64,000 bases of DNA from an uncultured Erysipelotrichaceae bacterium (GTDB lineage: Bacteria; Bacillota_I; Bacilli_A; Erysipelotrichales; Erysipelotrichaceae): the NCBI GenBank assembly GCA_947569705.1, contig CANOSP010000009.1:1-64000 (forward strand), read 5' to 3'. Under the pieces are notes generated by a model. The model ran no database searches, was not told the DNA's origin, and saw only the letters and a program-made list of their open reading frames with translations. Shown here one piece after another: positions 1 through 64,000 of the stretch. Position numbers and translations under genes: made by a program. Numbering within the stretch: position 1 is the stretch's first letter; every line of letters starts with the position of its first letter.

Positions 1-50
1 TCATATATTTTATCATACTACTTTTGAAGGTTTACACAAATTTTTACACA

Positions 51-428
51 CTACCCTATAAGGAAAAAGGTGTATTTTTTTGGTATAATTGATGTATGAC
101 AAGTACTCAAATTAACCAAGAAAATTCTGTTTTTCATGAATATTTCTATGCCTTTATCTGTAGTTGGAATATAATATTTATTCTCATAATTTTCAATGAT
201 CTGTTTTTTCATACGTAAGGAAATAGCAGAAGAAGGGACTCTACCTCTATTACCGTGAATAAATCCAGCCTTACCTCCTTCTTTATATTTTTTGATTAAT
301 CTATTTATAGTTCTTAAAGTCACATTTAACTTATTTGCAGCACGATGCTTATAGCCATTTGTATCAACTAACTTTTTAATGACTTCATATTTTTCTAATT
401 CATTCATTCCTAATTCAATCTTTCTCAT
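51..428 (-). pseudogene. ISNCY/IS1202-type transposase, N-terminal remnant
   Basis: The first ~85 residues are the helix-turn-helix DNA-binding head typical of ISNCY-group transposases: a run on the pattern 'NGYKHRAANKLNVTLRTINR' followed by a basic linker and 'GFIHGNRGR'. Full-length members run to about 400-450 residues and continue into a DDE catalytic domain. Here the frame loses family resemblance after 'IENYENKYY' and stops at 125 residues, so the catalytic domain is absent. It should be non-functional as a transposase. It lies in AT-rich DNA at the window edge, directly upstream of the lysine-riboswitch transporter. The assignment to the family head is fairly sure; whether it ended by deletion or frameshift is not decidable here. 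Confidence 0.7.
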
Positions 429-569
429 AATGACCTCCCATAGTTGGTCCTTATATATTATATTTTTAGGACAAAATCAATTTCGTTACACTAAAGGCAA
501 TATCACTTTTGTTTCACAAGCTTTTGTCAAAAAATTATTAGAATTGATTGAAAAAAATAAAAGTTTTGC
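429..569. other. AT-rich spacer with possible gene debris
   Basis: About 140 bp between the transposase remnant and the transporter promoter. On the + strand 500-573 reads as a coding-like tail ('FVSQAFVKKLLELIEKNKSF' then stop) without a start or ribosome site, so it may be the end of a gene interrupted by the insertion sequence. I could not identify it. Confidence 0.3.
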
Positions 570-598
570 TTGACATATCAGTTTAATACGAGTATCAT
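570..598 (+). promoter_or_regulatory. sigma-A promoter of the lysine transporter operon
   Basis: TTGACA at 570-575, a 17-bp spacer and TATCAT at 593-598. Transcription would start near 605, just before the riboswitch P1 strand. Confidence 0.75.
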
Positions 599-614
599 AT
601 ATGCATACAAAAGT

Positions 615-773
615 TGAATAGAGGCAGCGATGTATCAGAGTAACTGTTGGAGCCGGCAGGCTGTGAAAGCAGTGAAAGGTAGTCATCGCCGAAAGCAGTG
701 ATAAGGCATTATAACTGCTTGGGGTCATACGGGAACACCTGTGACACTCCTTCCTTGTGAAGAGGCGCTATTA
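615..773 (+). promoter_or_regulatory. Lysine riboswitch (L box) aptamer
   Basis: The stretch carries the conserved lysine-aptamer blocks in order: an AGAGGC..GCGATG 5' strand, AGAGTA, TGTTGGAG, GTGAAAGG, CATCGCCGAA, a GGCAT block, TTGGGGTCAT and the closing GAAGAGGCGCTATT. P1 can form between GAATAG at 616-621 and CTATT at 768-772. An intrinsic terminator follows at 793-821, so control is by premature termination when lysine is bound. The gene behind it is a polar amino-acid ABC transporter, which fits lysine uptake. Confidence 0.9.
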
Positions 774-792
774 CACCACAGAATGATATTTC

Positions 793-821
793 AGTCGTGT
801 GAATAGCACGACTTTTGTTTT
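793..821 (+). terminator. Riboswitch expression-platform terminator
   Basis: AGTCGTG (793-799), a 7-nt loop and CACGACT (807-813), followed by TTTGTTTT. It sits between the lysine aptamer and the first transporter gene and is the likely off-state hairpin. Confidence 0.8.
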
Positions 822-839
822 AGAAAAGAGGAAAAGAGA

Positions 840-1670
840 ATGAAAAAAGTAATTGGTTTATTAGCAGTAGCATTATTATTAGGAGCATGCGGAGGTAATG
901 ACAGCAATAATGATGCAGAAAACAGCGGAAATGAAAAGCTGACAGTCGGTATGGAGTGTAACTATGCACCGTTTAACTGGACAGATCCGCAAAGCAATGA
1001 TTTTAACGTAGAAATCGGTGCCGGTGAATATTGTGACGGATACGATGTGCAGATCGCCAAAAACATTGCCGATGCATTGGGAAGAGATCTTGTGATCGCT
1101 AAAATGGATTGGGATTCCTTGGAGCCGAGTTTGAAGAGCGGTAGTATTGATGCAATTATTGCCGGTATGACAGATACAAAGGATCGCCGTGAAAATGCGG
1201 ACTTTACTACACCGTATTATCAGTCTAAAATGGCAATGATCGTCTTAAAGGACGGAAAATATGCAAATGCAAAAACATTGGATGATTTCAGCGGCGCAAC
1301 CGTACAGGGACAACTTAACACAATGTACGATACGGTAATTGATCAGATTCCTAATGTTAATCATGCACAGCCGTTGGAAACTTATCCGTATATGATTGCC
1401 GCACTAAAGAGCGGAACGGTTGATGCTTTAACTGCCGAGACACCGGTAGCTTTAGGTGCAGCTGCAGCACATCCTGAATTGGCAGTCGTTGAATTTGAAG
1501 ACGGAAAAGGTTTCCAGATTGATTTGAGTGATACTGCTGTATCTATCGCTGTAAAAAAAGGCAATACCGAATTATTAAACAGTATTCAGGAAGCATTGGA
1601 TAAGATGGATGAGAATACAAGAACAACAATGATGGAGGATGCGACAAAACGTCAGCCTGCTGAAGAATAA
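840..1670 (+). CDS. Lysine/polar amino-acid ABC transporter, substrate-binding lipoprotein
   Basis: Binds an amino acid outside the membrane and delivers it to the permease. A type II signal peptide ends in the lipobox LLGAC, with Cys17 as the lipidation site, followed by an S/N/E-rich linker. The remainder is a family-3 solute-binding domain ('VGMECNYAPFNW', 'GYDVQIAKNIADALG', 'SLKSGSIDAIIAGMT'). Length (276 residues) is normal. The 'MECNYAPFNW' ligand-pocket variant and the lysine riboswitch upstream together favour lysine, possibly with other basic amino acids. First gene of a three-gene operon; the ribosome site AGAGGAAAAGAG precedes the ATG. Family certain, substrate inferred. Confidence 0.92.
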   Translation: MKKVIGLLAVALLLGACGGNDSNNDAENSGNEKLTVGMECNYAPFNWTDPQSNDFNVEIGAGEYCDGYDVQIAKNIADALGRDLVIAKMDWDSLEPSLKSGSIDAIIAGMTDTKDRRENADFTTPYYQSKMAMIVLKDGKYANAKTLDDFSGATVQGQLNTMYDTVIDQIPNVNHAQPLETYPYMIAALKSGTVDALTAETPVALGAAAAHPELAVVEFEDGKGFQIDLSDTAVSIAVKKGNTELLNSIQEALDKMDENTRTTMMEDATKRQPAEE

Positions 1671-1691
1671 AAATAAAGGAGAATGAGAAGA

Positions 1692-2483
1692 ATGGGTTTA
1701 CATCTTATTATTGCCGCAAACAGTACAAACTTCTTAACGAATACATGGAATGTATTTACACGTTATCACGTTATGTTCTTGAACGCTATCAAATCAACCT
1801 TGCTGGTTGCCTTTGTCGGCACGATCGTCGGCTTACTGATCGGTTTAATTATCGGCGGTGTGCGTGCGGTCACTTCTAATCAGGAACATAATCAAAAGAC
1901 ATCGGCTAAAATTATTAATAAGATCATTTATGCGATTACCAGTATTTATGTAGAAGTATTCCGCGGTACACCGATGATGGTGCAGGCGATGTTTCTCTAC
2001 TATACGTTCTTTGCACCGGTGTTTAAATGGTCACCGCTCGCGTCTGCGATGGTTATTATTTCAATTAATACCGGCGCGTATATGGCTGAAATCATGCGTT
2101 CGGGTATTCAATCTGTGGATAAAGGACAAGTGGAAGGGGCTCGCAGTATCGGTATGAATAACTTTCAGACAATGCGTTATATCGTATTGCCTCAGGCGAT
2201 TAAAAATTCATTTCCGTCTATCGGCAATGAGTTTGTCGTAAACATTAAGGATAGTTGTGTATTAAACTGCATTACCTTTTCCGAACTGTTCTTTGCGGCG
2301 AAAAGTGTACAAGGATCCATTTTCTCTTATGCAGAACCGTTTCTGATTGTCGGAATTCTGTATTTGATCTTAACTTTTATCACTTCACGTATTTTAGGCT
2401 TGATTGAGAAGCGAATGAATCATCGTAAATCAAGCTATCCCAGTTCTGTAACTACGCCGAATTCAAGCGTAATGAAGGGGTGA
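1692..2483 (+). CDS. Amino-acid ABC transporter permease (HisM/GlnP type)
   Basis: Integral membrane subunit forming the translocation path. The HAAT-type permease domain covers most of the protein, with about five membrane segments and the EAA-loop '[20 protein letters not shown]' that docks on the ATPase, followed by '[17 protein letters not shown]'. I start it at ATG 1692, because AAGGAG at 1676-1681 is 10 nt upstream; the in-frame ATG at 1683 lies almost on top of that site. The stop overlaps the start region of the ATPase gene, indicating translational coupling. Probably a homodimer with the flanking subunits as one lysine importer. Confidence 0.92.
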
Positions 2484-2488
2484 GCGGC

Positions 2489-3232
2489 ATGGCAAATATT
2501 ATTAAGATTCATCATCTGCACAAAAGCTTCGGACAATTAGAAGTGTTGAAAAATATTGATTTTCATGTAGAGCAAGGTGAAGTAATCACAATTATCGGTT
2601 CCAGCGGCAGCGGAAAATCAACGCTGCTTCGGTGTATCAATCTGTTAGAAATGCCTGACGGCGGTGAAATTCTATATCATGATCAGGATATTTTAAAGAA
2701 CGGTATTAATATCAATGAGCATCGTACTCATGTAGGTATGGTCTTCCAAAGCTTTAATTTGTTTAACAACAAAAATGTTTTGGAAAACTGCATGATCGGA
2801 CAGATGAAGGTATTGAAGCGCAGCAAGCAGGAAGCGGAAGAAAAAGCGATGTACTATTTGGAAAAGGTCGGTATGAAAGAGTTTGCACATGCAGGCAGTA
2901 TGCAACTTTCCGGCGGTCAAAAGCAGCGTGTTGCGATTGCCCGTGCATTGTGTATGGATCCGGAGGTGCTGTTATTTGATGAACCGACGAGTGCGCTCGA
3001 TCCGGAAATGGTCGGCGGTATCTTGGATGTTATGAAGCAGTTAGCTTCTGAAGGCTTGACGATGATTGTGGTAACTCATGAAATGGCATTTGCCAAAGAA
3101 GTTTCTTCACGTGTGATCTTTATGGATCAAGGTGTCATTGCGGAAGAAGGAACACCGCAGGAGCTGTTTGAGAAGCCGAAACAAGCGCGTACAAAGGAAT
3201 TTCTGCATCGCTATCGTTCAACAAGTGTATAG
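2489..3232 (+). CDS. Amino-acid ABC transporter ATP-binding protein (GlnQ type)
   Basis: Energises the importer. Visible motifs are Walker A GSSGSGKS at about residues 37-44, the signature LSGGQKQR, Walker B VLLFDEP followed by TSALDPE, and the H-loop THEMAF, all intact. The length of 247 residues is standard. The start ATG 2489 lies 8 nt after AAGGGG; an in-frame GTG at 2480 overlaps the permease stop and is less likely. Ends in a strong terminator, closing the riboswitch-controlled operon. Confidence 0.94.
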
Positions 3233-3239
3233 TATTATG

Positions 3240-3263
3240 ACAGGGAGCAATCCCTGTTTTTTT
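3240..3263 (+). terminator. Terminator of the lysine transporter operon
   Basis: CAGGGA / GCAA loop / TCCCTG followed by seven T. Confidence 0.9.
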
Positions 3264-3266
3264 ATC

Positions 3267-3295
3267 TTGACTTGCGATAAATTTCTTTATATAAT
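3267..3295 (+). promoter_or_regulatory. Promoter of the TetR-flavodoxin pair
   Basis: TTGACT at 3267-3272, 17-bp spacer, TATAAT at 3290-3295. Confidence 0.85.
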
Positions 3296-3300
3296 CTATT

Positions 3301-3319
3301 TATATAAATGATTTATATA
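3301..3319. promoter_or_regulatory. Palindromic operator, probable TetR site
   Basis: TATATAAAT-G-ATTTATATA is a perfect 9-bp inverted repeat around one central base. It lies between the -10 box and the ribosome site of the TetR-family gene, where a bound dimer would block transcription start. Autoregulation by the adjacent regulator is the simplest reading. Confidence 0.65.
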
Positions 3320-3331
3320 TAAGGAGGAATT

Positions 3332-3910
3332 ATGCCGAAACAGCGCATTACAAAGGAAATGATCGTTACGGCTGCGTTTGATACCGCACGAGAGAGCGGT
3401 ATGGAACATGTCATGGTAAAAACGATTGCGAATAAGCTTCATTGTTCGGTACAGCCGATTTACAGCTATTGTGAAAATATGGAAGGACTGCGGCAAGCAG
3501 TTGTATGGAAAGTAAAAGAATTTATCGGGGAGTATATGAAGCAACATATTGATCCGCAGAATCTGTTTCAAAGCAGCGGGCAGGCATATATACAGTTAGC
3601 CAAGGATGAACCCCATTTGTATAAGATCTTTATTTTACATGAAAGAAAGCATATTTCCACATTACAGGATCTTTATGAAAAAGAGACATCGCCTAAGACG
3701 GCACATGTCATTGCGAAGGCATGTCAACTTGACTTGGAAACTGCCAAGCAGCTTCACTTGCATATGTTGATTTATACGATCGGTCTGGGAACAATTTTCG
3801 CTGTTACCACACCGGGGATTGCGGCTGATGAAATTTATGAACAACAGAAATCCGCGTATCAGGCATTCTTTCAACAAGCATTGAGTAAGAAAGGTGAGGA
3901 ATTGCTATGA
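3332..3910 (+). CDS. TetR-family transcriptional regulator
   Basis: A 192-residue one-domain-plus-ligand-domain repressor. The N-terminal helix-turn-helix is visible at about residues 8-50 ('ITKEMIVTAAFDTARESG', 'VKTIANKLHCSVQPIYSYC'), and the C-terminal helical part should bind a small ligand that I cannot name. A perfect palindrome sits just upstream of its own ribosome site AAGGAGG, suggesting autorepression. Its stop overlaps the start of the flavodoxin-domain gene by 4 bp, so the two are co-translated and the flavoprotein is a likely regulated target. Confidence 0.85.
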   Translation: MPKQRITKEMIVTAAFDTARESGMEHVMVKTIANKLHCSVQPIYSYCENMEGLRQAVVWKVKEFIGEYMKQHIDPQNLFQSSGQAYIQLAKDEPHLYKIFILHERKHISTLQDLYEKETSPKTAHVIAKACQLDLETAKQLHLHMLIYTIGLGTIFAVTTPGIAADEIYEQQKSAYQAFFQQALSKKGEELL

Positions 3911-4443
3911 AAAAGGGGATTATTTGTTATCGATCCAAATACGGTTCAGCTAAAAAATATGCCGAATGGCTTCAAGAAGCCTTAGCTTACGACTGCCGAG
4001 ATTTGAAATCGGTCAAGGTCTCAGAGCTTCAAAACTACGAGACTGTTGTGTTATGCGGAGGTATTTATGCTTCGGGTATTAAAGGAATCAGCTTTCTGAA
4101 AAAACATGCAAGTGAGCTGACAGATCAGCGTATCGCTGTTTTCTGTGTCGGTGCTTCACCGTATGATCCGCAGGCTTTTGCGCAGCTAAAGCAAACTAAC
4201 GAAAAAGATTTACGTAAGGATATCCGGATATTCTATGGTCGCGGGGCATGGGATGAAAGGAAAATGACGTTGGTGGATCGAAAACTGTGCCGTATGCTTC
4301 AAAAGGTGATCGCGAAGAAGGATCCTGATACTTATGAGCCATGGATGAAGGCATTGATGGAAGCGCGGGGACAGAGTAAAGACTGGTGCGACAAGCAATA
4401 TTTACAGCCGTTAATCAGTTACCTTGAACAAACAAAGCGTTAA
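3907..4443 (+). CDS. Flavodoxin-domain protein (HemG-like)
   Basis: A 178-residue FMN-binding fold: the first strand-loop 'ICYRSKYGSAKKYAEWL' matches the phosphate-binding loop (S/T-K-Y-G-S/T) of flavodoxin_5/HemG-like proteins, and 'VVLCGGIYASGIKG' corresponds to the second FMN loop. The family includes menaquinone-dependent protoporphyrinogen oxidase, but no heme genes are nearby and many homologues in anaerobes have no assigned substrate. Translationally coupled (ATGA overlap) to the TetR regulator, so expression probably responds to whatever that senses. Fold call good; function unknown. Confidence 0.75.
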   Translation: MKKGIICYRSKYGSAKKYAEWLQEALAYDCRDLKSVKVSELQNYETVVLCGGIYASGIKGISFLKKHASELTDQRIAVFCVGASPYDPQAFAQLKQTNEKDLRKDIRIFYGRGAWDERKMTLVDRKLCRMLQKVIAKKDPDTYEPWMKALMEARGQSKDWCDKQYLQPLISYLEQTKR

Positions 4444-4452
4444 AATGATCGG

Positions 4453-4498
4453 AAGCAGCTATGATTTGTGCAAATCACGATGATTACTGCTTTTTTTA
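4453..4498 (+). terminator. Terminator after the flavodoxin gene
   Basis: AAGCAG...CTGCTT outer arms with an inner TGATTT/AAATCA stem, followed by seven T. The stem has internal mismatches. Confidence 0.7.
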
Positions 4499-4509
4499 TT
4501 GAAAGAGAA

Positions 4510-4538
4510 TTGACAAGGATTGTTAATAAGTGTATTAT
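4510..4538 (+). promoter_or_regulatory. Promoter of the YtrA-type ABC operon
   Basis: TTGACA at 4510-4515, 17-bp spacer, TATTAT at 4533-4538. Confidence 0.8.
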
Positions 4539-4539
4539 T

Positions 4540-4557
4540 GTATTAGATACTTAATAC
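4540..4557. promoter_or_regulatory. Inverted repeat overlapping the transcription start, likely GntR operator
   Basis: GTATTA-6 nt-TAATAC immediately after the -10 box. A GntR/YtrA-family regulator is encoded three genes downstream in the same operon, and such regulators usually repress their own operon through dyads at this position. Confidence 0.6.
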
Positions 4558-4579
4558 AGTGATACAAAGGAGAGAGAGT

Positions 4580-5338
4580 ATGTTTTGGAAATTATGCAAA
4601 TTTGAATGGAAAAGCAGTTATCGCATGTATGGCATGTTTTACGCAATTCTGTTAATCTGCTCGGTATTGATCGGGATGAGTTCTTTACCTGATGTGAATT
4701 TACCGGGACTCGTTGAATTTTTGATTAATTTAACGATTATCATTTATACGGCAGGAATCTTTGCGGTGAATATTATTACGATTGTATTTATCTTCCGCAA
4801 TTATATGAAAACGATGTACGGCCGCCAGTCTTATTTAACGCATACATTGCCGGTTTCGACTTGGCAGATACAGACGGTAAAGGTTTTGTTCGCATTGTTA
4901 TGGATTTTCTTGACCTTCGCTGTTACTATGGCAACGGTTTGGATTATGATGATATTATCCGGTGTAAATGTTCTCAGCGATGTCATTGATGCGTTAGTCT
5001 ATGTTTGGCAACATATACCTAATCATACAGAACTGATTTTAGGTCTTGTTTGGACTCTTTTGGAATTGATTGAATCTATTTCCATCGTTTATTTTGTTAT
5101 TAACTTTGTTCACACTACGTATATTCAGCGTTATCGAGCAGCTATCGGTATCGGTGCCGCATTATTTATCTTTATTGTAGAATCGATATGCAACAGCTAT
5201 TTAAGCGATATGCTTTCGCTGATGAATGTATCTTATTCGATGACGTTACCGATTTTTATTCTTATCGGAATTATTTTGGTCGGTTTTTGGAATTACGCAA
5301 GTGTATATTTGATTGAGCACAAAATGGAAGTGGAATAA
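4580..5338 (+). CDS. ABC-2-type permease-like membrane protein of a YtrA operon
   Basis: About 252 residues with six predicted membrane segments, beginning with a short cytosolic 'MFWKLCKFEWKSSYR' that resembles ABC-2 permeases paired with BcrA/YtrB ATPases. I start it at ATG 4580 behind AAAGGAGAG; a GTG at 4559 would sit inside the operator. The stop overlaps the ATG of the next small membrane gene (TAATG). With the ATPase three genes on, it probably forms an exporter or envelope-stress ABC complex like YtrBCDEF; the substrate is unknown. Confidence 0.7.
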   Translation: MFWKLCKFEWKSSYRMYGMFYAILLICSVLIGMSSLPDVNLPGLVEFLINLTIIIYTAGIFAVNIITIVFIFRNYMKTMYGRQSYLTHTLPVSTWQIQTVKVLFALLWIFLTFAVTMATVWIMMILSGVNVLSDVIDALVYVWQHIPNHTELILGLVWTLLELIESISIVYFVINFVHTTYIQRYRAAIGIGAALFIFIVESICNSYLSDMLSLMNVSYSMTLPIFILIGIILVGFWNYASVYLIEHKMEVE

Positions 5339-5547
5339 TGAATACGAAAAAAATGATACAAAGCATCGTGATGCTCGGAGTATTCTGGTACAGCTTTATG
5401 GTCTGGTTCTGTATCTTTGAGCTGCACTTGAATTGGTTGATTTTATTGTTATTAACGATTTTGTTGGGAATCTTTATCAAAGTTTTGTATCCGTTAAGCA
5501 AAGACAGATCTATGAAACACAGTGAGGTGGATCATCATGGTATTTGA
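5338..5547 (+). CDS. Small membrane protein in the YtrA operon
   Basis: 69 residues with two hydrophobic segments (about residues 7-27 and 31-50) and a basic tail. It starts in a TAATG overlap with the permease gene and its end overlaps the GntR gene, so the reading frame is held in place on both sides and is very likely translated. No recognisable family; it may be an accessory subunit of the ABC complex. Confidence 0.6.
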   Translation: MNTKKMIQSIVMLGVFWYSFMVWFCIFELHLNWLILLLLTILLGIFIKVLYPLSKDRSMKHSEVDHHGI

Positions 5548-5893
5548 TGCGAATGTTCCGATTTATCTGCAAATAATGGATGATTTTAAGAAACAGGTGA
5601 TCAGCGGTGTTTATCAAGGCGGTGAAAAGGTCGCAAGTGTGCGTGAATTAGCGGTCAGCTACGGGGTCAATCCCAATACCGTACAGCGCTCATTAAGTGA
5701 ATTGGAAAGAGAAGGACTGCTTTACAGTGAACGCACCAGCGGGCGCTTTATTACAAAGGATCAGGATATGCTGAAGCAATTGAAAAGTGCATATGCCGAT
5801 GAATTGATCGATGCGTGTGTGAAGCAGCTGACGGAGTTGAAATTCAGTAAGGAAGAAATCCTGAAACAAATGAAGGAGAGGTTGGAAAAATGA
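5537..5893 (+). CDS. GntR-family regulator, YtrA subfamily
   Basis: 118 residues: a winged helix of the GntR type ('PIYLQIMDDFKKQVISGVY', 'VRELAVSYGVNPNTVQRSL', 'LEREGLLYSERTSGRF') with only a short C-terminal helical tail for dimerisation, the hallmark of YtrA. I start at ATG 5537 behind GAGGTGG. Encoded between membrane genes and an ABC ATPase in one operon, with a dyad at the operon promoter (4540-4557), so it is presumably the operon's repressor. Known YtrA-type systems respond to cell-wall antibiotics; that role is not shown here. Confidence 0.88.
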   Translation: MVFDANVPIYLQIMDDFKKQVISGVYQGGEKVASVRELAVSYGVNPNTVQRSLSELEREGLLYSERTSGRFITKDQDMLKQLKSAYADELIDACVKQLTELKFSKEEILKQMKERLEK

Positions 5894-6591
5894 GTGATAC
5901 GATTGTAAGTGTAACAGGTCTAAATAAAAGCTTCGGCAATAAACAAGTGCTGAAGGATGTCAGTTTTACCTGTAAGGGCGGCTCTATTATAGGTTTGCTC
6001 GGTCCTAACGGCAGCGGCAAAACTACGCTGATTAAAATTTTAACCGGCTTAATTACCGGCTATGAAGGAAAGGTAAGGATCAACGGACAGCCGATCGGTG
6101 TAAAGACAAAAGAAACAGTTTCCTTTTTACCTGATGAGCCGTATTTCGCTGATTGGATGAGAGTAAAAGATGTCTTATCAATATTTGCCGATCTTTATCA
6201 TGACTTTGATTATCTGCGCTGCTTGGAGATTATGCAGCGTTTCCAAATTGATGAGAACATGCGAATAAAGACCATGTCTAAAGGCACAAAAGAAAAGTTT
6301 CAATTAGCGTTAGTCATGTCACGTCATGCAAAGCTCATTGTTTTGGATGAACTGATCGGCGGTGTCGATCCGGCTGCTCGTGAAGTGATTTTAGACACAA
6401 TTTTAAATAATTATCGAGAGGATCAAACAATTTTAATCGCTACGCATTTAATAGCCGATATTGAACGCATATTTGATTCTGTTTTGTTTATTAAAGACGG
6501 AGCCATTGTATTAGATGATAATGTGGAAGAAATTCGCTCGAAGACAAAAAAATCCATTGATGAATTATTTCGTGAAGAATTTAAGTATTAA
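5890..6591 (+). CDS. ABC transporter ATP-binding protein (YtrB/BcrA type)
   Basis: 233 residues. Walker A GPNGSGKT at about residue 36-43 and Walker B LIVLDE are intact. The signature is the degenerate 'MSKGTKEKF' rather than LSGGQ, as is common in this branch, and the H-loop ATH is present. The ATG overlaps the GntR stop (ATGA). It would drive the membrane proteins encoded upstream. A strong terminator follows. Confidence 0.88.
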   Translation: MSDTIVSVTGLNKSFGNKQVLKDVSFTCKGGSIIGLLGPNGSGKTTLIKILTGLITGYEGKVRINGQPIGVKTKETVSFLPDEPYFADWMRVKDVLSIFADLYHDFDYLRCLEIMQRFQIDENMRIKTMSKGTKEKFQLALVMSRHAKLIVLDELIGGVDPAAREVILDTILNNYREDQTILIATHLIADIERIFDSVLFIKDGAIVLDDNVEEIRSKTKKSIDELFREEFKY

Positions 6592-6597
6592 TCAAGG

Positions 6598-6628
6598 GCG
6601 CATATCGTCACGGATATGTGCTTTTTCT
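6598..6628 (+). terminator. Terminator of the YtrA operon
   Basis: GCGCATATC / GTCAC loop / GGATATGTGC followed by TTTTTCTTTTTC. Confidence 0.85.
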
Positions 6629-6734
6629 TTTTCGTCTGATGTCGGCGATATTTCATAATGAAGAATTAAGTTCTATGAGGCAAGTCAAATTCTATATCAC
6701 AAAAATGAAAGCTATCGCAATCAACCGGTCAATA

Positions 6735-6743
6735 TGATATAAT
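6735..6743 (+). promoter_or_regulatory. Extended -10 promoter of the glycolipid operon
   Basis: TGATATAAT: TG at 6735-6736 and TATAAT at 6738-6743. No good -35 was seen, which is usual for extended -10 promoters. Leader of about 65 nt to the first gene. Confidence 0.6.
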
Positions 6744-6816
6744 ATAACTTGTAAAAATCTGCATGCGTGCTGTTTAAAGCGCATTAATTGAAATAAGCTA
6801 GGAAGGAGGCGCTGTG

Positions 6817-7890
6817 ATGGATAAAATACGTATTAATATGCTGTCAAGTGCCGATAAAGTAGACGGTCAGGGAGTAGGAAGCGCCTATTTAGAACAAGTG
6901 AATTTAATCAAGGAAGGTGCGAAAGATTTGTTTGATGTCACGATCAACGGTTCTTCCGATTGTGATATTCAACATATTCATACGGTAGATCCGCAAAATT
7001 ATTTAAAGTTGAAAGCAAGCAAGGCTGCGAATGTCTGCTATGTGCATTTCTTGCCGGATACACTGGACGGCAGTATTGAACTGCCGAAGGTTATTTTTAA
7101 AATATTTAAAAAATATGTAATTGAATTATATAAAAGCGCTGATTATTTAATTGTTGTAAATCCGATTTTTATGGATGCCTTGGCACAATACGGAATCAAA
7201 AGAGAAAAGATGGTTTATATACCGAATTATGTGTCTAAAGATGATTTCTATCGCAAAGATGATGAAACCGTTAAGGCATTAAAAAAGGAATACGGGATTG
7301 ATGAAGATGCCTTTGTCGTAATCGGTGTCGGACAAGTACAGACACGCAAGGGTGTACTTGATTTTATAGAGGTGGCAAAGCAGATGCCGGACATCACATT
7401 TGTATGGAGCGGCGGCTTTTCTTTCGGAAGGATCACTGACGGATATGAGGAATTAAAGAAAATCGTTGATCATCCCCCGAAAAATGTTAAATTTTTAGGA
7501 ATTATTCCGCGAGAAAAAATGAATGATATTTATAATATTGCCGATCTTTTATTTATGCCGTCCTATAATGAATTATTTCCGATGTCAATCTTAGAAGCTG
7601 TCAATCTTCATAAACCGCTGGTATTGCGTGATTTAGAGCTTTATGAGGATATTTTATTTCATAAGTACGCAAAAGGGCATACCAATGAGGAGTTTGTACA
7701 GCGGATTCGAGCTTATCAAGAAAATCCTGAACAATATCAGCTGGGAGCGCATATGTCGCAGGAAATCAGTGAATATTATTCAAAAGAAAATGTATTACAA
7801 ATCTGGATTGATTTTTATACCAAAGTACATGAAGAGCATCTTCAAAAGGAAAAGAAGCGCCAAAAGCGCAGAATAAGAAAACAACGCTGA
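6817..7890 (+). CDS. Glycolipid glycosyltransferase, CpoA/LafB-like (GT4)
   Basis: 357 residues, GT-B fold. The N-terminus 'INMLSSADKVDGQGVGSAYL' closely follows streptococcal CpoA and lactobacillal LafB, which add the second sugar to monoglycosyl-diacylglycerol. The C-terminal half has the UDP-sugar region 'GVGQVQTRKGVLDF' and 'MPSYNELFPMSILEA' with the EX7E glutamate. The basic C-terminus (KKRQKRRIRKQR) suggests membrane-surface attachment. ATG 6817 is 7 nt behind GGAAGGAGG. First of four tightly spaced genes, the third of which is the LafA-like enzyme for the first sugar, so together they should make a diglycosyl-diacylglycerol, the usual LTA anchor. Confidence 0.82.
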   Translation: MDKIRINMLSSADKVDGQGVGSAYLEQVNLIKEGAKDLFDVTINGSSDCDIQHIHTVDPQNYLKLKASKAANVCYVHFLPDTLDGSIELPKVIFKIFKKYVIELYKSADYLIVVNPIFMDALAQYGIKREKMVYIPNYVSKDDFYRKDDETVKALKKEYGIDEDAFVVIGVGQVQTRKGVLDFIEVAKQMPDITFVWSGGFSFGRITDGYEELKKIVDHPPKNVKFLGIIPREKMNDIYNIADLLFMPSYNELFPMSILEAVNLHKPLVLRDLELYEDILFHKYAKGHTNEEFVQRIRAYQENPEQYQLGAHMSQEISEYYSKENVLQIWIDFYTKVHEEHLQKEKKRQKRRIRKQR

Positions 7891-7919
7891 TGATTACAGT
7901 ATAACTAGTAGGTGAAAAT

Positions 7920-8981
7920 ATGAAAACAGATTCAAAACGATATGTCTTGAATTTCCTGCTGATTATCGGTTTTACAATCATTGTGTTATGGTTTTCGTTA
8001 AAAGATGATTATCGAAATATTGTGAATCAATTAATCGGTGTGCCGTGGTATTGGTTAGTAATCATCCTTTGTTGGGGATTATTATATAACTGTATTATTG
8101 CATGGATTTATAAGACATTCGGAAAAAAGTATAAGAAAGATTACAATAATATCGAAGCGCTTGAAAATGCTTTTATCGGTACGTTTTTCAGCGGTATTAC
8201 GCCAAGCGCCACCGGGGGACAATTCGGACAAGTATACATCATGAAAAAACAGGGAATTAAAGTTAGTGATGCGGCAAGTTTGTTATGGGCGGATTTCATT
8301 GTTTATCAAACAACCATGATGATTTATGTGACAATCCTATTTGCGTTGGTATTCGCAGATGTTTATGAAAAAAATGCCTTTTTTCTGTTAGTGTTCTTCG
8401 GCTATCTTGTAAATTTCTGTGTTATCGGCGCACTTTGGACGATGGCACTGTTTCCCAAGGCTTTTGTGAAGCTGAGTCAGTGGGGCGTGATTTTATTATG
8501 TAAGCTGCACATTATTAAAAATCGTGAAGCAACACTTCATGCATGGACCGTTCAAATTGAAGCATTTACTTGTGAGATTAAGCGACTGAAGAAGGATAAG
8601 CGTTTGATCATTAAGACAGTATTCATCAATGTTTTGCGCTTAACTATGCTATATTCATTACCGTATGTTGTTTGTTTGGCAATCGGACAGCCGCTGCCGC
8701 TTTCTTTGTTGGCAACGGTAATTGCTATGTCAAGTTTTGTGACAATGGCCAATACGTTTATTCCGATACCGGGCGCAAGCGGCGGAACCGAATGGGCATT
8801 TGTCGCTATTTTCTCCGGCATTATCGATTCGACACTGGCAAAAAGTGTGATGATCTTGTGGCGTTTTTCAACCTATCATTTTGTGATGGTTGTCGGCGGT
8901 TTGATCTTTGTTTATGCAAAAAGAAAATATGATAAACAAAAATATATACAAGCAGAAACTGTTCATTTGATGGATGAATAA
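7920..8981 (+). CDS. UPF0104/YbhN-type flippase-like membrane protein
   Basis: 353 residues with about eight membrane helices. The family (lysylphosphatidylglycerol synthase membrane-domain/AglD2-like) shows in 'GTFFSGITPSATGGQFGQ' and 'IPIPGASGGTEWAFVAIFSG', two conserved glycine-rich loops. No synthetase domain is attached, so it is not a full MprF. Lying between two glycolipid glycosyltransferase genes, it probably handles or flips the glycolipid, but no activity is proven for this subgroup. ATG 7920 is preceded by GTAGGTGAAAAT; it is separated from its neighbours by 29 and 13 bp. Confidence 0.8.
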   Translation: MKTDSKRYVLNFLLIIGFTIIVLWFSLKDDYRNIVNQLIGVPWYWLVIILCWGLLYNCIIAWIYKTFGKKYKKDYNNIEALENAFIGTFFSGITPSATGGQFGQVYIMKKQGIKVSDAASLLWADFIVYQTTMMIYVTILFALVFADVYEKNAFFLLVFFGYLVNFCVIGALWTMALFPKAFVKLSQWGVILLCKLHIIKNREATLHAWTVQIEAFTCEIKRLKKDKRLIIKTVFINVLRLTMLYSLPYVVCLAIGQPLPLSLLATVIAMSSFVTMANTFIPIPGASGGTEWAFVAIFSGIIDSTLAKSVMILWRFSTYHFVMVVGGLIFVYAKRKYDKQKYIQAETVHLMDE

Positions 8982-8994
8982 GGAGGGATGCAGG

Positions 8995-10983
8995 ATGCGG
9001 ATAGGACTTTTTTCGGATACCTATACACCGGATATCAACGGTGTTGTATCATCTATTGTGACGCTGCAGAAGGAATTGGAGAAGCGCGGGCACGAGGTGT
9101 TTGTTATTACAAATCACAAGGCTTTTTTAACAACGCAGCGAGAGGGCAATGTACTGCGTCTGCCCGGCTTGGAATTAAAATGGCTGTACGGCTATAAGCT
9201 GACAACACCTTATCATTTCAGTGCGCGTGATGAAATCAGAAAAATGAATTTAGATGTGATTCATGTACATACCGAATTCGGCGTCGGGATGTTCGGACGC
9301 ATCGTTGCCAAATATTTAAACATTCCGGTAGTTTCTACTTATCATACCATGTATGAGGACTATACGCATTATATCAACCGCTTTGCGATTGATGAGGTAG
9401 AATTATTAAGCAAAAAGTTTGTGACGACGTTTTCCCGCATGTTGTCAGATAATGTACATGCGGTAATTGCCCCGAGTGAAAAAACGAAAGAAACACTTGT
9501 GAAATACGGAGTAAAAACCCCGATCTATGTCATTCCGACGGGATTAGAGCTTGATCAGTTTGATCAAAATCAAATCGATCAGGAACAGGTATTAAAGCTC
9601 AGAGATGAATACGGTTTGAAAGAAGATGATCAAGTAATTATCTTTGTCGGCAGAATTGCCAAGGAAAAAAGTATTGAATTGCCGATTGAGGGATTTCGTT
9701 ATATCAGCGATCCTCATGTAAAATTGATGATTGTCGGCGGCGGTCCGCAGTTGGATGAATTAAAGCGGCTTACTGAACAATATGGGATCAGTGATAAAGT
9801 CATTTTTACCGGTCCGAAACCGCGCACGGAGGTTCCGTATTATTATGCTTTGGCAGATGCTTTTGTATCAGCTTCTTTGACCGAAACACAGGGTATGACT
9901 TATATTGAAGCACTCGCTTCAAACTTACCGGTATTTGCACGTCCCGACGATGTCCTTACCGATCTTGTGATTGAGGGAGACAGCGGTTATTTGTTTGAAA
10001 CTGCACAAGCATTTGCGCAAAAGGTAGAAACATTTTTTGCTTTAACACCGGAACAACGCGATGCTTTATGTGTAAATGCACGTGCTAAGGTGAAGCCGTA
10101 TGACGGCAATATGTTCTATACAAAAGTGATGAGTGTCTATTATCAGGCAATCGAGGATTTTGAGGATTCTTATGAAGTAATTAAGATTAAATCCGCCGAT
10201 GATTTTATGCGTATTTATGTCATCAATGATAAAGAGGACGAGCCGATAAAAATCACCATTTCACTGGATGATTATTTTACTTTAAAAATACAGAAGCATA
10301 CGCTGTTGGATCGCAATACGGTGAACGAGCTTCAGCACAAAGAACGCCTGCTTCATGCACATCGTCTATGTATCCGCAAGTTGAGTATGCGTGATTATAC
10401 GACCAAAGAAATGCGTCTTTATTTAAAAAATCAGAAACTGATTGAGGATAAGGAAATCGATCAGATTATAAATGATTTGATTCAAAAGGGATATTTGAAT
10501 GATTATCAGTATATGATGAATAAGATCGATAAAATGCAGTATTCGCTTCAAAGCAAAGGCAAGATTATTCAATCTTTGGTGGAGAAAGGAATCGCCCATG
10601 AGGATGTGGCAAATGCATTGGCGCAATATGATGAAGCAGAAGAGCGTGTCAAGGCAGTGAAATTGGCAGAAAAGCTGAAATCAACCGTGAAGGATAAATC
10701 ATTAAGCATGAAGCGCAAGGTGATAGCGCAAAAGCTTGTAAGACAGGGATTTGAAAGTAATGTGGCATATCATGCGAGTGAATCCTTAAACTTTGAGGAA
10801 GAGGATGATCAAAGTGCGCTTCGAAAAGCGATGAAAAAGGCAATTCGCACCAATCAAAGAAAGTATCAAGGCAATGAGCTGCGTAATCGAGTGGTTCGCA
10901 CTTGTATTCAAAAGGGTTTTAAAAGCAGCGATGTATTGTCCTTAATAGATGAAATGGAGTGGCAGAATGAAGAAATGGATTAA
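8995..10983 (+). CDS. Fusion: LafA-like diacylglycerol glucosyltransferase + RecX
   Basis: 662 residues with two unrelated modules in one uninterrupted frame. Residues 1 to ~385 are a GT4 enzyme ('MRIGLFSDTYTPDINGVVSS', 'GRIAKEKSIELPIEGF', 'SASLTETQGMTYIEALAS') like LafA/1,2-diacylglycerol 3-glucosyltransferase. Residues ~395-662 are a complete Firmicutes-length RecX: a beta-rich start ('VIKIKSADDFMRIYVIND'), then three-helix repeats ('LSMRDYTTKEMRLYLKNQKL', 'DQIINDLIQKGYLNDYQYM', 'IQSLVEKGIAHEDVANAL'). RecX inhibits RecA filaments, so the pairing is unexpected. ATG 8995 is 7 nt after AGGAGGG. The stop overlaps yhaM. No ribosome site precedes an internal start, so a separate RecX product is unlikely. 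Confidence 0.85.
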   Translation: MRIGLFSDTYTPDINGVVSSIVTLQKELEKRGHEVFVITNHKAFLTTQREGNVLRLPGLELKWLYGYKLTTPYHFSARDEIRKMNLDVIHVHTEFGVGMFGRIVAKYLNIPVVSTYHTMYEDYTHYINRFAIDEVELLSKKFVTTFSRMLSDNVHAVIAPSEKTKETLVKYGVKTPIYVIPTGLELDQFDQNQIDQEQVLKLRDEYGLKEDDQVIIFVGRIAKEKSIELPIEGFRYISDPHVKLMIVGGGPQLDELKRLTEQYGISDKVIFTGPKPRTEVPYYYALADAFVSASLTETQGMTYIEALASNLPVFARPDDVLTDLVIEGDSGYLFETAQAFAQKVETFFALTPEQRDALCVNARAKVKPYDGNMFYTKVMSVYYQAIEDFEDSYEVIKIKSADDFMRIYVINDKEDEPIKITISLDDYFTLKIQKHTLLDRNTVNELQHKERLLHAHRLCIRKLSMRDYTTKEMRLYLKNQKLIEDKEIDQIINDLIQKGYLNDYQYMMNKIDKMQYSLQSKGKIIQSLVEKGIAHEDVANALAQYDEAEERVKAVKLAEKLKSTVKDKSLSMKRKVIAQKLVRQGFESNVAYHASESLNFEEEDDQSALRKAMKKAIRTNQRKYQGNELRNRVVRTCIQKGFKSSDVLSLIDEMEWQNEEMD

Positions 10984-11902
10984 TGAACTTTGTGACGGTG
11001 AGCGTTTGTGGTTAGAGGTTTTATTAAACGACGTAAGCCGCGGCATTACCAATAAGGGCGCACCGTATTTGAATTTTGTCATTCAGGATAAGACGGGGAC
11101 AATGGAAGCGAAATACTGGAGTGTGAGTGAAGAAGAACTACACTTATATAAAAGCGGTATGTATGTCAAACTCAAGGGCGATGTGATCAACTACAAGGAT
11201 CAGCTTCAGCTGCGTGTTCTGCAAATTCAGGATGACAGTGAAAATCCGCATGATGTACGCGATTATGTACGCAGCGCTCCGGTGGATAAAGCGCAGATGA
11301 AGGAGCGCATTCAGCTTTATATTTCATCGATTCAAAATCAGGATATTAAGAGATTGTGTGAAGCTGTTCATCTTCAACATGAGCGAGATTTCTATGATTA
11401 TCCGGCTGCCGCAAAGAATCATCATGATTTTGCGGGCGGTTTGGCGGCACATGTGCTTGGTATGATGGAGTTGGCAAAGCAAGCATGCGTACTGTATCCG
11501 TTCTTGGATCAGGATTTATTGATCGCCGGTGTGTTCCTGCATGACATCGGAAAGCTGATCGAATTGAGCGGTCCTATCGCAACCGAATATACGATTGAAG
11601 GAAAGCTGTTGGGACATATCTCGATTATGCAGGCAGAGCTTGCGAAAATCGCTGATCAGCTCGATATTCCGAATGAGACGGCAGTTTTATTACGCCACAT
11701 GGTTCTTTCTCACCATGGTGAATATGAATACGGTTCTCCGGTTTTACCGATGTTGCCTGAGGCGGAAGTATTAAATATGATTGATAATTTAGATGCACGA
11801 ATGAATGCACTTCAGAAAGCATTGGATCGCACAAAGGACGGAGAATTTACGGCGCGTATCTTTTCAATGGAAAACCGCAGCTTTTATAAAGTAAAAAAAT
11901 AA
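10967..11902 (+). CDS. yhaM: 3'-5' exoribonuclease YhaM
   Basis: 311 residues. An N-terminal OB-fold nucleic-acid-binding domain (to ~residue 85, 'GAPYLNFVIQDKTGTMEAKY') is followed by an HD hydrolase domain with 'NHHDFAGGLAAHVLGMM' and the metal motif 'FLHDIGKLIEL'. This is the YhaM layout, an Mn-dependent exonuclease acting on RNA ends and single-stranded DNA. ATG 10967 behind GGAGTGG lies inside the end of the RecX-fusion gene (17-bp overlap), so translation is coupled. A terminator follows. Confidence 0.9.
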   Translation: MKKWINELCDGERLWLEVLLNDVSRGITNKGAPYLNFVIQDKTGTMEAKYWSVSEEELHLYKSGMYVKLKGDVINYKDQLQLRVLQIQDDSENPHDVRDYVRSAPVDKAQMKERIQLYISSIQNQDIKRLCEAVHLQHERDFYDYPAAAKNHHDFAGGLAAHVLGMMELAKQACVLYPFLDQDLLIAGVFLHDIGKLIELSGPIATEYTIEGKLLGHISIMQAELAKIADQLDIPNETAVLLRHMVLSHHGEYEYGSPVLPMLPEAEVLNMIDNLDARMNALQKALDRTKDGEFTARIFSMENRSFYKVKK

Positions 11903-11919
11903 ATTTATCATAATACAGA

Positions 11920-11956
11920 ACAATATCGAGACAGTGCCTCGGTATTTCTTTTTTCT
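11920..11956 (+). terminator. Terminator after yhaM
   Basis: AATATCGAG / loop / CTCGGTATT followed by CTTTTTTC; one mismatch in the stem. Confidence 0.75.
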
Positions 11957-11968
11957 ATTTATATACAA

Positions 11969-11997
11969 TAAAAAAACTGTTCCGCAATCGGAACAGT
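11969..11997 (-). terminator. Terminator of the convergent Q-rich membrane-protein gene
   Basis: ACTGTTCCG (11976-11984), CAAT, CGGAACAGT (11989-11997), with seven A at 11969-11975 that read as a T-run on the minus strand. Confidence 0.85.
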
Positions 11998-12004
11998 CGC
12001 TTTA

Positions 12005-14077
12005 TTAAGCTTTTTCTCTGCCTTTTTTTATACTCGCAAAGATGAAATACGGAATTTCCACAATTACGCCGATCAATAATGAGATCACAAGTAAAAGCGG
12101 CGAAAGCAATACTTTTACCGACGTTTTCCAATTCTGTAATGACTTTTTCAAAATCGTATAACCGGTATGAACGGATGCGGTTAAGTAAGCCGCAAGAGCC
12201 GATATGATCAAGGATTTAATAATGATGTCCGTAACAATTTCCGCATTTACGGAAGTGTAGCGCTTAAAGAAGTTTGTATATACGATTGAAGCTGTCGCTA
12301 CTGACACAAGCACTGCATCAAGCAGACTGATAAAAAAGACAATCACATTTTGATGCACATAAGTACTGTATGGTCTTAGTTTTGACGGTTGCTTTTGTAC
12401 TCGCTTTGCAGGCTGTACTTCCTCTTGGAAATCAAACGGATCTTGTTTGCGTTTCTGCTTTTTTCCTTTTGCTTTGCGCAGCTGTTTCTTCGGCATTTCT
12501 TCTTCAGGCATTGAAGGTGTACGCATTGCTTGTTTACGATTTATTTGCTGCGTATTTTCAGAAGGATAAGCTTGATACGGTTCTTGTACAATTTCCTCAT
12601 CCATCTGATTGCGACGCTGATTCATTTGCTGCATATATGCAGGCTGCTGATTAAGCTGGGGTGTCTGTGCCTGATTAGGATAAAGCACTTGCTGTTCATT
12701 TGCAATATTTCTTTGCTGATGAACACGCTCTTGATTCATTGCCTGTTGTGAGCGTTGATCGACAAAAGCCGGCGTATTTTGATGATTGCGGAAATCCTGC
12801 ATAAAGGCAGCACGGTCATCTTGGTATGCAAAGCCTTGCGCTTCGGCAGTTTGGTTGATCGGCTGCTGTTTCTGATAGTTTCTTGCCGGTTCGCTGATCG
12901 AAGGTGTCGGCTGCGCAAATGATTGCGTTTGTGCTGTCGGTTCCATGCCTTTACGTGCAAACCAAGTCGGATCTAAATCATCGTCTAAATCCTCTTGCGC
13001 CATCATCTGCGTACTTTCATTTACAGCTCCTTTACGCTTTTGATTCAATAAATCCATCTCATCATCTTCATATAAAGAGAAAGTATTGTTTTCATTCAAT
13101 TCACTGTTCATCTCATCAAATTCCTTTTGTACATTGGCACTATGACGAGGATCTGAATTTTTTTGCGTGCGCTCTCTTCTGAACGCAGGCTGCTGATAAT
13201 TGAATGAGCGGTTTAAGGACTGTTGATTTTCTTCATATAACGGATTATTTCTTCTTGTTCGATTCATATCTCTGTTCATAAGCTGTAATGTTCCCGTTCC
13301 TTTCTGTATCCCATAGATCTTTGTTTTCAATTTTTCCATATATCCAAGGCTTTCCTGATCAAATACATACTGCTGGGTTTTGCGGTAGTAGTCTTCCCAT
13401 TGCGGATGATCACTTTCCACCATAACCGCCGTCATTAAATAGTATAGATAAAAGCCTAGCGGTTTTGACAATACATCGGTTTGAATCAGAAATTTCTCAA
13501 AATAGATTTTCATCAGCTGTTTTTGCGAGCCGTAATACTCCTGAATACCGGTTTGTATTTGATAATACAACTGATAGTCACGCTGCTTGATATAAGAACG
13601 CTTTTTTGTATCATTCTTTAAAAATACTGCCGGAGGTTTATCATGGGACATTGCATCGATTAATTCATGTAAGACACAAAGCATATAACTGCCCAGCGTT
13701 TTACATTCATTGATTTCATTCATATAGCTGTTATACAGATGTTCAAATCCCGATCGATTGCCGCTGTGGAAACATGCGAGCATCTTTAGTTCCCACAGAT
13801 ACTTCATTGCTTTGCTGTTTTCATCGATCTGACGATCTACCTCATGAAAGCAGCCGCGTTTTAACATTGCCCATAATGCTTGCTTCTGCGCTCTTTTCAT
13901 TATCAAACGAAAAATCAGAAGTGAGCAAAGAAAGCTGCAGATCGTTAATGTAACAGCGCATATCGGATAGGATAACGGTGTTTTTCCGTCAAGAATCCAA
14001 GCTCCGCCGAAGCCGATAAATCCGGAAGCTATCAGAAAAAGAATGATCCAGCCTATTACCTGGGTCTTATCTTTCAC
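12005..14077 (-). CDS. Q/N-rich membrane protein, unknown function
   Basis: About 690 residues. Two membrane helices near the N-terminus, then a ~230-residue helical region that resembles TPR-like packing without clear repeats, then a ~300-residue hydrophilic linker very rich in Q, N, M and R, and three C-terminal membrane helices. I recognise no family. GTG 14077 is chosen because AGAGGA lies 6 nt upstream; an in-frame ATG at 14107 falls about where transcription would begin from the extended -10 TGATATAAT (minus strand, ~14113-14121). It has its own promoter and terminator and stands alone. The linker looks disordered; scaffold or membrane-organising roles are possible. Confidence 0.6.
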   Translation of the reverse strand: MKDKTQVIGWIILFLIASGFIGFGGAWILDGKTPLSYPICAVTLTICSFLCSLLIFRLIMKRAQKQALWAMLKRGCFHEVDRQIDENSKAMKYLWELKMLACFHSGNRSGFEHLYNSYMNEINECKTLGSYMLCVLHELIDAMSHDKPPAVFLKNDTKKRSYIKQRDYQLYYQIQTGIQEYYGSQKQLMKIYFEKFLIQTDVLSKPLGFYLYYLMTAVMVESDHPQWEDYYRKTQQYVFDQESLGYMEKLKTKIYGIQKGTGTLQLMNRDMNRTRRNNPLYEENQQSLNRSFNYQQPAFRRERTQKNSDPRHSANVQKEFDEMNSELNENNTFSLYEDDEMDLLNQKRKGAVNESTQMMAQEDLDDDLDPTWFARKGMEPTAQTQSFAQPTPSISEPARNYQKQQPINQTAEAQGFAYQDDRAAFMQDFRNHQNTPAFVDQRSQQAMNQERVHQQRNIANEQQVLYPNQAQTPQLNQQPAYMQQMNQRRNQMDEEIVQEPYQAYPSENTQQINRKQAMRTPSMPEEEMPKKQLRKAKGKKQKRKQDPFDFQEEVQPAKRVQKQPSKLRPYSTYVHQNVIVFFISLLDAVLVSVATASIVYTNFFKRYTSVNAEIVTDIIIKSLIISALAAYLTASVHTGYTILKKSLQNWKTSVKVLLSPLLLVISLLIGVIVEIPYFIFASIKKGREKA

Positions 14078-14463
14078 TTTTATTCCTCTTTTCCATCCCC
14101 CTATCATGTGAATTATATCAAATTTCAGTAAAAAAAGAAACTGTTTTTATACGAATATCGTTATTTTCTAACGATAATTTATGTTTCTTATAAAATTACT
14201 TTTCTATTAAATTCAGCTGTAGGGGATTCATAATATGCAGAAAGAGTGGTATAGTATTAGGATGTACCGTATTTTACTGTCTATGAAGGTGAGCAAATCA
14301 ACACGTTTTTGTATGTTTCGATCATAATTATTTCTGTTTATGGACGTCTAATGCATAAAATATCATTGTAATTGTTCATAATGAGTGATAAAATATAAAC
14401 TAATGAACATTAAGAACGAAGTATAATGAAGCAGCTTGTTCATTGAAAGATGAGGAGGATCAG
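14078..14463. other. Divergent intergenic region
   Basis: Holds the minus-strand extended -10 for the Q-rich gene (about 14113-14121), an 8-bp perfect inverted repeat TATCGTTA-TTTTC-TAACGATA at 14156-14176 of unknown role, and the promoter for the phosphonate operon. No coding sequence or known riboswitch was seen. Confidence 0.5.
14366..14394 (+). promoter_or_regulatory. Promoter of the aminoethylphosphonate operon
   Basis: TTGTAA at 14366-14371, 17-bp spacer, TAAAAT at 14389-14394. Confidence 0.6.
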
Positions 14464-15555
14464 ATGAATACACAAAAGGTTTTATTAACACCGGGACCGC
14501 TGACAACCAGCGCGAGCGTAAAGCAGGCAATGTTGGCGGATATGGGAACAAGAGATACAGAATATCAGGAATTAGTACAGGATGTGCGTCATACTTTGCT
14601 GACATTGGCTGACGGTGATGAAAGCATCTATACGACTGTTTTATTACAAGGCTCAGGTACCTATGGGGTGGAGAGCGTTTTAACAAGTGTCGTTAAACAG
14701 AATGAAAAGGTTTTGATTTTATCCAACGGAGCATACGGTGAGCGAATGGAACAAATATGTAAACAAGCAAGGGTTCCGTATGAGATTGTGAAATATTCGA
14801 TGATTCATCAACTGCCGTTAAATGAACTGGAAGCGCAGATTGCGCGTGAGGATATTACACATGTCGCATATATCCACAGTGAAACAACAGCCGGAGTGCT
14901 GAATGATATTCAAGCGATTCAAAAGCTGATTCACCGTTATCATAAAATCAGTATTGTTGATGCGATGAGCAGTTTTGCAAGTCTGCCGATGTCATTGAAG
15001 GAATTAGAGACAGATTATTTGATTACGAGTGCAAATAAGTGTCTGCACGGAGTACCGGGATTGGCGATTGTTTATGCCAAACGTACTCATTTAGAACAAT
15101 GTGAGGGAATCTGTCCGTCACTGTCCTTGGATTTATATGCACAATACAAGACAATGGAACAAGGAAACGGCTCATTTCGATTTACATCACCGACGCATGT
15201 ATTACGCGCTTTAAATCAGGCGATTACAGAACTGCAGCGAAGCGGTGGGATTAACGCAAGACATAAGCGCTATGTGATGATTCAAAAGCGCATTCGCGAA
15301 GCGATGCTTAAGCAAGGATTTGAAACCTTGGTGCTTTACAGCGATCAGTCTCCGGTAATAACGACTTATCTGTGTAAGGAAGACTTTTCTTTCAATGATT
15401 TTTATGATTACTTTAAAGCGAACGGCTATTTGTTATACAGCGGTAAATTGCCGCAGTATGATGCGTTTCGTATCGGTAATATCGGTGAAATCAGCGATGA
15501 GGATGTAGATCGTTTTATTACATTGCTGGAAGCTTATTTTCATGAGGTGAGATAA
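14464..15555 (+). CDS. phnW: 2-aminoethylphosphonate-pyruvate transaminase
   Basis: 363 residues. A class-V aminotransferase with 'LLTPGPLTTSASVKQAMLAD' at the start, 'HSETTAGVLND' and the PLP-lysine segment 'SANKCLHGVPGLAIV', all typical of PhnW. In degradation it converts AEP to phosphonoacetaldehyde. Here it is followed by phosphonopyruvate decarboxylase and PEP mutase, so it should run in reverse, aminating phosphonoacetaldehyde to AEP. ATG 14464 behind GAGGAGG. The TAA is directly followed by the next ATG. Confidence 0.92.
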   Translation: MNTQKVLLTPGPLTTSASVKQAMLADMGTRDTEYQELVQDVRHTLLTLADGDESIYTTVLLQGSGTYGVESVLTSVVKQNEKVLILSNGAYGERMEQICKQARVPYEIVKYSMIHQLPLNELEAQIAREDITHVAYIHSETTAGVLNDIQAIQKLIHRYHKISIVDAMSSFASLPMSLKELETDYLITSANKCLHGVPGLAIVYAKRTHLEQCEGICPSLSLDLYAQYKTMEQGNGSFRFTSPTHVLRALNQAITELQRSGGINARHKRYVMIQKRIREAMLKQGFETLVLYSDQSPVITTYLCKEDFSFNDFYDYFKANGYLLYSGKLPQYDAFRIGNIGEISDEDVDRFITLLEAYFHEVR

Positions 15556-16683
15556 ATGGAGATTAAAAATTTTATTGACGGAATTCATCAACTGAATATT
15601 CAGCGTTTTATCGGAGTACCAGATTCGGTATTAAAACCATTATGCGATTATTTGAATCTGCATGAAACTAATGCGCATCATCGAGTGCCGGTAAATGAAG
15701 GAGCTGCTGTTGCACTGGCTGCCGGATATTATTTAGGTAATGAACAAATCAGCTGCGTGTATATGCAAAACAGCGGTATGGGGAATGCCTTGAATCCGAT
15801 TGCGAGTTTAATTCATCAAAAGGTTTATGAAATTCCCATGCTGTTTTTGATCGGATATCGCGGAGAGCCTAATCAAAAGGATGAACCGCAACATATTTTT
15901 CAGGGTGAGATTACTTGCCCGCTGCTTGAGTTATTGGAAATCGAATATGCAATCATTGATTCTGATACTGATGAAAAAACATACGGAGAGCTGTTGAAAA
16001 AAGCACAAGCTAAGCTGCAGGAGAAAAAGCAGTTTGCGTTTGTAATTAAAAAGGGCTCTTTGCATAATGATGAGAAATTTAATCAGGACAACAGCTTCAG
16101 TTTTAAGCGTGAGGATGCGATTCAAACAATTTTGAAGCAGAAACAACCGAGTGATTTATATATTACAACTACCGGTAAAATCAGTCGCGAGGCATATGAA
16201 CAAAGCGATGCGCTGTATGGTGAGCATAAGCAGTTGTTCCTCACTGTCGGTTCTATGGGACATGCTTCCATGATCGCACAGGGTGTTGCGGCTGTGAATA
16301 CAAATCGCCGCGTTTTCTGTGTTGACGGAGACGGAGCGGCACTGATGCATATGGGCTCCATGGCATTTATCGCCGATATGCAAAGTCCTAATTTATGCCA
16401 TATTATCTTAAATAACAATGCACATGAATCCGTAGGAGGTATGCCGACAAACTGTCAAAACACTTCATTTGCCGAAGTGGGCAAGGTACTTGGCTATGCG
16501 CATGTGTATTGCGTTGAAAATGCAGATGAATTGAGCGATGCACTGGCAAAGGCACGTGAATTAACCGGACCGATTTTGATTGAGGTAAAAGTCGCATTGG
16601 GCGCACGCGAGGATCTCGGTCGTCCGAAAGAAAGTGCCGTTATGAATAAGCAGTCCTTTATGGCTGCCGTTAAAGGAGAATAA
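15556..16683 (+). CDS. aepY: Phosphonopyruvate decarboxylase
   Basis: 375 residues, thiamine-diphosphate enzyme. The N-terminal PYR domain carries 'RVPVNEGAAVALAAGYYLG' with the activating glutamate, and the C-terminal PP domain has 'CVDGDGAALMHMGSMAFI' through 'IILNNNAHESVGG', the GDG(X)nNN cofactor motif. It drives the unfavourable PEP mutase step by decarboxylating phosphonopyruvate to phosphonoacetaldehyde. Second gene of a three-gene operon, immediately abutting phnW and 1 bp from the mutase gene, which makes the assignment firm. Confidence 0.93.
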   Translation: MEIKNFIDGIHQLNIQRFIGVPDSVLKPLCDYLNLHETNAHHRVPVNEGAAVALAAGYYLGNEQISCVYMQNSGMGNALNPIASLIHQKVYEIPMLFLIGYRGEPNQKDEPQHIFQGEITCPLLELLEIEYAIIDSDTDEKTYGELLKKAQAKLQEKKQFAFVIKKGSLHNDEKFNQDNSFSFKREDAIQTILKQKQPSDLYITTTGKISREAYEQSDALYGEHKQLFLTVGSMGHASMIAQGVAAVNTNRRVFCVDGDGAALMHMGSMAFIADMQSPNLCHIILNNNAHESVGGMPTNCQNTSFAEVGKVLGYAHVYCVENADELSDALAKARELTGPILIEVKVALGAREDLGRPKESAVMNKQSFMAAVKGE

Positions 16684-16684
16684 G

Positions 16685-17980
16685 ATGAAAACAGTTTATA
16701 CATGCTTTACAACCGATGTCCTGCATGAAGGACATATGAATATTATTAAGGAAGCAAAGAAATACGGGAAGCTGATTGCCGGCGTAATGAGTGATGAGGC
16801 AATGGTAAAGTTTGACCGTTTTCCGACTTTAAGCTTTGAAGAGCGCAAGCAGCTGTTTATGAATATTGAGGAAATTGATGAAGTTGTGGATCAAAAGAGC
16901 GTTTCTTATCGAGAAAATCTGTTAAAATATCGTCCTGATTATGTTGTACACGGAGACAATTGGAAAGACAATGAACAAAAATCAGTACGCGAAGAAGTGA
17001 TAGCGATTTTAAAGGAATGGGGCGGTACATTAATTGAAGTGCCCTACACAAGAAGTGAAAGTGTTAAGCGGATTGATAATAAAATGCGTGAACAGCTGAG
17101 TATGCCGGAATTTCGCCGCAAGCGTTTAAAGCAGCTGCTGCAGCTGCGCCCGATCGTTAAAGCGTTAGAGGTTCACAGCGGCATTACTGCATTAATTGCG
17201 GAAAAGACGATTGTGGAACATGAAGGCGAATTGGATCAGTTTGATGCCATGTGGATCAGCAGTCTTTGTGATTCAACCGCAAAGGGTAAGCCGGATATTG
17301 AACTTGTAGATATGTCAAGCAGAATCAGAACGATTGATGATGTGATGGATGTTTCCACAAAACCGATTATATTGGACGGTGATACCGGCGGTTTGATCGA
17401 GCATTTTGTATATAATGTCAGAACCTTAGAGCGTATGGGAGTTTCTGCGATTATTATTGAGGATAAAACCGGATTAAAGAAAAATTCCCTGTTCGGTACC
17501 GAGGTCGCACAGACTCAGGATACGATTGAAAACTTCTGTGCTAAAATTTCAGCCGGTAAAAATGTACAGTTGAGCGATGATTTTATGATTATTGCCCGTA
17601 TTGAAAGTCTGATTTTGGAAAAGGGCATGCAGGATGCATTAGATCGTGCATTTGCTTATGTGAAAGCGGGTGCGGACGGTATTATGATCCATTCTCGTAA
17701 AAAGGATCCGGCAGAAATCTTTGCGTTCTGTGATGAATTCCGCAAGAGTGATCAAACAACACCTATTATTGTCGTACCGACTTCGTTTAATACCGTAACC
17801 GAGGAAGAATTGGCTCAGCACGGTATCAATATTGTCATTTATGCAAATCAGTTGACCAGAAGTGCATTCCCGGCAATGCAGAATACGGCAATCGATATTT
17901 TGAAGCATCATCGTGCCAAAGAGGTTGATGATCGTTTAATGTCAATTAAGAGTATCTTAACTTTAATCAACGAATTATAA
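16685..17980 (+). CDS. aepX: Bifunctional cytidylyltransferase / phosphoenolpyruvate mutase
   Basis: 431 residues. Residues 1-~130 are a TagD-like nucleotidyltransferase (HEGH in 'DVLHEGHMNIIKEAKKYG', 'YVVHGDNWK', closing 'PYTRSESVKRI'). Residues ~140-431 are PEP mutase of the isocitrate-lyase superfamily with 'ILDGDTGG' and the diagnostic loop 'EDKTGLKKNS' that separates true mutases from lyases. The mutase makes phosphonopyruvate from PEP. The attached domain probably activates AEP with CTP to CMP-AEP for transfer onto glycans or lipids. That second activity is inferred from the fusion and fold. No matching phosphonyl transferase gene is in the window. Confidence 0.9.
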   Translation: MKTVYTCFTTDVLHEGHMNIIKEAKKYGKLIAGVMSDEAMVKFDRFPTLSFEERKQLFMNIEEIDEVVDQKSVSYRENLLKYRPDYVVHGDNWKDNEQKSVREEVIAILKEWGGTLIEVPYTRSESVKRIDNKMREQLSMPEFRRKRLKQLLQLRPIVKALEVHSGITALIAEKTIVEHEGELDQFDAMWISSLCDSTAKGKPDIELVDMSSRIRTIDDVMDVSTKPIILDGDTGGLIEHFVYNVRTLERMGVSAIIIEDKTGLKKNSLFGTEVAQTQDTIENFCAKISAGKNVQLSDDFMIIARIESLILEKGMQDALDRAFAYVKAGADGIMIHSRKKDPAEIFAFCDEFRKSDQTTPIIVVPTSFNTVTEEELAQHGINIVIYANQLTRSAFPAMQNTAIDILKHHRAKEVDDRLMSIKSILTLINEL

Positions 17981-17986
17981 TAATAA

Positions 17987-18024
17987 AAGCAGCAGAATTC
18001 AACCGTGAAAGGATTCTGCTGCTT
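17987..18024. terminator. Bidirectional terminator between convergent genes
   Basis: AAGCAGCAGAAT (17987-17998) pairs perfectly with ATTCTGCTGCTT (18013-18024), 14-nt loop. It would serve both the phosphonate operon and the convergent DUF4438 gene. Confidence 0.75.
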
Positions 18025-18029
18025 ATCAT

Positions 18030-18893
18030 TTATTTGTGTAGTAATATATCGGCTAGATTTGCGTGCGGATCAATGCTCGGTTTCAGCTTTGCGTTACGAC
18101 TTGTTAAAATGATGCAAACTCCGGGACCGTGGCCGCTTGTATACGAATCGCTGTGAACGATAACGCCGACACTGCCACTGTCACTTCGATAATGTGCACC
18201 GTTGGTACAGTCGTGATTTTCGATATAGACAAGATCGCCGAAGCGTAATGTATCCAAATGATATTTCAAATTGCTTTGGGGATCCTGAGTCATAATATCG
18301 TAATCACCGCTCATTAAAGTGGTTTCACCGAGACCGCTGCCCATCAGATGAGCCGGTATGATATGTGTAACGCCTACAGTTAAGCTTTGATCGTCATTTT
18401 CAATGATATTCAGCTTTTGGAACAGCGCAGGATCGATATTCATCACCGTAATATCGGGGTAATCAAGCAGTTTTAAGCCTTGACCGCACGCTTTGATCGC
18501 AATGCGATCATTGATGTTCAGCTTTTCCAATACATCGGCGTCAAAGTAGGCTATCACATGGTTGATTCCGCCGTGCTTGCCGCTGACAAACCCTTTGCAG
18601 CCTTTGGCATCACCGCTGATAATCGTCGCTTCATTTCCGATACAGGAAAATGCCATCAGTGCACAATTTTCTTTAGCGTCGCTGTTTTTTATCGATACGC
18701 CCGGTTCAATATGATCTCCGACAAGCTCCATACAGTTGTCTCCGAGTTTGAAATTGTAGGTAATGCCGCCGACTCCCATCGGTATTCGTCCTTTTCCGTC
18801 AAAGCCGACCCAATAGCCGTCACCGCTCGCAGTAGGATGATGAACGGCTCCCTGCATACTTTGCATCACGAGTTTTGCTTCATTTGTTTTCAT
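18030..18893 (-). CDS. DUF4438 family protein
   Basis: 287 residues resembling DUF4438, a family of unknown function found in anaerobes and Thermotoga. Conserved-looking segments are 'SGDGYWVGFDGKGRIPMGVG', 'VSGKHGGINHVIAYFD', 'HLMGSGLGE' and 'VGVIVHSDSYTSGHGPGVC'. No signal peptide or membrane segment, so cytosolic. ATG 18893 is used because AAGGA lies upstream; the longer start at 18914 has no site. Stands alone between divergent and convergent genes. Family call moderately sure; no activity can be assigned. Confidence 0.7.
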   Translation of the reverse strand: MKTNEAKLVMQSMQGAVHHPTASGDGYWVGFDGKGRIPMGVGGITYNFKLGDNCMELVGDHIEPGVSIKNSDAKENCALMAFSCIGNEATIISGDAKGCKGFVSGKHGGINHVIAYFDADVLEKLNINDRIAIKACGQGLKLLDYPDITVMNIDPALFQKLNIIENDDQSLTVGVTHIIPAHLMGSGLGETTLMSGDYDIMTQDPQSNLKYHLDTLRFGDLVYIENHDCTNGAHYRSDSGSVGVIVHSDSYTSGHGPGVCIILTSRNAKLKPSIDPHANLADILLHK

Positions 18894-18949
18894 AGGGTAT
18901 CCTTTCCTTATCATTTTTTATGTAAACTATTATAACAGAAAAGCATCGG

Positions 18950-18962
18950 ATATGGTATAATA
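18950..18962 (+). promoter_or_regulatory. Extended -10 promoter of the retropepsin-like gene
   Basis: TATGGTATAATAA: TGG followed by TATAAT just before 18963, about 18 nt from the start codon. Confidence 0.55.
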
Positions 18963-18980
18963 AAAGCCTGAGGTGATAGA

Positions 18981-19946
18981 ATGTTGATTCGTCATTGTAA
19001 AACAACAACTACAAAAGAAACGATATTGTGCAGCGAAGCGATTACGGAAACAAGAGCGCAGATCGCTGATTTGTTATCTGAATATACACAAGATCGTATT
19101 TACCGCGATTTGCATTTTAATTCCGACCGTATTCTTTATCAAATGGAATCAAAATCGTTCCAATTACCGATGAAGCGCAGTCTTACCGGCTTGTATACGG
19201 TGCCGGTCACAATCGCAGGTGAGAAGTATCGCTTTGTGCTTGACAGCGGGGCTCAAATATCCGGAGTGCGTCAAGAAATTTTGGAAAAAATCAATGCTGA
19301 TAGAATTGGTCCGGGATTATCGATCGGTTCAATCGGCGGCACCAAAAAAACGCTGACCGCATATATTTTAGAGGATATTCAGATCGGTTCGCTGACGCTG
19401 TATCAATTTCCGGTGATCACATTGCATCCCCCGAGAATTTCACCGACCAAACCCGGCTTTTATCTGTTTGACGGAATTATCGGTTGGGATATTCTGTCAC
19501 AGCTTGATTTTGAAATCGATGATGTCGCAAAAGTATGGAAAGTATTGGAAAACCGTTATTCCTTTGCACATCCGAATATGGTCAGAGCTATTTTTCCGAT
19601 TTTGTTGGTAAAGGATGCCAAAGGAAATCTGTTGAAAATGGGTTTGGATACCGGCGCACGCTGCGGCTGGGTGAATAAGGAAAAGATGGAATCGTTAGGC
19701 TATGAGCTGAGTCAGAATGTTGAAATGTACGGTTACGGAGTACATGGTATTGAAGATATGAATATCCAACTGATTAAAGAGATGGATTTCTATTTGTATA
19801 AGGCGCATATTCATTTGCGCTATATGCATACCGGCGATACGAATATTTTCGCAACAATGCCGTTGGACGGTATTTTAGGCAACGAGATATTCAGAAACCG
19901 CAGAATCAGATTTATTAACAGTAAAGAAATGGTATTACTTGTATAG
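18981..19946 (+). CDS. Retropepsin-like aspartyl protease with two active-site motifs
   Basis: 321 residues. Two hallmark motifs of pepsin/retropepsin folds are present: 'FVLDSGAQISGV' with D88-S-G and 'GLDTGARCGW' with D223-T-G. Each is followed ~75 residues on by the matching psi-loop segment ('DGIIGWDIL' and 'DGILGNEIF'). The chain therefore looks like two fused retropepsin halves that could pair their aspartates within one molecule. There is no signal peptide, so it is probably cytosolic. Followed 12 bp later by a cyclophilin gene; the two may be cotranscribed. Protease activity is inferred, not shown. Confidence 0.75.
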   Translation: MLIRHCKTTTTKETILCSEAITETRAQIADLLSEYTQDRIYRDLHFNSDRILYQMESKSFQLPMKRSLTGLYTVPVTIAGEKYRFVLDSGAQISGVRQEILEKINADRIGPGLSIGSIGGTKKTLTAYILEDIQIGSLTLYQFPVITLHPPRISPTKPGFYLFDGIIGWDILSQLDFEIDDVAKVWKVLENRYSFAHPNMVRAIFPILLVKDAKGNLLKMGLDTGARCGWVNKEKMESLGYELSQNVEMYGYGVHGIEDMNIQLIKEMDFYLYKAHIHLRYMHTGDTNIFATMPLDGILGNEIFRNRRIRFINSKEMVLLV

Positions 19947-19958
19947 GAGGATGATTTT

Positions 19959-20396
19959 ATGAAAATTTTAGGTTCTATCGTTATGGAAAACGGCGCTGTG
20001 ATTCGATTTGAATTGTATCCGACAGAAGCACCGGTTACTGTGGAAAATTTTGTTAAGCTTGTAAAGCAAGGATATTATAACGGCAAAACATTCCATCGTG
20101 TTATTCCGCATTTTGTTTCACAAGGAGGCTGTCCTAACGGCAACGGTACCGGTGATCTCGGATATACGATACCGTGCGAAACGCAAAATAATCCGCATCG
20201 TCATGAGAGCGGGAGCTTATCGATGGCTCACAGAGGGAAGGATACCGGCTGTTGCCAATTCTTTATCTGTCATGATCCACAGCCGCATTTAGACGGTGTT
20301 CATACTGTTTTCGGCAAGGTGATCGAAGGTCTGGAAGCCGTTCGCAATATGAAAAACGGTGATGTGATGAGCGAAGTAACGATTGAGGAAGCTTAA
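19959..20396 (+). CDS. Peptidyl-prolyl cis-trans isomerase, cyclophilin type
   Basis: 145 residues, single cyclophilin domain without signal peptide. Active-site blocks are '[20 protein letters not shown]', '[19 protein letters not shown]' and '[14 protein letters not shown]'; the usual S-Q-F-F-I is C-Q-F-F-I here. Catalyses X-Pro isomerisation during folding. AGGAGG lies 7 nt before the ATG. Probably cotranscribed with the aspartyl-protease-like gene and the small membrane gene that follows. Confidence 0.93.
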
Positions 20397-20397
20397 A

Positions 20398-20748
20398 ATG
20401 GAAGATACAAAGCGTTTGGGAATCCCATTGCTGCTTATTCTGTTTTCCGCTTTAGCAGTAAAATTGATTCATCGCTTCTTTACGTTTTCATTTACACCGA
20501 CACTGATTACTTTTTTGATTGTCTGTTCCTTGTTTCTGTTCGGAATGGTTTTGAATAAGAGCCGCAAACGCAGAAATCCGGCAGTATTTAAAAAGGTATT
20601 GGCAATCCTTGTTATGGTGCTGTTGATGCTGATGCAGATGGGATATTTTACTTTACCGTTTATGAAGGACGCATTTGATTTCTTCGGTGTTGATGGTTTT
20701 TATATTAATATGATTTATATCTTCTGCGGTTATCTGTTCGCAGATTAA
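20398..20748 (+). CDS. Small membrane protein, unknown
   Basis: 116 residues with three hydrophobic segments (about 10-25, 33-52 and 65-85) and basic loops. ATG 20398 uses GAGGAAG inside the end of the cyclophilin gene, 1 bp after that stop. No family recognised. Last gene before a terminator. Confidence 0.6.
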   Translation: MEDTKRLGIPLLLILFSALAVKLIHRFFTFSFTPTLITFLIVCSLFLFGMVLNKSRKRRNPAVFKKVLAILVMVLLMLMQMGYFTLPFMKDAFDFFGVDGFYINMIYIFCGYLFAD

Positions 20749-20753
20749 AAAAT

Positions 20754-20786
20754 CGTAAGGATCACTTGTTGATTCTTACGTTTTTT
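20754..20786. terminator. Terminator between convergent genes
   Basis: CGTAAGGATC / loop / GATTCTTACG followed by TTTTTT on +, with A-rich DNA on the other flank so it can act in both directions. Confidence 0.8.
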
Positions 20787-20794
20787 CATATTTA

Positions 20795-21523
20795 TTATTT
20801 AATTGTTTGTCGCAGTCGCTCAAAGCCTAATATCGCAGCGCTGCTTGCCGCTGTCATAGCATTGCGGAAATCATTCGCATACGGGATATAGATGTCCTGA
20901 TCGCTTGCCTGTTTCACAACAGAAGATAAACCGCGAAGTTCACCGCCGATTGCCAAAACGATTTTTTTCGGAAATGTATACTCATAAACATTCAGTGAAC
21001 GGTCGCTGCGTAATGCACATACTAAGGAAAACTGCTGTGCTTTACAGGCATTAATTGTTTCCTGAAGATCATCAGCAATCACCATGTTCATATATTCGGC
21101 GGCGCCGGCACTTGCTTTGGCAACCACTCCTGCCGCGCTGTTCCAATTGCGCGGCGGTATGATAACACCGTCACAGCCTGCCGCATATAAGGCTCTGATT
21201 ACATAGCCGAAATTAAAGGGGTCCTCAATTCCTTCCAGCAGAGCTAAAAAGGTTGCTTCTTCGTTTTGTAAAGTTTCAATGCTTTGATAGCTGCGCTCTT
21301 CGCAGATTGCGACAATTCCGCCGTGTGTCTTGCCGCTCGCAAGCTGATCAATCTCATCTCTTGTACATTCATTAATTAAAATATTGCGTTTTGCGGCTTG
21401 ATTCAGAATAAAGCGCGTATCGTGATTATACTTCTTTTTTTCAATCATAATCTGTCGGATCTCTCTTTGTTCGGCCAGTATTGCAGCCTTAACCGAAATA
21501 TTGCCTTCTAAAATTTGACTCAT
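20795..21523 (-). CDS. TrmH/SpoU-family RNA 2'-O-methyltransferase
   Basis: 242 residues. A short N-terminal substrate-binding part and a SPOUT knot domain with the three family motifs: 'LEGIEDPFNFGYVIRALYAA', 'VLAIGGELRGLS' and the C-terminal 'IPYANDFRNAMTAASSAAIL'. The last departs from the usual S-L-N-V-S-V/A-A-A, with 'NDFRNAMTAASSAA' in its place, so it belongs to a less-studied branch; the target (rRNA or tRNA) cannot be told. A divergent gene begins 110 bp upstream. Confidence 0.82.
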   Translation of the reverse strand: MSQILEGNISVKAAILAEQREIRQIMIEKKKYNHDTRFILNQAAKRNILINECTRDEIDQLASGKTHGGIVAICEERSYQSIETLQNEEATFLALLEGIEDPFNFGYVIRALYAAGCDGVIIPPRNWNSAAGVVAKASAGAAEYMNMVIADDLQETINACKAQQFSLVCALRSDRSLNVYEYTFPKKIVLAIGGELRGLSSVVKQASDQDIYIPYANDFRNAMTAASSAAILGFERLRQTIK

Positions 21524-21634
21524 TTCAACACCTTCTTTACCAACATTATAAAGAACAATGCATAAATGTTCAAGAAGAACTGCCTAAGCGAGCACAAATG
21601 TGGTAAAATAATGAATAATGACAGGAGTGATTTT

Positions 21635-23284
21635 ATGAAGGTCGCATTTGTAACAATGGAAGTAAAAGGTGGGCATTGTGAGGAGAATTTTGCATATATC
21701 AAGCAACAGATTCAGCGGGCAAAGCAGGATCATGCCGACTTGATTTTATTTCCGCAAAACTGTATCAGCGGTATCTACGGCAGTGATTATCTGAGCGATG
21801 CGGATTATTGTTGCTATTTGGATTCCTTTAATGAGCGCATCAGTGCTATGAGTGATACGATTGCGATCGTATGGGGAAATATTAAATATCGAGGCGGAAG
21901 ACTGTTCAACTGCGCTTATTTCGCATATCAAAATGAAGTTTATATGCGGGTCAAGCAAAAACAGAATACCGCCTTTGTGAGTGAAGAGGCTTATACCTCA
22001 TCACCGATTCATCGTACGATCACTTTTCAAGGGATGTCGATCGAATTGAACTTCGGCAATGAAACCAAGGATGCCGACTGGAATATCAATCTTGATGCAC
22101 GTCCGTTTGATATTCATCATTCGATGAAACTGCACGGCAATGTACTGTATGTCAATGCAGTGGGAATGCAAAATGAAGGCAAAAAGGTCATTATAACAGA
22201 AGGGGGAAGTGCGATCTGTAAGGATGGTCAATGTCATTGGCAGATGCCGTACGGGGAAGGCGGATACAAGCTTGTCAATATTGAGCAAACACGGCCGGAA
22301 GCATGGCAGACGCACTCCGTATTAAAGCTTATGGGAAAAGCGATACAAGACTTTGACCGACAGCTTTTGGGCGGAAAAAGCGCATGGATCGTCGGCTTAA
22401 GCGGCGGATTGGATTCCTGTGTCTCAGCGGCATTACTTGTTTATGCACTGGGGAGTGAGCGTATTATCGGCTATGGGATGAGCAGTGCGCATAACAGTGA
22501 ACAGACCAAGCAGAATGCCCGCTCACTTGCGGCGGCATTAAATATCCAATTCCGTGACGGAAGTATATTACCGCTTGTAGCTGCGAGTAATGAAGTGTTG
22601 AAACAATATGGCTATGAAGAAGCACAAGGATTGACAGCGGAAAATGTACAGGCGCGATTACGCGGACATCTCTTATCCACTTTCGCGGCTATTCATCAAG
22701 GGGTCGTTGTGAATAACGGCAATAAGGTAGAAAATGCATTAGGCTATTGCACACTGTACGGCGATGCCATCGGGGCTATCGGACCGTTGGGAGATTTGAC
22801 AAAGGTGCAGTTGTTTGACCTTGCAAGAGAACTAAATCAACACTTTCAAAAGGAAGTAATCCCGAATAATTTATTACCGACCGTAACTCACGGCACAATT
22901 CATTTCCAAGTACCGCCGACTGCCGAATTAAGAACTGACCAAATCGATCCGATGAAATGGTTCTATCATGATTATCTCGTCGATCATCTCGGCAGAGACT
23001 TGACTATGAGACAATTTTTGAAATCTTATCTTGACGGAAGTATTTGGAAGGAAGAAATAGGGGATATTATGCGCTTTTATCAACTGGATGATCCAAGTGC
23101 TTTTCTGGTGGATCTCGATTGGTTTTTACGTACTGCGAAGCGCAATGTCTTTAAACATACACAAGTACCGGTGATTCTCACCGTCAGTCAAAACGGCTAT
23201 GCGCTGCGCAACGAAATACAAGGATTTTGTGAAGCGGAAATCTATCAAGATCTGCTTGATGAAATAAAATCGATGAAAGTGTAG
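21635..23284 (+). CDS. nadE: NAD synthetase with degenerate N-terminal amidase domain
   Basis: 549 residues: an N-terminal nitrilase-fold domain (~1-220) and a C-terminal NAD synthase (~235-549). The synthase has the ATP P-loop SGGLDS at 256-261 and 'ALGYCTLYGDAIGAIGPLGD', so adenylation and amidation of NaAD should work. In glutamine-dependent enzymes the first domain has a Glu-Lys-Cys triad. Here the Glu position reads FPQ (Gln41), a lysine survives at 107/109, and the segment that should hold the catalytic Cys ('GMSIELNFGNETK', ~133-145) has none. It therefore probably uses free ammonia. ATG 21635 sits behind ACAGGAGTG, with TGTGGTAAAAT upstream as an extended -10. Confidence 0.88.
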   Translation: MKVAFVTMEVKGGHCEENFAYIKQQIQRAKQDHADLILFPQNCISGIYGSDYLSDADYCCYLDSFNERISAMSDTIAIVWGNIKYRGGRLFNCAYFAYQNEVYMRVKQKQNTAFVSEEAYTSSPIHRTITFQGMSIELNFGNETKDADWNINLDARPFDIHHSMKLHGNVLYVNAVGMQNEGKKVIITEGGSAICKDGQCHWQMPYGEGGYKLVNIEQTRPEAWQTHSVLKLMGKAIQDFDRQLLGGKSAWIVGLSGGLDSCVSAALLVYALGSERIIGYGMSSAHNSEQTKQNARSLAAALNIQFRDGSILPLVAASNEVLKQYGYEEAQGLTAENVQARLRGHLLSTFAAIHQGVVVNNGNKVENALGYCTLYGDAIGAIGPLGDLTKVQLFDLARELNQHFQKEVIPNNLLPTVTHGTIHFQVPPTAELRTDQIDPMKWFYHDYLVDHLGRDLTMRQFLKSYLDGSIWKEEIGDIMRFYQLDDPSAFLVDLDWFLRTAKRNVFKHTQVPVILTVSQNGYALRNEIQGFCEAEIYQDLLDEIKSMKV

Positions 23285-23344
23285 TTTATACTGTTTTTTC
23301 ACAGAATATCATGATAAAATATTGGGAAGCAGGAGGTAGAAATT

Positions 23345-24526
23345 TTGAAACTTCATTTTGATGACAGCATGAAAAAAAAGATAATTACCTATGTCAGTGT
23401 TGCGGTAATTACAATTATCATTTTTTTCTCTTTTTATAATATGCAAGCCTTAAAAGGCTTCTTAAGCAGCTTGATTTCATTATTGTCACCGTTTATTCTC
23501 GGATTCGGGATAGCCTTTTTACTGAATAAACCGATGATGTTTATCGAGACAAAGCTGCTCGGTAATTTAAACATCAAGCAAGGGCATAAGCGAACAATAG
23601 CGGCGATCAGTGCTTTAATCATCGGGATAGCGGCAGTTACACTGTTTTTCTGCTTATTAATTCCGCAGCTTGTAAGCAGTGTTATCTCACTTGTGGATTC
23701 ATTCCCGAAATATGTAAAGGATTTTCAAGTATTTTTAGATGAGATCATTGCCGAAAATAATTTAGATATCACCGAGATCCAACAGTTCTTCGGTGATCGT
23801 GATATTTTTAACCGTTTAACCCAGATTGTGACAGATGCACTGCCGCAGATGGCGCGTATGTCCTACAGCTTTATGAATACGCTGTTGAACTTAGTGCTTG
23901 GGATTATGTCGGCTTTATATATGATGCTGGATAAGGAAAAGCTTTGTCGCCATCTTCGTATCGCTGTCTATGCGATCTTTCCGAAAGATACAGCCGGTTA
24001 TCTGTTGCATATCAGTGAAACATCGGCGAATATCTTTAATAATTTCATTATCGGTAAGGCAATTGATTCCTGTATTATCGGCATTCTATGTTATATCGGT
24101 ATGAGTATTCTGCAATTGCCTTATGCATTACTGCTGGCAGTGATCGTCGGCATCACAAATATGATTCCGGTATTCGGTCCTTTTATCGGTGCTGTTCCCG
24201 GTATCTTCCTGTTGTTAATCATTCACCCGATTGATGCCGTATATTTTGCCGTATTTATCTTGTTGCTGCAACAGTTTGACGGTAATATTTTAGGACCGCT
24301 TATCTTAGGTGATAAGCTTGGCTTACCGAGTCTTTGGATATTGTTTGCGGTATGTGTAGGCGGCGGTATATTCGGTGTGATCGGTATGTTTATCGGAGTT
24401 CCGCTGTTTGCGGTTATCTATACTTTACTTAAGGAATTCTTCGCTTATCGTCTGAAACAAAAAAACATGGATTTTCAGGATTTCAATGATCCTCAGAATG
24501 TGGAAAAACCTACTGAATCAGCTTAA
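23345..24526 (+). CDS. AI-2E/UPF0118 family membrane transporter
   Basis: 393 residues, about eight membrane helices. Family features: 'LLSPFILGFGIAFLLNKPM' near the start, a central soluble helical stretch, 'GITNMIPVFGPFIGAVPGI' and 'QFDGNILGPLILGDKLGLP'. Members export autoinducer-like molecules or act as Na+/H+ antiporters; the substrate is not predictable. TTG 23345 is taken as start because AGGAGGT is 7 nt upstream. Monocistronic, with its own terminator. Confidence 0.85.
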   Translation: MKLHFDDSMKKKIITYVSVAVITIIIFFSFYNMQALKGFLSSLISLLSPFILGFGIAFLLNKPMMFIETKLLGNLNIKQGHKRTIAAISALIIGIAAVTLFFCLLIPQLVSSVISLVDSFPKYVKDFQVFLDEIIAENNLDITEIQQFFGDRDIFNRLTQIVTDALPQMARMSYSFMNTLLNLVLGIMSALYMMLDKEKLCRHLRIAVYAIFPKDTAGYLLHISETSANIFNNFIIGKAIDSCIIGILCYIGMSILQLPYALLLAVIVGITNMIPVFGPFIGAVPGIFLLLIIHPIDAVYFAVFILLLQQFDGNILGPLILGDKLGLPSLWILFAVCVGGGIFGVIGMFIGVPLFAVIYTLLKEFFAYRLKQKNMDFQDFNDPQNVEKPTESA

Positions 24527-24531
24527 AAATG

Positions 24532-24552
24532 CCTCAATTTTGAGGTTTTTTT
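24532..24552 (+). terminator. Terminator of the AI-2E-family gene
   Basis: CCTCAATTTTGAGG followed by seven T. Confidence 0.85.
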
Positions 24553-24581
24553 GCATTTTTTTATAACCGTAAAATCATGAG

Positions 24582-24728
24582 TTTTCCCCATTATCCCCAT
24601 TGAGTTATCCACAATTTGTGGATAACTGATGCTTAAATGTTGAAAAACTGCCTAACAAAAGGGGATTTGACATGCATCAGAAAGAAGCGGATTGTGGATA
24701 ATAAAAGTTTTCCACATTGTGTGGAAAA
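24582..24728. promoter_or_regulatory. Cluster of five DnaA boxes in two palindromes
   Basis: Perfect TTATCCACA or TTTTCCACA boxes at 24605-24613 (+), 24617-24625 (-), 24693-24701 (-), 24708-24716 (+) and 24720-24728 (-); two one-mismatch boxes at 24582-24590 and 24591-24599. The first pair forms a 12+1+12 palindrome and the last pair an 11+3+11 palindrome. dnaA, dnaN and other origin genes are not in the window, so a DnaA-titrating or regulatory cluster is more likely than oriC. The second palindrome is followed by TTTATT on the minus strand and could also terminate the PHP gene. Confidence 0.65.
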
Positions 24729-24736
24729 CTAATCGC

Positions 24737-25525
24737 TTAAGGGAGCGGATGAAAAGTCGGAATCATGTCTTGAAATGTACAATATTCACGAAAACCGATA
24801 GACTTCAATGCGTCGATAACTTGTGTAAAATGAGCAGCTAAATGTTCCTCTTTATGAGAATCGGAACCAAGCGTAATGATACGCCCGCCCAGTTCATAAT
24901 ACAGTGCTAAAATTTCACGACAAGGTGTTAAATCAGGCAAATGATAACGAAAGCTGGAAGTGTTTACTTCAATACCTTTCTTCTCTTGAATCGCAAGCTT
25001 TAATATTTTTTCAATGATGTCTTTAGATTTTGCGAACGGATAAATTCCGCATGCATCATCACGCTTGATCGCATCCAAATGCGCCAGTACACTGTAGTTG
25101 TGATATTGCTTCATCACTTGATAGATTTCTTCATAATAAGCAGTATTGTATTGTTCTTGTGTTTTTCCTCTTTGAAAGTCTTGATTCCAAAATTCTTTAT
25201 TATCTACCTGATGACAGGATAATAATACAAAGTCAAAGGAATAGGTATCATAAAGCTTTGCGAAATCGGGAATCGTATGTACCTGCATTCCGAACTCCGC
25301 ACCTGCTTTAAGGTTTAATTTGTTTCCGTAGATCTTTCTGCAGCGGTTCAGCTCAGAAAAAAATGCCGGATAGTCACAAACTTGGTTTGGCTTCATACCG
25401 AAATCGGTATGTTCACAAAAACAGATTTCATCCAAACCGAGTGAAATTGCTTTTTTTACAACCTCTTCCATCGGATAGACACTGTCATCACTGAATGCGG
25501 TATGAACATGATAATCACAAAGCAT
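24737..25525 (-). CDS. PHP-family histidinol-phosphatase-like phosphoesterase
   Basis: 262 residues. Metal motifs of the PHP fold are clear: 'DYHVHTAFSDDS' at the N-terminus, 'CEHTDFG', 'SCHQVD', 'LAHLDAIKR' and C-terminal 'TLGSDSHKEE'. The layout is that of HisK-type histidinol phosphatase, but no his genes are nearby, so another phosphomonoester is possible. Its 3' end abuts the DnaA-box cluster, whose palindrome at 24706-24730 may act as its terminator. Confidence 0.8.
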   Translation of the reverse strand: MLCDYHVHTAFSDDSVYPMEEVVKKAISLGLDEICFCEHTDFGMKPNQVCDYPAFFSELNRCRKIYGNKLNLKAGAEFGMQVHTIPDFAKLYDTYSFDFVLLSCHQVDNKEFWNQDFQRGKTQEQYNTAYYEEIYQVMKQYHNYSVLAHLDAIKRDDACGIYPFAKSKDIIEKILKLAIQEKKGIEVNTSSFRYHLPDLTPCREILALYYELGGRIITLGSDSHKEEHLAAHFTQVIDALKSIGFREYCTFQDMIPTFHPLP

Positions 25526-25557
25526 AATCCACTTCCTCTCTTGCGCATAATGGTATC

Positions 25558-25621
25558 AAAAAAACAGCCGATATGCAAGTGCGAGATACAAACCAAATCG
25601 TACACTTCAGAAAACGGCTGT
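25558..25621 (-). terminator. Terminator of the GDT1-family gene
   Basis: On the minus strand ACAGCCG ... CGGCTGT with a nested AAGTG/CACTT pair, followed by seven T. Confidence 0.65.
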
Positions 25622-25658
25622 TATATAAAAGGGACATAATTGCCTTATGAAATCATCC

Positions 25659-26300
25659 TTACTGTTGAAAACGACGGCTTCGCGTATAACAGAGATATGC
25701 CGCAGCGATTAAAACCGTACTGTATATCCATATAATCACGGTATTTGCCGTGAATACTTCAAAGATATTTAAAGAGCCGAACCCAAAGAAAATAAAGGAA
25801 GAAACAACTTTTACAAAGTCCTCACTGAAATGAGCGAATATGAATTTTCCCGCAAAGACACCGATCAAATTGGCTGCGATTAAACCGAGTGAAGAACCGA
25901 GAAAAATCGGAAAGTGTGCGTCCATATGATCGGCAGCGAACGCTACAGTGGCAAGCTGTGTTTTATCACCGAGTTCCGCCAATAAAAATGTGAACGCAAT
26001 AGCTAAAATCGGAATGCGGAAATTGAATGAATGCGCATCTTCATCCTTTGTAGGCTTTAAATTGATCATGCCGAAAATCAAGAAGATAGCGGCAGCACAT
26101 AGCTTTACCGCTTCCATCGGAATCAGTGTACCGATTAGATCGCCTGCCAGTACCGATAAAGCAGATATCATTAATACACCGCTGATCATACCGATGATGA
26201 CCTCTCGCATTTTGTATTTGTTGGTAAGTGCCATAATCATTAATTGTGTTTTATCTGCCATTTCAGCCAAAAAGATTAAAAGGAAAGTATGCAGAATCAT
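25659..26300 (-). CDS. GDT1/TMEM165 (UPF0016) family cation exporter
   Basis: 213 residues, six or seven membrane helices in two homologous halves. Each half carries the family signature: 'AEMADKTQLMIMAL' in the first and 'LAELGDKTQLATVAF' in the second. The acidic E-x-x-D residues line a Mn2+/Ca2+ pathway. Bacterial members export manganese. I looked for a yybP-ykoY Mn riboswitch upstream and saw none; GAGGTGATG precedes the ATG. May be read from the upstream M42 gene despite the hairpin between them. Confidence 0.88.
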   Translation of the reverse strand: MILHTFLLIFLAEMADKTQLMIMALTNKYKMREVIIGMISGVLMISALSVLAGDLIGTLIPMEAVKLCAAAIFLIFGMINLKPTKDEDAHSFNFRIPILAIAFTFLLAELGDKTQLATVAFAADHMDAHFPIFLGSSLGLIAANLIGVFAGKFIFAHFSEDFVKVVSSFIFFGFGSLNIFEVFTANTVIIWIYSTVLIAAAYLCYTRSRRFQQ

Positions 26301-26346
26301 AACATCACCTCAGTAAAGGTTATGTTGATAGGAACTGCAGTATGAA

Positions 26347-26371
26347 AAAAACGTGCGATTTTCACACGTTT
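26347..26371 (-). terminator. Terminator of the M42 peptidase gene
   Basis: AAACGTG / loop / CACGTT followed by TTTTTTC on the minus strand. Confidence 0.75.
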
Positions 26372-26375
26372 TCAA

Positions 26376-27416
26376 TTAATCCATGCAAATATAAGCAGCC
26401 ACAAGCTTCATTGTTTGTTCCACAGCGTTGTAATGAGTACGCTCCATGCCGTGACTCGCATGAACTCCGGGACCGATCAACGCACCGCGAATATCATGCC
26501 CGGCATGCAGGGCAGCTGTTACATCGGACTGATAAAAAGGATAGATATCGACTGCATAGTTTAAGTCTAATGCTTTTGCCAGTTTCATCAGTTTAGAAGT
26601 CATTTCATAGTCATACGGACCGCCGGAATCTTTGGCACATATGGATACATCTAATTCCGTACAGCTCAGATCCAAGCCGATACAACCCATATCGACTGCC
26701 AACACTTCATGGATATGAGACGGAATCCAGCATCCGCCGTGTCCCACTTCTTCAAAGGATGTCAACATCACCAAAATATTGCATTTCGGCTTTTGGTTTG
26801 CTTTGGATAAAGCGTGCAGCACACCCATAATTGCACTTACGGAGATTTTATCATCTAAGAAGCGTGATTTAATAAATCCGTTTTCCAATATTTCAACTTT
26901 AGGATCAATCGCTACAATATCACCGTTTTCAATTCCCAACTTTTTCACATCGTCGGCACAGTTTACGACTTCATCGATGCGTATTTCCATATGCTCATCA
27001 TCTCTTGTCAGCTGTGCGCTGTCTTTATAGACATGTGCCGCACAGGAAGTAGAAAGAATCGTTCCGCTGTAGCACTTTTGATCTCTTGTATAAATGCGGC
27101 AATATTCACCGTCTAATGTAGGCATCAGCGGTCCGCCGATTCTCGTTACCGCCAGCTTACCGTCACTTTTGATCGATCGTACCATTAATCCGAGTGTATC
27201 GAAATGTGCGGTTAATGCGATCGTCTGTTCGCTGTTTTCTCCGTCAACGGAGATATACAGATTGCCTTTTTGGTTATAATAAGTTTTATAACCTAAAGCC
27301 TCTGCTTCCTGTTGGATCATTTTTGATGCTGCCTGCGTATAACTGCTCGGACTGTCAATTGCCAACAAGTGCTTCGCAAAATCTAAAACATATTGCTTAT
27401 CAAATACTAAATTCAT
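26376..27416 (-). CDS. M42-family metallo-aminopeptidase
   Basis: 346 residues. Dinuclear-zinc layout of the M42 (PepA/FrvX, dodecameric TET) family: 'ALTAHFDTLGLMVRSIKSDG' with the first His-Asp, 'SRFLDDKISVSAIMG' with the bridging Asp, 'TSFEEVGHGG' with the catalytic glutamates, and C-terminal 'PGVHASHGMERTH' with the last His. Cytosolic, trims peptides from the N-terminus. No evidence of transport genes nearby. Its hairpin terminator lies downstream. Confidence 0.88.
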   Translation of the reverse strand: MNLVFDKQYVLDFAKHLLAIDSPSSYTQAASKMIQQEAEALGYKTYYNQKGNLYISVDGENSEQTIALTAHFDTLGLMVRSIKSDGKLAVTRIGGPLMPTLDGEYCRIYTRDQKCYSGTILSTSCAAHVYKDSAQLTRDDEHMEIRIDEVVNCADDVKKLGIENGDIVAIDPKVEILENGFIKSRFLDDKISVSAIMGVLHALSKANQKPKCNILVMLTSFEEVGHGGCWIPSHIHEVLAVDMGCIGLDLSCTELDVSICAKDSGGPYDYEMTSKLMKLAKALDLNYAVDIYPFYQSDVTAALHAGHDIRGALIGPGVHASHGMERTHYNAVEQTMKLVAAYICMD

Positions 27417-27451
27417 ATCTTTACCTAAAAAGCATTTCAGCTTTTCCCTTT

Positions 27452-28078
<627 letters not shown>

Positions 28079-28112
28079 TTATTATGCATGAGATTCAGCA
28101 TAAACAGCGGCT

Positions 28113-29531
28113 TTAGTTTAGTTCTGATAATAAATCCAACATTTGATCCATCAGCTTTTTTAGCTGCCGACTATGAACAACTTTATCGGCAAACGGGATT
28201 TTAAGCATTAAAACGGAATTAAGGACCATTGCCTCACATAAATGATTCCACAACAGATCAAACTGTTGTCTGATTTCCGAATTCGTAAACAGATTATGGT
28301 TCGGCTTATATTGTTCCAATTCATCAAGAGATGTGACAGCGGTGATTTGATACTGTTTCACTTTAGGATCTAAAATACATAAAATATCAACTTTATGAAA
28401 TTGTGTGCTTTTTTCATATGTGGTAAAGGGAAGAATCATGTGAGTATTTTTCGCTTGTTCGTTGATTAAGACTGCGGCTGTCAGTTTTTCTAAAATACTT
28501 TCTTTGCTTAAGGAATCGGTATGAATATAGGACCCGATTTGTACTCCGGTAGTAGAAACAGCCTCATCTAACAGATGAAGAACACCGTAGTTTTCAAATA
28601 CCGGATCGTAAGTGATGTTGTGCTTTTGCAGATGTTTCAATAAGGCATCGGTAAAAATGCTCAGCTGATGACTCGATTGTGCATAAATCAAGGTTCCGTA
28701 GCTTTGATTATTTCGTTCAATATCAAACATGGTTCCTGAAAGTACATAATCCTGCTGTTGTAATTTGATCAGGGAAATCAGTGATTGTATCATATGCAGA
28801 CATTCGTTGATGGAAAAATCATTTTCATTCTGCTTGATGCTGCAGCCGATATATTGGTTGTAATTACGATCATAAGTAATGATGTTTTGATCCATCGGCA
28901 TTTGAATACCGTAAAGCAATAAAAAATCATGACGAGATAATTTGGCATTCAGTGAATAGAGGGAAGAAATAGCTGTTGCATATGCGGCGAGTGCTTTGGG
29001 AATCAGAATAAGTCCGTGCAGCGAAGCAGCCTGTACGGATAGTGCCAAATAGTTTTGAGGATCGATGGATAAGGAATGAAAAGGAAAGCCGCAGTCGTAT
29101 TGTATGCAGGCACTTTTCTGCTTCGGTAAGTTGATACCGGTACGACGATGAATCAATATTTCATCAATAATTGCTATTTTATCACAAGGGAGATACGTAT
29201 AAGGATGCGCAAGCGCACAAGGTGAGGTGTGAAACAGACAGTCAAAATGGAATTGGTGAGTGTGCAGCACGGCTTCATTTCGCTGCGACAGCTTGCACAT
29301 TGTCACATACAGTTGATTTAACTTTTGTTCTTGCACCTCTTGTCCGATCAAGTATTTTTCACATTTACGAATATAATCAATAAAGATCAATAGGGACGGA
29401 TGCGGATAGGGTGTCTTGGTCAAGAGCGTATAAACGAGTGACGGCGCAATGTCGTAAGGGTAGGTGTTTAATACTGTATCTAAGTATTGTTTGGGAGTGA
29501 GTGGTTCATAAAAGATTAATGTGTGATACAT
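28113..29531 (-). CDS. Hypothetical protein, 472 residues
   Basis: Soluble-looking protein rich in Leu, His, Tyr and Gln, without signal peptide, membrane segment or motif I recognise. There are several cysteines in the first third ('FDCLFHTSPCALAHP') but no metal-site spacing. GAGGCGA precedes the ATG, the frame is long and unbroken, and codon use matches neighbours, so it is a real gene. Its 3' end lies ~145 bp from pyrR with no clear terminator. Function not assignable. Confidence 0.6.
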   Translation of the reverse strand: MYHTLIFYEPLTPKQYLDTVLNTYPYDIAPSLVYTLLTKTPYPHPSLLIFIDYIRKCEKYLIGQEVQEQKLNQLYVTMCKLSQRNEAVLHTHQFHFDCLFHTSPCALAHPYTYLPCDKIAIIDEILIHRRTGINLPKQKSACIQYDCGFPFHSLSIDPQNYLALSVQAASLHGLILIPKALAAYATAISSLYSLNAKLSRHDFLLLYGIQMPMDQNIITYDRNYNQYIGCSIKQNENDFSINECLHMIQSLISLIKLQQQDYVLSGTMFDIERNNQSYGTLIYAQSSHQLSIFTDALLKHLQKHNITYDPVFENYGVLHLLDEAVSTTGVQIGSYIHTDSLSKESILEKLTAAVLINEQAKNTHMILPFTTYEKSTQFHKVDILCILDPKVKQYQITAVTSLDELEQYKPNHNLFTNSEIRQQFDLLWNHLCEAMVLNSVLMLKIPFADKVVHSRQLKKLMDQMLDLLSELN

Positions 29532-29620
29532 AAAAATCGCCTCTGAACTATTTTATGATTCGGCAGTTTTTGCGTGCATAATGCGAAATATTTCAGAAAT
29601 GCTAATGATGAGGTGATACT

Positions 29621-29797
29621 ATGTATTATAATTATCATGCACAGGCTAAAAAGTTGATTCAGACGGGGCATTTAACTCATTATGAATTTGTGGATCGATG
29701 GAATCATATTGCGCCTGCTCTTGTCTTATTTTTTGATAATCATCAGCCTATGCCGATCAGAGAAGAACGATGGAGTGAGTACCTGCAAATATTGTAG
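29621..29797 (+). CDS. Small conserved-looking protein, 58 residues
   Basis: ATG 29621 behind GAGGTGATA, stop TAG at 29795-29797. It reads MYYNYHAQAKKLIQTG at the start and includes 'YEFVDRWNHIAPALVLFFDN' and 'PMPIREERWSEYLQIL' at the end. Composition (aromatic, charged, no low complexity) and the good ribosome site argue that it is translated. I do not recognise its family. It lies between a divergent hypothetical gene and tRNA-Trp. Confidence 0.6.
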   Translation: MYYNYHAQAKKLIQTGHLTHYEFVDRWNHIAPALVLFFDNHQPMPIREERWSEYLQIL

Positions 29798-29837
29798 CGA
29801 ATCATCTTAATAATTATCAGAAAAATTCATTTTAGTG

Positions 29838-29866
29838 TTGCCAGTTTGTTTGAAATATGGTAATAT
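29838..29866 (+). promoter_or_regulatory. tRNA-Trp promoter
   Basis: TTGCCA at 29838-29843, 17-bp spacer, TAATAT at 29861-29866; 17 bp before the tRNA. Confidence 0.7.
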
Positions 29867-29883
29867 ATTTTAGCAGTCAATTT

Positions 29884-29957
29884 AGGGGTGTAGTACAATG
29901 GTAGTATGATGGTCTCCAAAACCACAGACGCGGGTTCGATTCCTGCCACCCCTGCCA
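29884..29957 (+). tRNA. tRNA-Trp (anticodon CCA)
   Basis: Complete cloverleaf: acceptor AGGGGTG pairs with CACCCCT (29947-29953), anticodon loop CTCCAAA with CCA at 29916-29918, T arm containing GGTTCGATTCC, discriminator G and an encoded CCA at the 3' end. 74 nt. Confidence 0.96.
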
Positions 29958-29966
29958 TATGATAAT

Positions 29967-29993
29967 AAAAGCCTTTGTTTAAAGGCTTTTTTA
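29967..29993 (+). terminator. Terminator after tRNA-Trp
   Basis: AAAAGCCTTT / GTTT / AAAGGCTTTT followed by TT. Confidence 0.85.
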
Positions 29994-30235
29994 ATGCTCT
30001 GAAATAGCAAAACCAGAAAAAATCCCGAAAAAGTGTGCTTTTTTACTGATGCCGGATAATATAAGATCCTGTCTGTATTATATGCTGTCGCAAAATAAAT
30101 ATCAAGAAAGCGTCATAACATAAGCGCTCAGACGAGCGTTTTTTATCATATCGGGAAAAGTTAAGAAACTTATTTACTCATATAAAAAACCGATGATTAG
30201 CTATCGATCATCAGCTTTTATGTATATTCATCAGC
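29994..30235. other. Intergenic region with two hairpins
   Basis: A + strand hairpin CGCTC-AGAC-GAGCG (30125-30138) followed by six T has no gene upstream except the already terminated tRNA, so a short unannotated RNA (roughly 30060-30144) is possible. On the minus strand GATGAT/ATCATC at about 30190-30213 followed by a T-run probably terminates the SNF2 gene. Confidence 0.4.
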
Positions 30236-33200
30236 TTAAAATAAGTTTAAAATATCCTCTTGGGTCATTGAAGTAATAATTCCGTCGCTGTTTGTAATAA
30301 TCGAATCACCGAGCGCTCGTTTCTGTTCCTGTAGATTCATAATTCGCTCTTCAATCGTATCTTTTGCAATCAGCTTAAACACTTGGACATTGTTATGTTG
30401 ACCGATGCGGTATGCACGATCGGTTGCCTGATTCTGTGCGGAGATATTCCACCACGGATCAAAATGAATTACTACTTCGGCACTCGTTAAATTCAAACCT
30501 GTACCACCTGCTTTTAAAGAAATCAGGAAGATCGGTATATCATTCGTATTAAATGCATTTACCAAATGCTGACGCTGTGCCTTCGGCGTAGAGCCTTTTA
30601 ATAGGTAATACGGAATACCGCGATTAATCAATTCATCTTCAATCATTGACAACAGAGAAGTAAACTGTGAGAACAATAAAATCTTCTTATCCGCTTGAAT
30701 ACAACTTTCCACTAACTCCATGCAGGCTTCTAATTTCGCTGAAGATCCTTGATAATTATCATAGACTAAACGAGGATCGCAACAGAATTGACGCAGTCTT
30801 GTCAACATACTCAATACCATAATTCGTGATTTTTGGAAGCCTTTTTCCGCAAATGACGCCTGTAAATCATCACGTATTAAAGCCACATTTGCCATATACA
30901 GCTTACGTGCATCTTCATCAAGATCAATTAACAGCGTATTTTCTACTTTTTCCGGTAATTCCTTCAATACATCTTTCTTAACTCTTCGCAGAATAAACGG
31001 CTCTACCATACGGCGAAGTTCCTGCAATACGGTAATATTGTTATCCTTTACGATCGGGATTTCATACATTCCTTTGAAATATTGATAGTGATATAAGTAT
31101 CCCGGCATCAAGAAATCAAATACCGACCATAACTCTGCCAAAGAATTTTCAATCGGTGTACCAGTTAAAGCAAACTTATGTAGCGAATGAATCTGTTTTA
31201 CACTGAGTGCATTTTTTGTCGCATGATTCTTAATATACTGTGCTTCATCTAAAATATGATATGTAAATGTAATTGAGTCATATTCATCAATATCACGTTT
31301 CAGATAATCATAAGAGGTAATCATAACATCATAATCCTTCTGCTTGCGAATCAACGCCTTGCGCTCATCACTGCTTCCGGAAATAATAAGGCTGCTGACA
31401 TTGCGTGAGAATTTATCAATTTCATGCTGCCAGTTCAGTAACAGCGAAGAAGGACAAACGACAAGGGCAGAGAATTCAGGGTGTTCATTCTTTTCTGCCT
31501 GCAATAACGCGATTACCTGAATGGTTTTACCGATTCCCATATCATCGGCTAAAATACCGTTGAAGCCGTACCCTGCCATTGTTTTCAGCCAACGAAAGCC
31601 GGTTTTTTGATAATTACGCAGCGTATTCTTCATGTAAGGCGGAACTTCAAAATCGCAATCGGTAAAGTTCTTGATATTGCGGACAATTTCCTTAAAGCCG
31701 GTATCTCGCTCTATTTGAATCATTTCACTTTGTTTCATAATATTATCCAAGTATAAAGAACGGAATTTATCAACGACAATTTTGCCTTTTTTCAAATCCT
31801 GATCTTTTACATGAATACCGTCGAGAATAAATGACAGCTCAGATAAGGCGCTGTCCTCAATATTAACAAATCCGCCGTCTTTCATCCGATAATATTTGCG
31901 ATGCGCGCGATATGCCTGTAATACATCGGCAAGCTCATCAATCGGGAAATCATATGTATTAAAATCAATCTCCAACAGGTTTGATTCAATTCTGACACCC
32001 ATTGATACATGAAAATGATTTTTAATTTCGATACTGTTAATTGCTTCACTCGCATAAATTTCACAATGTTTATTTAATTCCTGCAGTCCGTGGTTAATGA
32101 ACTCATAGATTGCATCTTGTGAATTTTCGATATAAGCAAATTGTCCGGCGGCATCTACCCCTGTAATATAGCGTGACAAGACTAAGCGCACGGCAATTTC
32201 TTCATTAAAGTTGCGTGTTGTCGCAATCGTTTCATTTGTGAAGGCATTGAATTCTTCTAAACCGTAACAGTATAATAAGCGCAGTGAAATCGTATTGATT
32301 CGCGGCATATCCACATATAAACGGCAAACGAGCGGCAACGGCGCATATTGCGAAATATCAGCACCGTTAATATCAATATAATCCTTGATTGACATAATGA
32401 CATTATTATAAAAAGCAGGCATATGCTCTTCGGCAATGATCAGAGGTTCCTTTTTCTTTGATAAAATGCTTAACAAATCGGTACAATGCTTTGTATAGTC
32501 CTCATCACAGCGATATAAGCAGTGTTGAAATAATACATAAATATGCTTTACCCCTGTGAATACTAAAAATTTACCGTTATGCAAAGTGATTTGATATTGA
32601 TCGGAAGCTTTTTCTACTTGAATGGTAAACGGTGGATTTTGATCAATAAATTTCATATTAATCAATGTTTTCTCTTTGATACGATACATCACATCACAAT
32701 TTTGATACATCGCAAAGAATTCATCCAAGGCATGCGGTGTTAAACAGAGATTCTTATTCTCGGGACAGTTGCGATAACGATAAGTGGTTAAAAAATACGG
32801 TGTATCGTAACGATGAGAAAATAAGAAGTCCAGCAGCTTTTGAGAAGCATCGTCAAAGCTGTGGCGATTATGTAAAAATTCAAGTTCACGTCCGTAGCGT
32901 TTCTTTACATTGTTATCAATATCATCTAAAAAATTACTGATGTTTTTTACATTATATTGTTTTGTATCCTTTAGCTTTAAGGTGACAGCGATTACACCGT
33001 GAGAGCGAAGCTCAAGAATCGGTTCAATATGAATATTTGCTTTAATATTCATAGCCAAGCTTGAATAAATAATTGTATTTTCATAAGAATTCATCAGCTG
33101 TAAAGCATAGGGGTCCTTCATCACTGTTTGTTCGGTATCGACTTGCTTTTGCTGATGCTGCTGTTGATCCTCATAGATTTTATACAATACGGCAACACAG

Positions 33201-33466
33201 TGCGTACAAGGCAGCTGCGTTTCCTTATGAGCCGCACAGCTGCACATATGTGCTTTAATCAGATAATCATCTTTATCAACGGACATATTAATTTCATGAT
33301 AATGCTTATCATCTTGAACAGTCGCATTAATCAATATAATTTCGGCATTGGAAAAATCGTCGATTTCCAAAGAAACGACGTTTTTTTCTTTTACCATCTG
33401 AACTCCCGCTTCATAAACAGCATCTGATCCAGCGAAGTCTTTGATTTGTGCGATTGTAAATTCCAT
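30236..33466 (-). CDS. SWIM zinc-finger SNF2-family helicase
   Basis: 1076 residues. A SWIM finger lies near the N-terminus (about residues 78-100, CSC...CTHC in 'CSCAAHKETQLPCTHC'), then a ~480-residue helicase-associated region. The C-terminal ~450 residues hold the SNF2 motor: 'GILADDMGIGKTIQVIALL' (motif I), 'HILDEAQYIKNHATKN' (motif II, DEAQ), 'FALTGTPIENSLAELWSVFD' (III), 'LLFSQFTSLLSMIEDEL' (IV), 'KAGGTGLNLTSAEVVIHFDP' (V) and 'QATDRAYRIGQ' (VI). It is a DNA-dependent ATPase translocase of uncertain role. ATG 33466 is preferred over 33487, with AGGAAGG upstream. Common in Bacillota, not part of a defence cluster here. Confidence 0.9.
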   Translation of the reverse strand: MEFTIAQIKDFAGSDAVYEAGVQMVKEKNVVSLEIDDFSNAEIILINATVQDDKHYHEINMSVDKDDYLIKAHMCSCAAHKETQLPCTHCVAVLYKIYEDQQQHQQKQVDTEQTVMKDPYALQLMNSYENTIIYSSLAMNIKANIHIEPILELRSHGVIAVTLKLKDTKQYNVKNISNFLDDIDNNVKKRYGRELEFLHNRHSFDDASQKLLDFLFSHRYDTPYFLTTYRYRNCPENKNLCLTPHALDEFFAMYQNCDVMYRIKEKTLINMKFIDQNPPFTIQVEKASDQYQITLHNGKFLVFTGVKHIYVLFQHCLYRCDEDYTKHCTDLLSILSKKKEPLIIAEEHMPAFYNNVIMSIKDYIDINGADISQYAPLPLVCRLYVDMPRINTISLRLLYCYGLEEFNAFTNETIATTRNFNEEIAVRLVLSRYITGVDAAGQFAYIENSQDAIYEFINHGLQELNKHCEIYASEAINSIEIKNHFHVSMGVRIESNLLEIDFNTYDFPIDELADVLQAYRAHRKYYRMKDGGFVNIEDSALSELSFILDGIHVKDQDLKKGKIVVDKFRSLYLDNIMKQSEMIQIERDTGFKEIVRNIKNFTDCDFEVPPYMKNTLRNYQKTGFRWLKTMAGYGFNGILADDMGIGKTIQVIALLQAEKNEHPEFSALVVCPSSLLLNWQHEIDKFSRNVSSLIISGSSDERKALIRKQKDYDVMITSYDYLKRDIDEYDSITFTYHILDEAQYIKNHATKNALSVKQIHSLHKFALTGTPIENSLAELWSVFDFLMPGYLYHYQYFKGMYEIPIVKDNNITVLQELRRMVEPFILRRVKKDVLKELPEKVENTLLIDLDEDARKLYMANVALIRDDLQASFAEKGFQKSRIMVLSMLTRLRQFCCDPRLVYDNYQGSSAKLEACMELVESCIQADKKILLFSQFTSLLSMIEDELINRGIPYYLLKGSTPKAQRQHLVNAFNTNDIPIFLISLKAGGTGLNLTSAEVVIHFDPWWNISAQNQATDRAYRIGQHNNVQVFKLIAKDTIEERIMNLQEQKRALGDSIITNSDGIITSMTQEDILNLF

Positions 33467-33602
33467 TTCTATCAACCTTCCTGTCATTATATTTTATCAT
33501 TTTTTTATTACTTTTTGCATATGTTTATGAAATAAAATTAAAATTAATTCCTATACGCATTTCATTATGCAGGAAGAAGCTGTTAAATTAGATATATGAA
33601 AG

Positions 33603-34352
33603 CTATTTGTTTGATTTTAATGCCTTTTGAAGAATGGCATCGGCACGTTCAACCTCTGTTTTAGGGCAAGGGGGAATATGGTCGAGGGTGTAAGGGATAC
33701 CCAGTTCTTTCCATTTGTATACACCGAGTGTGTGATAGGGAAGTACCTCGATTTTTTCCACATGATCCAATGTTTCGATAAATGCACGCAGTTCTTCCAA
33801 ATAAACATCACTGTAATGTTTTGTCGGAAGCAGAACATGGCGAATCCAAAACGGCTTGTTGTGATCGCTTAAATAGCGAGCCATCTGTAATATGTTCTGA
33901 TTGGTATGACCGGTTAAATCCTTATGAACAGTGTCGTCAATATGCTTGATATCCAAGAGAAATAAATCTGTGACTTCAAGTAATTGTTGAAATTTGCTTA
34001 AAAATACCGGATCGTTTGAAAACGGCTGAGCACTCGTATCAATGGTAATGTGAATATCATGTGCTTTTGCCATGGTACAGAATTCTATCAAAAAATCCAG
34101 CTGTAACAGCGGTTCGCCGCCGCTGAGCGTAATGCCGCCGTTTGTTCCCCAATAAGAGCGGTAACGAAGCGCTTTTTCCAGTATTTCTTCACATGTTTGT
34201 TTGTTTTGTTCGGAAATGTTCCAAGTATCGGGATTATGACAAAAGCGGCAGCGCATTTTGCAGCCCTGTAAAAAGATAACATAGCGAACTCCGGGACCGT
34301 CCACCGATCCGAAGGTTTCAACGGAATGAATTGCACCGAGATATTTTGACAT
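33603..34352 (-). CDS. pflA: Pyruvate formate-lyase-activating enzyme
   Basis: 249 residues, radical-SAM enzyme. The 4Fe-4S cluster motif C31-x3-C35-x2-C38 ('LQGCKMRCRFCHNPDTW') and the preceding 'SVETFGSVDGPGVRYVIFLQ' are diagnostic, as is 'GGITLSGGEPLLQ'. It installs the glycyl radical on PflB, encoded 129 bp upstream on the same strand. An unusually weak ribosome site and the stem-loop at 34415-34444 between the genes suggest lower output than pflB. Confidence 0.95.
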   Translation of the reverse strand: MSKYLGAIHSVETFGSVDGPGVRYVIFLQGCKMRCRFCHNPDTWNISEQNKQTCEEILEKALRYRSYWGTNGGITLSGGEPLLQLDFLIEFCTMAKAHDIHITIDTSAQPFSNDPVFLSKFQQLLEVTDLFLLDIKHIDDTVHKDLTGHTNQNILQMARYLSDHNKPFWIRHVLLPTKHYSDVYLEELRAFIETLDHVEKIEVLPYHTLGVYKWKELGIPYTLDHIPPCPKTEVERADAILQKALKSNK

Positions 34353-34414
34353 AGCTTAAGCTGATATTGATCGTATCCAGCCGCAGGCTGAATTACGAAT
34401 ATCTTTTCCTTTCT

Positions 34415-34444
34415 AAAAGGCTTCGTCAAATGACGAGGCCTTTT
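34415..34444 (-). terminator. Stem-loop between pflB and pflA
   Basis: 14-bp arms (34415-34428 and 34431-34444) with one mismatch and a 2-nt loop. On the minus strand it ends in TTTTAG, a poor U-tract, so it is more likely a leaky terminator or mRNA-stabilising hairpin that sets the pflB:pflA ratio. Confidence 0.5.
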
Positions 34445-34481
34445 TATGTGTTTTATTGTAAAATGTGATCGTTTTTATCTA

Positions 34482-36737
34482 TTACAGATGATCATGGCAT
34501 GTACGTGCAATGACATCTAACTGTTGCTCATGAGTTAAATCAATGAACTTCACGGCATATCCGGATACACGAATCGTAAAGTTTGCGTATTCTTCTTTTT
34601 CCGGATGTTCCATCGCATCTTTCAGTTTTTCAATACCGAATACATTAACATTTAAGTGATGCGCTCCTTGATCAAAGTAACCGTCAAGCACATGAACTAA
34701 ATTATCAATACGCTCTTGTTCACTGTGTCCCAAAGCACCGGGATTGATTGTCTGTGTATTGGAAATACCGTCTAATGCGTATTCATACGGCAGCTTGGCA
34801 ACGGAATTTAAGGATGCAAGTAAGCCGTTTTGTTCTGCGCCGTATGCCGGATTGGCACCCGGAGAAAGCGGTTCGCCGGCTTTTCTGCCGTCAGGCAATG
34901 CACCGGTTGCTTTACCGTATACGACATTGCTGGTGATTGTTAAAATAGAAGTAGTCGGCTCTGAATCGCGGTAAGTATGACGCTTCTCGATCTTTTCCAT
35001 AAACGTCTTTAACAGCCAAACTGCGATATCATCGGCACGGTCATCATCATTACCGTAGCGAGGGAAATCTCCTTCTGTTTCAAAATCGATGACCAATCCG
35101 TTTTCATCACGAACTGTCTTCACTTTTGCATATTTAATGGCAGACAGGGAATCAACTACATGAGAGAATCCGGCAATACCGGTCGCGAAGGTACGTCTTA
35201 CATCGGTATCAATCAGTGCCATCTGACTTGCTTCATAGTAATATTTGTCATGCATATATTGAATCAGGTTCAAGATATTGACATACAGATCTGCCAACCA
35301 TTCCATCATAATATCGTATTTATGCATAACCGTATCATAATCTAAAACTTCATCACGAATCGGTGCGTATTCAGGACCTACTTGTGCTTTGGTCTTTTCA
35401 TCAACACCGCCGTTGATCGCATACAACAAACATTTTGCCAAATTGGCACGCGCACCGAAGAACTGCATTTCCTTACCGGTCTGTGTTGCGGATACACAAC
35501 AGCACACTGCGTAGTCATCGCCCCATACCGGACGCATTACATCATCATTTTCATATTGTACACTTGATGTATCAATTGAAACCTTAGCGGCATATTTCTT
35601 AAAGGCTTCCGGCAGATGAGAAGAATACAGAACGGTTAAATTCGGTTCCGGAGCCGGTCCCATATTTTCAAGTGTATGCAGGAAGCGGAAGTCGGTTCTT
35701 GTGACCATATGACGTCCGTCCATACCAAGACCTGCCACATCCAATGTCGCCCAAACAGGATCACCGGAGAATAACTGATTATAAGAAGGGATGCGAGCAA
35801 ATTTCACCATGCGGAATTTCATTGTCATGTGATCCACAAGCTCCTGCGCTTCACTTTCTGTTAAAATACCGGCTTTGATATCACGTTCAATATAAATATC
35901 TAAGAAAGTGGAAACACGACCGACACTCATTGCGGCACCGTTTTGTGTTTTAATTGCCGCTAAATAACCGAAGTATACCCATTGAATCGCTTCCTTGGCA
36001 GTTACTGCCGGTTTGGAAATATCATATCCGTAAGCAGCCGCCATCTCCTTCATTCCCTTTAAGGCTTTGATCTGTTCGGCAAGCTCTTCTCTTTGGCGAA
36101 TAATATCATCGCTCATTACGCCGCAGCCGCAGTTTTCTTTGTCTTTCTCTTTCATTTCAATTAAGTAATCAATACCGTAAAGGGCAACTCGGCGATAATC
36201 ACCGACGATACGACCGCGTCCGTAAGTATCAGGTAATCCGGTTACGATCTTATTGCGGCGTGCCAAACGCATTTCCGGTGTATAACAGTCAAATACCGCA
36301 TCATTATGTGTCTTATGATAAGCATGGAAGATTTCATGCAGCTTTTCACTCGGTGTATAACCGTAAGTCGTACAAGCTTCTTCGCTCATCTTAATACCGC
36401 CGTAAGGCATAAATGCACGCTTTAACGGTTTATCGGTCTGTAAGCCGACAATTTGTTCCAAGTCCTTCATCGCTTCATTGATATAGCCGGGACCGTAAGC
36501 AGTCAAAGATGAAACGATTTCTGTTTCCATATCTAAAACGCCGCCCTTGGCACGTTCTTCTTTTTGCAGCTTTTGCAATTCTCCCCATAATTGATCGGTT
36601 GCCTTTGTTGAATCAGCTAAAAAGGCTTCATCACCGTCATAAGGGCAATAGTTGTTTTGAATAAAATCGCGGACATTGACTTCTTCTTTCCAAATGCGGC
36701 CTTTGAAGCCTGCCCAAGCATTGTTTGTATTGCTCAT
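34482..36737 (-). CDS. pflB: Pyruvate formate-lyase
   Basis: 751 residues, the standard length. Converts pyruvate and CoA to acetyl-CoA and formate under anoxia. The catalytic cysteines lie in '[14 protein letters not shown]' and the glycyl-radical motif is C-terminal ('[16 protein letters not shown]'). The cysteine loop has a third Cys and 'SAT' where most have 'SPM' or 'SAM'. ATG 36737 is 7 nt after AGGAGG; the ATG two codons earlier sits on the site. A ZTP riboswitch lies upstream, fitting a formate-dependent one-carbon demand, and pflA follows. Confidence 0.96.
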
Positions 36738-36789
36738 CTTCATTCCTCCTGTTTTTGATATGATCTGCGTAATCACAATCATTGTGTAC

Positions 36790-36798
36790 AGTATAGCA
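36790..36798 (-). promoter_or_regulatory. Possible internal promoter of pflB
   Basis: TGCTATACT on the minus strand (TATACT = 36790-36795): an extended -10 downstream of the riboswitch terminator, which could give ZTP-independent expression. Confidence 0.4.
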
Positions 36799-36840
36799 TA
36801 CTTTGTCATAAAAGCATCGTCATATGCTCAAACTGTTCGG

Positions 36841-36891
36841 GAAAAAAGAAAAGAGTCGAAAATCTGGTCACTACCCAGACGGTCGGCTCTT
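36841..36891 (-). terminator. ZTP riboswitch terminator
   Basis: AAGAGCCGA pairs with TCGACTCTT (plus 36883-36891 and 36851-36859), with an inner TCTGG/CCAGA stem, then TTCTTTTTT. The 5' arm includes the CCGACCGTCTGGG block of the aptamer, so ligand binding would disrupt it. Confidence 0.75.
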
Positions 36892-36958
36892 ATCCATTAT
36901 ACTCCCTGTGGTTGATTCCACGAATGACAATGTCATTTTCCGTCAGTCATATAACTGC
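36868..36958 (-). promoter_or_regulatory. ZTP (pfl-motif) riboswitch
   Basis: Read on the minus strand, the conserved blocks appear in order: TATATGACTGACGGAA, GTGGAATCAACCAC, AGGGAGTATAATGG and GCCGACCGTCTGGG. These match the ZTP/ZMP-sensing pfl motif. A terminator that shares the last block follows, then pflB, the gene after which the motif was named. ZTP accumulates when 10-formyl-THF is short; turning pflB on would supply formate. Confidence 0.85.
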
Positions 36959-36962
36959 TAAT

Positions 36963-36991
36963 ACTTTACCATTGAATCTTATCACAGTCAA
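36963..36991 (-). promoter_or_regulatory. Promoter of the ZTP riboswitch/pflBA transcript
   Basis: On the minus strand TTGACT (36986-36991), 17-bp spacer, TAAAGT (36963-36968). Confidence 0.75.
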
Positions 36992-37037
36992 GATTTTTAT
37001 CGCGGAAATTGTTGGAATTTATCGAGAGTCAGCTCGA

Positions 37038-39356
37038 TCATTCAGCTTTATCATTTATTTTATATTGATAATAATATTCGACTGACTGCAGCTGATCAAT
37101 CAGCTGTTGCGTTGCTTCACTGACATCTTGTGTCCATTCACCGTTAATCAGTTTCCAGCTTGTATGCAGTACCGGGATTTCCTTTTTTAAGTCATCGGTA
37201 TATTTCATATACGCATTGCCTTGCCAACCGAGATACTGAAATAATTCATTCATTAAATAGTTAGGACTGATCGTCGGTCCTTCACCATTAGGCAGTTGAT
37301 TATTGTATAGCTTTTGAGCTGCCGGATTTGCCCAGATCACATACGGGGTACTGTAGTAGTTTAAAAAACCGTCCTTTGTACCAATATCCATGTTGATACC
37401 AAGCTGCTCAAAGCCTTGTGCGCCTTGCCCGAACACCGGATTATGATCGCCGAACAGCACCATAACGGTCGGTTGATCACTTTCCTGAAATGCATCGTGC
37501 AGCATCTTTATTTGTTCATTGGTATTTTTGATTCCGTTCAAATAATAGTTGACACCGTTGCGCACCTCGTCGGTGAGGTTGCTTTGCGAACCGAGATAAT
37601 CGGGAATATCCGCTCTTTTATCTGTAGGGTACGGACCGTGTCCTTGATAATTCAAGCTGAAATTGAAATACGGCTGACCGTTCTTTGTTTTTTCCTCATA
37701 CTCTTTTAAAATATCGGGAAAGAAATCATCATCATATGCGATTTCATTATAGCGATTCTCTATATAATAGAACTCTTGAAAGCCCATATATTCATTGACA
37801 TTTCGGCGATTATAGAAACTGCCGAAGCTTGGATGCAGTGCCACGGTCTGATACCCTTGATCATTGAAATACTGTACATAGCTGTTGGTTTTACGCAAAT
37901 ACATTGGGTTATGGAAATAACCGCTTAAAAAACTCCGTTCGGTATTGACCGTACCGCCTCCGAATACATTGGAGATTATTGTGCCGTAATAACCTTCGGC
38001 TTTTATTTGATGGAACGGCGCATAAATTTCATCAGGAAGGGACAGATTGAATTTCGTGAAATCATTATAAGATTCCAACATGATCGCAACTACGTTTACT
38101 TTTTTATCTTCCGGAATATTATCGCTCTGATAAGAGGAAAGAGTCGCTTCACTCAATGCTTCATCATAATTATCCGGTTCAACTTCAAATGCTTTCTTAT
38201 AACTGTAGATAAACGGATATATTAAACCGCGCTGCTGCAGCTGCTGAGCTTCCGCCCATTTGTTATCCAGTGCATTTACGTCGCCTGCATTATTATAGAT
38301 GTCATCGTTCATCATTGTATTTGAGATCACAAAGAAGGAGATGAATAACACCGCACTGGCGCTGACTGCGCGATAGATAGGAATATGAATGCGCAGCGGT
38401 TTGATTTTAATTAAAATGAAAACCAAAACAAATGAACCGACAATAAAGGCAATTTGCCACAGCTTCGGTGTAATATCATATTTTCCCGCCATGATTGATG
38501 CTTCCGATAATAAATTAAGATCGGAAAACACAACCGGATAATCACGATACTTCAGCTTAATGAAATTAGCTACCGCAAGGATGATAAACGGCAGCCCGCC
38601 CAGTAACGTAGACGCCCACAATCGCTTGGTAATAATGTATAGAAATAACATTAACATAACAACCGGAAAAAGATTTAATAATAAAACTTTCGGATCTAAC
38701 AGATAGCTGAGTACCAATCTTTTGCTTAACGGAGTGCTGGCACACAAAAAACTAAAGGCGGTAAGCATACCGCTGTATAATAAGATGATAAACAGATGCA
38801 AGCAAAGTTTTTTCGCAATGCTTTTCCAAGCATTCTTTTTCCCGTCAACAATGCCTTTCTCGGTACAGATCCATGCTTGAGCGGCAGATTGTGTGAAAAC
38901 TGATGCTTCATAATCGATTGCCGTGTTGATGCTCAGCTCATGATGCTTCAGCTTTTTTATCAATGCTTTTTCATTCATTTCAGTTTCCAAACATTGTTTA
39001 TCAAAGTTAATATCATATCCGATGACTTTGTCTGTCTGTTTCGGCAAAAACGGTTTACATAAGAAGGTAGGTGCGTCACATAATACGGTGATCGGTTCGT
39101 TGATTAAGTCAAGCACTGCTTGATTACAGCGCTGCTGATGAGATTCATAGAATGCTTCTGTTTCTGTATGCAGCTGAAAGTGCTGATTAATAAAGTTCCA
39201 ATAGGAATATTCAAAGCGCCGATTGATTTTTGATAAGCAGTAGTAGAAGCTCAGCTTTAAACCTTGCTTGGCATCGCTTTTTTTCATCAGTGAGCGATGA
39301 AAATCATATTTAATATTACCTTTGTATAAGCATTTAGTGAATAAAACCAAATTCAT
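37038..39356 (-). CDS. LTA synthase-family sulfatase-fold protein with N-terminal pseudo-HAD domain
   Basis: 772 residues. Residues 1-~170 align by pattern with HAD-IB phosphatases, but the nucleophile motif (normally D-F-D-K-T-I-Y-D-G) reads L-F-T-K-C-L-Y-K-G, so both aspartates are gone. About five membrane helices follow (~185-345), then an extracellular alkaline-phosphatase/sulfatase-type domain with 'VAIMLESYNDF', the nucleophile threonine in 'GGGTVNTERSFLSG' and 'MVLFGDHNPV'. The enzyme should polymerise glycerol-phosphate from phosphatidylglycerol or a related substrate onto a glycolipid. AAGGAG precedes the ATG; extended -10 TGCTATAAT on the minus strand (39399-39407). The head domain may have a structural or binding role. 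Confidence 0.85.
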   Translation of the reverse strand: MNLVLFTKCLYKGNIKYDFHRSLMKKSDAKQGLKLSFYYCLSKINRRFEYSYWNFINQHFQLHTETEAFYESHQQRCNQAVLDLINEPITVLCDAPTFLCKPFLPKQTDKVIGYDINFDKQCLETEMNEKALIKKLKHHELSINTAIDYEASVFTQSAAQAWICTEKGIVDGKKNAWKSIAKKLCLHLFIILLYSGMLTAFSFLCASTPLSKRLVLSYLLDPKVLLLNLFPVVMLMLFLYIITKRLWASTLLGGLPFIILAVANFIKLKYRDYPVVFSDLNLLSEASIMAGKYDITPKLWQIAFIVGSFVLVFILIKIKPLRIHIPIYRAVSASAVLFISFFVISNTMMNDDIYNNAGDVNALDNKWAEAQQLQQRGLIYPFIYSYKKAFEVEPDNYDEALSEATLSSYQSDNIPEDKKVNVVAIMLESYNDFTKFNLSLPDEIYAPFHQIKAEGYYGTIISNVFGGGTVNTERSFLSGYFHNPMYLRKTNSYVQYFNDQGYQTVALHPSFGSFYNRRNVNEYMGFQEFYYIENRYNEIAYDDDFFPDILKEYEEKTKNGQPYFNFSLNYQGHGPYPTDKRADIPDYLGSQSNLTDEVRNGVNYYLNGIKNTNEQIKMLHDAFQESDQPTVMVLFGDHNPVFGQGAQGFEQLGINMDIGTKDGFLNYYSTPYVIWANPAAQKLYNNQLPNGEGPTISPNYLMNELFQYLGWQGNAYMKYTDDLKKEIPVLHTSWKLINGEWTQDVSEATQQLIDQLQSVEYYYQYKINDKAE

Positions 39357-39486
39357 ACAGTCATCTCCTTTGATTGACTTTATTTAAAGACGGCTCTCAT
39401 TATAGCAGATTTTTCTGTTTTTGTGTATGATTTAGAAAAATGAACGGCTTGTTTTTAACCGGCATTATAAAATAGAGACAGTAATA

Positions 39487-39515
39487 TTTACTAAATAACC
39501 GTAAGCATGTATAAT
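39487..39515 (+). promoter_or_regulatory. Promoter of the LCP gene
   Basis: TTTACT at 39487-39492, 17-bp spacer, TATAAT at 39510-39515. Confidence 0.7.
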
Positions 39516-39540
39516 TAAAATAAAGAACCGGAGTGATGAT

Positions 39541-41520
39541 ATGAGTGAAGATCATAAGAATGATATGATTAATGAAGAAACATCAGACGAAACAAAAGTT
39601 TTACCGCTGGCTGAAATAGATGCACAAATGAAGGATGCTTATAAGCTGTTAAATAAGCAGAAAGATGATAAGGCATCAGATGAACACTCTACGGCTGAAG
39701 AAAATGAAAGTATCGAAACGGATTCTGAAGCTTCAGTTCATCAAGATGAACAGTCTGAAACTGATGATGAACAGGACCAAACAAGCACAGTGGCGGAACA
39801 TGATGAAAAGCAGGAGGAAGCGTTGATTGATGTGACTGATACGAACATAAGCTTAGAGGCAGAGGCAACTGATTCGGATTCTGAATCAGCAAGTGTTGAT
39901 GAAGCATCTGAACAAACAGCTGTGAATGAACAAGAGAGTACGACATCTGAGGAAGAGAAGCAGCCGATTACTTTAGAAGAAAAACGCCGCAAGGAGCGCG
40001 CAAGCAAAATGACGATTGAGGAACGCCGCAAGCTGCAGCGTGAAAATCCCAAATCATTGGAAAAAGAATCAACGCTGATCCAATATTTCCGACAATGTAA
40101 CGGCATTGATTATGGCTTTTCAGCTTTGCTTGTGATTTCAGAATTACTGAATCTTTATTTATCTTTTCAAATCATGCGTTATTTTAAAATAACTGCTGCG
40201 ATTTGTTGTTTTATTACCGTAACCCTATTGTTAATCGGCTGTTTGCTGTTGACCGTGAAAAAACGAAACTATGGATTCATATGTAACGGAATATTAGCAC
40301 TGATTTTATTGCTCGGAAGTATTGCGGCATATCGCGGTGCGCGCTTCAGTAATAAGGTATTTGATAATACAGAATCGGAAACGGTGATGATCGTAGCTAA
40401 AAAAGATGCATCGATCGAGGCTTCTGATGATTTTAATAATAAAAAGTTTGCGACCGTAAAGTTTGAACCGGAAATTAATGAATTTGCCGAAACACTGCTG
40501 GATGAGAAAGGCAAGCAAGGTTATCTCACACAGGAATTTTCAAGCTATCAGGATGCCTACAATTCGTTGATGAACGGAAAAAGTGATATTATGGTCTATA
40601 CATTACAGATGGAACAGCGTTTAGAAGAGAGTGATCTGTACAGTAAAGATCAGATCAAAGTGTTGTTTGAAAAAAAACGTGAACGTAAAGCGGTAGAATC
40701 AAAAGCGGTTGATATTACTAAAGATTCGTTTAATATATTAGTCAGCGGTGTAGATCTGACAAGCAAAAATATCAATGAAAAAGGAAGCTCCGATGTAAAT
40801 ATTTTGGTAACGGTGAATCCTAAAACAAAGAAAATGATTATGCAGACAATTCCTCGTGACAGCTGGGCGCCGCTTACCTGCGTGAATGATCAACATACTA
40901 AACTGACTTATGCAGGTGCATACGGCGGAATTGACTGTTCCATTCATACAATCGAGAAAATGTATGATATTACTATCAATTATTATTTAAAAATCAATTT
41001 CCAAGGAGTCATGGATCTTGTGGATGCATTGGGCGGTATTACCGTGAATAACAACATTGCATTTTGTACGCCTTATAAGGATCGCTATGAGGTTGAGCGT
41101 GAAACGTGCTTCCATGTCGGAGAAAACCGGATTGACGGTGCTCAGGCATTGATTTATTCACGCGTTCGTAAACTGTTTACCGACGGCGATATTGAACGAG
41201 GACGTCATCAGATGGAAGTGATTAACGGTGTTGTCAGAGAGTTTAAGCAATCACCTTCGATGGGAACAATTAACAGCCTGTTGGGTGCCGTTGAAAATAA
41301 CTTTACAACGAATCTGTCCGAATCCGATATTGTAGATGCATTTCAGTTATTTATGTCAATGAAAGATTCCGTAGATGATATTAAATCTTATACAATGGAA
41401 GGTGAAATGCTTTGGAACAATGATGAGATCACCAATGAATATTTATATTATTTCTATCCGAAAGACGATCAAATACAATTAGTGAAAGAGCGTATTAATG
41501 AAGTGATGAACGGCAAATAA
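39541..41520 (+). CDS. LytR-CpsA-Psr (LCP) family wall-polymer ligase
   Basis: 659 residues. An unusually long, acidic, low-complexity cytosolic head (~1-150, mostly D/E/S/T/Q) leads into a basic stretch and about three membrane helices (~195-270). The C-terminal half is extracellular: an accessory domain and then the LCP catalytic domain with 'DSFNILVSGVDLTSKNINEK', 'SDVNILVTVNPKTKKMIMQT', 'PRDSW' and 'ERGRHQMEVINGVVREF'. LCP enzymes move undecaprenyl-PP-linked polymers to peptidoglycan. The location beside TagA, MnaA and polymerase genes fits ligation of that polymer. The acidic head is not standard and may be a regulatory site. Confidence 0.9.
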   Translation: MSEDHKNDMINEETSDETKVLPLAEIDAQMKDAYKLLNKQKDDKASDEHSTAEENESIETDSEASVHQDEQSETDDEQDQTSTVAEHDEKQEEALIDVTDTNISLEAEATDSDSESASVDEASEQTAVNEQESTTSEEEKQPITLEEKRRKERASKMTIEERRKLQRENPKSLEKESTLIQYFRQCNGIDYGFSALLVISELLNLYLSFQIMRYFKITAAICCFITVTLLLIGCLLLTVKKRNYGFICNGILALILLLGSIAAYRGARFSNKVFDNTESETVMIVAKKDASIEASDDFNNKKFATVKFEPEINEFAETLLDEKGKQGYLTQEFSSYQDAYNSLMNGKSDIMVYTLQMEQRLEESDLYSKDQIKVLFEKKRERKAVESKAVDITKDSFNILVSGVDLTSKNINEKGSSDVNILVTVNPKTKKMIMQTIPRDSWAPLTCVNDQHTKLTYAGAYGGIDCSIHTIEKMYDITINYYLKINFQGVMDLVDALGGITVNNNIAFCTPYKDRYEVERETCFHVGENRIDGAQALIYSRVRKLFTDGDIERGRHQMEVINGVVREFKQSPSMGTINSLLGAVENNFTTNLSESDIVDAFQLFMSMKDSVDDIKSYTMEGEMLWNNDEITNEYLYYFYPKDDQIQLVKERINEVMNGK

Positions 41521-41605
41521 TTGTAAAGGCCTATTTGAAATCCTATGTTTATTTGAGGATTTCTTTTATGTTTGGATGAAAAACTCAAAGGAAGTGTTTT
41601 GCTGA

Positions 41606-41657
41606 TTATAAAACATTGATAATTTGTACAGATACTAACAGAATGTGGCATAATAAT
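41606..41657 (+). repeat. 52-bp direct repeat, copy 1
   Basis: Identical to 46959-47010 at 51 of 52 positions. The single difference changes the extended -10 TGGTATAAT of copy 2 to TGGCATAAT here, which should weaken it as a promoter. Copies are 5353 bp apart and enclose the GH20 gene. Confidence 0.9.
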
Positions 41658-41974
41658 TTTGTCTTTAGCGCTTGAAGAAAAAACAACACTTTTAAAGAAT
41701 CATGAATTACTAAACTTTTAAATCCTAATCAGTATAATACCAATTGGGTAATCAATTTTACTTATTTTGTGTGTCCAATTGACAAAAACCGAATCATTTT
41801 AATATAAGCCGATGCACCGCTTTTTTATGAGTGATACTGATATTACATCAGCGAAAGTATTATTTGGTTAGTCTTTACAAACCGATTTGTCAGTAATCAA
41901 GAGGTATGGTAAATCTTATTTATGAGACTTCAGGAATCATAGTGGAAAAATCATAAAATTTTATTATAAAATGC

Positions 41975-42003
41975 TTGCATATCATAAAAATCAGCGTTAT
42001 AAT
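41975..42003 (+). promoter_or_regulatory. Promoter of the GH20 gene
   Basis: TTGCAT at 41975-41980, 17-bp spacer, TATAAT at 41998-42003. Transcription would start near 42010, at the RAT. Confidence 0.75.
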
Positions 42004-42012
42004 TAAATTGTA

Positions 42013-42042
42013 AGATTTGTTACTATTTAATTAGGCAAGATC
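42013..42042 (+). promoter_or_regulatory. RAT antiterminator, BglG/LicT type
   Basis: AGATTTGTTACTATTT...TAGGCAAGATC follows the ribonucleic-antiterminator pattern GGATTGTTACTG(n)CAGGCAAAACC: GAT pairs with ATC, TTG with CAA and CT with AG, leaving the typical asymmetric internal loops. Its 3' side shares GATC with the terminator that follows, so the two hairpins exclude each other. A PTS-controlled BglG-family protein is therefore expected to switch the gene; none is encoded in the window. Confidence 0.7.
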
Positions 42043-42078
42043 AGACAGCATTTTCGTGCGGCTGTTTGATCTTTTTGT
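42039..42078 (+). terminator. Leader terminator overlapped by the RAT
   Basis: GATCAGACAGC (42039-42049), 11-nt loop, GCTGTTTGATC (42061-42071), then TTTTTG. One mismatch in the stem. Confidence 0.8.
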
Positions 42079-42141
42079 TTAGACAGAAAGGAGGACAGGA
42101 ATTAAAAATTAAATAGAACAAGGTGATTGAAAAGGAAAGGA

Positions 42142-45100
42142 GTGAAAAGATTCAAAGTCTTTTCAACAGTAATTATGAAAAAATCAATAAAAACACTTTT
42201 GCATTTATGCGTTACCTTCTGTTTACTGCTGAGTAATTGTTTGACTCTTATCTCGGCAGCGGAATTAAAGCCATGGGAAAAGCCGATCAATCTGGCATTG
42301 AATAAAACGGCGACAGCGTCTACGCAATACAACGCAAGTCTTGCGCCGTCCTACGCAGTTGACGGTGGTGTAGGTAAGGCAAGTCGATGGTCTTCCGATT
42401 ATAAAAATAACGGATTGGACGCCGACGGTAATATTATACCGCAATGGATCAAGGTGGATTTAGGAGAGGCCTATCATATTGATGAGATTCTTGTCAATTT
42501 TGAAGCATCCTATGCACAGGAATTTACAATTTCAGGCTCCTTAGACGACAGTGATTACTTTGTGATTCGGGAAGTAAATGATGGAACAAAGGACGAAAAT
42601 CACTATACGGATTTGGGCGGTAAGGAAGCCAGATATATAAAATTAGACTTAAAGAGTCGCCCGTATACCGGAAAATGGTATGGCTTTTGTATTTATGAAA
42701 TCGAAGTGTATGATCATACACAAACAGAAAATATTGAAATGAGTGCGCAGAGCTGGGTAGATTATGTAGAAAGCATTTCACCGACAATAAGTGAAGACGG
42801 TACAAAAATAATTCTTCCTGAATTAGAATCGGAAAAATATGAGGTTGTGCTGTATGGCAGTGATAATCAACAGGTCGTTACATCGGATGGCAGGATCATC
42901 GAACCGCTTCAGGATATGAAGGTTCATCTGTTATATAAGGTACAAAACAAAACTGATGCAGATGACTTTGCGATTGCCTCAAAGGATGCACAGATCATTA
43001 TTCCGGGTACTTATCAAGCTGAAGCACAGGATAATTCAAAACCGAATGTGCTGCCCGGTTTAAGAGAATGGAAAGGCGCAAAGGGATACTTTACGTTAAA
43101 TAATAATTCAAAGCTGATTGTGCAGGATACAACCTTAATGGAAACAGCGAAAACGATTCAGACTTATTTTTCAGAAATGCTGGGCAAGAAGATTGAAATA
43201 TCCGATACTGCACCGAAAACAGGTGATATCATACTCACAAAGAATACTTCAAAAGCAGAACTGGGAAATGAAGGATATTTGTTGAATATAGGAGATGTTG
43301 TTGAGATTACAGCGTCTGATTCTCTCGGTATTCTGTATGGCGGTGCCTCGATTACGCAGATTCTTTATCAAAACCCGAAAGAATTAAAAATACCGAAAGG
43401 CTTAGCTCGCGATTATCCGAAATATGAAGTACGAAGCGGCATGATCGATGTCGGACGTGTGTATATACCGTTAGAATACTTAGAAGAAATTACATTATAC
43501 ATGTCTTGGTTTAAGATGAATGAGGTTCAGGTTCATATTAATGATTATTGGGGCTCTTCAGGTTACAGCGCTTTTCGCTTAGAGAGTGAACGCTATCCTG
43601 AAATTATAGCGAGTGATGGATATTATACGAAGGAAGCTTATAAGGCATATCAAAAAAAGGCAGCTAAATACGGGGTTGATGTAATTACTGAAATCGATAC
43701 ACCGTATCATGCAGAGAGCTTCCGTAATATCGACGGTGTAAAAATGCTGAAAAAAGGAGCCTTGGATATTCGTGATCCTTATTCCTATACAGTAATAGAG
43801 AATTTAATCGATGAATATTTAGACGGTGATGATCCTGTGATTATCAGTGATAATTTTCATATCGGTACGGATGAATATGATCAGAATTATGCCGAGGAAA
43901 TGCGTGCATGGACCGATCATTTCATTAATTATGTGAATGCTAAAGGCAAGAAAGCGAGATTATGGGGATCACTGGGCGGCGGAACGGCAAGTGAAGGCTT
44001 TGTCGGTTCTACTCCTGTTTCATCAGAGGCAACCATGAATATTTGGGCTCCGTATTGGTCTGATGTCAAGGAAATGTACAAAGCCGGCTATGATATTATC
44101 AATACATGCGGAGGATGGCTTTATATCGTTCCGGGCGGCAATGCCGGTTATTTAGATCGTTTGGATATCCAAGCCCTGTATGATACCTTTGATGTTTATA
44201 ACTTTGAACCGAATCGTAAGGTCGGCAACGGAAGCGCGGTAATGCCGATTGCACATCCGCAAACGAAGGGTGCGGAATTTGCGCTTTGGAATGATAATAC
44301 TTCATTTAATATCGGATATTCTGAATTTGATTTATTTGATCGTGTAAAGGATGCGATCATGATTACTTCTGAAAAAACCTGGTATGGAGAAAAAACGGAC
44401 GGTCAGACCTCAGATGAATTTATGGAGCGAGTAAATGCGCTTTCAAATCAAGTGCCGCTTGTGAATCCGAATCGCTATGTAGCTTCTGAGAATGAAGTAA
44501 TTGCAGAATATGATGCGCAGCATGTGAAAAATAATCAGCTTACAGATCAATCGTTAAATCATTATAATGCAACTCTGCATGGAGCACAAGTGTCGGATGA
44601 TGCAATTCACTTCCGATCAGATGCGTATATGACATTACCGATGAAAAGCATCGGATATCCATATACGATATCTATGGATGTAAATATCCATGATTATGAT
44701 TCCGGCAGTGTTCTTTTCCAAGGAGAAGACGGTACCTTTTATGCTGATATCGATGGCAGCGGTAAGGTTGGATATGAAAGACTTCACGGTCGTTATACCT
44801 TTGCTTACAGTCTGCCGAAAAATAAAGATTTGAATATGATGCTTGTTTGCGACAGTGAAGATTTATATCTCTATATCAACGGCGTGTTAGTTTCAAACGG
44901 TGAATTGATAGAGAAACCGATCAAAGAGAAGGAACAACGAAGCTCTACATTTATTTTGCCGTGTGAAACGATACTGAAAAACTTAGACGCAGAGCTAAAG
45001 CATATGAAAATTTATAATTATGCGATGAGTACGAGTGAAATTGCCGATGCTTATCAGATAAGCGGCTATCGAGAGAATCTCGTTTTAAATAAACCGATAG

Positions 45101-46578
45101 AGGCTTCCAGTAACGCTTCCGGCTTACTGCCGTCAATGGCAGTCGACGGAGATCATAACACGCGCTGGGGCTCGGCTTATATCAACGGTGTAGAAAAGCC
45201 GGAATGGCTGGTAATTGATTTAGAAGATGTATATCAAATTGATGAAATACAAATCAGTTGGGAAGCGGCATATGCCAGCGGATATACAATCCAAGGCTCT
45301 TTAGATAATGAAAACTATTTCGATATCAAAACAATAACCGATGGTAAGGGTGGACTTGATGTTGTAAAGGAGCTCGGTGATCATGAGGTAAGATATGTAA
45401 AGCTGGCCTTGACAACACAGGGACGTGAGGATAAAAAATACGGCTTCTCTATATGGGATATCGTTATTTATGAAAATCCTAATACACAGGCGAAAAATAA
45501 GGTTACAGATGCTCTTCAGCAGCTGGAGACCTATGTTCCCGGTTATGAGGCGGGAAATTTACCTTTTGATCTTTATCAGGAGTGGAAGGCATTGTTTGAA
45601 TCCTATTATCAATTAGCAGATGAAGGAAAGCTTAATGAATTTTTAAAGGTGCAGTTAATTACTGATATTGTAAAAAAGATGGCTGATTTAGAAAGCAAGG
45701 TATTAAAAGAGTCCTTGGTTCAAAAAAGCGCATTAAGGGCCGCTTATTCAGAGGCAATCAAATTAAAGAAAAACAGCTACACACCGGAAACGTATAAGGT
45801 GCTTCCTGAATTAATTGAAAAGGCTAAAAAGGTAATAGAAGATCCGGCATCTACACAAGAAACCATTGATACGGCGCTGAAAGAGCTTCAGGCAGGAATG
45901 GATGCATTACTTCCGATCTCAAGAGTTATTAAAAACGGAAATGTTCAGATAATGGGAAATATTGCTGATGATGTCGTATTAAAGGTCAAGGAAATCAAAA
46001 AAGTTGATATTACAAATAACGAATTAAAGAGTTATGAACTTGCAGAGGCTTATGATATCGCATTGTATCGCAATAATAAACCTTATCAGCCAAAGCGCCC
46101 GATTACGGTTACAATTCAGACGAATAAGGATTATATGAATGCCGATTATCGATTTGTATATGTGAATAAGAACGGCATTGCAGAAGCAATTACATATACC
46201 TATAAGGATAAAACAGTTTCATTTACTGCAAATCATTTATCTAAGTATGCCTTATTAACTAAGAAAACAAGCTCTATGGATACAATAAAGCCAAATCCGC
46301 CTCATCCTGATGATACGAACAAGCCGAATCATCCTAATAATACGATTAAGCCGATCCAACCTAATGATACGGTTAATCCGATTCATCCTAATGATACGGT
46401 TAATCCAATTCATCCTAATGATACGATCAATCCGATTCATCCAACTATTACTGATACTATAATTACAGCACCGAATACCGGTGACAGTACAATGTTGGTC
46501 GGTTATGTATGGATCACTCTCTGTGCAGGTATTATCGTATTGCTTGCATATAAGAAGCAGAGCAAAGGAACAGTTTAA
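42142..46578 (+). CDS. Wall-anchored GH20 hexosaminidase / lacto-N-biosidase-like enzyme
   Basis: About 1478 residues. Domains: signal peptide ('MKKSIKTLLHLCVTF' onward), F5/8C (CBM32) module ~50-195, a GH20-accessory region, GH20 barrel ~430-770 with 'EVQVHINDYWGSSGYSAF', 'VITEIDTPYHAESF' and catalytic D-E in 'NFHIGTDEYDQNY', a LamG-like module, a second CBM32 (~975-1110), a FIVAR-like helical segment ('TYKVLPELIEKAKKVIEDP'), a beta domain, P/N/H/D repeats and a sorting signal 'APNTGD' with hydrophobic stretch and KK. The sequence pattern resembles lacto-N-biosidases, so mucin or milk-type glycans are likely substrates. GTG 42142 has AAAAGG 6 nt upstream; TTG 42127 and ATG 42175 are alternatives. 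Confidence 0.88.
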   Translation: MKRFKVFSTVIMKKSIKTLLHLCVTFCLLLSNCLTLISAAELKPWEKPINLALNKTATASTQYNASLAPSYAVDGGVGKASRWSSDYKNNGLDADGNIIPQWIKVDLGEAYHIDEILVNFEASYAQEFTISGSLDDSDYFVIREVNDGTKDENHYTDLGGKEARYIKLDLKSRPYTGKWYGFCIYEIEVYDHTQTENIEMSAQSWVDYVESISPTISEDGTKIILPELESEKYEVVLYGSDNQQVVTSDGRIIEPLQDMKVHLLYKVQNKTDADDFAIASKDAQIIIPGTYQAEAQDNSKPNVLPGLREWKGAKGYFTLNNNSKLIVQDTTLMETAKTIQTYFSEMLGKKIEISDTAPKTGDIILTKNTSKAELGNEGYLLNIGDVVEITASDSLGILYGGASITQILYQNPKELKIPKGLARDYPKYEVRSGMIDVGRVYIPLEYLEEITLYMSWFKMNEVQVHINDYWGSSGYSAFRLESERYPEIIASDGYYTKEAYKAYQKKAAKYGVDVITEIDTPYHAESFRNIDGVKMLKKGALDIRDPYSYTVIENLIDEYLDGDDPVIISDNFHIGTDEYDQNYAEEMRAWTDHFINYVNAKGKKARLWGSLGGGTASEGFVGSTPVSSEATMNIWAPYWSDVKEMYKAGYDIINTCGGWLYIVPGGNAGYLDRLDIQALYDTFDVYNFEPNRKVGNGSAVMPIAHPQTKGAEFALWNDNTSFNIGYSEFDLFDRVKDAIMITSEKTWYGEKTDGQTSDEFMERVNALSNQVPLVNPNRYVASENEVIAEYDAQHVKNNQLTDQSLNHYNATLHGAQVSDDAIHFRSDAYMTLPMKSIGYPYTISMDVNIHDYDSGSVLFQGEDGTFYADIDGSGKVGYERLHGRYTFAYSLPKNKDLNMMLVCDSEDLYLYINGVLVSNGELIEKPIKEKEQRSSTFILPCETILKNLDAELKHMKIYNYAMSTSEIADAYQISGYRENLVLNKPIEASSNASGLLPSMAVDGDHNTRWGSAYINGVEKPEWLVIDLEDVYQIDEIQISWEAAYASGYTIQGSLDNENYFDIKTITDGKGGLDVVKELGDHEVRYVKLALTTQGREDKKYGFSIWDIVIYENPNTQAKNKVTDALQQLETYVPGYEAGNLPFDLYQEWKALFESYYQLADEGKLNEFLKVQLITDIVKKMADLESKVLKESLVQKSALRAAYSEAIKLKKNSYTPETYKVLPELIEKAKKVIEDPASTQETIDTALKELQAGMDALLPISRVIKNGNVQIMGNIADDVVLKVKEIKKVDITNNELKSYELAEAYDIALYRNNKPYQPKRPITVTIQTNKDYMNADYRFVYVNKNGIAEAITYTYKDKTVSFTANHLSKYALLTKKTSSMDTIKPNPPHPDDTNKPNHPNNTIKPIQPNDTVNPIHPNDTVNPIHPNDTINPIHPTITDTIITAPNTGDSTMLVGYVWITLCAGIIVLLAYKKQSKGTV
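46300..46446 (+). repeat. In-frame ~27-bp tandem repeats in the wall-spanning region
   Basis: About five degenerate copies of a unit like CCGATTCATCCTAATGATAC plus GGTTAAT, encoding PIHPNDTVN-type nonapeptides just before the sorting signal. The last three copies are nearly identical, so length variation by slippage is plausible. Confidence 0.8.
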
Positions 46579-46655
46579 TAAGCTGATGAAACTTGCTTAA
46601 GCGTTGCTCAAAAGCAAATATTTTATCTATCAAAGCATCTGTCCTAATAAAACAA

Positions 46656-46711
46656 AAAAGCAGTATTGATATATGGGCTGAAAAAAGGCTTAATTATCAA
46701 ACTGCTTTTCC
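46656..46711 (+). terminator. Terminator of the GH20 gene
   Basis: AAAAGCAGT ... ACTGCTTTT with inner TTGATA/TTATCAA pairing. Confidence 0.7.
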
Positions 46712-46958
46712 TATGCTATTGAAATGAATAAATATTGTATTAACGGCGAATAAGAAAGATGATACAATTTCGTATTATCTTATGTTTGTAATACCAGATA
46801 GTCGCATAAGATAACCTCTTAAAAAAACAATATAATTATAATACAAAATATGACAAATACGATATAATAATGCAACAGAATTGATAAAAAACAAAATTAA
46901 AAATCCTTTTAAAGATACTGTTATATATACATTATTTTTCCATGTGTTAAACTCTCGT

Positions 46959-47010
46959 TTATAAAACATTGATAATTTGTACAGATACTAACAGAATGTG
47001 GTATAATAAT
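46959..47010 (+). repeat. 52-bp direct repeat, copy 2, with promoter
   Basis: Contains the extended -10 TGGTATAAT (46999-47007) and TTGTAC 19 bp before the TATAAT. It ends 71 bp upstream of the GT4 gene and probably drives the polymer-synthesis operon. See copy 1 at 41606-41657. Confidence 0.85.
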
Positions 47011-47081
47011 AAATGAGACATTTATAAAAAATCATTAAAAATAAATTTATGAAATGATAGGACGGAAAGGAATGGAACGAT

Positions 47082-48224
47082 ATGACAAAAATAAGGATTA
47101 TCGCCCTTCATTTAGCATACGGCGGTGTTGAAAAAGCAATCATTTCTACAGCGAATCTGTTAGCCGAACGCTATGAGGTTGAAATCATATCAATGTATCA
47201 CATGCCTAATTCTCCTGCATATGAGCTGGATCCTAAGGTGAAAGTGGTTTATTTGATGAAAGATATACCGAATAAAGAGGCTTTCTTAACAAGCCTTGAA
47301 CAGAAAAAGCCGCTTAAGATAATAAAAGAAGGCTGTAAAAGCATAAAGATTCTTTATAAAAAACGCGCTTTATTAAAGAAAGCAGCTGCACAGATTCACG
47401 ACGGTATTGTAATAACAACACGCAATGAAGATACCGTATTATTTAATCAATATTTAGATCCGAAGGTTTATTTGATTGCGCAGCTTCATCATGACCATCG
47501 ATTTGATAAAAAGCTGGTGAGTGACTTTCAGAAGCATTACGGTCGAGTTGATGTGTTTGCTTTATTAAGTCAACGACTTTGTGATGAAGTATGCGAAATG
47601 ATGCAAGGGCATAATACACATACGAAATGTATCGTAATTCCCAATTTTATCAATGATATACCGACACAGGATATATTTCCGCAGAAGGAACATGTACTGT
47701 TGACTGTCGGCAGACTGCATAAGGTAAAAGGCTATGACCGACTGATTAAAATGGCAAAAGCGATTTGTTCCGATACGGATTGGAAGCTGAATATCATCGG
47801 AGACGGTTTTGAGGAAGCGAATCTTCGTGCTTTGGCTGAAAGTGAACAGGCAGAAGACTATGTTACATTTTTAGGACAAAAAAACGGTGATGAAGTAGAA
47901 GAAGCGATGAAAAAAGCAAGTGTATTTTTGATGACTTCATACAGCGAAGGCTTTCCGTTTGTGCTTTTAGAGGCAATGCGCGCTAAACTGCCGTGTATTG
48001 CATTTGATGTGCGAGTCGGACCCGGAGCTTTAATCGATCATGAAAAAAACGGTTATTTAATCAAGGATCACGATACTGATGCTTTTGTGAAGGTATGCCG
48101 CGAATTGATGATGAATCAGGAGATAAGAACAGAAATGGGCGAAGCGGCATATGAAAAATGCCGATGCTATACCAAAAGTGCTGTAGCAGATTTGTGGTTC
48201 CGAGTGATTGAGAAGGGAATTTGA
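47082..48224 (+). CDS. GT4-family glycosyltransferase of the wall-polymer cluster
   Basis: 380 residues, GT-B fold. N-terminal 'LHLAYGGVEKAIISTANLLA' and C-terminal 'LLTVGRLHKVKGYDRLIKMA' and 'SEGFPFVLLEAMRAKLPCIA' with the EX7E acceptor/donor motif. Cytosolic, uses a nucleotide sugar; donor and acceptor cannot be read from sequence. First gene after the promoter in the 52-bp repeat; the next gene overlaps or abuts its stop, so it probably works on the polymer exported or joined by the neighbouring proteins. Confidence 0.88.
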   Translation: MTKIRIIALHLAYGGVEKAIISTANLLAERYEVEIISMYHMPNSPAYELDPKVKVVYLMKDIPNKEAFLTSLEQKKPLKIIKEGCKSIKILYKKRALLKKAAAQIHDGIVITTRNEDTVLFNQYLDPKVYLIAQLHHDHRFDKKLVSDFQKHYGRVDVFALLSQRLCDEVCEMMQGHNTHTKCIVIPNFINDIPTQDIFPQKEHVLLTVGRLHKVKGYDRLIKMAKAICSDTDWKLNIIGDGFEEANLRALAESEQAEDYVTFLGQKNGDEVEEAMKKASVFLMTSYSEGFPFVLLEAMRAKLPCIAFDVRVGPGALIDHEKNGYLIKDHDTDAFVKVCRELMMNQEIRTEMGEAAYEKCRCYTKSAVADLWFRVIEKGI

Positions 48225-48226
48225 TT

Positions 48227-49666
48227 ATGAAGGAGCATTTGAAACAACATTGGTTTTTCTATTTGATTATTATACAGCCGTTTTTAGACATCATTGCATT
48301 TTTTCAACAGGATAATGTGATCGGATCTTTAGCCGGCTATTCAAGATTATTAATTATGTGTGTACTGCCGCTGATCGTATTGTGGAAAACACCGAGAAAG
48401 AAAACCTTTATAGCGTTTTTGGCAGTGTTCGGGGCATTCGCTGCCGCGCATGTATGTAACAGCTATCGTGTAGGATATATCAGTATTTTTCAAGATGCGG
48501 CATATATGGCACGAGTTATGGTCATGCCGATTACGGCAATCAGCTTTGTTTATCTGATTCAAAGTGATGATTATGCGGAAATGACCAAAAAAGGCTTTTA
48601 TGTGAATCTTTTGGTTATATTTATCAGTATTGTAATTGCATATGCGAGTGGAACAGCTGAAGATACTTACGGAATTTACGGCTATGGTTTAAAAGGATGG
48701 TTCGCAAATGCGAATTCCCAAAGCATTATCATTATGTCGATCATTCCGTTGGCGATTGAGTATGCAAATACACGTAAAAACCATTGGCTGTTTCTGATGA
48801 CGGTTTTGATCTCATGGTTCTTATTAATATCAAACGGAACTAAAGTAGGATACTTATCTATATTTGTCATCTTCGGCGGAAGCTGCGGTTATTATTTGTT
48901 GGTTCATCTGTTAAAGATTCAGCGTATGGATCGCAAACGGACGCTTACCGTACTGTTGTATACCGCATTGATGGCAGTATCGCTCATTGCGTATCCGCTC
49001 ACACCGCGCTATGGTATGGCACATCTGTATGATACGGGACGAGAAGAGGAACAAAAGCATATCGATGAAGATCTTAAGGACATAGAAAAAGATCATTTGA
49101 CGCTTGATGATCTGTTTGCCGATGCGAATGTAAAGCAACAGATTATTACATATTATACACCGCTGTTAAATCAAGAAATGGTCCAGCGCTTCGGTACGGA
49201 GCGGATTCTTCGCGAATACGGCTATTTGCCTACCGCATGGATTATGAGTGATGTACGCAAGCTGAAACGTATGTATTCCGCAATGATTTGGGAAGACAGC
49301 GATACATTGACTCATTTGGTCGGATTTGAATATACCAATGTCCATAATCCCGAAGGAGACGGCTTTGATCTTGAAAATGATTATCCGGCAATTCTTTACT
49401 ATTACGGATATATCGGTTTCGGCTTGTATATTTTATTCATCGCATGGTTTGGCTTTATGATTCTCAAGCGGGTGCTAAAAGATTTTAAAGGGGCATTGAC
49501 ACCTTTCAATTTTGCATTGTTAATCACTTTTCTGTTACAATTAGGGTCGGCAGAGTATTCGGGAGCGATCTTAAGAAGACCGAATGCATCGGTATATATG
49601 AGTATTTTATTAGCATTGATCTATTATCAATGTCATGAAAAAAAGGCTGGTGAACAGAATGATTGA
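48227..49666 (+). CDS. O-antigen ligase/polymerase-like membrane protein
   Basis: About 479 residues with roughly ten to twelve membrane helices and one large outside loop (~265-395) between the later helices, the Wzy/WaaL layout. Segments such as 'GLKGWFANANSQSIIIMSII' and 'NVHNPEGDGFDLENDYPAIL' correspond to conserved positions before and inside the periplasmic loop. It would polymerise or transfer lipid-linked glycan outside the membrane. ATG 48227 has AAGGGA 8 nt upstream. Overlaps tagA by 8 bp. Confidence 0.78.
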   Translation: MKEHLKQHWFFYLIIIQPFLDIIAFFQQDNVIGSLAGYSRLLIMCVLPLIVLWKTPRKKTFIAFLAVFGAFAAAHVCNSYRVGYISIFQDAAYMARVMVMPITAISFVYLIQSDDYAEMTKKGFYVNLLVIFISIVIAYASGTAEDTYGIYGYGLKGWFANANSQSIIIMSIIPLAIEYANTRKNHWLFLMTVLISWFLLISNGTKVGYLSIFVIFGGSCGYYLLVHLLKIQRMDRKRTLTVLLYTALMAVSLIAYPLTPRYGMAHLYDTGREEEQKHIDEDLKDIEKDHLTLDDLFADANVKQQIITYYTPLLNQEMVQRFGTERILREYGYLPTAWIMSDVRKLKRMYSAMIWEDSDTLTHLVGFEYTNVHNPEGDGFDLENDYPAILYYYGYIGFGLYILFIAWFGFMILKRVLKDFKGALTPFNFALLITFLLQLGSAEYSGAILRRPNASVYMSILLALIYYQCHEKKAGEQND

Positions 49667-50387
49667 GTATTTGGAAAAGCTTTATAAAGGCACTGATCAA
49701 GCATTTTATGAAACCTTACAAACGAAATTACAGGAACGAAAAAAATGTCTTTTGGTAACGGCAAACCCGGAAATTTTCTCAAGAGCGCTTGAAAATAAAG
49801 AACTGCATCAGTTGTTATTAGATGAGCAGATTATGATCTCACCGGATGGTGAAGGTGTAGTGAAAGCGGCAAGAATGCTGGATTATCAGATATGGGGAAA
49901 GATTGCCGGTGTCGATACGGTCGCTGAAATGGTGGATTACTGCGCACAGAATCAATTCAGCGTGTACTGTTACGGAACCAGACAGGAAGTGCTGGATGCT
50001 TTACAAAAGAAATGGCAACAGGCATATCCGAAACTGCAGATTGTCGGGATGAAAAACGGATATGATAATAAGGAAGATGAAGTGTTTGAAGATATGGTGA
50101 AGCAACAGCCTGATTTAATTTTGGTGGCACTCGGTGTGCCAAAACAGGAGTTGGCGGTGTATCATCATTTAGAACAGTTTCAGAAAGGCTTGTTTATCGG
50201 AGTCGGCGGCAGTCTTGATGTATTAAGCGGTACTAAGAAGCGAGCGCCCGCAATTTTCATTAAGTGTAAATTGGAATGGCTGTATCGTTTGATGAAGGAA
50301 CCGAAACGAATCAAGAAGTTCTATCAAACACATGTACTATTTTTATTTAAACTCAGAAAGCTGAAAAAGCAAAAAAACGCACGATAA
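49659..50387 (+). CDS. tagA: WecG/TagA/CpsF-family N-acetylmannosaminyltransferase
   Basis: 242 residues. GT26 motifs are present: 'TANPEIFSRAL', 'ISPDGEGVVKAARML' (P-D-G-x-G-V), and 'GLFIGVGGSLDVLSGTKKRA'. TagA adds ManNAc to GlcNAc-PP-undecaprenol, the wall teichoic acid linkage step. The following gene makes the needed UDP-ManNAc. ATG 49659 follows GGTGAACAGA; an ATG at 49635 has no ribosome site. Overlaps the end of the polymerase-like gene. The specific sugar is inferred from family and neighbour. Confidence 0.87.
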   Translation: MIEYLEKLYKGTDQAFYETLQTKLQERKKCLLVTANPEIFSRALENKELHQLLLDEQIMISPDGEGVVKAARMLDYQIWGKIAGVDTVAEMVDYCAQNQFSVYCYGTRQEVLDALQKKWQQAYPKLQIVGMKNGYDNKEDEVFEDMVKQQPDLILVALGVPKQELAVYHHLEQFQKGLFIGVGGSLDVLSGTKKRAPAIFIKCKLEWLYRLMKEPKRIKKFYQTHVLFLFKLRKLKKQKNAR

Positions 50388-50418
50388 AAAGTGAAATCAT
50401 CGGAAACGGAGGCATTCT

Positions 50419-51522
50419 ATGATAAAAGTAATGACAGTATTCGGTACGAGACCGGAAGCAATCAAAATGGCACCTTTAGTAAAAGAGCTGCAAAAGCGTC
50501 AGAATATCCAAACGATTGTATGTGTTACGGCGCAGCATCGACAAATGCTGGATCAGGTATTGGAAACCTTTCAAATAACACCTGATTATGATTTAGATAT
50601 TATGAAGCAGGGGCAGACCCTGAGTCAGATCACCTCAAGAGTATTGATCGGTTTGGAACAGGTGATTCAAAAGGAACAACCGAACTTGGTTTTGGTTCAC
50701 GGAGATACTACAACGACATATGCCGGCGCATTAGCTGCCTATTATCAACAGGTCGCGATCGGACATGTGGAAGCGGGGCTGCGCACTTATTGTAAGTATT
50801 CACCGTTTCCCGAGGAAATGAATCGCCAAATGGTCGGTGTCATGGCTGATTATCATTTCGCACCGACTGAGTTGAGTAAAGAAAATTTATTGAAAGAAGG
50901 CAAACCGGAAGCAAGTATTTTTGTGACCGGCAATACGGCAATCGATGCAATGAAAACCACGGTAAAAGAATCCTATGAGCATCCGCAGCTGTCATGGGCG
51001 AAGGGCAGCCGCTTGATTATGTTGACGGCACATCGTCGTGAGAACTTAGGGCAGCCGATGCGTCATATGTTTCAGGCGATTAAGCGTATTGTCAATGAAC
51101 ATAGTGATGTTAAAGTCATTTATCCGATTCATATGAATCCGCTGGTGCGTGATACCGCGAAAGAAATATTCAATGATCATGAACGAATTCGTTTGATTGA
51201 ACCATTGGAAGTGTTTGATTTCCATAACTTCCTTGCACAATCCTACTTGATTTTGACCGATAGCGGCGGAATTCAAGAGGAAGCACCTTCCCTCGGCAAA
51301 CCAGTATTGGTTTTACGCGATACAACAGAGCGTCCGGAAGGAATTGCGGCAGGTACTTTAAAGCTGGCAGGAACCGAGGAAGAAACGATTTATACGATGA
51401 CGAAGACATTATTAACGGATCAAAAAGCGTATGAAGCAATGGCTCATGCCGCCAACCCATACGGAGACGGCCGTGCCAGTGAACGTATTGCTGATGCGAT
51501 TGAACAATTCTTTCAAAAATAA
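50419..51522 (+). CDS. wecB: UDP-N-acetylglucosamine 2-epimerase (non-hydrolysing)
   Basis: 367 residues. Clear family features: 'VFGTRPEAIKMAPLVKEL', 'VHGDTTTTYAGALAAYY', 'VEAGLRTYCKYSPFPEEMNR', 'LTAHRRENLGQPM' and 'LTDSGGIQEEAPSLGKPVLV'. Interconverts UDP-GlcNAc and UDP-ManNAc in the cytosol. Immediately after tagA (31 bp) and behind CGGAGG, so it likely supplies ManNAc for the linkage unit. Also known as mnaA. Confidence 0.96.
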   Translation: MIKVMTVFGTRPEAIKMAPLVKELQKRQNIQTIVCVTAQHRQMLDQVLETFQITPDYDLDIMKQGQTLSQITSRVLIGLEQVIQKEQPNLVLVHGDTTTTYAGALAAYYQQVAIGHVEAGLRTYCKYSPFPEEMNRQMVGVMADYHFAPTELSKENLLKEGKPEASIFVTGNTAIDAMKTTVKESYEHPQLSWAKGSRLIMLTAHRRENLGQPMRHMFQAIKRIVNEHSDVKVIYPIHMNPLVRDTAKEIFNDHERIRLIEPLEVFDFHNFLAQSYLILTDSGGIQEEAPSLGKPVLVLRDTTERPEGIAAGTLKLAGTEEETIYTMTKTLLTDQKAYEAMAHAANPYGDGRASERIADAIEQFFQK

Positions 51523-51589
51523 TGTCTGACGCTGTCTGTTCATGTCACATCGCGAATGTTTTATGAATAGAGATAATATCTTATAAGGG

Positions 51590-51610
51590 AAGCAGTAATT
51601 GCTTTTGTAT
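51590..51610 (+). terminator. Weak terminator after the epimerase gene
   Basis: AAGCAGTAATTGCTTTTGT: a short A-G-C-A/T-G-C-T stem with a broken T-run. The following gene has its own extended -10, TGCTATAAT, at about 51676-51684. Confidence 0.35.
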
Positions 51611-51719
51611 TGTAATAATAACGGGATAGATCTATGTATCAAATCTGTAAGAAATACGATTGCTTTGTATGCATATGCTATAATACGTACAATCGATCTT
51701 CGGTACAGAAGGGAAGTGA

Positions 51720-52928
51720 GTGAAATTGATGCTGATTCAAAGAGCCTTGAATTTTTACCATCGTAAATTTGACGGTTATGATTTTGAAGAGTATTTGATC
51801 ATGGCTGCGGTATGCAGTATCTTTTTACCGTTTTTCTGCTCACTGACTCTGATCGGTATCATTTTACTGTATTTATTATGCAAAGGCAGACTGCCCGCAA
51901 TTATTAAGGAATATCCAAAGTCTTATTATGTATTTGCCTTTTGTGTATTAACCGGAACTGTTTCATTGTTTTATCAAAATTATTTAGGTGCTGTTTGTAC
52001 GTTAGGTATTGCCGCGGTATTTTTGTTTATATTGTTTTATCGAACGAAAGTGACAGCGCGTTTATTTGAATTAATCGTTGATGCGTGTTGTATTATATCT
52101 TTATTCTGCTTTCTTTGGGCGCTGATGGAATATTATTCAATCGTGCAAACATTAGACTATGACTTCTTTACCTTTGAGGTCGCAGATGAGCCGATGTATC
52201 GTGTAAATTCCACTTTTTTCAATGCGAATTACTACGGCATGATGGTAGAATTTTTAATTCTGATGTGTGTGTACAAAATGATGAATGTAAAAACAACAAG
52301 ACGCGTAATCTTTTATTTAATAACAATTACATGTAATTTATTGGGACTGTATCTCAGCGGATGCCGTACGGCTTGGCTGGCATTTCTTATCACCATTCCG
52401 CTGATGTTTTTGTTTAATAATCATAAGAAATTTTTTATCGGCACCATCAGTATATTTGTGATCGGTGCGATCGCATTATTTATTGACCCGCAGCTGTTTC
52501 CGCGATACGATAATCTGTTGATGTACTTTGATGTTCGTACTGATATTTGGAATACGGCACTTCACGGGATCAGAAAACATTTTCTGCTCGGCCAAGGACC
52601 GCTGACTTATATGCATTCATTCAAGCAATACGGCGGTCCGCCCACCCAACATGCACACAGTTTCTATTTGGATCCGCTGTTGAGCTTTGGTATTATCGGC
52701 ATCGTTCTGTTGATACCTTATTTCTATCAAAACGGGAAAGAAATATGGCATTTGTATAAACAACGTATCAATATTCGCTTGTTTTCATTGATTCTGGCAT
52801 TCTTATTGACGGTTCTTATCCATGGTTTGATGGACTATACAATTTTTTGGGTACAGACCGCACAAATCTTTTTGCTTGTATTAAGTGCTTCTTCTATATA
52901 TACGAATCAGCGATCACATGAACAGTGA
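51720..52928 (+). CDS. O-antigen ligase-family membrane protein (second copy)
   Basis: 402 residues, about eleven membrane helices, Wzy_C-type. Typical segments are 'RVNSTFFNANYYGMMVEFLI', 'LSGCRTAWLAFLITI' and 'GQGPLTYMHSF...QHAHSFY' with the H-x-H-x2-Y element of the ligase domain. Not closely similar to the polymerase-like protein encoded at 48.2 kb, so the two probably act on different steps or substrates. GTG 51720 has AAGGGA 5 nt upstream. Own promoter upstream and a hairpin downstream. Confidence 0.82.
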   Translation: MKLMLIQRALNFYHRKFDGYDFEEYLIMAAVCSIFLPFFCSLTLIGIILLYLLCKGRLPAIIKEYPKSYYVFAFCVLTGTVSLFYQNYLGAVCTLGIAAVFLFILFYRTKVTARLFELIVDACCIISLFCFLWALMEYYSIVQTLDYDFFTFEVADEPMYRVNSTFFNANYYGMMVEFLILMCVYKMMNVKTTRRVIFYLITITCNLLGLYLSGCRTAWLAFLITIPLMFLFNNHKKFFIGTISIFVIGAIALFIDPQLFPRYDNLLMYFDVRTDIWNTALHGIRKHFLLGQGPLTYMHSFKQYGGPPTQHAHSFYLDPLLSFGIIGIVLLIPYFYQNGKEIWHLYKQRINIRLFSLILAFLLTVLIHGLMDYTIFWVQTAQIFLLVLSASSIYTNQRSHEQ

Positions 52929-52949
52929 CCAACAAGTTTAATGAGTTAT

Positions 52950-52977
52950 AAAACGGGTTAAGGCTCGTTTTTTTTTA
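52950..52977 (+). terminator. Terminator of the second ligase-like gene
   Basis: AACGGG / TTAAGG / CTCGTT followed by eight T; short stem with one mismatch. Confidence 0.6.
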
Positions 52978-53142
52978 TGTTCTTCAGTGAGATAATCGCA
53001 TCTGATTAGTGTACAAAGAAAAGAAAAAGAAAAAAATCTAAACTTTTTTTATCTTTTTTTCGTAATTTCCTTTTTTTGCGTGTATGTAATAAATAGAGGG
53101 AAATTGTGACATCTCTCGCCTATATTTATAAGGAGGATAATT

Positions 53143-54162
53143 ATGAGCACAAAGTTGGAAATTGCGGATGCACTTGATTACAATCAATTAAATCAAGCTT
53201 ATGATGAATATTGCAAGAAAATTCTAAGCAATAAACAAATATTGGCATTGATTATGAAAGAATGTGTTTCTGAATACAAAGACCTGCCTGTTGAGGAAAT
53301 ATCGCGTTATATTGAAAATGATCCGCAGCTGAATGTTACAATAGAAGATGATACGGGTAAAATAAAAGGTCTGAATACCGAAGATCGATCGATACACGGC
53401 GCAGTCATTAAATACGATATACTATTTGATGCGAAGCTGCCCGATTCATCAGAGAATGAGACGATTGGATTATTTATCAATATTGAAGCACAAAACAGCA
53501 GTTATACATTTTATCCGTTATTAAGTCGAGCAGTATATTACTGCAGCAGATTATTAGCCGGACAGAAAAACAGAAAAGGCGGATTCACACATTCAAACTT
53601 TAAGGAACTGAAAAAAGTATATTCTATTTGGATTGTGATGAATTCATCAAAGCAAACAGAGGGAGTATTTAATAAATATACGATCAAAGAAGAGTGTTTT
53701 GAAAAGGAATATCATTTTCCGATAGAAGAATACGACAAGTTGTCTGTTGTAATGATCTATCCCAACAGCGGATATGATCTTAACGATCAAGAACATAGCT
53801 TAATGGAAATGTTATACATACTATTTAAAGCTAAAATGACGCCAAGTGATAAAAAGTGCCAATTAGAAAAAAACTATGGTATAATGATGACAAAGCAAAT
53901 AGATGAGGAGGTCGAAGAGATGTGCAATCTATCACAGGGGTTGAGAGCGGAAGGAATCAAACAGGGAATAACACAGGGAATCAAACAAGGAATCAAACAA
54001 GGAATAACACAGGGTGTTGTTAAGGGCAGAATAGAAATGGCATATGAGATGGTGATTCGTATGATGAAAAAAACGCAAAAGTCAGCGAATGAAGTAATGG
54101 AACTTTTAGATATAGATGAAACACTCCGACCGGAAATAGAGAAAATGATGGATTCAAAATAG
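53143..54162 (+). CDS. Rpn-family PD-(D/E)XK nuclease / putative transposase
   Basis: 339 residues. The PD-(D/E)XK core shows as D in 'AVIKYDILFDAKL' and E-x-Q in 'IGLFINIEAQNSS', followed by 'YYCSRLLAGQ', typical of Rpn (recombination-promoting nuclease) proteins. The C-terminal end has five GI-K/T-QG units (~266-290), a spacer repeat common in this family, then a short helical tail. Rpn proteins cut DNA and stimulate RecA-independent recombination; a defence role is suspected for some. AAGGAGG precedes the ATG. Stands alone, flanked by hairpins. Confidence 0.82.
   Translation: MSTKLEIADALDYNQLNQAYDEYCKKILSNKQILALIMKECVSEYKDLPVEEISRYIENDPQLNVTIEDDTGKIKGLNTEDRSIHGAVIKYDILFDAKLPDSSENETIGLFINIEAQNSSYTFYPLLSRAVYYCSRLLAGQKNRKGGFTHSNFKELKKVYSIWIVMNSSKQTEGVFNKYTIKEECFEKEYHFPIEEYDKLSVVMIYPNSGYDLNDQEHSLMEMLYILFKAKMTPSDKKCQLEKNYGIMMTKQIDEEVEEMCNLSQGLRAEGIKQGITQGIKQGIKQGITQGVVKGRIEMAYEMVIRMMKKTQKSANEVMELLDIDETLRPEIEKMMDSK
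53956..54020 (+). repeat. Short in-frame tandem repeats in the Rpn gene
   Basis: Five copies of a 12-bp unit (GGAATCAAACAG with the variants AAACAA and AACACAG) encode the GI-K/T-QG units. They could change number without shifting the frame. Confidence 0.75.
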
Positions 54163-54205
54163 TTAATCACGATAACCTAATCAACCTAAATTATTGCAGT
54201 GTAAT

Positions 54206-54243
54206 AGCTTTTCGTTTCAAATATGTATACGAAACGGGAAGCT
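54206..54243 (+). other. Long stem-loop after the Rpn gene
   Basis: AGCTTTTCGTTTC (54206-54218) pairs over all 13 positions with GAAACGGGAAGCT (54231-54243) when two G-U pairs are allowed; 12-nt loop AAATATGTATAC. No T-run, so not a simple terminator. Confidence 0.5.
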
Positions 54244-54250
54244 GAAATAC

Positions 54251-54295
54251 AGGCAACCTACTGATACACTAAACAGATCAAGGTTGCCTATTTTT
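54251..54295 (+). terminator. Terminator of the Rpn gene
   Basis: AGGCAACCT (54251-54259) and AGGTTGCCT (54281-54289), 21-nt loop, followed by ATTTTT. Confidence 0.8.
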
Positions 54296-54489
54296 ATATG
54301 TATTTTCTTGATCTTTTGATGATAAATGCTATCTGAGAATAAATAAATATTCAATGTATAAATTTCAATGATGATTCATAACAAGAGATATATGACTGTC
54401 CCTTGAAGGCTGAAATCAAAGCTTATTCGATTAATAAAAGGGTTTCTATACTATAAAAAGTGTATTTAAAGACAACTTTGTAAATTATA

Positions 54490-54518
54490 TAGACAATTCA
54501 TTCTTATTTTGATATACT
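54490..54518 (+). promoter_or_regulatory. Promoter of the sigma-factor gene
   Basis: TAGACA at 54490-54495, 17-bp spacer, TATACT at 54513-54518 preceded by TGA (extended -10). It is a vegetative-type promoter rather than an ECF AAC/CGT pair. Confidence 0.65.
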
Positions 54519-54552
54519 AAAAAAGAACATGAATAAGAAAGGATTTGTAAAC

Positions 54553-55578
54553 ATGGATAGATCGGTTATTCGTTTTGTAAAAGAAATGCAGGCGGGAAAT
54601 GAACAAGCATTTACAGAACTTTATCGTGCAATATACGATGATGTTTTTCGTATGGTTTATTCCCATGTACATAATCAAGCCGATGCTAAAGATGTAACGC
54701 AGGAAGTTTTTATTTCGTTATATCATAATATCCATCGTTTAAATGATCCCGAGGCTTTTCCTCTGTGGGTACAAAGAGTTGTATTCACCCGTTGCACGCG
54801 ACTGTTTCGTAAGCGCAAAGATTCCTTGATCAACGATAGTGATGCGCTGACTCTTTCGTATGAAGCGGAAAAAGAACTTGACTTCCTGCCGAAAGAGAAG
54901 TTCGACAATGAAAGAGAACAGGAACTGATTCATGAGATGGTAAGCAAACTGCCGCTAAAGCATCAGGAAGTTATTAACTGCGTGTATTTTCAACAAATGA
55001 GTTTAAAGGAAGCGGCACAACTCTTGAACAGACCGCAGGGAACAATTAAAAGTCAACTGTATGCGGCAAGAAAGGAGCTTTCTGCTTATATCAGTGAATA
55101 TGAACGCAAAAATCAACGGAAGATTAATTTCTACGATTTAGGGATACCGGCTGCGACAGGATGGTTTTCATGGAGCGGAATTTCTAAATATTGGGTACGT
55201 ATAAAATCATCATCAATGTTTTGGAAAAGCGGAGTCGGAATCAGCACGGTGGCTGCGACTGTGGCATTTGTTGCGACGGGCATCAGTGCTTACCAGATTA
55301 TAAATACTCAAGGCAGTCAAGGCAATCAGCCGCAGGTTCCAATTAAGCAACAGGAGAAAATGAAAGAAATAGAAGTATTTAATCGTCGTATAAATACGCC
55401 TCAGGATGCATATTTTGCTCTTGTGGATTGGGGAGTTACACCGACAATCGCAAAGAATAAAAGCAAACAGGAAATTGCCGAAATGAAAAAGCTGGTGAAT
55501 ATTTTAGCTAAAGATCAAGGGATTTACTGGAATCGCTATCTCAATGAAGGATGGAACATTGTATTTGAAGTGAAATGA
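54553..55578 (+). CDS. Membrane-tethered ECF-type sigma factor
   Basis: 341 residues. Sigma region 2 at ~5-75 ('DVFRMVYSHVHNQADAKDVT', 'QEVFISLYHNIHRL') and region 4 at ~115-165 ('LPLKHQEVINCVYFQQMSLK', 'LLNRPQGTIKSQLYAARKEL'). Ordinary ECF factors end near here. This one continues ~60 residues, crosses the membrane once (~226-248, 'ISTVAATVAFVATGISAYQI') and has ~93 residues outside. It thus looks like a sigma factor with a built-in sensor that may need release from the membrane. ATG 54553 has AAAGGA 9 nt upstream. The next gene, after a strong terminator, is the giant surface protein; no separate anti-sigma gene is seen. Confidence 0.82.
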   Translation: MDRSVIRFVKEMQAGNEQAFTELYRAIYDDVFRMVYSHVHNQADAKDVTQEVFISLYHNIHRLNDPEAFPLWVQRVVFTRCTRLFRKRKDSLINDSDALTLSYEAEKELDFLPKEKFDNEREQELIHEMVSKLPLKHQEVINCVYFQQMSLKEAAQLLNRPQGTIKSQLYAARKELSAYISEYERKNQRKINFYDLGIPAATGWFSWSGISKYWVRIKSSSMFWKSGVGISTVAATVAFVATGISAYQIINTQGSQGNQPQVPIKQQEKMKEIEVFNRRINTPQDAYFALVDWGVTPTIAKNKSKQEIAEMKKLVNILAKDQGIYWNRYLNEGWNIVFEVK

Positions 55579-55594
55579 TTCACTTCTTTTTTTT
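55567..55594 (+). terminator. Terminator of the sigma-factor gene
   Basis: GAAGTGAA (55567-55574), short loop including the stop codon, TTCACTTC (55579-55586), eight T. Confidence 0.9.
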
Positions 55595-55629
55595 ACCATT
55601 TTTTACATGGTGATAATTAAAAGAGATTG

Positions 55630-55638
55630 TGTTATACT
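55630..55638 (+). promoter_or_regulatory. Possible promoter of the giant surface-protein gene
   Basis: Extended -10 TGTTATACT (TG 55630-55631, TATACT 55633-55638). The leader to the start codon would be about 180 nt, AT-rich, with no known riboswitch seen. Confidence 0.5.
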
Positions 55639-55826
55639 CTTAAGCATCACTATTTTGATTTTTAATTATTACTTTTATGTGTTCTTTTTGGTAAATTTTA
55701 TATGTGATTTATATTACGTTTTTAAAACTTAAAAACTTAATCCGAATTAGTTAAAGAAATTTTGAACCGATATAGAATTTGTTGGTACCAATGAGTAGGA
55801 GAACTGTATCAGAAAGGGATGTTTCT

Positions 55827-58800
55827 ATGAAAAAAAGATTTTTTGTTTTATTTATTTCAATATGTTTGATAATGCCGATGATAGTATTGAGATTAATGGA
55901 TATGGGATTGTTTGCGGCAGGAACAATTATTAATTCAGCACATAATGAAGCGGTGAATTCACTTCAAACAGGTGATCAAGTACATTTAGGAATAACCGAT
56001 GATGATAATTATACGGTATTGAATAAAAAAGATGGTTTTTTATATTTGTTAAAGACAAACGGAACTGATAACACTCCTGTGAATTTCTCTACTGCGGAAG
56101 TTCAAGCAAACGCTTATCTAAGTGATGCTAATTTTGGTGTAGTCGGGAAAGCACATCTTCTTTCACCGGGATATAATGTAGGATTAATTTCCAAAGCTGA
56201 ATTAAATGCCCTTTCTGTTGTGTCAGATGATAAGCTGGTAGGTGCAGTGCCGTCTGTTACAGATAAGTGGTGGTTGGCAGATAAAGACTCACCGGCGAAC
56301 AGAGCGAGTTATGCAACGGAAGATAACTCATTTGTCGGAACCAATGAAGTAAAAACGACTGTGGTCGTTGACGGAAAGTGTGATGTGTCATCAAAAACAG
56401 AAACCGGAGTTTTACCGATAGACACCGTTAATGATCCGCGTGTGCCTAACGGAAGAGAAGTTGCCAGTGCCACCTTAAATATATATCATTACGGCGGAAG
56501 TTTGAAAAGAACTGCTTATACAAGTTCAACTTGCAGCGGAGCAGTAGCCGGTTCAACTGGGTTTGGCAGTGCTACGTATGCGTATAATTATTCAAAAGAT
56601 ACTAACGGCAGGGAAAGCTGGACACGAGCCAGCGGCGGTGCGCTAGTGGCTTCACTGATAGCAGTGGAACAATGGCGACCTCGAGTAGTTTTGGATCCGA
56701 ATGGCTCAACAGTTATACAAAACGCTTCGATCTCTTCTACCCGAACCAAAGGTACTTGTTACTTGATGGTTGTAAATAATAACAGTATGTACGTTGACGG
56801 AACAACCAGCGGTAACGGATCATCATATAAACCTACCGGTACCGGTTCAGTGAACGCCAGTGTAAAATCCTTTTCCAATGTTACCTATCGTGATTTCTAT
56901 TGTGAAGGTCAAACTAATGCTGCCGGAAATGCGTTAATTCGTCCTTATGTAAAATTGAAGGCTTCCGATGTGATTATGCGTAATGATGCAAAACGTGCTT
57001 ATGCACCGACTGCTGTTTTAAGTACTACCGCTCTTCCTGAATCTGATAATTCGGGAAGCTATTTGACATTACAGACATCAAAGCTGAATGTGAAATTAAA
57101 CAGCGCAGAAAAGGGTGTCTTAGGTAATGTCTATGAAGTTGAAAAACCAAAGAACGGTACAATTATTAGCTTGCCTGTATATTTCGGTACAGATAATTTA
57201 TCAGAGGGTGCTCGTTATGTATCGGCTGAAGCAATCGATGCGAACGGTGATGCAGTCTACAGCGTATTAGCGAATGTAGGAACAGGAAATACAGCTAATG
57301 TTAATATCAATTATGCAAATTTGTTGAAAGCAGATGCTAATTCATTTAAAGTAACCTTATATTTAGAAGACGGTGGATATAAGAATACAGCGTATCGCAG
57401 TAACGGTACGGAAATTACGGTGAAATTAAAAGATTCGCAAAACATTCGTTTTGATGCGAATACTCCGGGAACATTAACTTACGGAAGTAAACTTACCGTA
57501 AATGCGGAACTTTATGATTTTGAAACTGATTCTAACGGTGATATTAAGCAATCACGCAGTGATTTAACTTTCGCAATCGGTGCGAATGATTATTCAAAAG
57601 TTTATATTGAAAGTCAAACTTATGATAAGACACAAGGAAAGGGAAAAGTAACCATTGTGCCGTTGACAGGTACCGGAAGCATTACGTTGAAAATTTCAAA
57701 AAACGGTGATGATAAATATTTTGCCGCAGAAGAAAAAACAATAACTATTCAGCTGGCAAAGAAACCTTTGACATTAGTACCTTCCAACCCGCCGGGAATT
57801 ACTGCAGCTATCGGAGATCAGATGCCGAGTCTTGAACCGGAAGCTTTAATTTTAAACAGCGGTGACGGATTGGTGAGCGGAGATACAGTGCCTGTGGACT
57901 TATATCCGTATTTAGAACGTGTGGACAGTGCTTTGGCACAACATCCGGCGGTGAACGGTGTCATTGAAAATCCGGGTTCATGGAAATTGTTATTCCCCGA
58001 TCCTAATACCTTAACGGGAAACAATATATCGCAGTTTTTAAGTAAATATGATCTGTATTTTGAAGATTATCATGATGATAACGATCATGTATTTACCGTA
58101 GATCCTAACGGTGTACTGGAGCGATGGATTGAGATTTATTCTCCGTTGCCGAAGGTCAATGACTGGTACCGAGCGCCGGTAACGCTGCGTCCTTCACAAG
58201 AGGCAAAATATTTCGGTTATTTTGATATTGCGCTTGTAGAAAAAGGGGTAGACGGTACATTTGATTCCGATATTGTATTTACTGATGATACTACAGGTAT
58301 AAAACCGATTATCAAGTTAAAGAAAAATGACGGAGATATTAGCCCTGCCAAACAATTAAATGCCAAAATAAAAATTGATCAAACTAAGCCCAGTGCGATT
58401 ATTCATGTTCCGAGCGGGTGGGCGAATTTAAAAAAGACTATCAATATTCAAGCGATTGATTTAACAAGCGGCATTGATACGACTGACAGTAACAGTGTAA
58501 AGGTATCTTATATTGATTCAAGCGGCAATAAGAATCCGATTACTTTAAATAATACCGGCGGCGGAAGCTATTCATTTGATGCCGCAAATAACGGATTATA
58601 TGAAATTATTGTAAAAGATCGTGCCGGTAATGAAATCACTACTTTCAAGAATATTCAACAGATTGATACAACTCCTGCATCGATTACAGCATCCTTAGGT
58701 AATTTATCAGCCGACGGAGATTATCACGACATCAATGTGAACAGAGTAGAGCCTGATTCGGGAATTGATTATATTCAAGTGTGGTATCAAGGTGACGGTG

Positions 58801-61800
58801 ATACAGAAATGTCACTGGTCGGGTATTTGAATCGAACTCTGTCCGCTCAAACTTATCAGGCACAGATGAACGGTCGCTATGAATTCAGAATGAAAATCGG
58901 ATCGGGAGATATTTTGAAAGCCGATGTGCTGGTGGCTGATATTACACAGATTCGTCCGGTTGTCGGAATGAATGCGATTAATATGGGCGATAATTCAGTT
59001 TATATCGATAATACTTGGATTAATCAGAATGTTAAAGTTACCTTAAGCAATATCAATGTGAAGTTTACTGATCCGGTTACTTATCAATACAGAAAAATAA
59101 GTGATACAAATTGGATTGATTTGGCTGCTGATGAATTGGAAGTTACTACAAACACTTGGATCGATGAATTATATGAGTTCCGTGCAGTATCGGCAGATGT
59201 GGAATCACGTCCTGTGACACTTACGGTCAAAATTGATAAAGAAAAACCGCAGCCGCCGAAAATGGAACACGATGAACGATTAAGTGATAACTATGAATTT
59301 ATTGATAAGGCAGAAATCATTGGGCATGTTATACCGAAGCCAAGCAAAATAGCGCAAACTTGGGAATACAGCTTAGATGACGGAAAAACATGGATACCTG
59401 CGGTTAATGATAAGATTGACTTATCTGTCTTAGGTGATTACGATCTGCAGGTAAGAACCGTAGATGAAGCCGGCAATATCAGTGATGTAGATACTTATCC
59501 GGTGCATATCAAAGGAAAGAATTCACAAACGATTGAATTTGATGAGGTTCCTGCGTTTGTGACTTACGGTACGACTGCCAGAATTACTGCTAAAGTTACG
59601 AGTGATTTATCAGAACAGGCAAACACACCGTTAGTGTTTACAATCCCTTCCGGTTCAAAGGATAAAATGGATATTGTACAAGGCTATGATCCTAAAACCG
59701 GAGAAGCATGGGCAGAGCTGCATCCTAAAAACGGTGATGTATTCTTTGATATTGAAATATCAAAAGCAGGAGATGACAAGACATTTGCGGCAATGACAAA
59801 AACCAAGGTCATACCGCTTCATAAGGCACCACTGACTGTTCATCCTGAAATTATTCACGGTAAAGTTGTAGGTGATGTGATGCCTACCTTGACTTCAGTC
59901 GGGAACGGTCTTGTCAATAATGATTCGATTCCTGCCGCATTGACAATTAATCTGACTCCGGACGCATCGACAAGTGATCCTTTACCTACCGACAGCGGAA
60001 ATCCTTTGATTACTCATGCGGGAACTTGGCAAATGACATATCCGACTGATATTTTAACAAGCAGCGGAATGGCTGATTTTGTTAAAAAATATGATATAAC
60101 TTTAGAAGATTATAACAATGATACGGATTATGTATTCACGACTGCAGATAACGGAATCCCTGACAGCTGGGTTATTGTAACTCCGGATCCGAATATTGAC
60201 GGGTGGAATAATACAAATGTTACAATCTCTTTGGCAGATGCGGCAATCGCGGAAGGCTACACCTCTTTGGCATTGATTGAGCATGGGGTTGAAACAAAAT
60301 ACGGTACTTCTGTTTTATTAGATAATGAAACTACCGGGATGACACCGGTTGTCGTATTGAAAAAACCGACAGAAACAAGCGGTTTTAAATCACTTCGTTA
60401 TGTAAAAATAGATAAAAGTGTACCACAGGGAATTGTTACAATCGATCGAGAACTCGATTGGACAAACACAGATAAAAAGGTCTCAATTAAAGTGAGCGAC
60501 AGTTACAGCGGTGTAAAGGATGTAATAGTTACCGATGATGCGGGAAATTCAATAACACTTATCGCAGAATCTGCTTCTGTTTATACTTTCTTCTCTGACA
60601 ATGAAGATTATCATCTCAAAGTCATTGATAAGGCGGACAATGTATTTGAGTATGATTTCAAGGTGGAACGCATTGATAAGACAGTACCGACAATTATTGC
60701 GAATCTCGGTGCGTTAAGTGCTGATAAAACAAGTCAAGATATTGATGTTATCGCTGCTGTGGGTTCTTCCGGTGTACAATCTTTTAATGTATATTATAAA
60801 GAAAATGCTTCAGATGCTTATCCAAACACACCGATTCATACCTTGGATCCGACGCAGTTGACTTGTGTTTATAAAGCGCAGAAAAACGGCTGGTATCGCT
60901 TTGAAATTGTCAATCAAGTGAATCAAAAAGCTGCGGCAGAGGTTGAGGTGGTTGATGTCGCTGCGGCCTATCCGATCATAGCTATACAGGCTGAGGTGGA
61001 TGATGGTATTCATACTCCTTATACAAGCGGAAAATGGGTCAACAAGGATATTAATATCACTTTGAGCAATACGAATACAGCAGTTACCGAAGCAGTTAAA
61101 TATCAGTATAAGAAGATTGGTGATACTGCTTGGACCGATATTACCGGAAACCAGTTTAGTATTAAAGAAAGCAAATGGCAAAATGAAACATATGAATTCA
61201 GAGGCGTAGTAACAGGCGGTGAAGGCGGAAGCACCTCGATTCATATATGTATTGATAAAGAAAAGCCAAAGGTTCCGACCATTGAAAATGCGGGGCAATT
61301 TACTGCCGATCATGCGTTCGGAGCGCCGCTTATGATAAAAGGAAGTACCGAGCCGAAAAACAGCGGGATTGCTCAAAAAATTTATGTCAGTAAGGATCAC
61401 GGCATTACTTGGGAAGAAATGATTGATCATAAATTAACAATTACTCAACCTGATAATTATGAACTGTTATTTAAGACAGTCGATGAAGCCGGAAATGAAA
61501 GTGATGACAGTAAAATTCATTATGTGAATGTAAATGACGGAACTCCGTTAATTGAAATTAAATTGAATAACAATGCCTTAAAGGATATTTTAAAAAGCAT
61601 CACCTTCGGATATTTCTTCAAAGACAGTGTAGATGTGGATGTTGAGGTAGAATGGTACGGAGTGGGGAACGGTGATATTTATTATATTTTAGATGACAGT
61701 GATACTCCGAGTGTGCCGGCAGACAATGATCCGCGCTGGATAAACGGAGACCATACGACTATAGATCCCGATCGTAAAACGATGATTTATGCGAAAGCGG

Positions 61801-63782
61801 TAAACAGTGAGGGTAAAACCGCTATGACTTCGTCTACTTATTTCGTTTATGCGGACAAAACGGCACCGGAAATCAGCTTCGATCAGGAGTATGATCACTG
61901 GATCAATGATAATAAACTGACAGCGAGCGTTACCGATAAACTGTCAGGTGTAGACAATGATTCGATTACGGCAAAAATAGATCACAGTAATAAGGGGGAA
62001 GTTGAAGCAAAAGGCAGCAGCTTGAATTTTAAGGATCTGCCGGACGGAAGCTATAAGCTGCAGGTAAGTGCATCTGATAACAGCGGCAATGATACAAGTG
62101 AAACCATTACTGTTAAGATTGATACTACAGCACCGAGTGTAACAGGTGTAAAAGATCAAAGTGTTTATCATCAATATTATTTGCCTCGGTATGTCAGCGT
62201 TGAAGATAAGCACAGCGGTGTGTCTAAAGCAACAATATCTAAAAACGGCGGCAGTGCCGAAGCGATCAATGATGAAATAAAAGTGAAAGATGTCGGAACC
62301 TATGTGATTCAAACAGAGGATCATGCAGGCAATAAAGGTACATTGACCTTTAAGATTGTACCGCTGCCGGATATTAATTCAGAAATTGATTGCGGAGAAG
62401 AATCGAAAAAAATCATTGAACAGATTGAGAATGAATATATTGAAGCGAAAGATCAAATGGATAAGACAGAGCGCGAAAATATTCAAAAATGGCTGAATGA
62501 TGCACACGATATTAGAAATACATGCCGAATTAAAATTGTTTATAATGATGATAAGAGCGCATGGGTGGAAGGCATCGGAAATACTGACTTTGCCCCGGAT
62601 GTGATAATGGTAATTGAAGAGATTACCGAAAGCAGTTTACCTAAATTACCGAATAAAGCAAAGCTGTCTTATGATGTTTATCTGATGCAGGGGAATAAAA
62701 TAATAGAGCCAAACGGAAAAGTACGTGTTCATTTGCCGTATGCAAGCAATGATGAACAAGTTATTTTATATGAAATTAATAATGAAAATCGTATAAAAGA
62801 ATTGAAATATTCTAAGAATACCGAGCATTTGATTTTTGAGGCAAACAGCCTTGAAAAATATGCAATCAGCGTCAAGAATAATAATCAGGGAACTAATCAA
62901 AATCCCGATAAAGATCCTGATCAGAAACCGGATGATAATCCGGATAAGAATCCCGATCAAAAGCCTGATAATGATTCTGACAAGACTTGTAAAATTACCG
63001 TAAACAAAGACACGGACGGAGACGGCAAGCCGGATATTAACATTGATATTGATGGTGACGGAAAAGCAGATCTGAATATTGATACAGATTGTGACGGTAT
63101 TCCTGATATTAATATCGATACTGACGGAGACGGCAAGCCGGATTATAATGTTGATACCGATAATGACGGGGAAGCTGATATTAATATGGGTTCTTTACCG
63201 AAACCATGGAAGCCGAATAAATGCGTGACCGTACAAAAAGTTGAATATTGTACAATGGATAATTTGCGGCCTCATCTCAATATTGATACAGATCATGACG
63301 GCAGACCGGATTTGAACTTAGATCTTGATAAAGATCGTTTGCCTGATCTTAATATTGATGCGGACGGTGATCTCATCCCTGATGTCAACATCGATACAGA
63401 CGGTGACGGCAAGCCTGATATTAATATCGATTTAAACGGAGACGGAGTTGCCGATTTGAATTTGGTAAGATTAAAGGAATGGAAGCCGGAAACTGATTTT
63501 ACGGTCAATGGCTTTGCATATGACACCATGAGTAATTTAGTACCTGAGTATAATATTGATACTGACGGTGACGGCAAGGCAGATAAGAACCTCGTGGACA
63601 ACAGCAATAACCGCTATAATCTCTCCGGTAGTGACGGTGAGCAAGATCTGTTGAATCGTGTAAATACCGGTGACTATACGAATTTGTTTATGTGGATTCT
63701 GTTGTTTATCTTGGCTGTTTTGGTTGATATTTATTGTGTAATAAAGCATCGAAATCAAAAAAGACAGCAGGAACAAATATAA
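55827..63782 (+). CDS. Giant wall-anchored surface protein with Ig-like modules and DxDxDG repeats
   Basis: 2651 residues. Signal peptide (~1-37) after ATG 55827, which is preceded by AGAAAGGGA. The N-terminal ~500 residues have no family I recognise. Two copies of a ~650-residue block follow; each opens with an Ig-like 'LTYGSKLTVNAEL' or 'VTYGTTARITAKV' module, has an MBG-like segment ('KPLTLVPSNPPG', 'APLTVHPEIIHG') and several Ig-like domains with 'DEAGN' loops. A D/P/N/K-rich stalk, about eleven calcium-type units ('NIDTDGDGKPD', ~2390-2590) and a sorting-like end ('RVNTGD', hydrophobic helix, KHRNQKR) complete it. Role: adhesin or surface-layer scaffold, inferred. The upstream tethered sigma factor may control it. 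Confidence 0.85.
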   Translation: MKKRFFVLFISICLIMPMIVLRLMDMGLFAAGTIINSAHNEAVNSLQTGDQVHLGITDDDNYTVLNKKDGFLYLLKTNGTDNTPVNFSTAEVQANAYLSDANFGVVGKAHLLSPGYNVGLISKAELNALSVVSDDKLVGAVPSVTDKWWLADKDSPANRASYATEDNSFVGTNEVKTTVVVDGKCDVSSKTETGVLPIDTVNDPRVPNGREVASATLNIYHYGGSLKRTAYTSSTCSGAVAGSTGFGSATYAYNYSKDTNGRESWTRASGGALVASLIAVEQWRPRVVLDPNGSTVIQNASISSTRTKGTCYLMVVNNNSMYVDGTTSGNGSSYKPTGTGSVNASVKSFSNVTYRDFYCEGQTNAAGNALIRPYVKLKASDVIMRNDAKRAYAPTAVLSTTALPESDNSGSYLTLQTSKLNVKLNSAEKGVLGNVYEVEKPKNGTIISLPVYFGTDNLSEGARYVSAEAIDANGDAVYSVLANVGTGNTANVNINYANLLKADANSFKVTLYLEDGGYKNTAYRSNGTEITVKLKDSQNIRFDANTPGTLTYGSKLTVNAELYDFETDSNGDIKQSRSDLTFAIGANDYSKVYIESQTYDKTQGKGKVTIVPLTGTGSITLKISKNGDDKYFAAEEKTITIQLAKKPLTLVPSNPPGITAAIGDQMPSLEPEALILNSGDGLVSGDTVPVDLYPYLERVDSALAQHPAVNGVIENPGSWKLLFPDPNTLTGNNISQFLSKYDLYFEDYHDDNDHVFTVDPNGVLERWIEIYSPLPKVNDWYRAPVTLRPSQEAKYFGYFDIALVEKGVDGTFDSDIVFTDDTTGIKPIIKLKKNDGDISPAKQLNAKIKIDQTKPSAIIHVPSGWANLKKTINIQAIDLTSGIDTTDSNSVKVSYIDSSGNKNPITLNNTGGGSYSFDAANNGLYEIIVKDRAGNEITTFKNIQQIDTTPASITASLGNLSADGDYHDINVNRVEPDSGIDYIQVWYQGDGDTEMSLVGYLNRTLSAQTYQAQMNGRYEFRMKIGSGDILKADVLVADITQIRPVVGMNAINMGDNSVYIDNTWINQNVKVTLSNINVKFTDPVTYQYRKISDTNWIDLAADELEVTTNTWIDELYEFRAVSADVESRPVTLTVKIDKEKPQPPKMEHDERLSDNYEFIDKAEIIGHVIPKPSKIAQTWEYSLDDGKTWIPAVNDKIDLSVLGDYDLQVRTVDEAGNISDVDTYPVHIKGKNSQTIEFDEVPAFVTYGTTARITAKVTSDLSEQANTPLVFTIPSGSKDKMDIVQGYDPKTGEAWAELHPKNGDVFFDIEISKAGDDKTFAAMTKTKVIPLHKAPLTVHPEIIHGKVVGDVMPTLTSVGNGLVNNDSIPAALTINLTPDASTSDPLPTDSGNPLITHAGTWQMTYPTDILTSSGMADFVKKYDITLEDYNNDTDYVFTTADNGIPDSWVIVTPDPNIDGWNNTNVTISLADAAIAEGYTSLALIEHGVETKYGTSVLLDNETTGMTPVVVLKKPTETSGFKSLRYVKIDKSVPQGIVTIDRELDWTNTDKKVSIKVSDSYSGVKDVIVTDDAGNSITLIAESASVYTFFSDNEDYHLKVIDKADNVFEYDFKVERIDKTVPTIIANLGALSADKTSQDIDVIAAVGSSGVQSFNVYYKENASDAYPNTPIHTLDPTQLTCVYKAQKNGWYRFEIVNQVNQKAAAEVEVVDVAAAYPIIAIQAEVDDGIHTPYTSGKWVNKDINITLSNTNTAVTEAVKYQYKKIGDTAWTDITGNQFSIKESKWQNETYEFRGVVTGGEGGSTSIHICIDKEKPKVPTIENAGQFTADHAFGAPLMIKGSTEPKNSGIAQKIYVSKDHGITWEEMIDHKLTITQPDNYELLFKTVDEAGNESDDSKIHYVNVNDGTPLIEIKLNNNALKDILKSITFGYFFKDSVDVDVEVEWYGVGNGDIYYILDDSDTPSVPADNDPRWINGDHTTIDPDRKTMIYAKAVNSEGKTAMTSSTYFVYADKTAPEISFDQEYDHWINDNKLTASVTDKLSGVDNDSITAKIDHSNKGEVEAKGSSLNFKDLPDGSYKLQVSASDNSGNDTSETITVKIDTTAPSVTGVKDQSVYHQYYLPRYVSVEDKHSGVSKATISKNGGSAEAINDEIKVKDVGTYVIQTEDHAGNKGTLTFKIVPLPDINSEIDCGEESKKIIEQIENEYIEAKDQMDKTERENIQKWLNDAHDIRNTCRIKIVYNDDKSAWVEGIGNTDFAPDVIMVIEEITESSLPKLPNKAKLSYDVYLMQGNKIIEPNGKVRVHLPYASNDEQVILYEINNENRIKELKYSKNTEHLIFEANSLEKYAISVKNNNQGTNQNPDKDPDQKPDDNPDKNPDQKPDNDSDKTCKITVNKDTDGDGKPDINIDIDGDGKADLNIDTDCDGIPDINIDTDGDGKPDYNVDTDNDGEADINMGSLPKPWKPNKCVTVQKVEYCTMDNLRPHLNIDTDHDGRPDLNLDLDKDRLPDLNIDADGDLIPDVNIDTDGDGKPDINIDLNGDGVADLNLVRLKEWKPETDFTVNGFAYDTMSNLVPEYNIDTDGDGKADKNLVDNSNNRYNLSGSDGEQDLLNRVNTGDYTNLFMWILLFILAVLVDIYCVIKHRNQKRQQEQI
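63000..63600 (+). repeat. Tandem DxDxDG calcium-binding repeats
   Basis: Two arrays (about 63005-63190 and 63280-63470) plus one isolated unit near 63550, each unit ~36 bp and of the type GAYACNGACGGNGACGGCAA. They encode TSP3-like loops and are separated by 'KPWKPNKC' and 'KEWKPETDF' linkers that are themselves related. Confidence 0.85.
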
Positions 63783-63799
63783 TAAAAAATGAAAGAAGG

Positions 63800-63828
63800 C
63801 GGTGTATTACTTTGTGATACATCGTTTT
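63800..63828 (+). terminator. Possible terminator of the surface-protein gene
   Basis: CGGTGTAT / 8-nt loop / ATACATCG followed by TTTTC; modest U-tract. Confidence 0.5.
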
Positions 63829-63872
63829 CTGCAGGAAAAGAATATTAAATCAATAATGATACTAACTTTCGA

Positions 63873-63896
63873 CATACAGTTATTAAAAACTGTATG
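63873..63896. other. 9-bp inverted repeat before the next gene
   Basis: CATACAGTT (63873-63881), ATTAAA, AACTGTATG (63888-63896): a perfect dyad that could be an operator or hairpin. Confidence 0.4.
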
Positions 63897-63981
63897 CACA
63901 AAGTTGTTGTGAATCAAGCGGTTCGATGACATAATTACTGTATCATCATTCATTTATCTTATGCAGAAAGTTGGTGGAGAC

Positions 63982-64000
63982 ATGAATAAAAAAGAAATAG
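63982..64000 (+). CDS. Start of a further gene, cut by the window end
   Basis: ATG 63982 behind GGTGGAGA opens a frame MNKKEI that runs off the window. Only the ribosome site and six codons are visible, so nothing can be said about its product. Confidence 0.4.

Follow-up and report, generated by a model that had tools for sequence, protein, structure and literature searches.

A RecX protein fused to a glycolipid-synthase-like glycosyltransferase across the order Erysipelotrichales

We analyzed a 64,000-nucleotide stretch of DNA from an uncultured Erysipelotrichaceae bacterium, hereafter the window, in which the gene at 8995-10983 on the plus strand encodes a single protein of 662 amino acids, composed of a GT4 glycosyltransferase (residues 1-388) followed by RecX (residues 391-662). 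The gene runs uninterrupted from ATG 8995 to TAA 10983. The upstream limit of the same frame is an ATG at 8974; we took ATG 8995 as the start because the ribosome-binding site AAGGAGG (8980..8986, +) lies immediately 5' of it and relatives begin at that site, where their genes carry strong ribosome sites (median -8.6). Immediately downstream, yhaM, encoding a 3'-5' exoribonuclease (10967..11902, +; NF010007, 388 bits), adjoins the gene in both fused and unfused relatives. Its ATG at 10967 lies inside the fused gene, giving the overlap that the first-pass annotation had pointed out, 17 nucleotides long, or 35 with the alternative ATG at 10949. Upstream are the genes for a flippase-like membrane protein (LPG_synthase_TM; 7920..8981, +; PF03706, E 4e-40; TIGR00374) and for a second GT4 enzyme resembling IagA/BgsA, a glycolipid anchor glycosyltransferase (6814..7890, +; NF053513, 174 bits, below the cut-off of 460).

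The GT4 module (8995..10158, +) resembles alpha-monoglucosyldiacylglycerol synthase. It matches PF00534 and PF13439 (E 1e-34), and its best-scoring curated family by far is that of the alpha-monoglucosyldiacylglycerol synthases (NF049988), with 280 bits over residues 1-388; as the curated cut-off of 400 is not reached, we name the module only alMGS/LafA-like. The GT4 (GT-B) fold is indicated by Pfam and by fold comparison, in which MshA and BshA are among the GT4 enzymes matched by the whole-protein model. The EX7E motif of retaining GT4 enzymes (E297-x7-E305; 9883..9909, +) is also present, both glutamates being invariant among 24 aligned fused proteins. Together with the purifying selection described below, these features support the earlier description of this half as a LafA-like GT4 enzyme.

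RecX, known in small and soluble form, restrains DNA-recombination filaments. The RecX module of the window protein (10165..10980, +) is of full length, since its match to NF010733 covers model positions 4-264 of 267, at 121 bits; the cut-off of 240 is reached by no sampled genome of the class among the matches listed. Strands predicted at residues 393-423 make up the beta-rich N-terminal part, so the earlier reading of a complete, Firmicutes-length RecX including this part holds. Pfam places RecX_HTH1 and HTH3 above cut-off and does not detect RecX_HTH2 in the window protein. In a model of RecX alone (pLDDT 90), the three tandem three-helix repeats are present, and the best match to a solved RecX is 3d5l (TM 0.83 over 208 columns). 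Most conserved RecX positions are kept, including L495, D503, L528, G585 and G641, whereas positions 510, 520 and 545 are relaxed in the fused proteins, which may account for Pfam missing HTH2. The window genome encodes RecA, and the fused RecX is its sole RecX; the separate recX that the first-pass annotation had proposed looking for was not found in this genome. Weak extra RecX matches in two relatives (G023 and G415) seem to be chance hits or debris, and RecX matches in the phage records searched were distant only, in Listeria and Enterococcus records.

Strong purifying selection acts on both modules, with dN/dS in close pairs of about 0.04-0.14 for the glycosyltransferase and 0.01-0.13 for RecX. 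At matched rpoB divergence, fused and stand-alone RecX are conserved to a similar degree (for instance, identity 0.30 versus 0.27 at 65-70% rpoB identity). Moreover, RecX is retained in genomes in which the glycosyltransferase was lost or has decayed (G010, G067, G029, G032 and G021).

The Erysipelotrichales are gut-associated Gram-positive bacteria. Among 118 relatives searched, RecX was matched in 108 genomes of this order, in its families f1 and f2, and in 99 of them it lies inside an open frame of 620-794 amino acids and is thus fused; this count was taken from a table of frame lengths, the remaining nine frames being shorter. Both families carry the fusion, with named carriers including Longicatena, Amedibacillus, Dielma, Traorella, Merdibacter, Holdemanella, Faecalicoccus, Absicoccus, Erysipelothrix, Bulleidia, Breznakia, Thomasclavelia and Massilimicrobiota. 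The search across relatives suggested in the first-pass annotation therefore found the architecture throughout the order, rather than in one narrow lineage in which, as one of its alternatives had it, a merger could have become fixed. As the same architecture occurs in about 100 other genomes, the fusion in the window is real and not due to chance. The claim that one open frame joins the two modules is borne out, with no stop between them, and a frameshift at the boundary, one of the doubts raised at first, is excluded. An assembly or sequencing artefact that deleted a stop between two genes is refuted by these relatives and can be regarded as vanishingly improbable: single-contig assemblies, G057, G071 and G075 among them, share the uninterrupted frame and have a gap-free junction. 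One relative assembled in one contig (G101) does show two single-base gaps in homopolymer runs, and its broken glycosyltransferase was rejected as a real loss in favor of likely sequencing errors, but nothing of this kind is specific to the window genome.

The exceptions within the order are few. Contig ends cut the frame in G091 and G069, with glycosyltransferase sequence still attached. In G021 (L031:4296-5618, -), RecX shares one frame with a decayed glycosyltransferase whose catalytic half is lost, so RecX seems to be kept without glycosyltransferase activity. Five genomes are unfused (G010, G067, G029, G032 and G038). In the first four, the stand-alone recX (L034-L037) has a HAD-type hydrolase gene upstream in all cases, with a Pfam HAD match obtained for that of G029, and yhaM is still downstream. 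In G038 (L038:4426-6463, -), the glycosyltransferase and RecX are separate, overlapping frames, with the frame change near a run of seven A; a real split, slippage and assembly error are all possible. G040 keeps the glycosyltransferase without RecX, and G012 has neither module. Two further apparent RecX losses (G022 and G061) were dropped, as neither genome returned an rpoB candidate. Outside the order, every RecX among the matches listed for a class sample of 395 genomes occupies a frame of its own, about 230-320 amino acids long. A phylum sample likewise contained no fusion outside the order among the matches listed, all of them in the same class; one weak partial RecX match lies inside an unrelated long frame (G171).

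The neighboring family f8, which the rpoB tree groups with f1 and f2 (support 99), carries an unfused, precursor-like operon. In 25 of its 30 genomes, one of them with a weak GT4 match, a GT4 gene lies directly upstream of recX and overlaps it, and yhaM follows recX directly in all 30. The f8 recX ribosome site, GGAGGT, typically falls within the GT4 codons for Glu-Val-Tyr, the tyrosine corresponding to position 382 in the fused protein. As the two f8 genes are in different frames, one small indel would fuse them. One f8 genus (g123; L276, L277, L278 and L279) has no GT4 gene before recX; there, a membrane protein resembling a flippase, with no NCBIfam match, overlaps recX, and yhaM is downstream. 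Within the order, the unfused genomes are nested among fused ones in rpoB trees (G029+G032, and G010+G067 with the fused G025), and are thus most simply explained as losses of the glycosyltransferase rather than as the ancestral state. The placement of f8 differs between trees, the glycosyltransferase tree joining it to f2 and the RecX tree to f1, and AU tests on rpoB rejected neither placement. One fusion, one fusion followed by a split in f8, and two fusions are all possible; the gap-free junction common to f1 and f2 favors a single fusion, without proving it. A side observation is that RpoB is about 1370-1430 amino acids long in f1 (e.g., L211 and L214) versus about 1230 in f2 (L184-L193), with an apparent insert in f1 between model positions ~220 and 365.

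The junction, from the invariant Y382 to Y393 (10138..10173, +), is gap-free in 58 fused proteins and coincides with the site of the former recX ribosome site. In an AlphaFold model of the fused protein built on 24 relatives (pLDDT 86), only two residues separate the last glycosyltransferase helix (371-390) from the strand that opens RecX (393), and a flexible spacer is absent. Near the junction, the window gene lacks any in-frame start preceded by a ribosome site, nor is one conserved among relatives, being found in 8 of 58 fused genes, about the background rate. At the old recX site, the median anti-Shine-Dalgarno energy is -6.9 in 21 f8 genes versus -2.5 in the 58 fused genes (p 3e-7, not corrected for relatedness). 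The absence of an internal ribosome site noted at first is thus confirmed, and because the old site has eroded in the fused genes, RecX is probably made only within the fusion. It is unlikely, accordingly, that RecX is freed by an internal translation start or by proteolysis and that the fusion serves as an expression device only; a moderate ribosome-like site (-4 or stronger) at the old place does persist in 9 of the 58 fused genes, but the erosion relative to unfused relatives, the background frequency of in-frame starts and the modeled helix-to-strand junction without a loop argue against two products.

A second glycolipid synthase is found beside recX in another part of the class. In families f7, f9, f13 and f18, 14 of 16 sampled genomes have a GT28 gene immediately before recX (e.g., L041:5901-7794, L087:4265-6182, L084:4971-6906 and L085:3485-5435), overlapping it by 11-47 nucleotides in most cases, whereas the f18 genes are 40 nucleotides apart. 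The four GT28 enzymes checked match diglucosyl diacylglycerol synthase of the UgtP/YpfP type (278-373 bits, cut-off 500) and also Pfam MGDG_synth. A UDP-glucose pyrophosphorylase gene lies two genes downstream in f7 and directly upstream of recX in one f9 genome. In sampled genomes of f4, f6, f11, f12, f14, f17 and f22, recX adjoins other genes. The presence of two unrelated glycolipid synthases beside recX suggests that this link did not come about by accident alone, although shared expression alone would suffice to explain it.

We conclude that the fusion is genuine and old and that selection maintains it. We consider it probable that it is a bifunctional single polypeptide, combining a lipid-enzyme GT4 with a working, sole RecX, and that it arose from overlapping genes fused by an indel. 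The GT4 module would glucosylate diacylglycerol at the inner membrane face, and the C-terminal module would be a working RecX, the only one in the cell, that limits and dismantles RecA filaments. A small indel in the overlap would have joined the overlapping, co-transcribed GT4 and recX genes, followed by yhaM, in a single frame; with decay of the old internal ribosome site, both activities would be made 1:1, with RecX carried by the lipid enzyme. The sequences show the fusion, its status as sole RecX, selection on both modules, the unfused precursor-like operon and the erosion of the internal ribosome site; the enzyme activities, RecA binding, membrane location and any benefit of the link we infer. 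Against this reading count the RecX score below the NF010733 cut-off, the undetected HTH2 and the relaxed positions 510, 520 and 545, as does the ability of members of the order to live without the fusion, G012 lacking both modules. The same weaknesses of HTH2 and of some RecX positions, together with the glycosyltransferase without RecX in G040, could suggest that the module now serves the glycosyltransferase as a structural or regulatory tail and has lost its action on RecA. We regard this as a rather slim prospect, because the module is the sole RecX in genomes that keep recA, retains most conserved positions, evolves at the rate of stand-alone RecX and outlives the glycosyltransferase in five genomes.

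Why the fusion has persisted is a separate question. In a near-neutral merger, the modules would act independently and the fusion would persist only because a start, a stop and a ribosome site would all have to arise at once for a clean break. This concerns the cause of persistence and is compatible with bifunctionality, and we regard it as evenly balanced: GT4 and recX were already adjacent and overlapping, and the modules came apart more than once (G010/G067, G029/G032 and G038), with the glycosyltransferase decayed in G021, but such splits are rare across the order, although G038 shows that one frameshift can recreate overlapping genes, and the pairing looks favored, as another clade has recX beside a glycolipid synthase of an unrelated kind. 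The neutral merger raised in the first-pass annotation thus stands insofar as the genes came apart a few times, while the pairing with two unrelated synthases suggests a non-random association; persistence of the fusion may be largely historical. That same pairing, with GT4 fused or overlapping and GT28 overlapping, leads us to entertain functional coupling, in which a membrane-associated glycolipid synthase deploys RecX so that the shut-off of recombination and SOS follows envelope or UDP-glucose status, a proposal we hold as tentative and somewhat doubtful. Action of RecX at the membrane and a purpose for placing it there are conjectural, as is the tie to lipid status that the first-pass annotation suggested along with a membrane placement. 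In Bacillus subtilis, RecX acts in nucleoid foci with RecA threads (PMC3527212), and a membrane tether would need to permit this.

GT4 and RecX are each known families, while their combination appears to be a new domain architecture. In the searchable literature, which most subscription journals lie outside, we found no paper joining RecX with a glycosyltransferase, and the order-wide distribution, the precursor-like operon and the second pairing of a glycolipid synthase with recX were likewise absent from it. On a separate note, a Tn-seq nisin-resistance screen in Listeria lists recX, and the title of the paper presents LafA as a determinant of resistance (PMC8865564), possibly a coincidence. 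Nearly a whole bacterial order carries RecX built into a lipid enzyme, and if the module is functional, attachment to a glycolipid synthase does not prevent RecX from acting. Fused, overlapping and separate genes together constitute a natural experiment on whether control of DNA repair is tied to envelope synthesis. Gene calls in the order may also miss recX or name the fused gene after one half.

The fused protein can be compared with four known or related systems. With alpha-monoglucosyldiacylglycerol synthases (NF049988), it shares a match spanning the whole enzyme and the EX7E motif, and the neighboring second glycolipid-type glycosyltransferase and flippase-like genes add to the likeness to the alMGS/LafA type; it differs in its score (280 bits, cut-off 400) and in the added C-terminal RecX, and its substrate is putative. 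Firmicutes RecX, represented by the 264-residue RecX/YfhG of B. subtilis (PMC3527212) and the solved structures 3d5l and 3e3v, matches the RecX module over its full length, and the two have in common the beta-rich N-terminal part, the helical repeats, the fold (TM 0.83 to 3d5l), the conserved core positions and a single copy alongside recA. In contrast, the module sits behind a glycosyltransferase, its HTH2 signature is weak and it scores below the NF010733 cut-off. The f8 GT4-recX-yhaM operon (e.g., L090) contains these three genes in identical order with overlapping ends, except that GT4 and recX are separate, overlapping genes and the recX ribosome site lies inside glycosyltransferase codons. 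Finally, the GT28-recX pairs of UgtP/YpfP type resemble the fusion in that a glycolipid synthase immediately precedes recX, usually overlapping it, but the glycosyltransferase family is unrelated, the genes are unfused and yhaM is not directly beside recX.
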